Positions 1-44,793 of a DNA stretch of 44,793 nucleotides are shown piece after piece. The DNA is from Bacteroidaceae bacterium (GTDB lineage Bacteria > Bacteroidota > Bacteroidia > Bacteroidales > Bacteroidaceae): contig JAFYMP010000019.1 of the NCBI GenBank assembly GCA_017556585.1, positions 1-44,793 on the forward strand, read 5' to 3'. Positions within the stretch are counted from its first letter, which is position 1, and the number at the start of each line of letters is the position of its first letter. Below the pieces are notes generated by a model. The model was not told the DNA's origin, made no database searches, and saw only the letters and a program-made list of their open reading frames with translations. A program made the translations under genes and the position numbers.

Positions 1-18
1 GATCAAACTCTTCTTAGT
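1..18 (-). rRNA. rrs: 16S rRNA gene, 5' tip only (runs off the left edge)
   Basis: Read on the minus strand, the window ends with AAGAGTTTGATC, the near-universal 5' start of bacterial 16S rRNA. Only about 18 bases are present, and the true 5' end of the mature RNA is estimated by alignment to E. coli numbering. The promoter and boxA-like element upstream support the call. The cut at this point suggests a contig edge at a repeated rRNA operon. Confidence 0.85.
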
Positions 19-206
19 AAATTTTATATCTTAAACGAAGATATTGTAAATCTACAATAACTTCACCGTTTGTCTTTTTTTGCTCAGGTCCGTCCGATTT
101 ATTTATTCTGTATATTTCTTTGACGGTTCGTATTTTACCCTCGAACACTTATTCATCTTTAACAATGAACAAATGCCCGTCGTACTACTTGTCTATTTAT
201 GAAAAT

Positions 207-219
207 TGTTCAAAGAACG
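207..219 (-). promoter_or_regulatory. boxA-like antitermination element in the rrn leader
   Basis: On the minus strand GTTCTTTGAACAA lies about 190 bases upstream of the 16S start. It resembles the boxA sequence (TGYTCTTTAACA type) used by NusB/NusE antitermination on rRNA transcripts. The rest of the leader between the promoter and 16S contains no gene; the small open frame at 120-347 overlaps it antisense and is not credible. Confidence 0.55.
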
Positions 220-265
220 TCTTGTCGTTTCGCCAACCGAGCGTGTATCTCTCGGAAAGCGGATG

Positions 266-297
266 CAAAGGTAGAGACATTTTTAATACCCACCAAA
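266..297 (-). promoter_or_regulatory. rRNA operon promoter
   Basis: The minus strand reads TTTG (plus positions 294-297), 20 bases, then TACCTTTG (266-273). This is the full Bacteroidota sigma-ABfr consensus of -33 TTTG and -7 TAnnTTTG. It fires leftward, so it should drive the rRNA operon whose 16S gene begins about 250 bases downstream. The stretch 1-412 otherwise holds only the rrn leader and the rplQ terminator. Confidence 0.85.
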
Positions 298-360
298 CAT
301 TTTCGAAACTTTTTTTGAAAAATTTTAAAAAAAAGGGTAATCTCTAATATATATAAGGTG

Positions 361-391
361 AAAAATGAGAGACACAAGGCCTCTCATTTTT
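361..391 (-). terminator. Terminator after rplQ
   Basis: An 11-bp perfect inverted repeat (AAAAATGAGAG / CTCTCATTTTT, loop of 9) lies 21 bases beyond the rplQ stop. The A and T runs at its edges allow termination in either direction. It ends the ribosomal protein transcript before the rRNA promoter. Confidence 0.8.
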
Positions 392-412
392 ACAGAACAT
401 ATAATTTTGTTC

Positions 413-895
413 TTACTCTTCAACTTTTGCTTCTTCAGCTGGAGTTGCTTCTGCTTCTGCTACAACAGCTTTTTCTGCAGATGACTTGCGTGAACGACGA
501 GTCTTAGCTGCTTTCTTAGTTGTCTTAGCCATGTTTTCATCGTAATCTACAAATTCGATGAAACACATTTCTGTAGCATCACTCTTACGGATACCTAACT
601 TAATAATACGTAGGTAACCACCTGGACGATCTGCAATCTTCTGAGAAATCTCCTTGAACAATTCTGTTACAGCTTCCTTGTTCTGGAGATAGCTGAATAC
701 TACACGACGTGAATTTGTATCGTCTTTCTTAGCGCGATTGATAATTGGTTCAGCATAAACGCGCAGAGCCTTAGCTTTTGCAAGAGTGGTCTGTATTCTC
801 TTATGCATGATAAGAGAGCAGGTCATATTTGCGAGCATAGCATTTCTGTGAGATGCTGTACGGCTCAAATGATTGAATTTCTTATTATGTCTCAT
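413..895 (-). CDS. rplQ: 50S ribosomal protein L17
   Basis: L17 binds 23S rRNA near the exit tunnel of the large subunit. The N-terminal 120 residues carry the family pattern, beginning MRHNKKFNHLSRTASHR. The protein has 160 residues against about 127 in E. coli. The extra C-terminal tail of roughly 40 residues is rich in Lys, Ala and Glu (TKKAAKTRRSRKSSAEKA..), as is common in Bacteroidota. The ATG lies 2 bases after the rpoA stop, the usual alpha-operon pairing. It is the last gene of the cluster and is followed by a terminator. Confidence 0.97.
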   Translation of the reverse strand: MRHNKKFNHLSRTASHRNAMLANMTCSLIMHKRIQTTLAKAKALRVYAEPIINRAKKDDTNSRRVVFSYLQNKEAVTELFKEISQKIADRPGGYLRIIKLGIRKSDATEMCFIEFVDYDENMAKTTKKAAKTRRSRKSSAEKAVVAEAEATPAEEAKVEE

Positions 896-897
896 TG

Positions 898-1890
898 TTA
901 GTCTTTATCTAATTTATACCTTGAAGTGTCGGTTCCAAATGAAAGATTCAAACGCTCAAGCAATTCGTCAAGTTCGGTCAAAGACTTCTTACCAAAGTTA
1001 CGGAACTTCAGCAAGTCTGTCTTATTAAATCTAACAAGGTCGCCAAGAGTATCAACTTCGGCAGTCTTCAAACAGTTCAATGCACGCACTGAAAGGTTCA
1101 AATCTGTTAGTTTTGTCTTCAAGAGCTGACGCATATGCAATACCTCTTCATCAAATTCTTCATTACCATCAAGATCTACATTCTCAATTGATATCTTATC
1201 ATCTGAGAAGAGCATAAAGTGGTAAATAAGGATTTTTGCAGCCTCTTTCAATGCATCTTTTGGATGAATTGAACCATCGGTTGTAATTTCAAGTACAAGT
1301 TTATCATAGTCAGTCTTCTGTTCTACACGGAAAGGCTCTACAAGATACTTGACATTACGGATAGGAGTATAGATAGAATCCACTGGAATAGTATTTAATT
1401 CTGTGCAGTACTCTTTATTCTCCTCTGATGGAATATAACCACGACCCTTATTAATTGAAATTTCAATCTGAAGTGAAGCTTTTGAATCTAAATGGCAGAT
1501 GACCAATTCAGGATTTAACACTTCAAATCCAGTCAAACATTTACCTATATCGCCAGCTTTAAATTCCTTAGAATTAGAAATTTTAATACTAACTTTTTCG
1601 CTTTCAAATTCTTCTGCAATGCGTTTGAATCTTACTTGCTTAAGGTTTAGGATGATGTTTGTAACATCTTCCATAACACCCGGAACTGTTGAAAATTCGT
1701 GATCTACACCTTCTATCTTGATGGTATTGATAGCATAACCTTCAAGAGTTGAAAGAAGGATACGACGCAACGCGTTTCCAATAGTTATTCCGAAACCAGG
1801 CTCTAATGGACGGAATTCGAACTTACCATAATTATCGGTAGATTCCACCATTATAACCTTTTCAGGTTTTTGAAATGCTAATATTGCCAT
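898..1890 (-). CDS. rpoA: RNA polymerase subunit alpha
   Basis: The alpha dimer nucleates RNA polymerase assembly, and its C-terminal domain contacts promoter DNA and activators. Residues 1 to about 235 form the N-terminal dimerisation domain, with the conserved [20 protein letters not shown] segment. A linker follows, then the C-terminal domain near residues 255-320 with the helix-hairpin-helix pattern [11 protein letters not shown]. The length of 330 residues is normal. It lies between rpsD and rplQ with gaps of 13 and 2 bases, so it is translated from the long ribosomal transcript. Confidence 0.98.
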
Positions 1891-1903
1891 TTGCCTCTAC
1901 TTA

Positions 1904-2509
1904 TTATTTAGAATACAATTCAACGATAAGTTGCTCCTTAATATTTTCAGGAATATCTTCTCTCTCTGGTTTGTGCAAGAATTTACCAGCCTTTGACTGT
2001 TCATCCCACTCAATCCATGAATACTTGCTGTGGTTGAAACCTGCAAGAGAATCAGCAATTACTTCAAGAGATTTAGATCTCTCGCGTACACCAACAATCT
2101 GACCTGGTTTAACCTGATAAGAAGGAATATTCAATACCTTACCATCTACAACAATATGACGATGACTAACAAGCTGACGAGCAGCTGCACGTGTAGGAGC
2201 AAGACCAAGACGGAATACTACGTTATCAAGACGAGATTCCAATGCCTGTAACAAGTTTACACCTGTGATACCATCAGCACTTGATGCTTTTTCAAACATA
2301 TTGCGGAACTGTTTCTCTAATACTCCGTATGTGTATTTAGCTTTCTGTTTTTCAGCAAGCATCACACCATATTCTGAAGTCTTGCGACGACGGTTGTTAC
2401 CGTGCTGTCCAGGAGCATATTTTCTTTTTTCAAAAGATTTATCTGCTCCATAGATTGCCTCACCAAATTTACGGGCAATTCTAGTTTTTGGTCCAGTATA
2501 TCTAGCCAT
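1904..2509 (-). CDS. rpsD: 30S ribosomal protein S4
   Basis: S4 is a primary 16S rRNA-binding protein and helps form the mRNA entry site. The sequence opens [17 protein letters not shown] and contains the S4 RNA-binding domain ([27 protein letters not shown]) in the middle of 201 residues. The N-terminal region lacks a CxxC zinc motif, so this is the zinc-free form. In many bacteria S4 represses its own operon; no leader structure was identified here. Confidence 0.98.
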
Positions 2510-2527
2510 TATTTTGCGATTTTAAAA

Positions 2528-2917
2528 TTAAACTCTTCTTCTTTTTGGTGGACGGCAGCCATTATGTGGCAGCGGTGTCACATCAATAATCTCTATAACT
2601 TCAATACCTGCACCATGTATAGCACGGATGGCTGATTCACGACCATTTCCCGGGCCCTTAACGTATGCCTTAACCTTTCTAAGACCAAGGTCATAAGCTA
2701 CCTTTGAACAATCTTCTGCTGCCATCTGAGCTGCATAAGGAGTGTTCTTCTTTGAACCACGGAAACCCATCTTACCAGCTGATGACCAAGATATAACCTG
2801 ACCTTCACTGTTTGCAAGAGTAACAATGATATTATTGAATGATGAGTGAACGTGCAACTGTCCCATTGCATCGACCTTCACATTTCTTTTCTTAGTTGTA
2901 ACTGTCTTCTTTGCCAT
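2528..2917 (-). CDS. rpsK: 30S ribosomal protein S11
   Basis: S11 sits on the platform of the small subunit near the mRNA exit. The 129-residue protein shows the family core ([13 protein letters not shown], the GMGFRG-like [16 protein letters not shown], and [12 protein letters not shown]) and the basic C-terminus PPKRRRV. It is 18 bases upstream of rpsD and 7 bases after rpsM in the alpha part of the operon. Confidence 0.98.
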
Positions 2918-2924
2918 AGTTCAA

Positions 2925-3305
2925 TTATTTAGTAGCTTTTTTCTTATTAGCAACAGTTTTCTTACGTCCCTTACGTGTACGAGCATTGTTCTTTGTGCTC
3001 TGACCACGAACTGGAAGACCGATACGATGACGAATACCACGGTAGCAACCTATATCCATCAATCGTTTGATGTTCAGCTGAACCTCACTACGGAGGTCGC
3101 CCTCTACTATATACTCTGCACCAATCACTTCACGGATTCTTGCTGCCATATCGTCAGTCCAATCCTGTGCCTTGATGTCTTTATCCACACCAGCCTTCTC
3201 CAAAATTTTGGTAGCGCTGCTGCGACCTATTCCAAAAATGTAGGTTAACGCGATTTCACCCCTTTTATTCTGTGGGATGTCAACTCCAGCGATTCTTATT
3301 GCCAT
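2925..3305 (-). CDS. rpsM: 30S ribosomal protein S13
   Basis: S13 forms part of the small-subunit head and the bridge to the large subunit. The sequence starts [16 protein letters not shown] and includes the helix-two-turn-helix region and the basic tail [21 protein letters not shown]. The length of 126 residues is typical. It follows rpmJ, as in the canonical infA-rpmJ-rpsM-rpsK order. Confidence 0.98.
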
Positions 3306-3332
3306 ATAATAATTAAATTTGTTTACTTAGGT

Positions 3333-3449
3333 TTATCCTTGACGTAATTTCATCTTAGGATCCTTCTTGTTGATTAAATACAGACGTCCTTTGCGACGAA
3401 CAATTTTACAGTCGGCTGAACGTTTCTTCAATGAAACTCTAACTTTCAT
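3333..3449 (-). CDS. rpmJ: 50S ribosomal protein L36 (zinc-free form)
   Basis: This 38-residue gene fills the gap between infA and rpsM. Its translation begins [20 protein letters not shown] and ends MKLRQG, which fits L36. Only one Cys is present, so the CxxC...CxxxxH zinc site of classic L36 is missing and this is the C-minus type. The ATG is at 3449 with 13 bases to the infA stop. The small size explains why it can be overlooked. Confidence 0.95.
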
Positions 3450-3462
3450 ATATCTACTCTTT

Positions 3463-3681
3463 TTATTTGTACCTGAATACTATTCTACCTTTAGTAAGAT
3501 CGTATGGAGACATCTCCACTTTAACCTTATCGCCTGGTAAAATTTTAATAAAATGCATTCTCATCTTACCGGATATATGACCGGTAATCTCGTGACCGTT
3601 CTCTAATTGGATACGAAACATTGCATTTGACAATGATTCAATGATCGTACCATCTTGTTCAATTGCGGATTGTTTTGCCAT
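3463..3681 (-). CDS. infA: Translation initiation factor IF-1
   Basis: IF-1 is a 72-residue single-domain OB-fold (S1-like) protein that occupies the A site during initiation on the 30S subunit. The conserved core [20 protein letters not shown] and the end [10 protein letters not shown] are visible. It starts 1 base after the map stop, so the two are probably translationally coupled. Confidence 0.97.
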
Positions 3682-3682
3682 A

Positions 3683-4480
3683 TTAAAACTCTTTATCTCC
3701 TAAAACTGCTTCTATGTAGTCAAAAGTAGAGAGAATTTCTGCTTTACCGGCATAGACTGCAACAGTATGCTCAAAATGAGCCGCCGGTTTGCGGTCGCGG
3801 GTTCTGACACCCCAACCATCATTCTCTATCACGATTTGCCTGTTTCCTAAAGTAATCATCGGTTCAATTGCCAAACACATACCTTTTTTAAGTTGTGTTC
3901 CATATCCGCGCTTACCATAATTAGGAACTGCAGGATCTTCGTGCATTTCACGACCAATTCCGTGACCTACAAATTCTCTAACAACACCATAGCCATGCTG
4001 TTCACAATATGACTGAACTGCATAACCGATATCTCCAAGACGCTTACCAACTACTGCATTCTCTATACCTTTATATAGAGACTCTTTAGTAACCTTTAGT
4101 AATTGTCTAACTTCTTCGGACACTTCACCTACACAGAATGTATAAGCTGAGTCTCCGTTGAAACCATTCAACAGTGTTCCACAATCTACCGATACAATAT
4201 CACCATCTTTCAATGGAATATCATTAGGTATTCCGTGTACCACCATTTCATTAACTGAAGTACACAATGCTGCAGGGAAAGAAGTATCATCGTTATCGGG
4301 ATATCCTTTGAATGTAGGAATTGCTCCGTTATCGCGAATGAATTCTTCTGCTACTTTAGTCAATTGGTTGGTGGTAACACCGGGCTTGATAAGCTTAGCT
4401 ACCTCGCCCAGAGTTTTACCAACAAGCCTATTGGCTTCACGCATAAGCGCTATTTCGTCTTCAGTCTTAAGAAATATCAT
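3683..4480 (-). CDS. map: Type I methionine aminopeptidase
   Basis: This cytosolic metalloenzyme removes the initiator Met from nascent proteins. The five metal ligands of the family are visible in order: the two Asp of [15 protein letters not shown], the His of VGHGIG, the Glu of AIEPMI and the Glu of FEHTVAV. The substrate-site His of MVVHGIP is also present. At 265 residues it is the simple type Ia form without a zinc-finger extension. It sits between secY (9-base gap) and infA. Confidence 0.97.
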
Positions 4481-4489
4481 CTTTAGTTA

Positions 4490-5893
4490 TCAATATGCTG
4501 TTACTCCTGAACGTCCCTTAATACGACCTGTCTTTAACAGACCATCATAGTGACGCATCAAAAGATGACTTTCAATCTGCTGTAATGTATCGAGAACGAC
4601 ACCTACCAAAATGATCAGCGATGTACCTCCAAAGAACTGAGCAAATGCCTGATTCATACCTAGAAGTCTAGCGAATGCAGGAAGAACTGCTACAAGTGTC
4701 AGGAAGATAGCACCAGGCCAAGTAATACGAGACATTACGCTATCAATATATTCAGCAGTTGGTTTTCCAGGCTTTACACCAGGAATAAAACCATTGTTGC
4801 GTTTCAAATCGTCTGCCATCTGCTGTGGATTAACTGTTACAGCAGTGTAGAACAAAGTGAATATAATAATTAATGCAGCGTAAATCAAGTTATAAACAAG
4901 ACCATCTGTATTTCTTAGTTGCAGAGCAAAGCCACTCTGTTCAGCTGTACCAAAAATTGTTACAGGAATAAACATAATAGCCTGTGCAAAGATGATAGGC
5001 ATTACGTTAGCAGCATTTACCTTTAAAGGAATGTACTGACGTGCGCCACCATACTGTCTGCCACCTTCTACTCTCTTTGCATACTGTACAGGAATTTTAC
5101 GAACACCCTGAACGAGCATTATTGTACCTGCAGTAACCAAGAACAGAAGAAGAACTTCCAACAGGAACATAATCAAGCCACCACCTGCAGCACCAATAGA
5201 TGACATACGTGATGTCAACTCTTGCATAAATGCTTCAGGGAAACGAGCTATGATACCTATCATGATGATAAATGATACACCGTTACCAATACCTTTGTCT
5301 GTGATACGCTCACCTAACCATAGGATAAATAAGCTACCTGCAGCCAATACAACTGTTGAAGTAACAATGAACCAGAACCAATCGATAGGAGGATTAATAC
5401 CTACTCCCATTGTATGCTTTAAGTTGAACATATATGAAGGGCCCTGAATTATCAGAATTACTATTGTTAGATAGCGAGTGTACTGATTGATTTTCATACG
5501 TCCGCTTTCTCCCTCTTTCTGTAATTTCTGGAAATAAGGCACTGCAATTGTCAACAACTGTAGAACGATTGAAGCAGAGATGTATGGCATTACACCTAAT
5601 GCAAAGATAGAAGCATTAGAGAATGCACCACCTGAAAACATATCAAGAAGTGACAACAGACCTTCGCTGGTCTGACGACGCAAATTGATAAGCATCTCAG
5701 CATCAACACCTGGAAGTAGTATATGGGTTCCCAGACGGTAAACTGCAATAAACAGTACCGTCGTGAGAATCCTTTTCCTCAAATCTTCTATCTTAGATAT
5801 GTTTTTCAGAGTCTGCCAGTTTTTTACAACTACGTACACTGCTAAAAAAACACACGCTAAAATGATTATGTATTTTAGAAGATTTTCGTTCAT
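4490..5893 (-). CDS. secY: Preprotein translocase subunit SecY, possibly with extra N-terminal segment
   Basis: SecY is the ten-helix channel of the Sec translocon in the inner membrane. Conserved regions include DMFSGGAFSNASIFALGVMPYI (residues near 85-110, the plug and TM2 region) and LFYTAVTVNPQQMADDLKRNNGFIPG. From the ATG, 467 residues are encoded. The first ~23 add a hydrophobic stretch (YIIILACVFLAVYVVV) ahead of the point where SecY usually starts (KNWQTLKNISKIEDLRKR). The only other in-frame start near the usual position is a GTG at 5839, giving 449 residues. I keep the ATG, which lies 5 bases after the rplO stop, but the start is uncertain. Confidence 0.93.
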   Translation of the reverse strand: MNENLLKYIIILACVFLAVYVVVKNWQTLKNISKIEDLRKRILTTVLFIAVYRLGTHILLPGVDAEMLINLRRQTSEGLLSLLDMFSGGAFSNASIFALGVMPYISASIVLQLLTIAVPYFQKLQKEGESGRMKINQYTRYLTIVILIIQGPSYMFNLKHTMGVGINPPIDWFWFIVTSTVVLAAGSLFILWLGERITDKGIGNGVSFIIMIGIIARFPEAFMQELTSRMSSIGAAGGGLIMFLLEVLLLFLVTAGTIMLVQGVRKIPVQYAKRVEGGRQYGGARQYIPLKVNAANVMPIIFAQAIMFIPVTIFGTAEQSGFALQLRNTDGLVYNLIYAALIIIFTLFYTAVTVNPQQMADDLKRNNGFIPGVKPGKPTAEYIDSVMSRITWPGAIFLTLVAVLPAFARLLGMNQAFAQFFGGTSLIILVGVVLDTLQQIESHLLMRHYDGLLKTGRIKGRSGVTAY

Positions 5894-5898
5894 TATAA

Positions 5899-6345
5899 TT
5901 ACAATTTAATAGCTGTACCACCTAATGCTTCAATAGCTGCTGTTGCACTCTTTGAGAATGCGTGAGCCTCTACATCAACTTTCTTAGTAAGCTGTCCGTT
6001 TCCTAAAATCTTAACCAACTGTTTTGAAGAAACAAAACCTGCAGCTATCAGATCAGATACTGATACCTTATCCAAATTCTGTTTTTCAGCAATTGTCTGA
6101 ATCAAATCAAGGTTAATAGCTTTGTACTCTACATGGTTGATATTCTTGAAACCGAATTTCGGAACCAAACGCTGCAATGGCATCTGACCACCTTCGAAAC
6201 CAAGTTTTCTTGAATAACCAGAACGAGACTTAGCACCCTTATGACCTCTGGTAGAGGTACCACCAAGGCCTGAACCTGGTCCGCGACCAATTCTCTTGGA
6301 TGTTTTGGTTGCGCCTTCTGCTGGTTTTAATGTATTTAATTTCAT
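5899..6345 (-). CDS. rplO: 50S ribosomal protein L15
   Basis: L15 is a late-assembling large-subunit protein. The 148 residues show the glycine- and arginine-rich N-terminal extension (GRGPGSGLGGTSTRGHKG) and the globular C-terminal half ending GGTAIKL. It lies between rpmD and secY, the standard spc order. Confidence 0.98.
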   Translation of the reverse strand: MKLNTLKPAEGATKTSKRIGRGPGSGLGGTSTRGHKGAKSRSGYSRKLGFEGGQMPLQRLVPKFGFKNINHVEYKAINLDLIQTIAEKQNLDKVSVSDLIAAGFVSSKQLVKILGNGQLTKKVDVEAHAFSKSATAAIEALGGTAIKL

Positions 6346-6362
6346 ACTTCTTTATTTTAAGA

Positions 6363-6539
6363 TTAATCAATGATGGTTACCAAATGTTTTACCTTATTGA
6401 TCATACCTCTGATTGATGGATTATCTTCCAATTCTACAGTTCTGTACAATTTACGAAGACCTAATGCATCAAGAGTTCTCTTCTGATCAACTGGAGCACC
6501 AATACGACTCTTAGTCTGTTTGATTTTAATTTTTGCCAT
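6363..6539 (-). CDS. rpmD: 50S ribosomal protein L30
   Basis: The 58-residue product starts [14 protein letters not shown] and ends HLVTIID, which matches short bacterial L30. I chose the ATG at 6539 because a strong AAGGAGGT sits 7 bases upstream and because L30 begins here in homologues. An ATG seven codons earlier, inside the end of rpsE, adds residues that do not fit the family. Confidence 0.95.
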
Positions 6540-6546
6540 ATCTGTA

Positions 6547-6554
6547 ACCTCCTT
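6547..6554 (-). promoter_or_regulatory. Strong Shine-Dalgarno for rpmD
   Basis: AAGGAGGT on the minus strand overlaps the rpsE stop codon (6553-6555) and is 7 bases from the rpmD ATG. Most starts in this window have no such site, which fits Bacteroidota, so this one stands out. It fixes the rpmD start at 6539. Confidence 0.75.
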
Positions 6555-7062
6555 ATCCATTAAATACTTTACTCAAACTGATACCTCTGTTCTGAGCAAC
6601 AGTTTTTGGATCACGAATTTCAGTGAGAGCCTTCAAAGTTGCTTTAACAAGGTTATGAGGGTTAGATGAGCCTTTTGACTTAGCTAACACATCAGTAATA
6701 CCAACACTCTCTAAAACTGCACGCATAGCACCGCCGGCAACAACTCCGGTACCAGGAGCTGCAGGCTTCATAAATACCTCAGCACCACCGTAACGAGCTG
6801 TCTGTTCGTGAGGAATAGTACCCTTAAGAACAGGAACACGGATTAAATCTTTCTTTGCAGCTTCTACACCTTTAGCAATTGCTGCGGTAACTTCGCTGGC
6901 TTTACCCAAACCAAGACCGATGATGCCATTACCATCACCTACTACAACAATTGCAGCAAATGTGAACGTACGACCACCCTTTGTAACCTTAGTTACACGG
7001 TTGATAGCTACGAGTCTATCTTTCAACTCTATATCGTTTGTAACTTTTACCTTATTATTCAT
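6553..7062 (-). CDS. rpsE: 30S ribosomal protein S5
   Basis: S5 lies at the back of the 30S subunit and contributes to decoding fidelity. The N-terminal double-stranded RNA-binding fold ([25 protein letters not shown]) and the C-terminal [19 protein letters not shown] region are intact in 169 residues. Its last codons carry the Shine-Dalgarno sequence of rpmD. Confidence 0.98.
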
Positions 7063-7073
7063 AGTAATCGTGG

Positions 7074-7415
7074 TTAAAAAATGAGACCGTTATTACGTGC
7101 GGCATCTGCCAAATTCTTCACTCTACCATGGTACAGGAATCCGTTACGGTCAAATACAACCTGTGTGATACCTGCTTCCTTGGCATTCTGAGCAATAAGT
7201 TCACCAACTTTCACAGCCTGATCTTTCTTAGACATCTTTTCGAAACCTAAAGAAGAAGCTGATGCCAAAGTCTTACCGTTCAAATCGTCAATGATCTGTA
7301 CGTAAATCTGCTTATTGCTTCTAAACACACTCATACGAGGACGTTCTGTAGTTCCTGAAATCTTATTGCGAACGCGGAACTTGATCTTATTTCGTCTTTC
7401 TGTTTTTGCTGACAT
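7074..7415 (-). CDS. rplR: 50S ribosomal protein L18
   Basis: L18 binds 5S rRNA together with L5 and anchors it to the large subunit. The family core [20 protein letters not shown] and the C-terminal [20 protein letters not shown] are clear in 113 residues. It starts 22 bases after rplF and ends 11 bases before rpsE. Confidence 0.98.
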
Positions 7416-7437
7416 AATATTACATTTAAAATGTTAA

Positions 7438-8007
7438 TTACTTAGCAGCAGCTGACTTACCCGACTTTCTGCGGATAACTTCACCTACAAACTTGATTCC
7501 CTTACCCTTGTAAGGTTCAGGCTTACGGAAAGAACGGATCTTAGCACATACCTGACCCAATAACTGCTTATCGCAAGATTCTAATGTGATAAGTGGGTTC
7601 TTGTTTCTCTCAGACTTTGTCTCAACTTTGATTTCTGAAGGCAGAACCAAAACGATTGAGTGTGAATGCAGAAGTTCGAATGTGATAACATTACCCTGAT
7701 TTGATACACGGTAACCTACACCAACAATTTCTAATTCTGCCTTATATCCTTCAGATACACCAACAACCATGTTGTTTACCAAAGCACGATAAAGGCCGTG
7801 GAAAGCATGACGCTGTTTTGGATTATCTTGAAGTACATCGGGATTTTCAGACAATGTGATTACCCCGTTCTCTATTGACACGTTGATTGAAGGATTGATG
7901 CTCTGTGACAAAGCGCCTTTTGGGCCCTTCACTGCAACCACGCCATCCTGAAATGTTACTGTAACACCTGCAGGAATCTGAATAGGTAATTTTCCAATTC
8001 TTGACAT
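7438..8007 (-). CDS. rplF: 50S ribosomal protein L6
   Basis: L6 lies near the factor-binding region of the large subunit. The 189-residue protein begins MSRIGKLPIQIPAGV and contains the two repeated L6 folds, ending with PEPYKGKGIKFVGEVIRRK, the C-terminal signature. It lies between rpsH and rplR as in other spc operons. Confidence 0.98.
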   Translation of the reverse strand: MSRIGKLPIQIPAGVTVTFQDGVVAVKGPKGALSQSINPSINVSIENGVITLSENPDVLQDNPKQRHAFHGLYRALVNNMVVGVSEGYKAELEIVGVGYRVSNQGNVITFELLHSHSIVLVLPSEIKVETKSERNKNPLITLESCDKQLLGQVCAKIRSFRKPEPYKGKGIKFVGEVIRRKSGKSAAAK

Positions 8008-8023
8008 AGTATAACTCCTTCAA

Positions 8024-8419
8024 TTAATATACATAACATAGAACTTCACCACCAATCTTCAGTGTAGAAGCCTCTTTGTCTGTCATTACACCCTGTGATG
8101 TGGATATAATTGCAATACCCAAACCATTAATTACTCTCGGCATTTCACGATAGCCAGTGTACTGACGCAAACCTGGAGATGATACGCGAATCAACTTCTT
8201 GATTGCATTGCACTTGTTTACTGGATCGTATTTTAGGGCAATCTTAATTGTACCCTGTGGGCCATCTTCTACAAATTTGTAGTTCAAGATATAACCCTTC
8301 TCAAAAAGGATTTTTGTAATCTCTTTTTTGAGATTAGAGGCTGGTACTTCTACCACTTTGTGCTTTGCCTGAATAGCATTACGCAACCTCGTCAAAAAAT
8401 CTGCAATAGGATCTGTCAT
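8024..8419 (-). CDS. rpsH: 30S ribosomal protein S8
   Basis: S8 is a primary 16S-binding protein and, in E. coli, the repressor of the spc operon. The product is 131 residues from MTDPIADFLTRLRNAI to the conserved end VMTDKEASTLKIGGEVLCYVY. A longer frame opening with TTG at 8455 adds residues not found in the family, so I use the ATG at 8419. Confidence 0.97.
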   Translation of the reverse strand: MTDPIADFLTRLRNAIQAKHKVVEVPASNLKKEITKILFEKGYILNYKFVEDGPQGTIKIALKYDPVNKCNAIKKLIRVSSPGLRQYTGYREMPRVINGLGIAIISTSQGVMTDKEASTLKIGGEVLCYVY

Positions 8420-8481
8420 AAAATAACTCTTAAATTGATCAGGTCTTCCTGACAATATTTAATTAACACTCTCTTTACCGT

Positions 8482-8781
8482 TTACCAGCTTGCCTTACGA
8501 ACTCCAGGAATCAAGCCCTGAGATGCCATCTCACGGAACTGAATTCTTGAAAGTCCAAACATACGCATATAACCCTTTGGACGACCAGTCAGTTTGCAAC
8601 GATTGTGCTGACGGATAGGATTTGAATTGTATGGTAAATCCTGTAATTTCTGAGCAGCTTCATAAGCTTCAGCAGGATCACCCTTACGTACTATCTCTTT
8701 CAATGCAGCACGTTTTGCAGCATATCTGGCAGCCATTTTAGCACGCTTAACTTCGCGAGCTTTCATTGATTCTTTTGCCAT
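8482..8781 (-). CDS. rpsN: 30S ribosomal protein S14 (long, zinc-free form)
   Basis: S14 lies in the 30S head. The 99-residue protein ends [20 protein letters not shown], the family C-terminus. It has a single Cys ([11 protein letters not shown]) and no paired CxxC, so it is the long C-minus type that needs no zinc. It sits 6 bases after rplE. Confidence 0.98.
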
Positions 8782-8787
8782 GCTTTA

Positions 8788-9348
8788 TCAATTATTTTTT
8801 TCGTTTTTAAAAGGCAAACCAAACTCTTTCAGCAGAGCATAACCTTCTTCGTCAGTCTTAGCTGATGTTACAAAGGTAATGTTCATACCAAGAATATGTG
8901 AAATGCTATCAATGTTGATTTCTGGGAAGATAATCTGCTCCTGGATACCCAGTGAGTAGTTACCCATACCATCAAACTTACTCTCAATACCTTTGAAGTC
9001 ACGGATACGTGGCAGAGCTACGCGTACAAGTCTTTCAAGGAACTCGTACATACGCTCTCTACGCAATGTAACCATAACACCGATAGGCATTTTCTTACGC
9101 AACTTAAAGTTTGCGATATCCTTCTTAGAAACTGTAGCTACAGCTTTCTGACCTGTGATAATAGTAAGCTCGTTGATTGCTGTATCTATGATCTTCTTGT
9201 CAGCGATAGCCAGTTTACCAAGACCCTGGTTAATTACGATCTTCTTCAGAACAGGAACCTGCATTGAAGAAGAGTATTGGAACTTCTCCATCAAAGCCGG
9301 AGCAATGCGCTCGGCATATTCTTTCTTAAGATTTGCAGTATTACTCAT
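8788..9348 (-). CDS. rplE: 50S ribosomal protein L5
   Basis: L5 binds 5S rRNA and forms an intersubunit bridge with S13. The 186 residues contain [14 protein letters not shown] near residue 35 and the [13 protein letters not shown] region. It follows rplX and precedes rpsN with short gaps, in the canonical order. Confidence 0.98.
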
Positions 9349-9356
9349 TACTTAAT

Positions 9357-9668
9357 CTACTCTCCTGATTTCTTAGAATAACGTACTAACTTACCATCAT
9401 CATTGCGTCTGCGACCGATACGTGTTGGAGCACCTGTCTTAGGATCTACAACGTTCAGGTTTGAAATATGGATTGGCGCTTCCTGCTTGATGATACCACC
9501 CTGAGGATTCTTTGCGCTGGGCTTTGTATGTTTTGAAACGAAATTAACGCCCTCAACAATGGCCCTGTTTTCCTTAACGAGCACCTTCAGGACTTTACCT
9601 GTCTTACCCTTATCTTCGCCTGCATTAACGAAAACGGTGTCGTTCTTTTTAATATGTAACTTACTCAT
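9357..9668 (-). CDS. rplX: 50S ribosomal protein L24
   Basis: L24 is an assembly initiator of the large subunit. The KOW motif ([19 protein letters not shown]) occupies residues 13-31 and the downstream [18 protein letters not shown] segment is typical. The length of 103 residues is normal. It lies between rplN and rplE. Confidence 0.98.
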
Positions 9669-9686
9669 TACTGTTTACTTTTTAGA

Positions 9687-10052
9687 TTAAAGTACTTCAG
9701 GAGCCAATGAAACCACCTTCATGTTTACAGCACGCAATTCACGAGCTACAGGACCGAAGATACGGCTTCCCTTAATTTCACCTGTGTTGGCGAGCAACAC
9801 GCAAGCATTATCGTCAAAACGGATATAAGAACCATCTGCACGACGAATCTCTTTCTTTGTACGTACTATCAAAGCCTTTGAAACAGTACCTTTCTTCATA
9901 TCACTTGAAGGAATAACACTCTTTACTGTTACTACGATAGTATCACCAACTGTAGCGTAACGTTTTTTAGTTCCGCCTAGTACACGGATACAGAGGCACT
10001 CTTTAGCACCACTGTTATCACAAACTGTGAGTCTGGATTCTGTCTGTATCAT
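9687..10052 (-). CDS. rplN: 50S ribosomal protein L14
   Basis: L14 sits at the subunit interface and is the docking site of the silencing factor RsfS in many bacteria. The sequence begins [18 protein letters not shown] and ends with the family pattern [20 protein letters not shown], 121 residues. It is 2 bases after rpsQ. Confidence 0.98.
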
Positions 10053-10054
10053 GA

Positions 10055-10312
10055 TTACTTAGCCTTTTCAACAATTTCTACTAATCTCCATCTCTTGGTC
10101 TTGCTCAGAGGACGAGTCTCCATAATACGAACTGTATCACCGATACCGCAAGCATTATTCTCGTCGTGAACATGGTACTTCTTCGTTTTTCTAACGAATT
10201 TACCATATATAGGGTGCTTCTTCTTAAAGATAGACATCACTACGATAGTCTTATCCATCTTGTCGCTTACTACGACACCCTGACGTTCTTTACGTAAATT
10301 TCTATTACTCAT
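10055..10312 (-). CDS. rpsQ: 30S ribosomal protein S17
   Basis: S17 is a primary 16S rRNA-binding OB-fold protein. From the ATG at 10312 it has 85 residues, starting [20 protein letters not shown] and including [20 protein letters not shown] nine bases earlier gives a slightly longer frame with no support. Confidence 0.97.
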
Positions 10313-10324
10313 GCGAACCAATCT

Positions 10325-10519
10325 TTATTTGTTAAGTTCTCTGCTTCTCAACTCAGTCTTCATCCTAGCAATAGTCTTACGCAGTTTGGTAATCTGTGTA
10401 GGATTCTCCAGTGGAGAGATAGCATGATTTAAACCCATCATTTTGTAATTGGCTGTTTCTGCATCAATACGCTCAATCAGCTCTTGAGTTGACAACTCTC
10501 TAATTTCTGAATTCTTCAT
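10325..10519 (-). CDS. rpmC: 50S ribosomal protein L29
   Basis: L29 is a small two-helix protein next to the exit tunnel. The 64-residue product starts MKNSEIRELSTQEL and ends IARMKTELRSRELNK, the family signature. The ATG at 10519 is preferred over a TTG at 10537 that overlaps the end of rplP. Confidence 0.97.
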   Translation of the reverse strand: MKNSEIRELSTQELIERIDAETANYKMMGLNHAISPLENPTQITKLRKTIARMKTELRSRELNK

Positions 10520-10533
10520 AATGATCGGTTTAA

Positions 10534-10965
10534 TCAATTTTCATTCTTAAAATCATAGTCACGTCTTACAACCAATTTAGTTGTAACAGGAAGTTTCTGA
10601 GCTGCTAGACGCAAAGCCTCTTTTGCAATCTCAAAAGGTACACCATCAGCTTCGATGATGATACGTCCTGGAGTAATAGGGAATACGTAACCTTCTACGT
10701 CACCCTTACCTTTACCCATACGTACATCCAAAGGCTTCTTTGTGATTGGTTTATCCGGGAAGATTCTAATCCAGATCTGTCCCTGACGCTGCATATAACG
10801 AGTTACCGCAATACGAGCTGCTTCAATCTGCCTACCTGTAATCCAACAGGTATCCAGAGATTTGATGCCGAATGAACCGAATGCAAGCTGGTTGCCTCTC
10901 ATAGCATTACCCTTGCTGCGTCCTTTCTGCATTCTTCTATATTTTGTCCTTTTAGGCTGTAACAT
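10534..10965 (-). CDS. rplP: 50S ribosomal protein L16
   Basis: L16 shapes the A-site tRNA pocket of the large subunit. The 143 residues begin [19 protein letters not shown] and contain [20 protein letters not shown] and the conserved RMGKGKG loop. It lies between rpsC and rpmC. Confidence 0.98.
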
Positions 10966-11000
10966 AATTCAATTACTATTTACAGTTTACCAAATTGCAA

Positions 11001-11720
11001 TCAACGATTGCTTTTACTTCTCTTTTTGAAAGGTTTTCCTCCTCTTTCGCCTCCACGGCCCATCTCTTTTGACTGAGTGAAGTTTGGAGACAAATCTCTC
11101 TTACCATAAACCTCTCCACGGCAGATCCATACCTTGATACCATGAACACCAACCTTGGTGATAGCACCTAACTGACAATAGTCAATATCTGCACGGAATG
11201 TATGCAGAGGAGTACGACCCTCTTTATACATCTCAGAACGAGCAATTTCTGCACCATTCAGACGACCTGACACCTGAACCTTGATACCTTCGGCACCCAT
11301 TCTCATAGTGTTTGAAATAGCCATCTTAACTGCGCGGCGATAAGCTACCTTACCCTCAATCTGGCGAGCAATGTTGTTGGCAACGATAACTGCATCAAGC
11401 TCCGGCTTCTTTACTTCAAAAATATTGATCTGAACCTCTTTATCTGTAATCTTCTTCAGTTCTTCTTTCAGTTTGTCAACCTCAGAACCACCCTTACCGA
11501 TGATCAAACCCGGACGAGCTGTACATACGGTAATAGTAACCAACTTAAGAGTACGTTCGATAACAATTCTAGAGATACTTGCTCTAGACAAACGGGCACT
11601 TAGATACTTACGGATTTCAGCATCTTCTACGATACGTTCGTCATATTTGCCGAACCAGCTGGAATCCCAACCTCTAATGATACCTAAACGATTGCTAATC
11701 GGATTAACTTTCTGTCCCAT
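11001..11720 (-). CDS. rpsC: 30S ribosomal protein S3
   Basis: S3 is at the mRNA entry tunnel and has helicase-like activity with S4 and S5. It begins [20 protein letters not shown], carries a KH domain with [18 protein letters not shown] near residues 70-90, and has the C-terminal domain with [19 protein letters not shown]. It has 239 residues, with a short basic tail. A second open frame at 10976-11167 is an out-of-frame shadow. Confidence 0.98.
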
Positions 11721-11725
11721 TCTGC

Positions 11726-12148
11726 TTACTCTTGATTATCGTTAGTACTTGCTGCTACAGCTTTTGTATCCACGAACAGAGTTACGTGATTTGCGCGTTT
11801 GCGAATACGGTAACCTCTACCCTGTGGTGCTGGTCTCATTCTCTTAAGTGTTACGCCTTCATCCACAAAAACTTTTGTAACGAACAATTCGCCAGCTTCA
11901 GCCTTGCGGTCATTCTTCTGCTCCCAGTTAGCAATAGCGGAACGAAGCACTTTCTCTACATCTTTCGAAGCAGCCTTAGGTGAATAGCGCAATACTCCCA
12001 AAGCGCGGTTAACCTCCATACCACGAATCATATCTACTACGAGACGCATCTTACGTGGTGAAGAAGGAACGTCATTCAGCTTGGCAAAGTACTGGGTCTT
12101 TTTAGCCTCTTTAATCTTCTCGGCTGCTAAATGTTTTCTTTTTCCCAT
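11726..12148 (-). CDS. rplV: 50S ribosomal protein L22
   Basis: L22 extends a loop into the peptide exit tunnel, where macrolide resistance changes can arise. The family core [19 protein letters not shown] and the loop [19 protein letters not shown] look unaltered. The protein has 140 residues because of short N- and C-terminal extensions. It ends 5 bases before rpsC. Confidence 0.98.
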
Positions 12149-12181
12149 TATCTTATTTTTTTTATTTCAGATAAGTTACGT

Positions 12182-12448
12182 TTATTTCCTGTTACCTGAA
12201 TGTCCACGGAATGTACGGGTAGGAGCAAACTCACCGAGTTTGTGACCAACCATATTTTCTGTGATATAAACAGGAATAAACTTATTACCATTATGAACTG
12301 CAATGGTATGACCTACGAAATCAGGAGATATCATTGAAGCTCTAGCCCAAGTTTTTACAACGGCCTTCTTGCCACTCTCATTCATAGCAAGCACTTTGTC
12401 CTCTAATTTCTTATAGATATATGGACCTTTCTTTAGTGAACGTGTCAT
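12182..12448 (-). CDS. rpsS: 30S ribosomal protein S19
   Basis: S19 forms a complex with S13 in the 30S head. The 88 residues begin [18 protein letters not shown] and include [33 protein letters not shown] in part, the family signature. It lies between rplB and rplV with a 33-base gap on the rplV side. Confidence 0.98.
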
Positions 12449-12467
12449 TTTTTACTCAGGTTAAGTT

Positions 12468-13295
12468 TTACTTCTTGTTAGCTCTCTCAATAATGTACTT
12501 GCTTGAGCTCTTCTTAGGATGTCTGGTCTTCAGACCCTTAGCATACAAGCCCTTACGTGAACGTGGGTGTCCACCAGAAGCACGTCCTTCACCACCACCC
12601 ATTGGGTGATCAACAGGGTTCATAACTACACCACGGTTGTGAGGACGACGACCCATCCAACGTGAACGACCAGCCTTACCTGACTGTTCCAACGCGTGGT
12701 CTGAGTTACCTACGCTACCGATAGTAGCCTTACAAGAAGACAATATTCTACGAACCTCACCTGAAGGCAATTTGATAACACAATAGTCACCCTCTTTAGA
12801 TGTCAGCTGTGCAAAGTTACCAGCAGAACGAACGAGAACAGCACCCTGACCAGGACGCAATTCAATGTTGTGAATAACGGTACCTACCGGTATATCTTTC
12901 AAGAATAGTGCATTACCTACTTCAGGAGCTGCTTCAGGACCTGACATAAGTTTTGCGCCAACTTGCAGACCGTTAGGTGCTACAATGTATCTCTTTTCGC
13001 CATCTGCATAAAACAACAATGCGATACGAGCCGAACGGTTTGGATCGTATTCAATTGTTTTAACAGTTGCTGGAACCCCATCCTTATTTCTCTTGAAGTC
13101 TATAATACGGAACTTCTTCTTATGACCGCCACCAATGTAGCGTGCAGTCATTCTACCCTGGTTGTTACGACCACCGGTAGCGAGTTTTCCGAAAACAAGA
13201 GACTTTTCTGGTACCGATGCAGTAATTTCCTCAAAAGTACCAATAATCTTGTGTCTTTGACCCGGGGTTGTGGGTTTAAATTTACGTACTGCCAT
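12468..13295 (-). CDS. rplB: 50S ribosomal protein L2
   Basis: L2 supports the peptidyl transferase centre and subunit joining. The 275-residue protein begins [16 protein letters not shown] and shows the catalytic-region signature [20 protein letters not shown] with the conserved His. It lies 5 bases after rplW and 19 before rpsS. Confidence 0.98.
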
Positions 13296-13300
13296 CTCTA

Positions 13301-13594
13301 TTAAATATTGCTATAAAAATCAATTGTATCACCATCTTTAAGGGTTACAATGGCCTTCTTAAATGCATTTGTACGACCTTTTGTAAAGCCCTTACGGGTG
13401 TAACGTGATTTGTTTTTACCAATGTAATATGCAGTATTAACATCTACTACTGTTACATTGTACAAATCTTCTATCTCTTTCTTAATCTCCAATTTGTTAG
13501 CTTCGGGACGAACTACGAACCCAAATCTATTGGGGAACTTCTCAGTAATGGAGTTCATCTTCTCCGTTACAAGTGGTTTAACTATCAATCCCAT
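13301..13594 (-). CDS. rplW: 50S ribosomal protein L23
   Basis: L23 is at the tunnel exit and docks trigger factor and SRP. The short 97-residue protein begins [20 protein letters not shown] and contains [21 protein letters not shown]. It starts 1 base after the rplD stop, so translation is probably coupled. Confidence 0.97.
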
Positions 13595-13595
13595 A

Positions 13596-14234
13596 TTAAG
13601 CCTCCTTTTTGTTTAAGATTCCGTCAATAACCTCGATAGAATTTTCAGTCACAACAAGAGTGTCAGCGTTCAAGATACTGTAAGTGTTTACAGATGAAGC
13701 GTTGACAACTTTAGTGCGCTGCAAATTACGAGCCGACAAAGATACTACATTATTGCTCTCTGGAAGAACAAACAATGATTTTTTCTCACATAGATTAAGA
13801 TTTTTTAAGATTTCAACGAAGTTCTTTGTCTTTGGAGCCTCGAATGCGAAATCTTCAAGAACAATCAGAGCGTTTTCCTGCAGTTTGTATGCAAGTGCAG
13901 ATTTACGTGCCAACTGTTTAACCTTCTTATTCAATTTGAAGCTGTAGTTACGTGGTCTTGGACCAAATACGCGTCCACCACCTACAAGAACAGGTGAATT
14001 GATATCACCGCGACGAGCGCCACCACCACCTTTCTGACGGCCAAGTTTCTTTGTAGAACCAGCCACTTCGCTTCTCTCTTTAGCCTTATGAGTACCCTGA
14101 CGCTGATTAGCCATAAACTGCTTAACGTCTAAGTATATAGCGTGATCATTAGGCTCAATGCCAAAAATAGCATCATTCAAGATTACCTTTCTTCCGGTAT
14201 CCTCACCTTTTATATTATATACGCTTACTTCCAT
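13596..14234 (-). CDS. rplD: 50S ribosomal protein L4
   Basis: L4 lines the exit tunnel and, in E. coli, represses the S10 operon. The loop [20 protein letters not shown] and the motif [20 protein letters not shown] identify it in 212 residues. Its ATG overlaps the rplC stop by one base (TAATG). No E. coli-type S10 leader was recognised upstream of rpsJ. Confidence 0.98.
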
Positions 14235-14851
14235 TACTTCAGAATTGAAACGATTGAACCTTTGTAACCTGGAATAGAACCCTTAATCAAAAGAAGGTTA
14301 TGTTCCGGAATAACTTTCAACACCTGCAGGTTCTGAGTTGTTACCTGCTGACTTCCCATGTGACCGGCCATACGCATACCTTTGAATACTTTTGCAGGGT
14401 ATGAACAAGCACCAATTGAACCCGGCTTACGAGCGCGGTTGTGCTGACCGTGAGTTTGCTGTCCTACACCACCGAAGCCATGTCTTTTAACAACACCCTG
14501 GAAACCGTGACCTTTTGAAACTGCGATAACATCTACGAAAGATGCATCGTTAAACATTTCTACTGTCAAAACATCACCCAAATTTGGTGTAGTTTCAAAA
14601 TCCTTGAACTCGGCCAAGTGTCTCTTTGGAGTTACACCAGCTTTATTGAAGTGTCCCATCAAAGCGGCTGTAGTGTTCTTTTCTTTGGCATCTTCGAAAC
14701 CAACCTGAACAGCTGCATAGCCATCTTTTTCTACACTTTTAATCTGTGTAACTACGCAAGGACCAACTTCGATAACGGTGCATGGAACATTCTTTCCATC
14801 AGCACCGAAGACCGATGTCATACCGATCTTTTTTCCTAATAATCCTGGCAT
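14234..14851 (-). CDS. rplC: 50S ribosomal protein L3
   Basis: L3 is an early assembly protein reaching the peptidyl transferase centre. It begins [19 protein letters not shown] and includes the signature [17 protein letters not shown] and the Gln (methylated in E. coli) region [14 protein letters not shown]. The 205 residues are normal. It shares one base with rplD. Confidence 0.98.
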
Positions 14852-14904
14852 TTCAAATAAATTTTTAAAGTTACTAATAAATTAATTACTCAATTCTAAA
14901 TTAA

Positions 14905-15210
14905 TCAAACCTTGATCTCAACTTCAACACCGCTAGGAAGTTCTAATTTCATCAAAGCATCAACAGTTTTTGCAGTTGAGCTGTAGATGTCAATCAGTCT
15001 CTTGTATGAAGAGAGCTGGAACTGTTCACGTGACTTCTTGTTTACGAAAGTTGAACGGTTAACAGTAAAGATACGCTTGTGAGTTGGAAGTGGAATAGGA
15101 CCACTTACGATAGCACCTGTAGCTTTAACTGTCTTTACAATCTTCTCTGCTGACTTGTCAACAACGTTGTGGTCGTATGACTTCAGTTTGATTCTAATTT
15201 TTTGACTCAT
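14905..15210 (-). CDS. rpsJ: 30S ribosomal protein S10 (NusE)
   Basis: S10 is a 30S head protein and, with NusB, part of the antitermination complex. The 101 residues begin [18 protein letters not shown] and include [29 protein letters not shown] in part. It follows fusA directly, so tuf is not in this copy of the cluster. An 88-base spacer with a strong hairpin precedes it. Confidence 0.98.
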
Positions 15211-15246
15211 TGTCTTTTTTTGTTAATTATTATTGTTTTTGTTAAT

Positions 15247-15282
15247 GCATTCCGAATAAGAGTCATTTACTATTCGGAATGC
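15247..15282 (-). promoter_or_regulatory. Hairpin between fusA and rpsJ
   Basis: A perfect 12-bp inverted repeat (GCATTCCGAATA / TATTCGGAATGC, 12-base loop) lies in the fusA-rpsJ spacer. In the direction of transcription it is not followed by a T-run, so it is not a standard intrinsic terminator. On the plus strand a T-rich stretch does follow, but nothing is transcribed that way. It may be an attenuator, an RNA-processing site or a stability element. Confidence 0.55.
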
Positions 15283-15300
15283 GGTTCTCTCTTTTTTTAA

Positions 15301-17418
15301 TTATCCAATCAGGTTTACTGCACCTCCGTGTTCCTCAACAACTTGCTTAGCAAGAGCATTTGAAACCTGAGCATGACGTTCGTATGTCATTGATGATGTA
15401 GCACGACCTGAAGTGATTGTTCTCAAAGCTGTAACGTAACCGAACATTTCTGCCAATGGTACATGAGCTTTAACAACTTTAGCGCCTGAATTGTTGGTTT
15501 CCATACCTTCAACCTGTCCACGACGTTTGTTAAGGTCACCAATTACATTACCCATGCTCTCTTCAGGAGTAACAACTTCCAAAGCCATGATAGGTTCTGT
15601 AAGACTTGGAGCAGCCTTTACGCAAGCATTTTTAAATGCCTGTGTTGCACAAACCTCGAATGACAAAGCATCAGAGTCAACCGGGTGATATTTACCATCA
15701 AGAACTGTAACCTTGAGTGAATCCATAGGAGCGCCCATCAAAACACCATTCTTCATAGCATTTGTAAAGCCCTTCTCGATTGCTGGCAAATATGTCTTTG
15801 GCAGAGCCTCACCCTTTGTTGCATCAACGAATTGCAAACCACCTTGCCAACCTTCGTCAGCAGGACCGATTTCAACAACGATACAAGCATAATGACCCTT
15901 ACCACCGGTCTGTTTCTTATATTCTTCGCGCAATTGAACTGTCTTAGAGATAGATTCCTTGTAGCTAACCTGAGGACGACCCTGGTTACATTCTACACCG
16001 AATTCACGTTTCAGACGGTCAATAATAATATCAAGATGCAACTCACCCATACCTGAAATCAGAGTCTGACCTGAATCTTCATCAACCTTAACGGTAAATG
16101 TTGGATCTTCTTCAGCCAAACGAGCCAAACCATCAGACAGTTTGCTCATATCCTTTTCTGTCTTAGGTTCTACAGCGATACTGATAACTGGATCTGGGAA
16201 GTCCATGCTCTCTAATACAATAGGTGCTGTTTCATCGCAGAGTGTATCACCGGTACGGATATCTTTCAAAGCAACTACTGCACCTATATCGCCTGCAGCA
16301 ACTTCGTCAACCTGAATCTGTTTCTTTGAATACATCCGGAACAGACGGCTTACGCGTTCTTTCTTTCCTGAACGAGAATTGAAGATATAGCTACCTGAAG
16401 TAATCTTACCTGAATAAACTCTGAAGAAAATCAGTCTTCCTACGTATGGATCAACAGCAATCTTGAATGCAAGTGCTGATGTTTTTTCTTCTGATGATGG
16501 ATCGCGATGTGTCTCTTCTTCTGATCTTGGAACAAAACCTGTTACGCCACCTGCATCAAGAGGTGAAGGCAAGAAAGCACATACGTAATCAAGCAAAGGC
16601 TGAACACCTTTGTTGCGGAATGATGTACCACAAACAACAGGAACAAGTTTCTGAGAGATTGTACCTACGCGAACTGCACGCAAGATCTCGTCCATTGTGA
16701 TTTCGCCAGAACCCTCTAAATACTTCTCCATCATTTCATCATCAAACTCAGAAGCCTTTTCAAGGAGATTTTCTCTCCACTCTTCTGCTTCTGCCTGCAT
16801 ATCAGCAGGAATATCCTCTACAGTATAATCAGCACCGAGAGAATCATCGCGCCAGTAAATAGCCTTCATTTTAATAAGGTCTATTACACCGATAAATGAT
16901 TCTTCCTGACCTATTGGAATTACAATAGGACACGCATTAGCCTTGAGGATCTCCTTCATCTGGTTTAGAACACTGTAAAAATCTGCACCTGAACGGTCCA
17001 TCTTGTTTACATAACCCAAACGAGGTACACCATATTTATTAGCCTGGTGCCATACTGTTTCTGACTGAGGCTGTACGCCACCTACTGCACAGAACACTGC
17101 TACAGCTCCGTCCAATACTCTCAATGAGCGCTCAACTTCTGCTGTAAAATCCACGTGGCCCGGAGTATCAATCAGATTGATTTTAAATAGTTGATTATTC
17201 CACTTCCAGCTGGTAGTAACAGCTGCAGATGTGATAGTGATACCACGCTCCTGCTCCTGAACCATCCAGTCCATAGTAGCGGAACCATCATGAACTTCAC
17301 CTATTTTATGTGTAAGACCTGTATAAAACAGGATACGTTCTGAAGTAGTTGTCTTACCGGCATCAATATGGGCCATGATACCGATATTTCTTGTGAGATG
17401 TAAATTCTTATCTGCCAT
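15301..17418 (-). CDS. fusA: Elongation factor G
   Basis: EF-G is the GTPase that drives ribosomal translocation and, with RRF, recycling. The G motifs are intact: P-loop [15 protein letters not shown] near residue 16, DTPGHVDF, and NKMD. Domains II to V follow over 705 residues, with the domain IV tip region around [12 protein letters not shown]. It starts 3 bases after rpsG. The clean, full-length sequence next to rpsG argues for the canonical copy. Confidence 0.98.
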
Positions 17419-17421
17419 CTA

Positions 17422-17898
17422 TTAGAATCTAAAGTGTGCAAATGCTCTGTTGGCTTCTGCCATACGATGCATATCCTCCTTACGTTTAAATGCGCCACCT
17501 GCATTGTTGAACGCATCAACTATCTCTGCAGACAATTTGTCTGACATTGATTTTCCACCGCGCGTGCGTGCGAAAAGAATCAAATTCTTCATTGAAATAG
17601 ATTCTTTACGATCTGCTCTGATTTCAGTAGGTACCTGGAAAGTTGCACCACCGATACGACGTGACTTAACCTCTACCTGAGGAGTTACGTTATCAAGAGC
17701 CTTTTTCCAAATTTCAAGTGCAGACATCTCTTCGTTTGGAAGTTTAGCCTTCACTTTGTCCAAACACTCGTAGAAAATCTCAAAAGAGATATTCTTCTTA
17801 CCATCATACATAAGATGGTTAACAAACTTTGTTACAGAAACTTCTCCAAATACTGGATCTGGAAGAATCACACGTTTCTTTGGTTTTGCTTTTCTCAT
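17422..17898 (-). CDS. rpsG: 30S ribosomal protein S7
   Basis: S7 organises the 3' domain of 16S rRNA and contacts E-site tRNA. The 158 residues begin [19 protein letters not shown] and contain the beta-hairpin [19 protein letters not shown], ending [13 protein letters not shown]. It is separated from rpsL by 107 bases with no promoter match. Confidence 0.98.
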
Positions 17899-18005
17899 TT
17901 TTCAAATTTTGTTTCGTTCAGGTTGTTTTTATTTGATTCTTCAACGTCCACGTCAGGACATTTACTCAACCTCATTCACAGACCAAAACTTTGTTTCACT
18001 TTAAA

Positions 18006-18386
18006 TTACTTAGCTGCTTTTGGACGTTTTGCACCATACTTTGATCTTCTCTGCAAACGACCGTTAACACCTGCGGTATCAAGAGTTCCGCGAACGATGT
18101 GGTAACGTACACCCGGAAGGTCCTTTACACGACCACCACGTACAAGAACGATTGAGTGTTCCTGCAAGTTGTGACCTTCACCAGGAATGTAAGAGTTAAC
18201 CTCTTTCTGGTTTGTAAGACGAACACGAGCAACCTTTCTCATTGCTGAGTTAGGTTTCTTAGGAGTAGTTGTGTAAACTCTTACACATACGCCTCTTCTC
18301 TGTGGGCAAGAATCTAGTGCAGGAGACTTACTCTTCTCCTCCAAAGCCTGACGACCCTTGCGTACTAACTGCTGAATTGTTGGCAT
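18006..18386 (-). CDS. rpsL: 30S ribosomal protein S12
   Basis: S12 lies at the decoding centre. The 126 residues carry the hallmark loops [19 protein letters not shown] and [17 protein letters not shown]. Lys43/44 and Lys88, the positions altered in streptomycin-resistant strains, are unaltered. It is the first gene of the ribosomal transcript; its ATG is about 50 bases from the predicted transcription start. Confidence 0.98.
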
Positions 18387-18441
18387 GTTGTTTTGTTTTT
18401 AATTTATATATTATTTAATAGTAAATCCAAATTTTGGTGCG

Positions 18442-18472
18442 CAAAGGTACGGGTTTTGTTTCATTCCACAAA
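18442..18472 (-). promoter_or_regulatory. Promoter of the ribosomal protein cluster
   Basis: The minus strand has TTTG (18469-18472), exactly 19 bases, then TACCTTTG (18442-18449), a full match to the Bacteroidota consensus. The position, 55 bases upstream of rpsL, fits the major start of the str-S10-spc-alpha transcript. No comparable match was seen in any spacer further down the cluster. Confidence 0.85.
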
Positions 18473-18518
18473 ACCTTTTTGTCTTTTTTTATAAAAAATG
18501 AGGCATTTACAATGAAAA

Positions 18519-18550
18519 TTGCGATTATCAAACGCATTTGACAACCGCAA
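18519..18550 (-). terminator. Terminator after the DUF3467 gene
   Basis: On the minus strand a 14-bp stem (two G-U pairs) with loop TGCG runs from TTGCG to CGCAA and is followed by TTTTC. It lies 28 bases past the stop of the DUF3467 gene and separates it from the rpsL promoter. Confidence 0.65.
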
Positions 18551-18578
18551 CTTCAAAGCATAAGCTATAAAAACCGCA

Positions 18579-18896
18579 CTATGCATCGCCGTGAAATTCT
18601 GATACTGACGGAGAATATGTGCGTCCTTCGTTTATTTCAATTTTTCCAAACATACTTTCATACTTGGCAATATTATCCTGAAGAGCAAACATCAACCGTT
18701 TTGCATGCTGTGGAGCCATTATCACTCTGGAACAAACAGGCGGTTTGGGCATACCCGGCAACAAGGCCACAAAATCTATAACCATCTCTGTAGGAGAATG
18801 AGTAATCAGTGCCATATTTGAATATACACCCTTAGCGACCTCTTCGCTCAAACCTATTGAAAGACTTCCTTTCTCTTTTTTTTCATTCTGATTCAT
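18579..18896 (-). CDS. DUF3467 family protein
   Basis: The product is a small 105-residue soluble protein starting MNQNEKKEKGSLSIGL. Segments such as YSNMALITHSPTEMVIDF and the central LLPGMPKPPVCSRVIMAP fit the DUF3467 family. It has no known biochemical role. From memory, in Bacteroides it lies between rpoC and rpsL; here the rpsL neighbour is kept but upstream lies a divergent sugar transporter, so rpoBC must be elsewhere. The ATG at 18896 is used rather than a TTG nine bases earlier. Confidence 0.85.
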   Translation of the reverse strand: MNQNEKKEKGSLSIGLSEEVAKGVYSNMALITHSPTEMVIDFVALLPGMPKPPVCSRVIMAPQHAKRLMFALQDNIAKYESMFGKIEINEGRTYSPSVSEFHGDA

Positions 18897-19119
18897 ACTT
18901 ATCAAATATTATCTTGTTGTGTTACCTTAGAATTCTTCACGAAGATATAAGAAATTTTTCATTCGGCAATTTTTGTTATAGATATATTTCCACAACACTT
19001 CGATATTTGATAATTTTTTCTTACATTACACAAATTCAGATTTACACGTCTGTAAACAGGCAAACAAAGCTATTTTCAGGTTTATATTTTTTGAACGTCA
19101 AAAAAACAAGCGAACTTTT

Positions 19120-19149
19120 TTTGTCTATGACATCATTATACTATCTTTG
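19120..19149 (+). promoter_or_regulatory. Promoter of the xylE-like gene
   Basis: TTTG (19120-19123), 18 bases and TATCTTTG (19142-19149) match the Bacteroidota consensus with a spacer one base short. The predicted start leaves a leader of about 40 bases to the ATG at 19194. The rest of the 297-base spacer to the DUF3467 gene holds no other feature I can see. Confidence 0.7.
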
Positions 19150-19193
19150 TAAAATAAACATCAACGCTAACTTAATTTTAATTAATAATATCT

Positions 19194-20636
19194 ATGAGTA
19201 GTTACAAAGAAAACGGTAGCAAAGCATACCTATATGGAATTTGCGCCGTAGCAGTAATCGGTGGCTTGTTATTTGGTTATGACACAGCCGTAATTTCGGG
19301 TGCAGAACAAGCATTGCAAGAGTTTTTCAGAAGCGGTTTAGGCGATTGGTACACCAACGCACTACACGGCACAGTTGTATCATCGGCTTTGATAGGTTGT
19401 ATCATCGGTGGTTTGATTTCCGGATTCATGGCAACCAAATTCGGACGTAGAAATTCACTTATCATTGCTTCTGTATTTTTCTTCTTATCGGCATTAGGAA
19501 GTTACATGCCGGAATTCCTTTTCCGTCCTAACTTTGAATTTTTCCAGCCTGGAGAAGCTACCAAAGGTCTATTATGGGCTTTTGTCTTATACAGAGTTTT
19601 AGGTGGTATCGGTGTAGGTATGGCATCAGCTATTTGCCCTATGTACATTGCAGAAGTTGCACCTGCAAATATCAGAGGAACATTGGTTTCTTGCAACCAA
19701 TTCGCAATCATCTTTGGTCAGTTGGTAGTTTACTTTATCAACTTTATGATTAGAAGCGGTTTGGCAGAAACACCGGAACTGATAGAGATTGCTATGGTTA
19801 ATATAGGTTGGAGAAAAATGTTCCTAAGCGAAGCATTCCCTGCAGGTGCATTTGGACTGTTGTTGCTATTGGTACCAAAGACACCAAGATTCTTGGTTAC
19901 TCAAGGAAATACCCAACAAGCACTACACGTTCTTACTAAGATAAATGGCCAGAGCAGAGCAGAAGCTATCTTGCAGGAAATTAAGGATACAGTTGTTGAG
20001 AAAAAGGAAAGATTGTTGTCATACGGTCTTTTAGTTATCATAGTAGGTGTTTTACTATCATTCTTCCAACAGGCAGTTGGTATAAATGTAGTTCTGTACT
20101 ACGCACCAAGAATATTTGAACAGATGGGTTCATCGGGCGATGCTGCAATGGTACAGACGGTTGTAATGGGTATTGTAAATATCATCTTTACAGTAGTTGC
20201 AATTTTAACTGTTGACAAATTTGGTAGAAAGCCATTACTGATTATTGGTTCTATAGGTATGGCTATAGGAATGATTGCATTAAGTATTCTTTCATTCTGT
20301 GACGTTATTGGTGTTGCAGCTTTGATATTCATCATTATCTACACTGCATCGTTTATGATGTCATGGGGTCCTATCTGCTGGGTACTTATTTCAGAAATCT
20401 TCCCAAATACTATTCGTGGCAATGCGGTTGCTATAGCAGTTGCTGCACAGTGGATTTCGAATTACATAATTTCATCCACATTCCCATCACTCTGCGAATG
20501 GAGCGTAGGCGGTACTTACTTAATCTACGGTGCGTTCTCTATTCTGTCTGCTATCTTCGTTCTGAAGATGGTACCTGAAACAAAGGGTAAGACATTGGAA
20601 GAGATGAGTTCGTTCTGGAAGAGCAAAAACAAGTAA
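19194..20636 (+). CDS. xylE: Sugar porter MFS transporter, XylE-like pentose:H+ symporter
   Basis: This twelve-helix inner-membrane protein (480 residues) belongs to the sugar porter family and closely resembles E. coli XylE. Shared features are GGLLFGYDTAVISG with the proton-linked Asp30, the loop motif FGRR, NQFAIIFGQL, the sugar-binding FQQAVGINVVLYYAP, SWGPICWVLISEIFPN and the family end PETKGKTLEEM. The substrate is most likely D-xylose, but arabinose cannot be excluded because the next gene is an arabinofuranosidase. A terminator separates the two genes, so co-transcription would need read-through. Confidence 0.9.
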   Translation: MSSYKENGSKAYLYGICAVAVIGGLLFGYDTAVISGAEQALQEFFRSGLGDWYTNALHGTVVSSALIGCIIGGLISGFMATKFGRRNSLIIASVFFFLSALGSYMPEFLFRPNFEFFQPGEATKGLLWAFVLYRVLGGIGVGMASAICPMYIAEVAPANIRGTLVSCNQFAIIFGQLVVYFINFMIRSGLAETPELIEIAMVNIGWRKMFLSEAFPAGAFGLLLLLVPKTPRFLVTQGNTQQALHVLTKINGQSRAEAILQEIKDTVVEKKERLLSYGLLVIIVGVLLSFFQQAVGINVVLYYAPRIFEQMGSSGDAAMVQTVVMGIVNIIFTVVAILTVDKFGRKPLLIIGSIGMAIGMIALSILSFCDVIGVAALIFIIIYTASFMMSWGPICWVLISEIFPNTIRGNAVAIAVAAQWISNYIISSTFPSLCEWSVGGTYLIYGAFSILSAIFVLKMVPETKGKTLEEMSSFWKSKNK

Positions 20637-20650
20637 TAAATCCTTACATA

Positions 20651-20690
20651 AAATAATACAGGAGAGCAGGTAGTCTTTCCTGTATTATTT
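20651..20690 (+). terminator. Terminator after xylE-like gene
   Basis: A perfect 13-bp stem (AAATAATACAGGA / TCCTGTATTATTT) with a 14-base loop is followed by TTT. It lies 15 bases after the xylE stop. Leak through it could feed the GH51 gene, for which I see no consensus promoter in the remaining 54 bases. Confidence 0.8.
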
Positions 20691-20744
20691 TTTATCTGCG
20701 TTATTAACCCACGAAACTACACTAACCAAAAGGAGAACTATTTT

Positions 20745-23279
20745 ATGAAGAAATTTATTGTATCACTGATAATAGCAACTTGCGCTATAAGTGTTTCAGC
20801 ACAGGAGAGAGTTGATATTAACATAAGTGCAAACAAAGCATCAGGTTTTATTGACCCGCTTATTTACGGACAGTTATTTGAGCATATCTACTTCTCTGCA
20901 AACAACGGAGTATGGCAGGAGTTGATTTATGAACGTTCGTTTGAACCGGAGCATTATCCCGGCATTCCACCAAGAGACGGCTATTTTGATGGCTGGTTTA
21001 TGGATGATGAGAACATCCTACATTCACCAACAAGATACGAGCAACCACTTAAAATTACATCTGTTGAGAGTGACGAATATGAGATCTCAATGGATGTAAA
21101 TTGGAGAGCATATAAATTAGCAAGTCGCGCCTGGAGTGGCGGACTCATGGATATAAGATTTGCAGTTAAAGATAGAATAGACGGCGAACCATATTTTATA
21201 CGCATACACGATCCCTTCTATGAAGCACGAACTTTAAATACTGCACAAACCGAAGCACAAATTGAAGCAGCCAATATTGCACAAGAACGCTTGAGAGCAT
21301 TGGCAGGCATTGCCGAACCATATTTCTCTATCTCCACAATGGTAGAGAAGGAGACACAAGGATATGGAGGAAGAACCCGCAAAACCAAAACCCTTGAATC
21401 GTTAATATCTAAAAGCGCAACCGCAAGCCAGATTAACGACAAACAGGAATGGCATAAACTACGTATTAGCTGCAAGAAAAACAGTATATCTGTATATTGG
21501 GACGGCAAAAGAGTTCTCAACTACAACAAGCTTGAAGCTACCGGTAAAAATGACATAGTATTTTGGGTTAATTACACTGAAACTCTTTACAAGAATATAA
21601 AAGTTACATCTTCAAATGGCAAAACAACCTATTTTGAAGGTACACCAGAAGATGTAAAGATACCTGCTGTAGCTCCACAATGGGAATCATTTGGAAATGC
21701 AGAGTTTGAAATGGTAAAAGGCGATGCCATCAACATGGACTATTCGCAAAAGATTAAAGCCACATCGAAAGCCGGTGTTTCCCAGGGCCCACAAAACCTC
21801 ATTCCGGGTGAAACGTTTGTTGGTTCAATTTACGCAAAAGGTAATGGCAAACTATCGGTTGGTCTTAAAAGAGGCAACAGCATTATATTGGAACAACAGC
21901 TTGGCGTACCGGGATCGGATTGGAAAAAATTTGACATCAAAATACCTGTAGGCGAATTAAATGGAGATGCCGATTTTGCAATTTGTGTTGAAAATGGAAC
22001 TGTACAGATAGACCAGGTAACACTTTCAACTGCAACAGGACAGGCATTAGGCGGCTTCCGCCCTGACATTCTACAGGCTGTTAAGGACTTACACCCTACA
22101 TGCCTGCGTTGGCCTGGCGGCGGATACGTAGCACAATATCATTGGAAATGGGGCATAGGACCGCAAGAGGAGCGTTACAGATGGCCACATTGGATGTGGA
22201 TGGACTATGACCAAAACTGTTTTGGTACAGATGAATTCATCAGATTCTGCCGTGAAGTAAATACAGAACCTGTAATTGTAGTTTCAGTTGGCTTTGATCG
22301 TCCTGAATCAGAAAGAGCTCAGATACTTCAAGAGGCTGTAGATTGGGTTGCTTATTGCAACGAACCGGCTACCGGCAAATGGGGCAGCATACGCGCAGCA
22401 AACGGACAACCTGAACCATATAATGTAAAATATTGGGAGATTGACAATGAGATGTGGGAAATGGGTATTGAAAAATACGAAGCTTGCGTACGCGAATTTT
22501 CTACTGCTATGCGCAAAGTAGACCCAACTATAAAAATCATTGCCTGCGGTGGTTTCCGTGGCGAAGATGAAAGCTTAATTATGCGTTCCGGCAACTATTT
22601 TGACTACTTGAGTCTGCACCACTACGAACAGCAGGGAGGTTATGCAAGTGGCCCAAAGAGATTAGGTGCTCAGTATGACCAATATGCTGAGATGATTGCT
22701 AAATCGCCAAACCCAAACATCAAATTATTCATTTCTGAATGGAACTTGAACAGCATAGACTGGAAGACCGGACTGTTTGCTGGTGGATTCTTAAACGAAT
22801 GCGAAGCAAGAGATGTTGTTGCAATGGGAGCAGCTGCGCTATTTATACGCAGAACAGATGCACCAGATTGGAATAATGCGTTTATCAACTTCAATTACAA
22901 AGATCTGTTTGTAGCTCCAAACTACCAAGTAACAGAATTATGGTATAATCACTTTTCAAAATATCGTTTGGATTTTGAAGGAGACACAAAAGATTTGAGT
23001 GTAATGACAACACTTTCAGAAGATGGACGAAATGTTATTGTAAAGGTGGTTAACCCAACAGAAAAGCCATATACCCTAAATATAAAAGGTAACTGGAATG
23101 GCATATCTGAAAGCAACTACGAATACTATGCTCCCGGCTCACTGACTGTAGCCAACAGCATGGAAAACAAAAATGCAGTTGCACTGAAAAATATTTCTCC
23201 TGAAAGTAGTAATAATACAGTAACGCTGCAGGTAGAACCGTTGTCAGCAGGTGTATTAACCATTACAAAATCGTTCTAA
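20745..23279 (+). CDS. Secreted modular GH51 alpha-L-arabinofuranosidase
   Basis: The enzyme should release terminal arabinofuranose from arabinan or arabinoxylan fragments. It has a signal peptide (about residues 1-19, ending SAQ). An N-terminal GH51 segment (GQLFEHIYFS) is interrupted by a LamG-like region (EWHKLRISCKKNSISVYWDG, around 235-265) with a helical insert rich in Ala and Gln before it. A CBM4/9-like jelly roll follows (about 320-430), then the catalytic barrel. Glu569 in EIDNEMW is the predicted acid/base and Glu665 in FISEWN the nucleophile. AGGAG lies 9 bases before the ATG. At 844 residues it is longer than simple GH51 enzymes. Confidence 0.92.
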   Translation: MKKFIVSLIIATCAISVSAQERVDINISANKASGFIDPLIYGQLFEHIYFSANNGVWQELIYERSFEPEHYPGIPPRDGYFDGWFMDDENILHSPTRYEQPLKITSVESDEYEISMDVNWRAYKLASRAWSGGLMDIRFAVKDRIDGEPYFIRIHDPFYEARTLNTAQTEAQIEAANIAQERLRALAGIAEPYFSISTMVEKETQGYGGRTRKTKTLESLISKSATASQINDKQEWHKLRISCKKNSISVYWDGKRVLNYNKLEATGKNDIVFWVNYTETLYKNIKVTSSNGKTTYFEGTPEDVKIPAVAPQWESFGNAEFEMVKGDAINMDYSQKIKATSKAGVSQGPQNLIPGETFVGSIYAKGNGKLSVGLKRGNSIILEQQLGVPGSDWKKFDIKIPVGELNGDADFAICVENGTVQIDQVTLSTATGQALGGFRPDILQAVKDLHPTCLRWPGGGYVAQYHWKWGIGPQEERYRWPHWMWMDYDQNCFGTDEFIRFCREVNTEPVIVVSVGFDRPESERAQILQEAVDWVAYCNEPATGKWGSIRAANGQPEPYNVKYWEIDNEMWEMGIEKYEACVREFSTAMRKVDPTIKIIACGGFRGEDESLIMRSGNYFDYLSLHHYEQQGGYASGPKRLGAQYDQYAEMIAKSPNPNIKLFISEWNLNSIDWKTGLFAGGFLNECEARDVVAMGAAALFIRRTDAPDWNNAFINFNYKDLFVAPNYQVTELWYNHFSKYRLDFEGDTKDLSVMTTLSEDGRNVIVKVVNPTEKPYTLNIKGNWNGISESNYEYYAPGSLTVANSMENKNAVALKNISPESSNNTVTLQVEPLSAGVLTITKSF

Positions 23280-23298
23280 TCAGAAATAGCTACAATAG

Positions 23299-23327
23299 AA
23301 TTAGGCTGCCTGTAAAGCAGCCTAATT
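23299..23327. terminator. Bidirectional terminator between GH51 and asd
   Basis: An 11-bp perfect stem (AATTAGGCTGC / GCAGCCTAATT) with a 7-base loop sits between two convergent genes. A/T-rich flanks on both sides suit termination in both directions. Confidence 0.75.
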
Positions 23328-23354
23328 TATTTTGAATAAGTAAAATCAAAAACT

Positions 23355-24365
23355 TTACTTAACTACTCCTTGTTTAATAAGATACTCTGCTATCTGTACT
23401 GCGTTAAGAGCTGCGCCTTTCTTAATTTGGTCACCAACCAACCAGAATACCATTGTGTTAGGATCTGCAATATCCTTACGAATTCTACCTATATATACAG
23501 GATCTTTTCCTGACAAGAAGAGAGGCATAGGATACTCTTTTTCAGCAGGATTATCCATCAATACCAAACCTTCTGCTTTTTCTATTGCAGCCTTAAATTC
23601 TTCTACAGATACAGGTCTTTCTGTTTCAGCCCAGATAGCTTCTGAATGACAACGCAAAGCAGGTACACGCACGCAAGTTGCACTGCAGGCTATATCATTA
23701 TGGAACATCTTTCTGGTTTCATAGAACATCTTTTCCTCCTCTTTAGTATATCCACTCTCTTTGAATACATCGATATGAGGAATAAGATTATAAGCCAACT
23801 GATAAGCAAACTTTTCAACCTTTACAGGTTCACCGTTCAGCATCTGACGATACTGCTCCTCAAGTTCTGCCATTGCAACAGCACCGGCACCACTTGCAGC
23901 CTGATAAGTAGAAACCTGAACTTTCTTGATAGGTGAAATATCGTTCAAAACCTTAAGTGCTACAACCATCATAATAGTTGAACAGTTAGGATTTGCAATA
24001 ATTCCACGTGGACGGACTAATGCATCTTCCGGATTAACTTCAGGAACGACCAATGGAACATCGTCTGCCATACGGAATGCACTTGAATTATCAATCATTA
24101 TTGCACCGTGTTTAGTGATGGTTTCAGCAAACTCTTCAGAGATACTACCACCAGCAGAAACGAATGCGATATCAATGCCCTTGAAATCATCGTTATGCTG
24201 TAGTAATTTCACCTGAAGCTGCTTACCCTTAAATGTATAAACAGTTCCGGCACTACGGGAAGACCCGAATAATACTAATTCATCGAGCGGAAAATTACGC
24301 TCATCCAGTACGCGCAAAAATTCTTGTCCTACTGCGCCACTGGCTCCAACAATTGCTACTCGCAT
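23355..24365 (-). CDS. asd: Aspartate-semialdehyde dehydrogenase
   Basis: The enzyme reduces aspartyl phosphate to aspartate semialdehyde with NADPH, the branch point to lysine/diaminopimelate, threonine and methionine. The N-terminal [10 protein letters not shown] nucleotide-binding loop, the catalytic Cys128 in ANPNCSTI, and the [11 protein letters not shown] motif are all present. Length 336 is normal. It stands alone, with a -7 box 35 bases upstream and a shared terminator downstream. Confidence 0.97.
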
Positions 24366-24399
24366 AAGATTAAAAATGTATTTAAAATTAAATCGGGTG

Positions 24400-24407
24400 C
24401 AAAATTA
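24400..24407 (-). promoter_or_regulatory. Predicted -7 box of asd
   Basis: TAATTTTG on the minus strand fits TAnnTTTG and is 35 bases from the asd ATG. No clear TTTG lies at the expected -33 distance, so this is a partial match. Confidence 0.45.
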
Positions 24408-24481
24408 CGCTTTTTATACAAAATGCTACATAATTCTGCATATTTTTTGACATATTTCTTTTAAATAAGGGTGATTCTGTA

Positions 24482-24489
24482 TAATTTTG
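24482..24489 (+). promoter_or_regulatory. Predicted -7 box of tcdA
   Basis: TAATTTTG fits the -7 consensus and lies 29 bases before the tcdA ATG. The -33 element is not evident. The 150-base asd-tcdA spacer holds this and the divergent asd box. Confidence 0.45.
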
Positions 24490-24517
24490 CAATTAAAATA
24501 AATAAAAATCTGTGTTT

Positions 24518-25234
24518 ATGAACAACTTTCTTAACAGAACCGCCTTACTTATTGGAGAGAGTTCATTGGAACGACTCAAACAGAGCCATGTGCTGGTAGT
24601 TGGAGTTGGTGGTGTTGGAGGTTTTGCTGCAGAATTTTTATGTCGTTCCGGCATTGGGCATTTTACCATTATAGATGGCGATAACATAGATATATCTAAC
24701 ATTAACAGACAGATTATAGCATTACATTCCAATGCAGGTGAAAGCAAAGTAGAGGTAATGCGTAAAAGAATGTCAGACATAAACCCAGATGCAACCATTA
24801 CTGCAATAGAGAAATTTCTGAATGCTGACGATGTTGCGGAGATATTTGATAATGATAGTTTTGATTTTGTAGTAGATGCTATAGATTCCATTCCTGCCAA
24901 AAGCAAAATAATAGAAGAGTCCTTCAAACGCAATATAGGAATTATCAGCAGTATGGGAGCCGGATGTCGATTAGATGCATCGAAAGTACGTATAGCCAAG
25001 CTATCTGAAACACACCATGACGGACTAAGCAAAGCAATGAGAAAACGGTTCACCGGTAACGATATCACAAAGCAGCTAATGGTTGTTTTCAGCGAAGAGC
25101 CACCTGCTACAGAATCGACCGCGCCAAGCGATATTCCAGGCAAAAGAGCCACTGTAGGAACTATCAGCTATATCCCCGCAGTTTTCGGTTGTCATATAGC
25201 GCAGTATGTAATAAAAAAACTAACAGAATTTTAA
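24518..25234 (+). CDS. tcdA: tRNA threonylcarbamoyladenosine dehydratase (TcdA/CsdL)
   Basis: TcdA is an E1-like ATP-dependent enzyme that cyclises t6A to ct6A at position 37 of ANN-decoding tRNAs. The nucleotide-binding loop GVGGVGG spans residues 29-35, followed by [15 protein letters not shown], which carries the Asp and Arg typical of E1-like folds. VVDAIDSI and the C-terminal [19 protein letters not shown] also fit TcdA rather than ThiF or MoeB. It lacks the CxxC zinc pairs of MoeB. The ATG at 24518 gives 238 residues; a GTG two codons earlier is less likely. lolD begins 5 bases after its stop. Confidence 0.9.
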
Positions 25235-25239
25235 CTGCT

Positions 25240-25896
25240 ATGATTGAGTTAAGCAACATAAACAAGAGTTTTGGCAATCTTCAAGTACTTAAAGATATAA
25301 ATCTGCAAATAGGAAAAGGCGAGATTGTTAGCATTGTGGGACCAAGTGGAGCCGGCAAAACCACCCTACTCCAGATTATGGGAACTCTTGACAAACCAGA
25401 TTCCGGCAGTGTGAAGTACAATGGTATAGACATAACATCGTACAAAGAGAAAGAGTTGTCTGAATTCAGGAACAGACATATCGGCTTTGTATTTCAGTTT
25501 CACCAATTACTCCCGGAATTTACTGCAGAAGAAAATATTATGATTCCAGCCCTTATAGCAGGCGTAAGCGATATCGATGCCAGAGCAAGAGCAATAGAAC
25601 TTATGAAGATGCTTGATATAGCAGACAGAGCCACACACAAGCCAAGCGAAATGTCTGGTGGTGAAAAGCAAAGAATTGCCGTAGCAAGAGCATTAATAAA
25701 CAGGCCTGATGTAATTTTAGCCGACGAACCATCCGGCAGTTTGGACAGCAAAAACAGAGATGAACTCTACAAGCTCTTCTTTAATCTGCGCGAAAGTCTG
25801 AATCAGACATTTGTAATTATCACACACGATGAATCTCTGTCAGAAATCACAGACAGAAGTATAAAAATAGTAGATGGTGTGATTACCACATTTTGA
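25240..25896 (+). CDS. ABC transporter ATPase, LolD-like
   Basis: A 218-residue cytoplasmic ATPase of the LolD/MacB group, which powers extraction of lipoproteins or related export. The Walker A motif GPSGAGKT is at 34-41, the signature SGGEKQ at 139-144 and the Walker B ILADEP with Asp162-Glu163. [19 protein letters not shown] is the LolD-type Q-loop region. No LolC/LolE-type permease is in the window, so its partner is unknown. The upstream frame to 25189 lies inside tcdA; the ATG at 25240 is the family start. Its end overlaps the convergent lipoprotein gene by 14 bases. Confidence 0.85.
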
Positions 25897-26335
25897 ATTC
25901 AAGTACTACGTTATCGTTGCGGATAATCATCTCTTTTGAATCGAGTTTATCCACTGCATAAGAGTTTGTAAACGACTCAATACCACACAGGTTGAGCTGC
26001 CTTAACAACATTTCCGATTGGGGTGTATTGTTGTTATATATAGAAAAATCTATATGAAGAGAATCGTTTGTAAATCTTATTTTTCCATATTTGGAGAATC
26101 CGTAGTCTGATGTTGGAAGTTCTGAGTCATACAGATTTCGAACCTGCACAATGTGACGGGCAAAGCCAAAATAGACAGCCTTTGGGTGATATTCATCACC
26201 ATCTGCATACTCAATCCTATCTAATTTCCAGAAATTATCGAGTTCGTAATCCGGGAAAACCGGATTACAAGCAGACAACAACATTATCAACATACCGGCA
26301 ATTGCCATTAATCCCATATAGTTCTTTTTTCTCAT
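25883..26335 (-). CDS. Small lipoprotein, lipocalin-like
   Basis: The 150-residue product has a signal peptide with lipobox LSAC and Cys23 as the lipidated residue. The segment [14 protein letters not shown] resembles the first strand of lipocalin-like lipoproteins of Bacteroidales, but the match is weak. The ATG overlaps the wzi stop (ATGA), so the two are translationally coupled, which points to a role in the same envelope process. It is the last gene of the rfbC-rfbD-wzi operon, and its 3' end overlaps the convergent lolD-like gene by 14 bases with no terminator between. Confidence 0.7.
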
Positions 26336-28026
26336 AGTATATCCCAAACTTTAGAAACAGTAAGCATAATACCACTGTTATTAGTACCACCCAATAAATT
26401 TCCACCTTTCTCAATATCCATTGCGCCAGTCAAAGAGAACTTCCAGCTATATGCATCGCCTGTCCAATATGAACATTCCAACATCAAGGAAGTTATATTT
26501 GACACCTCTTCAAATGGTTTAATATATGTACCCCAATGGCTGGTATTTGTTGCCAACACTCTATAATCTATTTTATTGGTAATTCTGCCATCTACACCCA
26601 GATGAAACATCATAGCTCTGTTGCTCCTATATAGCATAGAGTTATCTTTATTGTAAATTGGTGATATCAGGACAGGAGTTCCTATAGCATATCCCCAGTG
26701 AGTGTATGATTTATAGACTGTATGATTATAGTAATTTTCTGCTCCATCCACACGTTCCACCATATCATCGTTTTCCACGCATAAGGCACCACATTGGTCT
26801 TTGGTTTTCATGAATTCAAATACAATATTTTTGAACGGCAAACCATCGGGAGCATTAATTTCTATACCAAACTGACCATCAAACCAATTTCGTTTATATC
26901 CGTAAAACACAAATTGTTTTTCCCCCTGAGCATTGTTTTTATATTCAATACCCAACATAGATGAGTGGTCTTCATAAAAATGTTCGTAGTATGCTCTGTA
27001 TTTCCACTCGTCGAAAGTCAGATCGAAAGACAGGTGCCAGCTTCCCAAAGAATTACCATTGTCGTGATCCTGTTTACCTGTGGCATTAAACGGGAGCAAT
27101 GCACCCATATATGCATTTATATCTGAAGGATATTTTTTGTATTCATTAAACACCCCTGCAGCTGCTGTATTATACACTTCACCACCAAACTGAGCATACA
27201 TTTCCAATCCCCATATAAACTCTAAAGGGAACCTATCCACATTACCCACTTTTAAGAAAGCAGACTTACTATGATGCAAAATCTTATTAGCATACGATGG
27301 ATTATCTTTAGATACTTTCAGAGCCATATCCTCTCTAAAACTACTATCTGTATATCTGCCATAGCCTACATGTCCCTTTAGAGAGAACCAGCCACCCAAT
27401 ATGTTTAAACGGGTAAATTCAGGTACCTCTATTCGCATTTGCGGCATAGGTAAAGCATTACCAGACCAAGTAAGCCCTCCGCTACTCAACAACGGATTCT
27501 TCATTTCACCCCATCGTTCTTTAGAACCCATTGACAGAGTTAGCCAACTATACTTAAGATCTACATAAACTTGCTGAATATAGTAACTGGATTGAAAACC
27601 GCTATTGATAGACATATCCATTCCGTAATCTACGCCAAACTTATTTGGGAGCAACATTCCACCCAATGCAGAGACTCTTAAATATGCATTTGATTTTTCC
27701 AATGAGGATAATCCCTGGCGATTAGATACAAGCCAGAACGGAGCATATTCTCCAGATGAAAAGGCACCCATTGTTTCAAAACGATAATCCAGTTTACGTT
27801 TGATAGAGGCTTTGACTCTTTTTTCTATCAATGCAGCCTGATCCTGGTATGTTGAAGGTACCCATTGTCCTCTACGTACATTTCTACGCACTACAGGCTG
27901 ATCTATTTCAAAATCATCGGCAAAAGGATCTTCCTGCTCAAACTGCGCAAAAAGATTTGCAGCAGGTAAAAACAGAAACAAAAGTGCCAAAACTATTCTA
28001 AAGTCGTTCCTTGTGTTAAGTTTCAT
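26332..28026 (-). CDS. Capsule assembly Wzi family outer-membrane protein
   Basis: Wzi is an outer-membrane beta barrel that helps attach capsule at the cell surface. The 564-residue product has a signal peptide ending near residue 27 (NLFAQ). It contains family-like strands such as GEYAPFWLVSNRQGL, GSKERWGEMKNPLLSSGGLTWS and MPQMRIEVPEF, and alternating aromatic strands to the end. It is 7 bases downstream of rfbD, so it probably serves a rhamnose-containing surface polysaccharide; that link is an inference. Confidence 0.85.
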   Translation of the reverse strand: MKLNTRNDFRIVLALLFLFLPAANLFAQFEQEDPFADDFEIDQPVVRRNVRRGQWVPSTYQDQAALIEKRVKASIKRKLDYRFETMGAFSSGEYAPFWLVSNRQGLSSLEKSNAYLRVSALGGMLLPNKFGVDYGMDMSINSGFQSSYYIQQVYVDLKYSWLTLSMGSKERWGEMKNPLLSSGGLTWSGNALPMPQMRIEVPEFTRLNILGGWFSLKGHVGYGRYTDSSFREDMALKVSKDNPSYANKILHHSKSAFLKVGNVDRFPLEFIWGLEMYAQFGGEVYNTAAAGVFNEYKKYPSDINAYMGALLPFNATGKQDHDNGNSLGSWHLSFDLTFDEWKYRAYYEHFYEDHSSMLGIEYKNNAQGEKQFVFYGYKRNWFDGQFGIEINAPDGLPFKNIVFEFMKTKDQCGALCVENDDMVERVDGAENYYNHTVYKSYTHWGYAIGTPVLISPIYNKDNSMLYRSNRAMMFHLGVDGRITNKIDYRVLATNTSHWGTYIKPFEEVSNITSLMLECSYWTGDAYSWKFSLTGAMDIEKGGNLLGGTNNSGIMLTVSKVWDIL

Positions 28027-28033
28027 ATATATA

Positions 28034-28921
28034 TTATTGGTTATTCAAAAGTAATACACATCGTTTCAATGCATCGTACCAATGCGGCACAAAGAGACCA
28101 AAAGTTTCCTTATATTTAGTTTTATCTAATACGGAATAGTGCGGTCTTTTCACTTTACTTGGAAATTCATCTGAATGACATGGTTGGATATTGCAAGATA
28201 GATTACCGGACAATTCCGCTATGGCTTTGCTAAAATCAAACCAACTGCAAACACCTTCGTTGCTAAAATGATATACTCCCTCTTTACCTACAGCTTTTCC
28301 CTCTTCAATGATATTGAATATAGCAAAAGCCAAATCGGCAGCGTATGTAGGCGATCCCACCTGGTCAAAAACCACCTTTAACGAATCTCTTTCTGATGTC
28401 AGACGGCGCATGGTTTTAACAAAGTTATTACCATAAATACTATAAAGCCAAGCCGTTCTAAATATCAAGTATCGGCACCCACTTTCAATAACAAAACGTT
28501 CGCCCTCTGCTTTGGTTTTACCGTATGCTCCTATTGGTTCTACCGGCAAATCTTCTGAATAAGGAATACAGGATGTACCGTTAAATACATAATCGGTAGA
28601 TACATGCACTAATAATGCACCACATTCAGTTGCAGCCTTTGCAAGATTTGAGACAGCTTCGGCATTTATCTTATATGCAGTAGCGTAATCGTCCTCAGCT
28701 TTATCTACATTTGTATATGCAGCACAGTTTACAATTACATCTATAGAGCTATCCTTACACAGATGTCTTACGGCATCTATATTGGTAATATCAAGGATAG
28801 TTGTTTCTCTTCCATCTATAGAAGCAATATCGGAGAAGATATACTTGTTTGACGAACTTGCAGCCAACACACGCATTTCGCTACCCAACTGTCCGTTAGC
28901 ACCTGTAACCAGAATATTCAT
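28034..28921 (-). CDS. rfbD: dTDP-4-dehydrorhamnose reductase
   Basis: RfbD carries out the last step of dTDP-L-rhamnose synthesis, the NADPH-dependent reduction of dTDP-4-keto-rhamnose. The Rossmann loop TGANGQLG lies at residues 6-13, STDYVF at 107-112 and the catalytic Tyr132-xxx-Lys136 in AYGKTK. Length 295 is normal. It begins 3 bases after rfbC. The first two genes of the pathway (rfbA, rfbB) are not in the window. Confidence 0.96.
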   Translation of the reverse strand: MNILVTGANGQLGSEMRVLAASSSNKYIFSDIASIDGRETTILDITNIDAVRHLCKDSSIDVIVNCAAYTNVDKAEDDYATAYKINAEAVSNLAKAATECGALLVHVSTDYVFNGTSCIPYSEDLPVEPIGAYGKTKAEGERFVIESGCRYLIFRTAWLYSIYGNNFVKTMRRLTSERDSLKVVFDQVGSPTYAADLAFAIFNIIEEGKAVGKEGVYHFSNEGVCSWFDFSKAIAELSGNLSCNIQPCHSDEFPSKVKRPHYSVLDKTKYKETFGLFVPHWYDALKRCVLLLNNQ

Positions 28922-28924
28922 AGG

Positions 28925-29485
28925 CTAAAATGTAAATGGAGAATCAAAATCTTTTAGAAGCGGATTCAGTTTATCCTTATCACTCAAAATCATCTGCTCT
29001 GCAGGTATCTGCCAATCTATTCCAAGCGATGAATCGGAAAACAGTATAGCTCCTTCAGATTCTTTAGCATAGTAATTATCACACTTATATTGGAAGATAG
29101 CATCATTACTCAATACAGAGAAACCGTGTGCCATACCACGTGGCAAAAACAACATTCTATGATTCTCTTCCGATAATTCCACAGATACCGACCTGCCGAA
29201 TGTAGGCGATCCTTTTCGAATATCTACTGCTACATCAAGAACCTTTCCTATAGGACAACGTACTAATTTACTCTGTGCGTATGGTGGTTTTTGAAAATGC
29301 AAACCACGCACTACACCATATTTGCTACGACTTTCATTGTCTTGAACAAAAACAACATCATCGCGTCCTATTAAAGCATTGAAATCTCTTTGAGAAAACG
29401 ATTCAAAGAAATAACCTCTTGAATCGCCAAAAACTTTTGGTTCTAATATATATACACCCGGTATTTCGGTCTTGATAATCTCCAT
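28925..29485 (-). CDS. rfbC: dTDP-4-dehydrorhamnose 3,5-epimerase
   Basis: RfbC epimerises dTDP-4-keto-6-deoxyglucose at C3 and C5. The cupin fold residues are visible: Arg/His in RGLHFQ (His63 is the base), the DVAVDIRKGSPTFG segment, and PRGMAHGF. Tyr138/139 of NYY is near the expected catalytic Tyr. The 186 residues are normal. It is the first gene of the operon, 17 bases from a -7 box. Confidence 0.97.
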   Translation of the reverse strand: MEIIKTEIPGVYILEPKVFGDSRGYFFESFSQRDFNALIGRDDVVFVQDNESRSKYGVVRGLHFQKPPYAQSKLVRCPIGKVLDVAVDIRKGSPTFGRSVSVELSEENHRMLFLPRGMAHGFSVLSNDAIFQYKCDNYYAKESEGAILFSDSSLGIDWQIPAEQMILSDKDKLNPLLKDFDSPFTF

Positions 29486-29501
29486 TCTTACTGATTTTGC
29501 A

Positions 29502-29509
29502 CAAAGTTA
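29502..29509 (-). promoter_or_regulatory. Predicted -7 box of the rfbC-rfbD-wzi operon
   Basis: TAACTTTG on the minus strand fits the -7 consensus and predicts a very short leader before the rfbC ATG at 29485. No good TTTG was found at -33. Confidence 0.5.
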
Positions 29510-29562
29510 AGCAATAAGAACAAAATAATCGGCATCAACCTCCATAAAATCATGGAAAACAT

Positions 29563-29588
29563 GAAGGGCGTTCTCTCGAACGCCCTTC
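29563..29588 (-). terminator. Terminator of the large lipoprotein gene
   Basis: A 10-bp perfect GC-rich stem (GAAGGGCGTT / AACGCCCTTC, 6-base loop) is followed on the minus strand by ATGTTTTCC. It lies 41 bases past the stop of the 1131-residue lipoprotein and insulates the rfb operon from it. Confidence 0.75.
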
Positions 29589-29629
29589 CCTTCAACATTT
29601 ACAGAATTTTATGCATCGTGCCTACGGCA

Positions 29630-32600
29630 TTAGTTTCCTGTATTTGCAGCCAATTTAACTTCATAAGTAGTTGATACAGTACCATACTTATAGTCAACTG
29701 AAGCCTTAACCTTAACGGTCAAATCTGAAGTCCAGTTATAGTTAACACAATTCAAAGCATAACCTACATATTTACCCTTTGAATCTGTAACAAGGTTATC
29801 AACTGAAATACCCCAAATATCTTCAACCTCTTCTCCATTTACATAGAGAGCCTCTACTTCAAAGTTAACATCAGCATCAACACCCCAAACAGGAACTACG
29901 GTATCATTAACATCACCCTTAGTAACCCAAGCATTACCGAAGTTATCAGTGAAGTTTACACCATTAGAGATGATACGTGAATCAGCAGCAGAATTCTTCA
30001 TTTGAGCCTCACTTATAGAGATTGACTGTGTATCAAATGTATAGTTGATTGGATATGCACCAGAGATGCCATATTCTTCCTTAGCAATTTCTGCGCCATT
30101 CTTATCCTTAACTACAACTGTGAATGAAATAGCTGCAAGAGCATCTGCTCCGGTAAGTATTTCTTTCTTTCCAAACTGATCAACAGTCTTTTCAATAGTA
30201 ACCTGCTCTGTCAATGATAAGATTCCGCTATTAATTTCAACACCTTTAATAGTAGCATTGCTATTATTGATTCCCTTAATATCATTCAGTGACCAGTCAA
30301 ATACACAATTCATTGCTGTGTACTTCTCATAATTAACAAATGCATTTGACATTGGCATGCTGATTGTATAACCTGCAGTTGCAGCCTTTACAGGGTCTGC
30401 ATAACCAAGCAACCACTTATTATTCTGCAACCAAGTTGCACTATGTTTCAAAATATCAGCAGCATCTGGAGCAACCAACTTAATTGAACCATTCAGTGTA
30501 ATTTTACCATATTCAGTATTGATTACACAACCCTGCAATGAATAATCTTGATACTTAATAGTAGCACCTGATGTAAATTCAACCTGAGCCTTGAATTGCT
30601 TATTAGCCTTATCTACAGTAATCTTTATTGTTGCAGGTAGAGTAGTCTTACCATCAGCTGATTTAAACTGACCTACAGTATATTCATTGTTCAATACAGC
30701 TGTTAACTGTTCAGCAGTAATATTGATTTCAGGCATAGCTGGGATAGCAACCGGCATAAGATTGGTAGCTTCAATATCCTTTCCACCATTCCATGCATAT
30801 TCTGCATAAACTACATCTTTACCATTTTCTTTCTTAGTCCAAGTGAATGCACCAAAATTTGCAGATGCATTAGAAGTTTTATTAACTATTTCGAATGTAA
30901 CTTCGCTTGTCCACACATTGTAAGTTGAAGTTGCCCCATTATATGTATAGTCGCCAAAAGCATTATCCTTTACGATTACTGTCAATTTCTTTCCTATTGC
31001 ATCCTTATCGGCAGCACCTTTAATACCTGCAACCTGAACTGCATTGTTATTAGCATCCATTGTAACAAAGTATTTTGCATCTGTATTCTTCCAGAAGCTT
31101 TCTGAATTCTTTGCATAATCTTTGTCATTGAAATAGTAAACATTTGCCCCATCTTTTACACCTACAAACTGCAAATCAGAAGTAAGTCCAGTAACTGCAT
31201 TAAAGTCGTAAGGTTTACCATTGCTAAGTGTAATATTCTGCATCAAATAGTCACTAGCAGTTGCTTTAACATTGAGGTCTGAATAGAACAAGTTCAGTGC
31301 TTGTTTTGAAGCTATTTTAACATTGCCAGAAGTAAACTTTTCAGCTTTAACCACGAAATAGTCAGATGAAATTTTAGTTGCGTTTTCTGACTCATCATAC
31401 TTAGCTTCATCTTCCTTAACTTCACCTTCCTTCATATCTCCATTGATTACCAACGCAAATGGATAATCGCCATCAGCTTCAAAGTTTGCATCAGCAACAA
31501 CTGTCAATATACCGTCTTTCGCATCTTTTACAGATACTATAGAAAGCTGATTATTTGCCGCAGCTCTGGTTTCTAATTTCTTTGAAGCAACCAAAGAAAT
31601 AAGTTCGGCCTTTTCAGAGAATAGTGCCTCAAGTTCTGCAGCTGCAACAGCCGGCTGTACACGGAATTTAACTGTAACTTGTGAATTTCTTTCAGGAACA
31701 GAATATGAGAACATTGGATATAATGCATTGTAATAATATGCGGGAACATACACTTTACCATTTGCATCTTGTATTTCAGGAATAAATACGATACTCTGTA
31801 TTCTCTTTGCAAGAGCATCTGTTGCAGATGTCAAACTAACAAGACTTTCATTGTATTTAGCAAGCTTTGCAACTTCATCCTCAATCTTCTTTTCAATATC
31901 CTTCTGGAACTTTTCATAACCAGCTTCTAAAGCCTTAATAGCCTCTGCCAGTTCTTCTTTCTGTTCTTCGAACGCAGCCTCAAATTCAGCACTGGTAATA
32001 TATGCTTCGAGTGATTTAGCCAAATCATCCTTTGTTATAAAAGCAGAAAGGTCATCACCAGACATCTCAACCAACTGTTTAAGTAAATCTTCAGCAGCAG
32101 TCAAACGTCCGTCAAATCCTTTAGCTACCTGATCTGTGTAAGCTTTTGCAGCATCCTGAGCAGCAACAATCTGAGCCTCAATTGCTTTATTCTGATCTGC
32201 TACACTCTTTTTTAAAGTTTCAAGTTCTTCAGAAATACCTGCTATATCTTCCTGTGACTTTACAAGAGATTCTTTAATATCTTTGTCAGCACCTTCAAGA
32301 GCTTTAATAGCCTCATCTACGCCCTTTATATAGTTAGCATTAGCATCAATTTGAGCCTGCAACTGAGCATCAGTAGCTGCAAGTTCGTTAGCCTTGCTTG
32401 TCAATACATCCTTTGATACGTAGTTTTCGGCGATTTCGTTCAAAGAAGCATCAATAGCATCTATCTCTGCTCCTAAATCTTTTGATACTTCTGCAATTTT
32501 TGCATTAAGTTCTGCAGCCTTAGCTACAATTTCAGCGTTTGCAGCAGCAATTGCTTCAGAATTCAGTTTGGTGTCTGTCTGAAGAGCTGTGATTGAAGCC

Positions 32601-33025
32601 TGAAGACTATTCAAAGATGCAGACATTTGTGCCTTACTATCTTGTAATCCGGCAACAACACTTTCTAAACTTGCACTTTTCTGTTCTAACACAGATACAC
32701 GTGCTACAGCCTCTGAAATAGTTTTTGCTAATTCATCAGCATCACCCTGAGCATCCTTAGCTGCCTCCATAGCTGCAGCTACCTCAGACTTTGCAGTTGC
32801 CAATTGAACAGCCAAATCCTGCTTAGCTGAATTCAGAGCGCTAATCTGTGATTCTAATGCTGCTATTTTTGCTGCCATGTCAGCAGTCAAAGAAGAAGCA
32901 TTCTGATCAATTTGTGTTTGCAAAAAGTCTATGTCTTCGTCATAGTCTTTACAAGACACAAAAGTTCCTGTTGAAGTTGCCAATGCAGCTCCAAACAAGA
33001 TTGCACTTAAAAACTTTTTGTTCAT
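29630..33025 (-). CDS. Large coiled-coil surface lipoprotein, candidate phase-variable
   Basis: The 1131-residue product has a lipoprotein signal peptide with Cys25 in FVSC. The next residues, KDYDEDI, are acidic like the lipoprotein export signal that sends Bacteroidota lipoproteins to the cell surface. Residues ~30-400 are Ala/Glu/Lys/Gln-rich heptad sequence predicted to be a long coiled coil. A junction (LAKRIQSIVFIPEI, about residue 405) leads to ~700 residues of beta-rich sequence, probably repeated Ig-like or adhesin-like domains. I do not recognise a named family. No consensus promoter lies in the fixed 170 bases upstream. Beyond that is an invertible-looking segment with an outward promoter, so expression probably depends on DNA inversion. 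Confidence 0.85.
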   Translation of the reverse strand: MNKKFLSAILFGAALATSTGTFVSCKDYDEDIDFLQTQIDQNASSLTADMAAKIAALESQISALNSAKQDLAVQLATAKSEVAAAMEAAKDAQGDADELAKTISEAVARVSVLEQKSASLESVVAGLQDSKAQMSASLNSLQASITALQTDTKLNSEAIAAANAEIVAKAAELNAKIAEVSKDLGAEIDAIDASLNEIAENYVSKDVLTSKANELAATDAQLQAQIDANANYIKGVDEAIKALEGADKDIKESLVKSQEDIAGISEELETLKKSVADQNKAIEAQIVAAQDAAKAYTDQVAKGFDGRLTAAEDLLKQLVEMSGDDLSAFITKDDLAKSLEAYITSAEFEAAFEEQKEELAEAIKALEAGYEKFQKDIEKKIEDEVAKLAKYNESLVSLTSATDALAKRIQSIVFIPEIQDANGKVYVPAYYYNALYPMFSYSVPERNSQVTVKFRVQPAVAAAELEALFSEKAELISLVASKKLETRAAANNQLSIVSVKDAKDGILTVVADANFEADGDYPFALVINGDMKEGEVKEDEAKYDESENATKISSDYFVVKAEKFTSGNVKIASKQALNLFYSDLNVKATASDYLMQNITLSNGKPYDFNAVTGLTSDLQFVGVKDGANVYYFNDKDYAKNSESFWKNTDAKYFVTMDANNNAVQVAGIKGAADKDAIGKKLTVIVKDNAFGDYTYNGATSTYNVWTSEVTFEIVNKTSNASANFGAFTWTKKENGKDVVYAEYAWNGGKDIEATNLMPVAIPAMPEINITAEQLTAVLNNEYTVGQFKSADGKTTLPATIKITVDKANKQFKAQVEFTSGATIKYQDYSLQGCVINTEYGKITLNGSIKLVAPDAADILKHSATWLQNNKWLLGYADPVKAATAGYTISMPMSNAFVNYEKYTAMNCVFDWSLNDIKGINNSNATIKGVEINSGILSLTEQVTIEKTVDQFGKKEILTGADALAAISFTVVVKDKNGAEIAKEEYGISGAYPINYTFDTQSISISEAQMKNSAADSRIISNGVNFTDNFGNAWVTKGDVNDTVVPVWGVDADVNFEVEALYVNGEEVEDIWGISVDNLVTDSKGKYVGYALNCVNYNWTSDLTVKVKASVDYKYGTVSTTYEVKLAANTGN

Positions 33026-33196
33026 AATTAAAACTTTAAATTTATAAATCTAAAAATTAAAAAATTGAAGATAAACATACACGTCAGCAATTTGCTTTAA
33101 GCTAAATTGTCTTTTTAACCTTATTAAACAACTTAATATTCAACATTTAATCAGCATTTATTTTACATAATACCTAATATTTAGTGCCACACAAAA

Positions 33197-33223
33197 CTCC
33201 TCTTTGATAGAGGTGGATACAAA
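33197..33223 (-). repeat. Left inverted repeat of the putative invertible promoter
   Basis: A 27-base repeat. Its reverse complement matches 24 of 27 bases of the copy at 33514-33540, and both share the 18-base core TCCACCTCTATCAAAGAG. This copy lacks the outer arm that makes the right copy a hairpin. It lies 172 bases upstream of the lipoprotein ATG. Confidence 0.85.
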
Positions 33224-33474
33224 TACAGAAATGTAAAATGCTAAGAATAAAAGCAGTATAAAGGATTAATGTGATGTTCTATTTGTAAACTTGAATTATA
33301 ATTATACGGTTCTAAGTATTAGTTGAAATACAACTTAAGTAAAAGTACTTATATAGGTTTATATTACGCACAGAACACAAACTATATAAATAAGGTATGA
33401 CGATTGCTTGCTGGAGAATAGCAGAACAAACAATTAGAATTTTTATGTAAATATGATTTTTTTTGAGATTTTTA

Positions 33475-33505
33475 TTTGTCAGATAAAAAAATAGGCATAC
33501 ATTTG
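33475..33505 (+). promoter_or_regulatory. Consensus promoter inside the invertible segment
   Basis: TTTG (33475-33478), exactly 19 bases, then TACATTTG (33498-33505). It is the only full match in the 344-base segment on either strand. In the present orientation the transcript would start near 33512 and enter the right repeat hairpin at once. Confidence 0.85.
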
Positions 33506-33513
33506 CGCTATAT

Positions 33514-33540
33514 TTTGTGTCCACCTCTATCAAAGAGATG
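33514..33540 (+). repeat. Right inverted repeat of the putative invertible promoter
   Basis: A 27-base partner of the repeat at 33197-33223, inverted, with mismatches only at repeat positions 6, 25 and 26. It is embedded in a larger palindrome (33517-33545). Confidence 0.85.
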
Positions 33541-33554
33541 GACACTTCTTTTTT
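33517..33554 (+). terminator. Hairpin terminator overlapping the right repeat
   Basis: GTGTCCA and TGGACAC arms, one opposed mismatch, then CTCT/AGAG around a 5-base loop form an 11-bp stem. TTCTTTTTT follows on the plus strand. In the OFF orientation it would stop the inverton transcript within about 40 bases and so keep it from running antisense into the recombinase gene. Confidence 0.7.
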
Positions 33555-33587
33555 GTATCTTAAGCAGAGATTTATAAATAAGCTATC

Positions 33588-34508
33588 TTAGTTTGGTTGC
33601 CATAATGGTTCGTAAATCTTATTAAGCACTGAGACATAAGAATGCATTTCTGTTTCAGCCAAAGATGCTAAATAAATTTTTGTTGTCTTTTCATTTGTAT
33701 GACCCATACAGCAACTTATTACAGATAATGGAATATTTAATCTGTATGCTTGATTCGCCCAACTATGGCGTGCGCAATAAGAACTTAAACCATTTTCTAA
33801 CCCAAGTGTCTTTGCAAGCTGACGTAGATTCCTATTATAACGATGTAATGCATTGGAATATTCATTATGAGCATAAGGATTTATACCCAAAGAAAACGCA
33901 TACACATCACCTACAATATGATATTTATCTACTATCATAAGCATTTTTCTTGTTATCCTGACATTTACACATTCACCAGACTTAGAACGATTATATCTGA
34001 AGAACCTTGAAGTTACTTTAATATCTTGATACCTTATTCGAACTAAATCCACAAAAGGCATTCCCTGTGCTAAAAATGAAAAATAGAATAGATCACGAGT
34101 TTGCATTAAGGCATAAGAATGTGATAAATCCATTGCAAACAGTTTTTTCAGTGATTTATCATCTAGTGATCTTTTCCGAGTTCGGTCTGTACCGGAATAA
34201 ACTGTTACAAAAGGATTCAGATCCTTACACAATCCTTTTTTAACAGCATTACGATATGACGCCCTCAAACATCTTATATATGCAGAACTGGAATTCTTAC
34301 ATATACGTTTTGACTTCAATAGCCATTGCTCATACGATTCTATAAGAGTACTTTCCAAATCTGTTAATTCCAAATCATTTTTGCCTAAATAGGTATTAAC
34401 AAACTGAGTAAAAGAACGAGCGGCTGCTCTGTAATTCAAAGCAGTTTTATGATTTGCCAATTTATCTTTGTAATCAGCTAATTTTAAAGTGTAATTAATG
34501 AATTTCAT
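33588..34508 (-). CDS. Tyrosine recombinase, probable DNA invertase
   Basis: The 306-residue product has an N-terminal SAM-like core-binding domain (about 1-105) and a C-terminal catalytic domain typical of Bacteroidales integrases. Visible are the beta-hairpin Lys in NRSKSGE (Lys176), ARHSWA with Arg247-His248, GHTNEKTT with His270, and the nucleophile Tyr279 in IYLASL. The box I segment reads AQGMPFVDL, where related proteins often have Arg before GM; here Gln148 stands there. The ATG at 34508 is chosen because the longer frame to 34607 would run into the rplS terminator. Its closeness to the inverted repeats makes it the likely invertase. Confidence 0.88.
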   Translation of the reverse strand: MKFINYTLKLADYKDKLANHKTALNYRAAARSFTQFVNTYLGKNDLELTDLESTLIESYEQWLLKSKRICKNSSSAYIRCLRASYRNAVKKGLCKDLNPFVTVYSGTDRTRKRSLDDKSLKKLFAMDLSHSYALMQTRDLFYFSFLAQGMPFVDLVRIRYQDIKVTSRFFRYNRSKSGECVNVRITRKMLMIVDKYHIVGDVYAFSLGINPYAHNEYSNALHRYNRNLRQLAKTLGLENGLSSYCARHSWANQAYRLNIPLSVISCCMGHTNEKTTKIYLASLAETEMHSYVSVLNKIYEPLWQPN

Positions 34509-34581
34509 CAATTTGTTTATTATTTTGTTATTAATCAACGGTACGAGTAAATAATGCCAATCAAATCTCTGCAAACAATAC

Positions 34582-34612
34582 AAAAAAAATGGACTGCATT
34601 GCTGCAATCCAT
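34582..34612 (-). terminator. Terminator after rplS
   Basis: On the minus strand a 10-bp stem (ATGGATTGCA / TGCAGTCCAT, one G-U pair) with a GCAA tetraloop is followed by TTTTTTTTG. It lies 22 bases past the rplS stop. Confidence 0.88.
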
Positions 34613-34634
34613 TCTATTCTTTCGTAGGAAAAGT

Positions 34635-34994
34635 TTAAGCGTTGCTTCTCTTTTCGCGGATACGTGCCTTCTTACCTGTCAAATTACGCAGGTAGTACAG
34701 TTTTGCACGACGTACTTTACCAATCTTGTTCACTTCGATGCTATCGATAGCCGGTGAATTGATAGGGAAGATACGCTCAACACCTACTGTGCCAGACATC
34801 TTACGAACTGTGAAACGACGGTTGTCACCGTGACCGCTAATCTTGATTACTACACCACGATAAAGCTGTACACGCTCTTTGTTACCCTCGATGATACGAT
34901 AAGCTACAGTAACTGTATCACCAGCTTTGAACTTAGGAAATTTGCCTTCCTTACCTGTAGCAAATGCCTCTTCTGCAATTTTAATAAAATCCAT
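34635..34994 (-). CDS. rplS: 50S ribosomal protein L19
   Basis: L19 sits at the interface between the subunits. The 119 residues contain [20 protein letters not shown], the [11 protein letters not shown] strand and [28 protein letters not shown] (in parts), ending with the basic ARIREKR tail. It is a single-gene unit with its own consensus promoter and terminator. Confidence 0.98.
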
Positions 34995-35078
34995 TTCTCT
35001 AAAATTGTAAAATAGTTAATGTATTGAGTGACATACCAAGTTACTCTTCCTATGGCAGCGATCACCCAAAAAGTGGCG

Positions 35079-35109
35079 CAAAGGTAATACAAAATATCTG
35101 ATTACCAAA
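35079..35109 (-). promoter_or_regulatory. Promoter of rplS
   Basis: The minus strand has TTTG (35106-35109), exactly 19 bases, then TACCTTTG (35079-35086). The predicted leader is about 78 bases, long for this window, so autoregulation through the leader is possible but not shown. Confidence 0.85.
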
Positions 35110-35135
35110 CCTATTTACAAATTGATTTTCAAATA

Positions 35136-35864
35136 TTACTCAAAATAGAGTGTCAGCACTATCATTCTATTCTGAATTGATGAGATTGATTGTGTGTATT
35201 TAAGCAAAGTCTCATCGGTTAAATCCTTGCGGTCCTTTACCAATATATCGGATAAGCCAAAACAGAATTTAAGCTCCGGAATAAGTTTAAAGAAAGGATA
35301 GTAAAGGTCTATACCCATACCTATTTCAAACATACAATCCATTCGTTTAACTAAAATCTCTTTCTGCTTTTTCACTGTTAAATCTACTGTAGGCATCAAT
35401 CCTGTCATAAGATATGGACGATAATTATTGAATCTGGGTGCGCTTACCTTAACATCGAAAGGTATAGCCATGTATGTAGATTTGATTATCTGTTCCTTCT
35501 TTTGTCCGGACAACTGTTCTGAATATACCGTCTGCTTATCTCCAAAATACATAGTTGGTATTATTCGCAAGGCCAAATTCTCAGACAGTTTCAGTTCACC
35601 AAGTATGCCTACACTGAATCCCGGTGTATAGGCTGCCACGTCGGCATACCAATACTCCAGTTCCCCATTTGCATTTATGTATGGAAATCCATTGTTGGTT
35701 ATATTCATATCTTGGTAATTCAACCCCAGAGAGAAACCATAATGCCACACCCTATCATCTAAATAGGGTCTGTTCATTACCTTTCTTTCCTGTGAAAATG
35801 CCATTACCGGAAATAGCAGAAACAGCAGAAGCAGTAGTTGCTTTATGTTACATTTCAATCTCAT
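35136..35864 (-). CDS. porT: PorT-like outer-membrane beta-barrel protein
   Basis: The 242-residue product has a signal peptide (MRLKCNIKQLLLLLFLLF.. ending FSQ). Its start YLDDRVWHYGFSLGLNYQDM and the strand pattern APGFSVGILGEL-like TPGFSVGILGELKLSENLALR match PorT/SprT, a component needed for the type IX secretion system in Porphyromonas and Flavobacterium. No other T9SS gene is in the window, and PorT-like barrels also occur in species without T9SS. The frame can be extended to a TTG at 35909, but the ATG at 35864 places the signal peptide correctly. Confidence 0.75.
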   Translation of the reverse strand: MRLKCNIKQLLLLLFLLFPVMAFSQERKVMNRPYLDDRVWHYGFSLGLNYQDMNITNNGFPYINANGELEYWYADVAAYTPGFSVGILGELKLSENLALRIIPTMYFGDKQTVYSEQLSGQKKEQIIKSTYMAIPFDVKVSAPRFNNYRPYLMTGLMPTVDLTVKKQKEILVKRMDCMFEIGMGIDLYYPFFKLIPELKFCFGLSDILVKDRKDLTDETLLKYTQSISSIQNRMIVLTLYFE

Positions 35865-35990
35865 CAACTGTAATAACGAATTTAACCGCTTTTTATTGCA
35901 CAATGTCAAAAATCGTCGTTTTCTTATTTAGACAGTTTCCAAATTATAAAAATCAGACCTTTAGAATGCACTCATAGAGCAAAAAGTATG

Positions 35991-35998
35991 TAATTTTG
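35991..35998 (+). promoter_or_regulatory. Predicted -7 box of the ferredoxin gene
   Basis: TAATTTTG matches the -7 consensus and lies 35 bases before the ferredoxin ATG. The -33 region has no clear TTTG. Confidence 0.45.
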
Positions 35999-36033
35999 CA
36001 ACAGATATAAACAACAAATTAATTTAAATATTT

Positions 36034-36204
36034 ATGGCATACATTATCAATGACGACTGCATCGCTTGCGGAACTTGCATCGATGAATGTCCATCAGAGG
36101 CTATCAAGGAAGGTGAAAAGTATTCAATTGACGCTGATTTGTGCGTAGATTGCGGTACTTGCGCAAGTGTTTGTCCTTCAGAGGCAATCCAGCCAGGTGA
36201 ATAA
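36034..36204 (+). CDS. 2[4Fe-4S] ferredoxin
   Basis: A 56-residue clostridial-type ferredoxin, easily missed because it is so short. Two CxxCxxCxxxCP motifs are intact: CIACGTCIDECP near residues 9-20 and CVDCGTCASVCP near 37-48, each followed by SEAI. It is an electron carrier for anaerobic redox enzymes such as pyruvate:ferredoxin oxidoreductase. The strongly acidic composition is typical. It has its own -7 box and a terminator. Confidence 0.96.
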   Translation: MAYIINDDCIACGTCIDECPSEAIKEGEKYSIDADLCVDCGTCASVCPSEAIQPGE

Positions 36205-36227
36205 TAAGAGTATTCAACCACAACTAT

Positions 36228-36264
36228 AGGGGTGACAAAAAAAAATATTTGTTACCCCTTTTTT
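36228..36264 (+). terminator. Terminator after the ferredoxin gene
   Basis: A 12-bp stem (AGGGGTGACAAA / TTTGTTACCCCT, one G-T pair) is followed by TTTTT. The second GH51 gene starts 21 bases later and has no visible promoter of its own, so it may depend on read-through. Confidence 0.8.
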
Positions 36265-36284
36265 GTCTAACCAATAAAACAAAT

Positions 36285-38474
36285 ATGAAACCAATTATCT
36301 TACTATCGTTGTGTCTTGCATCAATGAGTGCAAACGCAACAGAAACAATTACAGAAAGCAGAACAATATCATTAGAAACAAAAAATCTGGGCATAGAAAT
36401 AAGCCCTACATTTAGTGGTATTTTCTTTGAAGACATCAACAATTCTCTTGATGGTGGTATCTGCGCACAGCTTATCCAGAATTTTTCTTTTCAGCAATAT
36501 ATGGTTCCTGATGCTCCTGCCAAGGAGTTTTCACAAGCAGACTCCATAATATTTGGTTGGAGTACTATAAATAAAGGTGGCGCCGAGGGTAAAGTTACCA
36601 CTGTAAGCGAAAATCCTCTATTGACAGATATGCCACGTTACTATGATTTTGATACAAACGACAAATACAACGATGAACTGAGATATATTCAGTACTGCGT
36701 GAAGTTTGACATTAAGGAGGCCGGCGAAGGTTTTGGTTTGGCCGCAAATGGTTACGGTATTAGTGAATATGGCAGCGAAAGAGCTGGCTACTACTACTCA
36801 AACAACACCCAAATTCCATCTATTGCAGTTAACAAAGGCGTATCATACGACCTATCACTCTATCTGCAAGGTGCAGCATACGATGGTAAGGTATCTATTT
36901 ATTTAGAGGATGCCAATGGCAGAGTAAATTCAGAAGTGTATGTAATAGAGAATCTGAAAGACAATTGGACCAAATACACAACTACGCTAAAAGCAGAACG
37001 CACAGCAGATAGCCGTTTAGCTATTGTTGCAGACAAGGCCGGTATATTCTATATGGATTTTGTCACACTTATGCCGGAAGCATCTGAATTATGGATGGAT
37101 GGTAAAGCAGGACCATTCAGAAAAGATTTGATGCAAGCTCTTGCCGATCTTAATCCTACATTTATGAGATTCCCTGGCGGTTGTGCATCGGAAGGCACAA
37201 ATTACTTTGGTCAGGTTTTCTGGAAAAATTCTGTTGGGAAAGTTGAACAGAGAATAGGTTTCCGTAATCACTGGGGATATTGGACATCGCAATACGTAGG
37301 TTTCTATGAATATCTGCTTATGGCTGAATCGTTGGGCGCCACCCCACTGCCTGTACTTAACAATGGTGTTACCTGTCAATTTGCAGGACACCAGTACATT
37401 GTTCCTTTAGACACAGAAGAAGACAGAAAACGATTCTACGACATATTTGTAAAAGATGCACTCGATTTCATTGAGTTCTGCAATGGAGATACCGATACAG
37501 AATGGGGTGCATTGAGAGCAGAGATGGGACATCCTGAGCCATTCAACCTAAAGTATTTGGGAATTGGCAACGAGAACAAAGGCGAAGCATTCTGGGAACG
37601 CTTTGACATTATGTACAATGCTATCAAAGAGAAGTATCCTGAAATTATAATTGTTTCTACAGCCGGTTCTGCAAGTGATGGTAAGGAATTCAATGACAAT
37701 TATGTCCAGATTGACGAAAAGTACCCGGATACATACGTCGATGAACACTACTACAAAAACGACAACTGGTTCTATAATAACAGAGACAGATATAATGCGG
37801 ATAAGGTACGAGGCAGTCAAGGTATAAAATATGACAGAGAACGTCCAACACGTGTATTCGTAGGTGAATTTGCAAACAATGGCACAAACAATGCATACGT
37901 TTCTACATTGGCAGAAGCTGCATATTATACATCATTAGAGCAGAATTCAGATATGGTTGTTATGGCTGCATACGCACCTCTCTTCTGTAAGAAAGGCTTT
38001 AATAAATGGAACGCAAATCTTATCTGGTTTGACAATCGTGGTATGTGGCGTACCACAAACTACTACTATATGAAGCTATTCAGTAAAGCAGGTAACAGAG
38101 CTTTTGCAACAACAGATGTAATGAATGGCGATGCTATAGACGAAAAGGTTTATATCTCTCCTACTATTGATACAGAAAGTGGAGAAATCTACCTTAAACT
38201 TGTAAACAGCGAAGCTGTAGCAAAAGATCTGCAAATCAAATTAGACAACCGCAATATATATAAGGTGGTACTTGAGTACATAAGTTCAGATGATACTTCT
38301 ATTAAAAACCAAGGTGCGCAGAACTACTATTCAAGCTACCCGGGTATTGTCAATTTCAATTACAACGAGGCAATTGTACCACAAACTACGGGATTCGGTC
38401 CTGTAAAGAAAAGCTTCAATATTAACATTCCTGAGAATTCAGTTTGTGTAATAAAGCTCATTCCGGAAAAATAA
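36285..38474 (+). CDS. GH51 alpha-L-arabinofuranosidase
   Basis: A second, differently built GH51 enzyme of 729 residues. A signal peptide covers about residues 1-20 (SMSANA). An N-terminal GH51 strand (PTFSGIFFEDIN) is followed by a CBM4/9-like jelly roll (about 130-260), then the (beta/alpha)8 barrel from about 280 and a C-terminal beta domain. Glu430 in GIGNENKG is the predicted acid/base and Glu528 in VFVGEFAN the nucleophile. The RFPGGC motif is the GH51 substrate-site signature. The ATG at 36285 fits the signal peptide; the longer frame begins inside the terminator. Confidence 0.92.
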   Translation: MKPIILLSLCLASMSANATETITESRTISLETKNLGIEISPTFSGIFFEDINNSLDGGICAQLIQNFSFQQYMVPDAPAKEFSQADSIIFGWSTINKGGAEGKVTTVSENPLLTDMPRYYDFDTNDKYNDELRYIQYCVKFDIKEAGEGFGLAANGYGISEYGSERAGYYYSNNTQIPSIAVNKGVSYDLSLYLQGAAYDGKVSIYLEDANGRVNSEVYVIENLKDNWTKYTTTLKAERTADSRLAIVADKAGIFYMDFVTLMPEASELWMDGKAGPFRKDLMQALADLNPTFMRFPGGCASEGTNYFGQVFWKNSVGKVEQRIGFRNHWGYWTSQYVGFYEYLLMAESLGATPLPVLNNGVTCQFAGHQYIVPLDTEEDRKRFYDIFVKDALDFIEFCNGDTDTEWGALRAEMGHPEPFNLKYLGIGNENKGEAFWERFDIMYNAIKEKYPEIIIVSTAGSASDGKEFNDNYVQIDEKYPDTYVDEHYYKNDNWFYNNRDRYNADKVRGSQGIKYDRERPTRVFVGEFANNGTNNAYVSTLAEAAYYTSLEQNSDMVVMAAYAPLFCKKGFNKWNANLIWFDNRGMWRTTNYYYMKLFSKAGNRAFATTDVMNGDAIDEKVYISPTIDTESGEIYLKLVNSEAVAKDLQIKLDNRNIYKVVLEYISSDDTSIKNQGAQNYYSSYPGIVNFNYNEAIVPQTTGFGPVKKSFNINIPENSVCVIKLIPEK

Positions 38475-38494
38475 AATAAACTGACTATACACAA

Positions 38495-38525
38495 AAAGGT
38501 GGTTTTCGTAATGAAAGCCACCTTT
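38495..38525. terminator. Terminator between GH51 and aminotransferase genes
   Basis: A 13-bp stem (AAAGGTGGTTTTC / GAAAGCCACCTTT, one G-T pair) with a 5-base loop is followed by TTT on the plus strand and preceded by an A-run. It serves the two convergent genes. Confidence 0.78.
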
Positions 38526-38544
38526 TTTACTTTTATAGAAGAAT

Positions 38545-39738
38545 TTACTTTAATTCAGCCAAAGCTGTTTTTATTCTCTTAAATGCCTCTACTATATTTT
38601 CATCGCTTGTTGCGTAGCTGAAACGAATACATTCAGGAGCACCAAATGAAGTACCACCTACAGTTGCCACATGACCAACCTCTAACAGATACATTGCCAA
38701 ATCATCTGCATCGGCAATAACCTTATCTCCATATTTTTTTCCAAAATAATAGTCACATTTTGGGAAGAGATAGAAGGCACCCTGAGGATTATTAACTTCA
38801 AAACCCGGAATCTCTTTTGCCAAAGATACTATAAGGTCTCTACGTTTATTGAACACCTTTCGCATATTCTCAACATCGTCCTGAGGGCCATTGAATGCAG
38901 CTTCTGCAGCCTTCTGAGCAACTGAACATGTACCGCTGGTATATTGTCCCTGCAACTTATTGCAAGCCTTGACAAGCCATTCCGGACCAGCCATAAAACC
39001 AATTCTCCAGCCTGTCATAGCGTATGCCTTTGACACACCATTTATAACAGCTATCTGATCTTTCAGTTCAGGGAACTGTGCCAGACTTTCGTGACCACCA
39101 ATAAAGTTGATATGTTCGTATATTTCGTCAGAGATGATAAATACCTGAGGGTTTGCAATCAAAACCTTTGCAATCTCTTCCAGCTCCTGTTTTGAATATA
39201 CAGAACCGGTAGGGTTTGAAGGAGAGCATATCATTATAGCCTTTGTCTTTGGAGTTATTGCATCGGCAATCTGCTGAGCAGTAACTTTAAAATCCTGTTC
39301 AATACCTGCCTTGATTACAACCGGAACGCCTCCTGCCAATTTTACCATTTCAGGATAACTTACCCAACAAGGTGAAGGCAGAAGAACTTCGTCACCAGGA
39401 TTAACAACAGCCATTATTGCGTTGCATAAAGACTGCTTTGCTCCTGTAGAAACCACAATCTGAGTAGGAGCATAATCAAGATTGTTCTCTCTTTTTAGCT
39501 TGTCACTGCAAGCTTTTCTCAATGACATATATCCCGGAACAGGAGAATATGTTGAATAATTATCATCAATAGCCTGTTTTGCTGCTGTTTTTACATAGTC
39601 TGGTGTATTAAAGTCTGGCTCTCCCACACTCATATTTACTACATTGACACCTTGAGCTGCCAATTCGTTGCTCTTTTGCATCATCGCAAATGTAGCTGAC
39701 GCAGCTAATCTGTTTACGCAATCTGAAATTTGTCCCAT
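38545..39738 (-). CDS. aspC: Class I aminotransferase, aspartate aminotransferase type
   Basis: A PLP enzyme of 397 residues, subgroup I-gamma like aspartate aminotransferases of thermophiles and Bacteroidota. The PLP Lys is Lys237 in GVSKAYAMTGWRIG. Other marks are SVGEPDFNTP at 37-46, STGAKQSL, and CSPSNPTGSVY, with the substrate-carboxylate Arg near the C-terminus in IRFSYATS. It interconverts aspartate and oxaloacetate, but exact substrate use cannot be read from sequence. It starts 13 bases after the LptF/LptG-like gene and is probably in its transcript. Confidence 0.9.
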   Translation of the reverse strand: MGQISDCVNRLAASATFAMMQKSNELAAQGVNVVNMSVGEPDFNTPDYVKTAAKQAIDDNYSTYSPVPGYMSLRKACSDKLKRENNLDYAPTQIVVSTGAKQSLCNAIMAVVNPGDEVLLPSPCWVSYPEMVKLAGGVPVVIKAGIEQDFKVTAQQIADAITPKTKAIMICSPSNPTGSVYSKQELEEIAKVLIANPQVFIISDEIYEHINFIGGHESLAQFPELKDQIAVINGVSKAYAMTGWRIGFMAGPEWLVKACNKLQGQYTSGTCSVAQKAAEAAFNGPQDDVENMRKVFNKRRDLIVSLAKEIPGFEVNNPQGAFYLFPKCDYYFGKKYGDKVIADADDLAMYLLEVGHVATVGGTSFGAPECIRFSYATSDENIVEAFKRIKTALAELK

Positions 39739-39751
39739 ATTATTATTGTTT

Positions 39752-41641
39752 TTAATTATCTTTCTCCTTTAAATATACAGCCAGTTCGCTTGTAACTTCT
39801 GTTATTGTATTTATATGTTTCTTCAAATATATTGAAAAGAACCATGCTCTTAGATAGAACAACAGGCCCAAAGGTAGTACGACACCTACAACTCTATTAA
39901 ACCAAGCCTTCTTAAACGGAGGTTCTATACCATACACGGGCATTATAGGTATCTTATTTATCATATTCAGCACCACCTTATCTCTACTGTTACTCAGTTC
40001 GTTTATCACCTCTTCTATACCGTCTCCAAATGTATCCAAACGACTGCTATCTACATCTCTAAAGAATAGATTCAAATAATTTGGCAATCCATTAAACAGA
40101 CCTATCGATGACAGATTTGACGATTCACCGGCTATCACTTGTAATTTGTCAGAACAGAGTCTATCATCTGGTTCTTCTATAATAACCTCTTTCCTAACAA
40201 TATTTCTACTCTGCTTTCCACCGAACCAATAACGGAAGAACTCTTTATACACATCTAACTGGAATATGGTAGAATCTGCATTTGCTTTAACCGTAAAGAA
40301 GATGCTGAACGGAGTAAGAATTATGGTACTCAGCCAACAGCCTACTATACTCCACTCTCCCTCTCTGAACATTTTCTCGCCTGCACTCGATGTTATATAG
40401 AAGATTATAAATGTCATCACAGAGACCAAAACCGGCACTCCTAATCCTCCCTTTCGAATAATCGCACCTAACGGGGCACCTATAAAGAAGAATATTATTA
40501 TGGAAAGAGATTGAGTAATTTTTTGCATCCATTGTATCCAATGTTTTCTAATATTCCTGTCATTGTAAAACATATTGGTGCCTTTCAAAGTCAATTCACT
40601 CTTTTGTGATTGAATTTTGGCTTGCATGGCTTTTCTTATTTCCAGCTGATCTGAGCGACTTGATACCATGAATATGCTATCAGAATTAACCAGCATTGGA
40701 GTTGATGCATTAAATTTTGCAGAATCGCTTGACGATAGTTTTACTGTATTTAGTGCCATAGTCCTATAATCGCTGAGATTGCCCAATCCTACACTATCTT
40801 GCTGTGCGGAGAGTGAATCTATATCATATCTTATTTGCTTCATGTTTTTACTGGCAGCCTGAGAACTCATAACGTTTTCATCAACCATAGTAAAATCTGA
40901 ATCAAACTCTATCAAGATATGCTTTTCCGCAAACGATTCCCTACGATATGGATTATCGGAGCGACTCATCTGCTGTTCCTGCATATTCTCAAACATTTCT
41001 CCTGAATATATACGTAAAAACAGATGTTGTTTATCTGCTGTTGTCTCCAATTTTCCTGAATCTGCAACTATCACACTTATATTTTCATATCCTTCTGATA
41101 TATCGTAGATTGTAACATCATAAAGCATTCCGGTATCGGGATTCTTGTGTTTTACATACAAGTTAAATCCTTCTATCTGATTATAGAAAACACCTTCGGG
41201 AATCTGTAACTCCGGTGACTTTTGTTGCATGGAGAATACCAGTGAATACAATTTTCTTGAAGCATTAGGTCCCACCACATTTTGAAAATAGAATGACAAA
41301 CCTGCCAGAAAGGTACAAAAGATTATAAGTGGTCTCATAATGCGCAATAGAGAGGCACCAGCTGTCTTCATTGCAAGCAATTCAAAACGCTCTCCAAAGT
41401 TACCAAATGTAATAAGCGATGCCAACAGAACAGCCAAAGGCAATGCCATAGGCACCAAAGTCAATGAAAAATAATAGAAAAATTTAATTATGACATCTAA
41501 AGTAAAGCCTTTTCCTACAAGATCTTCAATATAACGCCACAATACATTCATTAAGAGGATAAATAGACAAACAAAGAAAGCTCCTGCAAATAATAGGAGG
41601 AAACTTCTTAAAATGAATATGTCTAATTTCTTTGGTCGCAC
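39752..41641 (-). CDS. LptF/LptG (YjgP/YjgQ) family permease
   Basis: This inner-membrane protein belongs to the permease pair that extracts LPS from the inner membrane with LptB. Helices are seen at about 10-35, 50-75 and 95-120, then a periplasmic domain to about 375, then three helices (about 378-450). The 629 residues exceed the ~360 of E. coli LptF or LptG. The excess is an enlarged periplasmic region rich in Ser and Asp (about 240-330) and a ~170-residue C-terminal extension ending with another hydrophobic segment. This long form appears common in Bacteroidota. A consensus promoter lies 61 bases upstream. Confidence 0.88.
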   Translation of the reverse strand: MRPKKLDIFILRSFLLLFAGAFFVCLFILLMNVLWRYIEDLVGKGFTLDVIIKFFYYFSLTLVPMALPLAVLLASLITFGNFGERFELLAMKTAGASLLRIMRPLIIFCTFLAGLSFYFQNVVGPNASRKLYSLVFSMQQKSPELQIPEGVFYNQIEGFNLYVKHKNPDTGMLYDVTIYDISEGYENISVIVADSGKLETTADKQHLFLRIYSGEMFENMQEQQMSRSDNPYRRESFAEKHILIEFDSDFTMVDENVMSSQAASKNMKQIRYDIDSLSAQQDSVGLGNLSDYRTMALNTVKLSSSDSAKFNASTPMLVNSDSIFMVSSRSDQLEIRKAMQAKIQSQKSELTLKGTNMFYNDRNIRKHWIQWMQKITQSLSIIIFFFIGAPLGAIIRKGGLGVPVLVSVMTFIIFYITSSAGEKMFREGEWSIVGCWLSTIILTPFSIFFTVKANADSTIFQLDVYKEFFRYWFGGKQSRNIVRKEVIIEEPDDRLCSDKLQVIAGESSNLSSIGLFNGLPNYLNLFFRDVDSSRLDTFGDGIEEVINELSNSRDKVVLNMINKIPIMPVYGIEPPFKKAWFNRVVGVVLPLGLLFYLRAWFFSIYLKKHINTITEVTSELAVYLKEKDN

Positions 41642-41701
41642 CTTTTATTATATAGTTATGCAAAAATATTGGCAAAAACACCAATATCTGCATTTAACCT
41701 A

Positions 41702-41732
41702 CAAAAGTAGTGCAATTTAAAGGAACAACAAA
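41702..41732 (-). promoter_or_regulatory. Promoter of the LptF/LptG-aspC operon
   Basis: On the minus strand TTTG (41729-41732), exactly 19 bases, then TACTTTTG (41702-41709). It lies in the 124-base gap after the START-like gene. Confidence 0.82.
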
Positions 41733-41765
41733 ATCTAAAAGATTGTTTTTATATGATTTTATGTT

Positions 41766-42164
41766 TTACAATCCGCATCGCCTTAGAGCATCTATAGAAG
41801 AATCCCAAAGACTGCGCACATCATCTTCCTCATCGACTTCTGCAAAATCTGTAATTTCAAGAGAATAATTTCCGGTCAGTTCATTACGAATTATGCGCAA
41901 TTCAAAATAGGTACCCTCTTCTTCATCAAGCCAATGAAACCTCACATAAGTACCTTGTCTGCAATTAATAAGCTCTGCCACACGTGCTTCGTGTTTACCC
42001 CAAACAAATTCAAATTGCTTACCTGACATTGTAACCTTATCTGCGAACCAAGCAGTTAAACCCGGAGCAGTTGCAATTGCATCCCAAATCATAGGAACAG
42101 AAGTTGCACTCAGCTGATATTCAAATACCACTTTTTGTTTGGTTGTAGTCATTTTATCGTTCAT
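41766..42164 (-). CDS. START-like (SRPBCC) domain protein
   Basis: The 132-residue product from the ATG at 42164 begins MNDKMTTTKQKVVFEYQLSA and contains VPMIWDAIATAPGLTAWFADKV, the helix-grip opening of AHA1/START-like domains. The acidic C-terminus FAEVDEEDDVRSLWDSSI is shared by a Bacteroidota-wide START-like family. Ligand and role are unknown. A second Met at 42152 is also possible. The frame runs upstream to 42314 but that part is low-complexity and overlaps the tRNA promoter region. Confidence 0.75.
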   Translation of the reverse strand: MNDKMTTTKQKVVFEYQLSATSVPMIWDAIATAPGLTAWFADKVTMSGKQFEFVWGKHEARVAELINCRQGTYVRFHWLDEEEGTYFELRIIRNELTGNYSLEITDFAEVDEEDDVRSLWDSSIDALRRCGL

Positions 42165-42324
42165 AATATCAAAGGTTAGTTTGGGAATATAGTGATTGTT
42201 GTAAAAGTTGTTTTTGCTTTTATAACAACCGTTTATGCAAAGAAAATCAAAAAAAACAACAATAACAAGAAAAAAGATGGAAAAAATAGTTCGCAAAAAT
42301 GTTGCATCATTCAAAAAGGTATCT

Positions 42325-42332
42325 TAACTTTG
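42325..42332 (+). promoter_or_regulatory. Predicted -7 box of the tRNA gene
   Basis: TAACTTTG matches the -7 consensus and lies 25 bases before the tRNA. GTTG, 20 bases upstream, is a three-of-four match to the -33 box. Confidence 0.6.
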
Positions 42333-42356
42333 CACCCGTTAAACGATAAATGTGTT

Positions 42357-42430
42357 GGCGGGATAGCTCAGCTGGTTAGAGCGCATGATTCATAATCATG
42401 AGGTCCCCAGTTCAATCCTGGGTCCCGCTA
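42357..42430 (+). tRNA. tRNA with anticodon CAU (Met, or Ile2)
   Basis: A complete cloverleaf can be drawn: acceptor GGCGGGA with TCCCGCT (one G-U pair), D stem GCTC/GAGC, anticodon stem CATGA/TCATG with loop TTCATAA, and T stem CCCAG/CTGGG. The anticodon is CAT. The anticodon stem lacks the GGG/CCC pairs of initiator tRNA, so it is an elongator Met tRNA or a lysidine-modified Ile2 tRNA; I cannot decide. CCA is not encoded. Confidence 0.95.
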
Positions 42431-42478
42431 CTTTAAAACGAAAAGCTCCCAAAAAAGGAGCTTTTTTTTCGTTTTAAA
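42431..42478. terminator. Long hairpin terminator after the tRNA
   Basis: Directly after the tRNA, CTTTAAAACGAAAAGCTCC pairs with GGAGCTTTT and, past a 4-T bulge, CGTTTTAAAG, giving a 19-bp stem. T-runs on the plus strand and the matching A-run on the other side suit both directions. Its right part is the first unit of the tandem repeat array. Confidence 0.8.
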
Positions 42479-42743
42479 GCAGCATTACATTTTCTATATG
42501 GTTGCTACGCAACGCGCATTCGCGCCAATTAATAATCCAACGAAAAGCTCCCAAAAGGAGCTTTTTTTTTCGTTTTAAAGCAGCATTACATTTTCTATAT
42601 GGTTGCTACGCAACGCGCATCCGCGCCAATTAATAATCCAACGAAAAGCTCCCCAAAGGAGCTTTTTTTTCGTTTTAAAGCAGCATGACATTTTATATAT
42701 GGTTGCTGCGCAACGCGCATTCGCGCCAATTAATAATTCAACG
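42439..42743. repeat. Three tandem ~101-bp repeats, each with a terminator hairpin
   Basis: Units start at 42439, 42541 and 42642 (periods 102 and 101). Each holds AAAAGCTCC...GGAGCTTTTTTTT, then an A/T-rich spacer with TTTCTATATGG, then GTTGCTACGCAAC (5-bp stem, 3-base loop) and CGCGCATTCGCG (4-bp stem). Copies differ at a few positions, most in the third, so the duplication is not recent. The array fills the 326-base gap between the tRNA and a convergent barrel gene; there is no coding frame in it. Confidence 0.9.
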
Positions 42744-42756
42744 TCAAGTTCCTCTA

Positions 42757-43725
42757 TTAGAATAATCTTCTGGTTATACGTAGATTTAGTACAGGAAAAA
42801 CTTTAAAGGCTGATATAAAATCAACACACTTTCCAACCTTACCGCGTACATTATCAACCTGATAAACCAAATCAGTACCATCATGAGTGACTACCTTTGG
42901 ACTTCCTCCCCAAAACATCATTCCACAATCAAAAGAGAGATTGTATTTCTTATCAGAAGAACCCATTGCGTCACCAAAGCCGAATCCCAAATAGGGCTTA
43001 AAGCTATTTGTATGAACAGTACACTTAACCATGCCATCTTCATCCGGCAACATCATATACAGACCATCTGCCATATCGCCTAAGTATATACCCATACGTC
43101 CGTATCCCGCCATTTTATCTCGTAGCATATCACCCACTTCCCAGTCAAGATAGTAATCGCCATACAAAGGCTCATCTATATATTTTTCTTCTGCAAAGAA
43201 ATCATAAAGGTTGTTGTAAACACCTACAGCCATCAATGTCGGCATATCTTCTGTTGTATTGTATGCTTTAGCGATACGTGAAGGACCTACATAAAAGCCA
43301 GTTGTAAAATGCCATTTCTTATTTTTAAAAGGAAAAACATCCACCAGCAACTTTGCATTGTGATAAGTAGGAACACCCACCATATCAACCTCATAATCAA
43401 TATCGTAACCCGTAAATTTCTTCATTAGTTCCGAGACTTGTTCCTTTTTGCTGCTAACTATGGTGCCATCCTTTGTATAGTTATCCACACCAAAAGTCAT
43501 AGTCTGACGAAAACCCGGCATAAAGGCATAACCAGCCCTCAGTTGTACAAAATCGCCATACACCGGAGTAGCAAGATCAAAACCTATACCGGTCGAACCC
43601 AATGTCAACGCAACATCAAGATGTTTAAAGGCACCACTTTTTTCAACAATAGCATCATCAAATTGTTCTGCTTTTGCTGTTAAAATGGAACAAAATAACA
43701 CTAATAACACTAACAACTTTTTCAT
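42757..43725 (-). CDS. Outer-membrane beta-barrel protein of unknown function
   Basis: The 322-residue product begins MKKLLVLLVLFCSILTAKAEQ, a clear signal peptide, and continues with barrel-like alternating strands (HLDVALTLGSTGIGFDLATP, VQLRAGYAFMPGF, PYLGFGFGDAMG) ending in LNLRITRRLF, a typical barrel C-terminus with final Phe. I do not recognise a named family. An in-frame ATG at 43752 lies almost on the predicted transcription start, so I prefer 43725. The repeat array downstream would terminate its transcript. Confidence 0.75.
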   Translation of the reverse strand: MKKLLVLLVLFCSILTAKAEQFDDAIVEKSGAFKHLDVALTLGSTGIGFDLATPVYGDFVQLRAGYAFMPGFRQTMTFGVDNYTKDGTIVSSKKEQVSELMKKFTGYDIDYEVDMVGVPTYHNAKLLVDVFPFKNKKWHFTTGFYVGPSRIAKAYNTTEDMPTLMAVGVYNNLYDFFAEEKYIDEPLYGDYYLDWEVGDMLRDKMAGYGRMGIYLGDMADGLYMMLPDEDGMVKCTVHTNSFKPYLGFGFGDAMGSSDKKYNLSFDCGMMFWGGSPKVVTHDGTDLVYQVDNVRGKVGKCVDFISAFKVFPVLNLRITRRLF

Positions 43726-43756
43726 ATCAATCGGAGTATTCTTTTGTTTCATGCTC

Positions 43757-43764
43757 CAAAATTA
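43757..43764 (-). promoter_or_regulatory. Predicted -7 box of the barrel gene
   Basis: TAATTTTG on the minus strand fits the consensus. Transcription would start near 43750, which leaves the ATG at 43752 outside or at the very edge of the transcript and supports the start at 43725. The -33 box is weak. Confidence 0.5.
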
Positions 43765-43870
43765 GCACATCGCATCGACATAAATCATAAAGTAATCGTT
43801 AACTTACAATATTTTTGTTTCTTAAGTCAAAAAAATACACGCCCAACGCTTATAATTGGGATTTAATTAT

Positions 43871-43878
43871 TACCTTTG
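43871..43878 (+). promoter_or_regulatory. Predicted -7 box of the second coiled-coil lipoprotein
   Basis: TACCTTTG is an exact -7 match about 95 bases upstream of the ATG at 43973. The -33 position has no TTTG. No inverted repeats comparable to those at 33197/33514 flank it. Confidence 0.5.
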
Positions 43879-43972
43879 CACCCTACTTTGCATTATTCTA
43901 ATCACAAATTTTGTTTGCGCCTGATTAGCATTAACGGTAGAGAGTAAATATTAACCTTTAAATAAACAATTT

Positions 43973-44793
43973 ATGAACATTAAAAATGTGACTAAAAAAA
44001 TCCTGCTAGTGGTCTGTTCCATAGCATTGGTAGGAGGAATGTTCTCTTCTTGTAAGGACAACACAGAAGACATCATGGCAAATGTAAACACTCAGACATC
44101 TGAGTTGAATAATTTGCTTGACAAGCAAAAAGCGGCCTTAGAGAAATTAGATCAGGCTCTGGAAGACAGCATTGACGCTGTAAACAGCAATATTGATGAT
44201 TTACATCAGGAATTGCACGATTCTATCGACGCCCTAAAGAATACAGACACAGACCTTTTAAACAAAATCAACAACAACAACAAATTAATTGGCGATTTGC
44301 AGGCTGAATTGGATTCATTGGCAGATGCTTGTCCTACATACCTATGGAGCGACAGCCTTAAGACTGCATACGATTTAGCAGCTGCTAATGCTGTTCTTGC
44401 AGCTAAAAACGCAGCCGACATCTTGGAATTACAGAAGAAAGATGAGCAGATTGAACAGGCTTTGGTTGACTCAATTCTCGCAGTTAAAGAATATGCAGAT
44501 TCATTGCACCAGGCTGCAAAAGATTATGCAGACGAGGCTACAGCAATTGTAAATGCTAAGATTGACAGTCTTGATAATGCATTAGATATAGAACTTGCTG
44601 CACTTGAAGAAGCATATCAGGAAGCCGATTCATTGCTTCAGGACCAGCTCGATTCATTGAAACAGGATTTAGAAGATCTTGAAGAGCGCGTAGCTGCAAA
44701 CGAAGAGGCTATTGCAGAGTTACAGGACAAAGTTGACGATCTTGAAGACGCACTTGCAAAGATGGCAACAGGTATCATTGTTCAGGGTGTTGA
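43973..44793 (+). CDS. Coiled-coil surface lipoprotein (3' end cut by window)
   Basis: An open frame of 273 codons runs off the right edge. The signal peptide ends in a lipobox with Cys27 (GMFSSC), followed by KDNTEDI, acidic like a surface-export signal. From residue 30 onward it is heptad-patterned, with recurring DSL(D/H) and Ala-rich stretches. The last residues, LAKMATGIIVQGV, resemble the coiled-coil to beta-domain junction of the 1131-residue lipoprotein at 29630-33025. The two are therefore likely paralogues in architecture. Function is unknown. Confidence 0.85.
   Translation, partial: MNIKNVTKKILLVVCSIALVGGMFSSCKDNTEDIMANVNTQTSELNNLLDKQKAALEKLDQALEDSIDAVNSNIDDLHQELHDSIDALKNTDTDLLNKINNNNKLIGDLQAELDSLADACPTYLWSDSLKTAYDLAAANAVLAAKNAADILELQKKDEQIEQALVDSILAVKEYADSLHQAAKDYADEATAIVNAKIDSLDNALDIELAALEEAYQEADSLLQDQLDSLKQDLEDLEERVAANEEAIAELQDKVDDLEDALAKMATGIIVQGV

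Follow-up and report, generated by a model that had tools for sequence, protein, structure and literature searches.

Genes and repeats at the locus

The window, by which we mean the whole 44,793-nucleotide stretch of DNA analysed here, carries a gene for a putative surface lipoprotein of 1131 amino acids (29630..33025, − strand) and, upstream of it, a tyrosine recombinase gene of 306 amino acids (33588..34508, − strand). The lipoprotein begins with a signal peptide and a lipobox ending in FVSC and followed by KDYDED, all recognized by eye, and its residues 27-395 make up a proline-free, helical part. The protein, its C-terminal part included, reached the cut-off of no Pfam or NCBIfam family, and a search of PDB sequences returned weak matches only (best E 0.0022). 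Its N-terminus is common across genera and the remainder diverges fast: local matches fell mostly within the first 46-280 residues, and matches into the C-terminal part came from the relatives G205, G218 and G103:C8 (genome and contig) and, weakly, from G064 and G135:C6. The recombinase lies above the cut-offs of Pfam PF13102 and PF00589, both domains of a tyrosine recombinase. A start at TTG 34607 was considered and set aside, as the alignment favors ATG 34508, which is probably the true start. The reading frames of both genes are intact.

Between the two genes we found a pair of 27-nt inverted repeats, the left, gene-side one at 33197..33223 and the right, recombinase-side one at 33514..33540, identical at 24 of 27 positions and sharing an 18-base identical core. 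They enclose a segment of 290 bp (33224..33513), with 171 bases between the left repeat and the lipoprotein ATG (33026..33196, − strand); on the other side, the recombinase stop lies 47 bases from the right repeat. A repeat-finding tool gave the pair as 33200-33223/33514-33537 with 96% identity. In an ungapped inverted-repeat scan of the whole 44.8-kb window, with arms 90-700 bases apart, this pair scored 21 versus 15 for the next-best one and versus 18 for the best pair among 40 Markov-1 resampled windows.

The segment contains a Bacteroidota-type promoter, TTTG-N19-TACATTTG, on the + strand at 33475..33505 (TTTG at 33475-33478, TACATTTG at 33498-33505), which is oriented away from the lipoprotein gene. 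Four copies of the strict motif, TTTG-N19-TANNTTTG, occur in the window, one of them inside the segment, and zero to two in each of 30 resampled windows; one of the three other copies (35109, − strand) lies just upstream of rplS. A motif scan of the fixed stretch 33026-33196 gave no strict match. Because the only promoter is directed away from the gene, the lipoprotein would be OFF in the assembled state. Inversion about the axis x -> 66737-x is predicted to bring the promoter to 33232..33262 on the − strand, about 200 nt upstream of the ATG, with the -7 box at 33232-33239. On recalculation the repeats and their identity, the promoter and its direction, the spacing to the recombinase gene, the position of the -7 box after inversion, the lack of a promoter in the fixed region and the OFF state all came out as the original prediction had them. 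Inverted repeats around a promoter next to a surface gene, with a tyrosine recombinase gene 47 bp away, fit the Bacteroidota invertible-promoter class, here with a large putative surface lipoprotein as the predicted gene under control.

Recombination-site class and recombinase

The sites of tyrosine recombinases usually consist of arms flanking a short crossover region. Each repeat holds a core resembling such a site, CTCT-N5-AGAG with an asymmetric spacer (CTCT-TTGAT-AGAG at 33200-33212 and CTCT-ATCAA-AGAG at 33525-33537). Read on the + strand, the left spacer is TTGAT and the right one ATCAA, and the two sites are therefore in inverted orientation. We searched for the full-site pattern with at most two mismatches, counting matches strand-wise (a single site is often counted on both strands) and using the reversed pattern as a control. 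There were 3 matches in the window's own genome (G000), 9 in G064, 7 in G086, 9 in G104, 12 in G227, 12 in G103 and 3 in G308, with 0, 0, 1, 1, 1, 2 and 2 control matches, respectively; with 3 matches versus 2, the pattern does not single out G308. Of the three matches in the own genome, two are the right-hand site, counted on each strand, and the third is a two-mismatch match elsewhere; the left-hand site falls below the pattern.

In G086 and G104, the same site class precedes a gene of the UpxY family (NF033644, above cut-off); a single recombinase may therefore be shared by lipoprotein and capsule-type loci. The class described here, CCTCT-N5-AGAG, is common to lipoprotein and capsule-type loci in several genera. 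At the two UpxY loci, an inverted pair with an outward promoter stands before the antiterminator gene (L155:3444-3651 in G086:C62 and L156:3759-3967 in G104:C86). Further copies of the site were seen at contig ends, at the start of G104:C115 (L158:1-23) and at the end of G064:C113 (L154:3635-3657, contig end 3691), where the contigs possibly stop at assembly branch points of other invertons.

Recombinase matches at E <= 1e-58 were present in 5 of 399 family genomes (the own genome, G064, G086, G104 and G261). In a tree of 21 recombinases, the window's enzyme fell in a clade with those of G064, G086 and G104 (support 100/99), which belong to another genus and adjoin the same site type. The eight rows beside CCTCT-type sites are in one group (94/94) that also takes in G261 and G162, outside those eight site-assigned rows. 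Its domains and place in the tree make the recombinase the likely inverting enzyme. In the alignment, one catalytic-domain position reads AQGM in the window and ARGM in several relatives. The own genome has a second candidate inverton (L093:6930-8123 in G000:C7, about 34929-36122), upstream of a 146-aa gene without an assigned function; no strict promoter was seen there by eye, and a related tyrosine recombinase (42% identical) is followed by perfect 22-nt inverted repeats around 248 bp.

Segment orientation in related cassettes

We surveyed the regions upstream of related lipoprotein genes, taking gene starts from the N-terminus matches listed, which cover at least 76 of the 399 family genomes, and from a search of one genus that had matches in 6 of 18 genomes. 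Among the matches listed there were 129 distinct starts, of which 16 with less than 500 bp upstream were set aside, leaving 113. An inverted-repeat pair within 1 kb upstream was found for 42 of the 113 genes versus 0 of 565 resampled sequences. At 13 of the 42 loci a promoter scoring at least 12 lies between the repeats, facing away from the gene (OFF) in 12 cases and toward it (ON) in one, G135:C84. The other 29, without a strong promoter match (low scores: 21 OFF, 3 ON, 5 ties), were left out of this count. Ten of the 42 loci have a recombinase in the surveyed upstream stretch (1.5 to 3.5 kb), and eight of these recombinases, each reading toward the lipoprotein gene, stop no more than ~65 bases from where the outer repeat starts. 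The lipoproteins closest by N-terminus, those of G205 and G218, lack both a repeat pair and a nearby recombinase in the upstream stretch surveyed, apart from a weak partial match in G218 (E 5e-6); the notion that the two genes always move as a pair is not supported. Two side observations concern gene number: L096 (G113:C4:244000-262000) holds two head-to-head lipoprotein genes, each with its own ATCTCTTA-type repeat pair and with near-identical segments, and genomes of genus g14 have up to 11 family genes among the matches listed.

In the G064 cassette, the order of the parts matches that of the window: recombinase, 27-nt repeats, outward promoter and lipoprotein. In G086 and G104 the recombinase half and the lipoprotein half are on separate contigs. 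The G086 recombinase contig stops on the final base of the repeat, which we read as an assembly-graph branch from a mixture of two orientations, a chance break being possible as well; the G104 contig ends fall in a repeated stretch inside the segment and are uninformative on orientation. An opposite-orientation copy of the window locus was found in none of the relatives searched, and a second copy of the switch DNA in none of 40 relatives of the own genome, bar short weak matches in the own genome and one other.

Both orientations were observed in G135. Between the sites, its segments at C84 and C6 are reverse complements (a 287-column block at 95.5% and a 197-column block at 98.5%), and the 88 bp that separate the gene-side site from the ATG align collinearly (96.6%). 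The same 31-nt promoter points toward the gene at C84 (ON) and away from it at C6 (OFF), so this class of segment does invert. As the two loci are paralogous and not alleles, this applies to the class and not to the window copy, whose own inversion we infer. The C6 copy is adjoined by a recombinase (36.7% identical), and the 10-kb C84 contig holds only the part of the recombinase tail that lies inside the segment, on the opposite strand. The C84 segment (L242) is also longer by ~170 bases, located ~420 to 260 bases before the ATG; this stretch has inverted ends, is missing at C6 and looks like a small mobile insertion.

The site architecture, the recombinase clade, the survey and the two G135 orientations all strengthen the predicted invertible promoter, and for the window copy itself flipping stays an extrapolation from its relatives. 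We consider it highly probable that the locus is a phase-variation cassette in which the recombinase flips the promoter segment and so switches the large surface lipoprotein ON and OFF, and the switch is very probably functional. The enzyme would recombine the two inverted sites by strand exchange at the 5-nt spacer, and the promoter of the flipped segment would then drive the lipoprotein gene, so that part of the population would display the protein. Speaking against this reading are the failure to find this locus in the opposite orientation, the OFF state of 12 of the 13 strong-promoter loci, the paralogous nature of the only ON locus, the AQGM change and the lack of a repeat pair or close recombinase in G205 and G218.

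In G358 and G141, a similar promoter faces the lipoprotein gene. No inverted-repeat pair was found upstream of that gene in either genome, this homologous promoter is the only strict one in 1,300 bp upstream, and a 43-bp match between the window promoter region and its G358 counterpart has 81% identity, with the strand relative to the gene reversed. These gene-facing counterparts support the assignment of the promoter to the lipoprotein gene. They also bear on the proposal that the segment inverts but merely modulates a gene with an additional fixed promoter. Our scans would miss promoters outside the strict motif; nevertheless, the fixed stretch holds no strict match and the sole strict promoter in both relatives is the homologous one, and we regard a fixed promoter as improbable.

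The right repeat is part of a hairpin (33517-33545) followed by TTCTTTTTT, which together (33517..33554, + strand; -15.7 kcal/mol with flanks, z -4.8) look like a terminator for the OFF transcript, placed immediately after the OFF promoter; folding of the left site is weak. The same layout is seen in G064, with a T-run and -23.2 kcal/mol. A consensus terminator scan returned 5 sites, versus 2.6 (sd 1.7) in shuffles. The right site is not among them, but the left one (5 pairs) is, on the ON-transcript strand, which counts against a directional reading. We compared the eight OFF loci with both sites recognized, excluding G308 (one site) and G135:C84 (ON). A strong hairpin with a T-run occurs in the window and G064, one G227 locus has a weaker hairpin with a T-rich tail, and the other five of the eight are without a T-run; in G103 (3 loci) and at G135:C6 the better-folding site is the gene-side one. 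On these grounds we rejected the view that the outer site generally acts as a terminator.

The strong hairpin, together with the probable insertion of the whole block (see below), would suit repeats that are mere transcription terminators or mobile-element ends and never invert. But the repeats sit within the insertion, away from its ends, the left one forms a weak hairpin, related genes repeatedly have such pairs upstream, and a G135 segment of the same class exists in both orientations, all of which makes this explanation extremely unlikely. In its present orientation the promoter is directed at the 3' end of the recombinase gene, and the switch might accordingly act on the recombinase or on a small RNA instead of the lipoprotein. 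Such a transcript would, however, be antisense and meet the terminator-like hairpin after ~40 nt, and the homologous promoter faces the lipoprotein gene in G358, G141 and G135:C84; we judge this target very unlikely and keep the lipoprotein gene as the target of the switch.

In five relatives (G103, G227, G135, G149 and G064; L151, L153, L249, L250 and L048) the recombinase frame extends across the outer site and into the segment; inverting the segment in silico alters the last recombinase residues. The C-terminus of the window recombinase is untouched by inversion because its stop lies 47 bp before the repeat. Among the openly licensed papers listed, no title or abstract opening describes a recombinase overlapping its own inverton, and we make no claim that it is unpublished; excerpts of PMC11892184 present invertases near invertons as generally non-regulatable and report direct intersection for restriction subunit S genes. 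As a tentative idea, which we think doubtful, the cassette could be a transferable plug-in switch in which the recombinase-side site doubles as a directional terminator, ending the OFF transcript and protecting the recombinase against antisense transcription, with the weak hairpin on the gene side letting the ON transcript through; in related cassettes, read-through would let each flip rewrite the recombinase C-terminus and could feed back on switching. Under the directional-terminator reading, the hairpin asymmetry would survive each flip because strand exchange leaves the outer arms in place. The idea offers testable suggestions on how such switches insulate or bias themselves.

Likeness to known loci and probable insertion into the chromosome

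The original prediction recognized the general kind of switch but not this lipoprotein cassette, which in fact resembles the phase-variable S-layer lipoprotein loci of Bacteroides thetaiotaomicron. According to excerpts of PMC12118408, PMC12578637 and PMC12548429, BT1927-type loci share with the window a large surface lipoprotein, an invertible promoter between inverted repeats and a nearby site-specific integrase. The BT1927 product forms a crystalline-like surface layer and confers resistance to phages and complement (excerpts of PMC12548429). The site sequence differs, that of the window being of the CCTCT-N5-AGAG type, and BT1927 has, in the same excerpts, a partner barrel gene, Bt1926, whereas downstream of the window lipoprotein gene come rmlC, rmlD and a Wzi-like gene, with no Bt1926-like outer-membrane barrel gene directly adjacent. 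The 19-bp repeat consensus of the B. thetaiotaomicron S-layer loci, as excerpted from PMC12118408, was found at the repeats of homologues of the window protein, exactly in G123 and G361 and with one mismatch in G047; the link in sequence runs through these homologues, the likeness to BT1927 itself being one of locus layout. By this analogy we lean toward an S-layer role for the window lipoprotein, which, once displayed, would probably form an S-layer-like coat protecting against phage or complement.

The comparison also bears on whether the segment once inverted and is now a relic, locked OFF through a decayed recombinase or site. Only the OFF state was seen at the window locus, the repeats are not identical and the recombinase differs at one variable catalytic-domain position. 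However, BT1927-type loci, too, are mostly OFF, with ~1 in 1,000 cells expressing BT1927 in rich medium (excerpts of PMC12548429). With both reading frames intact, the 18-base core identical and the promoter a perfect match, we find a relic quite improbable and prefer a working switch.

Parabacteroides distasonis reportedly has a family of phase-variable glycoproteins (Fletcher 2007), surface proteins each behind an invertible promoter with a recombinase gene; the likeness is to that description and not to a sequence. Bacteroidales capsule invertons with UpxY genes share palindromic repeats, an internal Bacteroidota promoter and nearby invertase genes (excerpts of PMC12118408 and PMC11892184). 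They drive polysaccharide operons, unlike the window's lipoprotein target, and most of their published site palindromes contain GTTAC-GTAAC in the excerpted part of PMC12118408. The kind of switch is thus already known; its site class, insertion history and side features were not seen described in the literature examined.

The cassette lies within a block of 5,052 bp between rmlC and rplS (29528..34579) that is absent, by blastn and gene order, from G012, the closest relative by rplS (99%). There, rmlC and rplS are adjacent, with 32 bp at the position of the block, and window positions 29270-29527 and 34580-34788 align to either side of these 32 bp (blastn of the intergenic region). Among 34 other genomes of the genus with rplS, we examined nine neighborhoods, covering 9-11.5 kb around the gene: rplS and rmlC are adjacent in five, and neither the recombinase nor the lipoprotein is present in any. 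In 36 other genomes of the genus there was no recombinase match to E 1e-35 and no lipoprotein match to 1e-30, and the lipoprotein N-terminus search had no other same-genus genome among the matches listed; no other genome of the host lineage that was searched thus had a close match to the cassette. We found no DNA match in phage records and no relatives of the recombinase or lipoprotein in viral contigs. Given that the closest relative lacks the 5.05-kb unit and has rplS next to rmlC, the unit was probably gained as one block, loss in every sampled relative being less likely. A phase-variable surface-protein cassette with its own recombinase and site type would thus most likely have moved as a 5-kb block into a conserved chromosomal neighborhood. 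Of ten further window proteins scanned, nine are of ordinary chromosomal types (e.g. RpoA, SecY, EF-G and ribosomal proteins) and one has no family.
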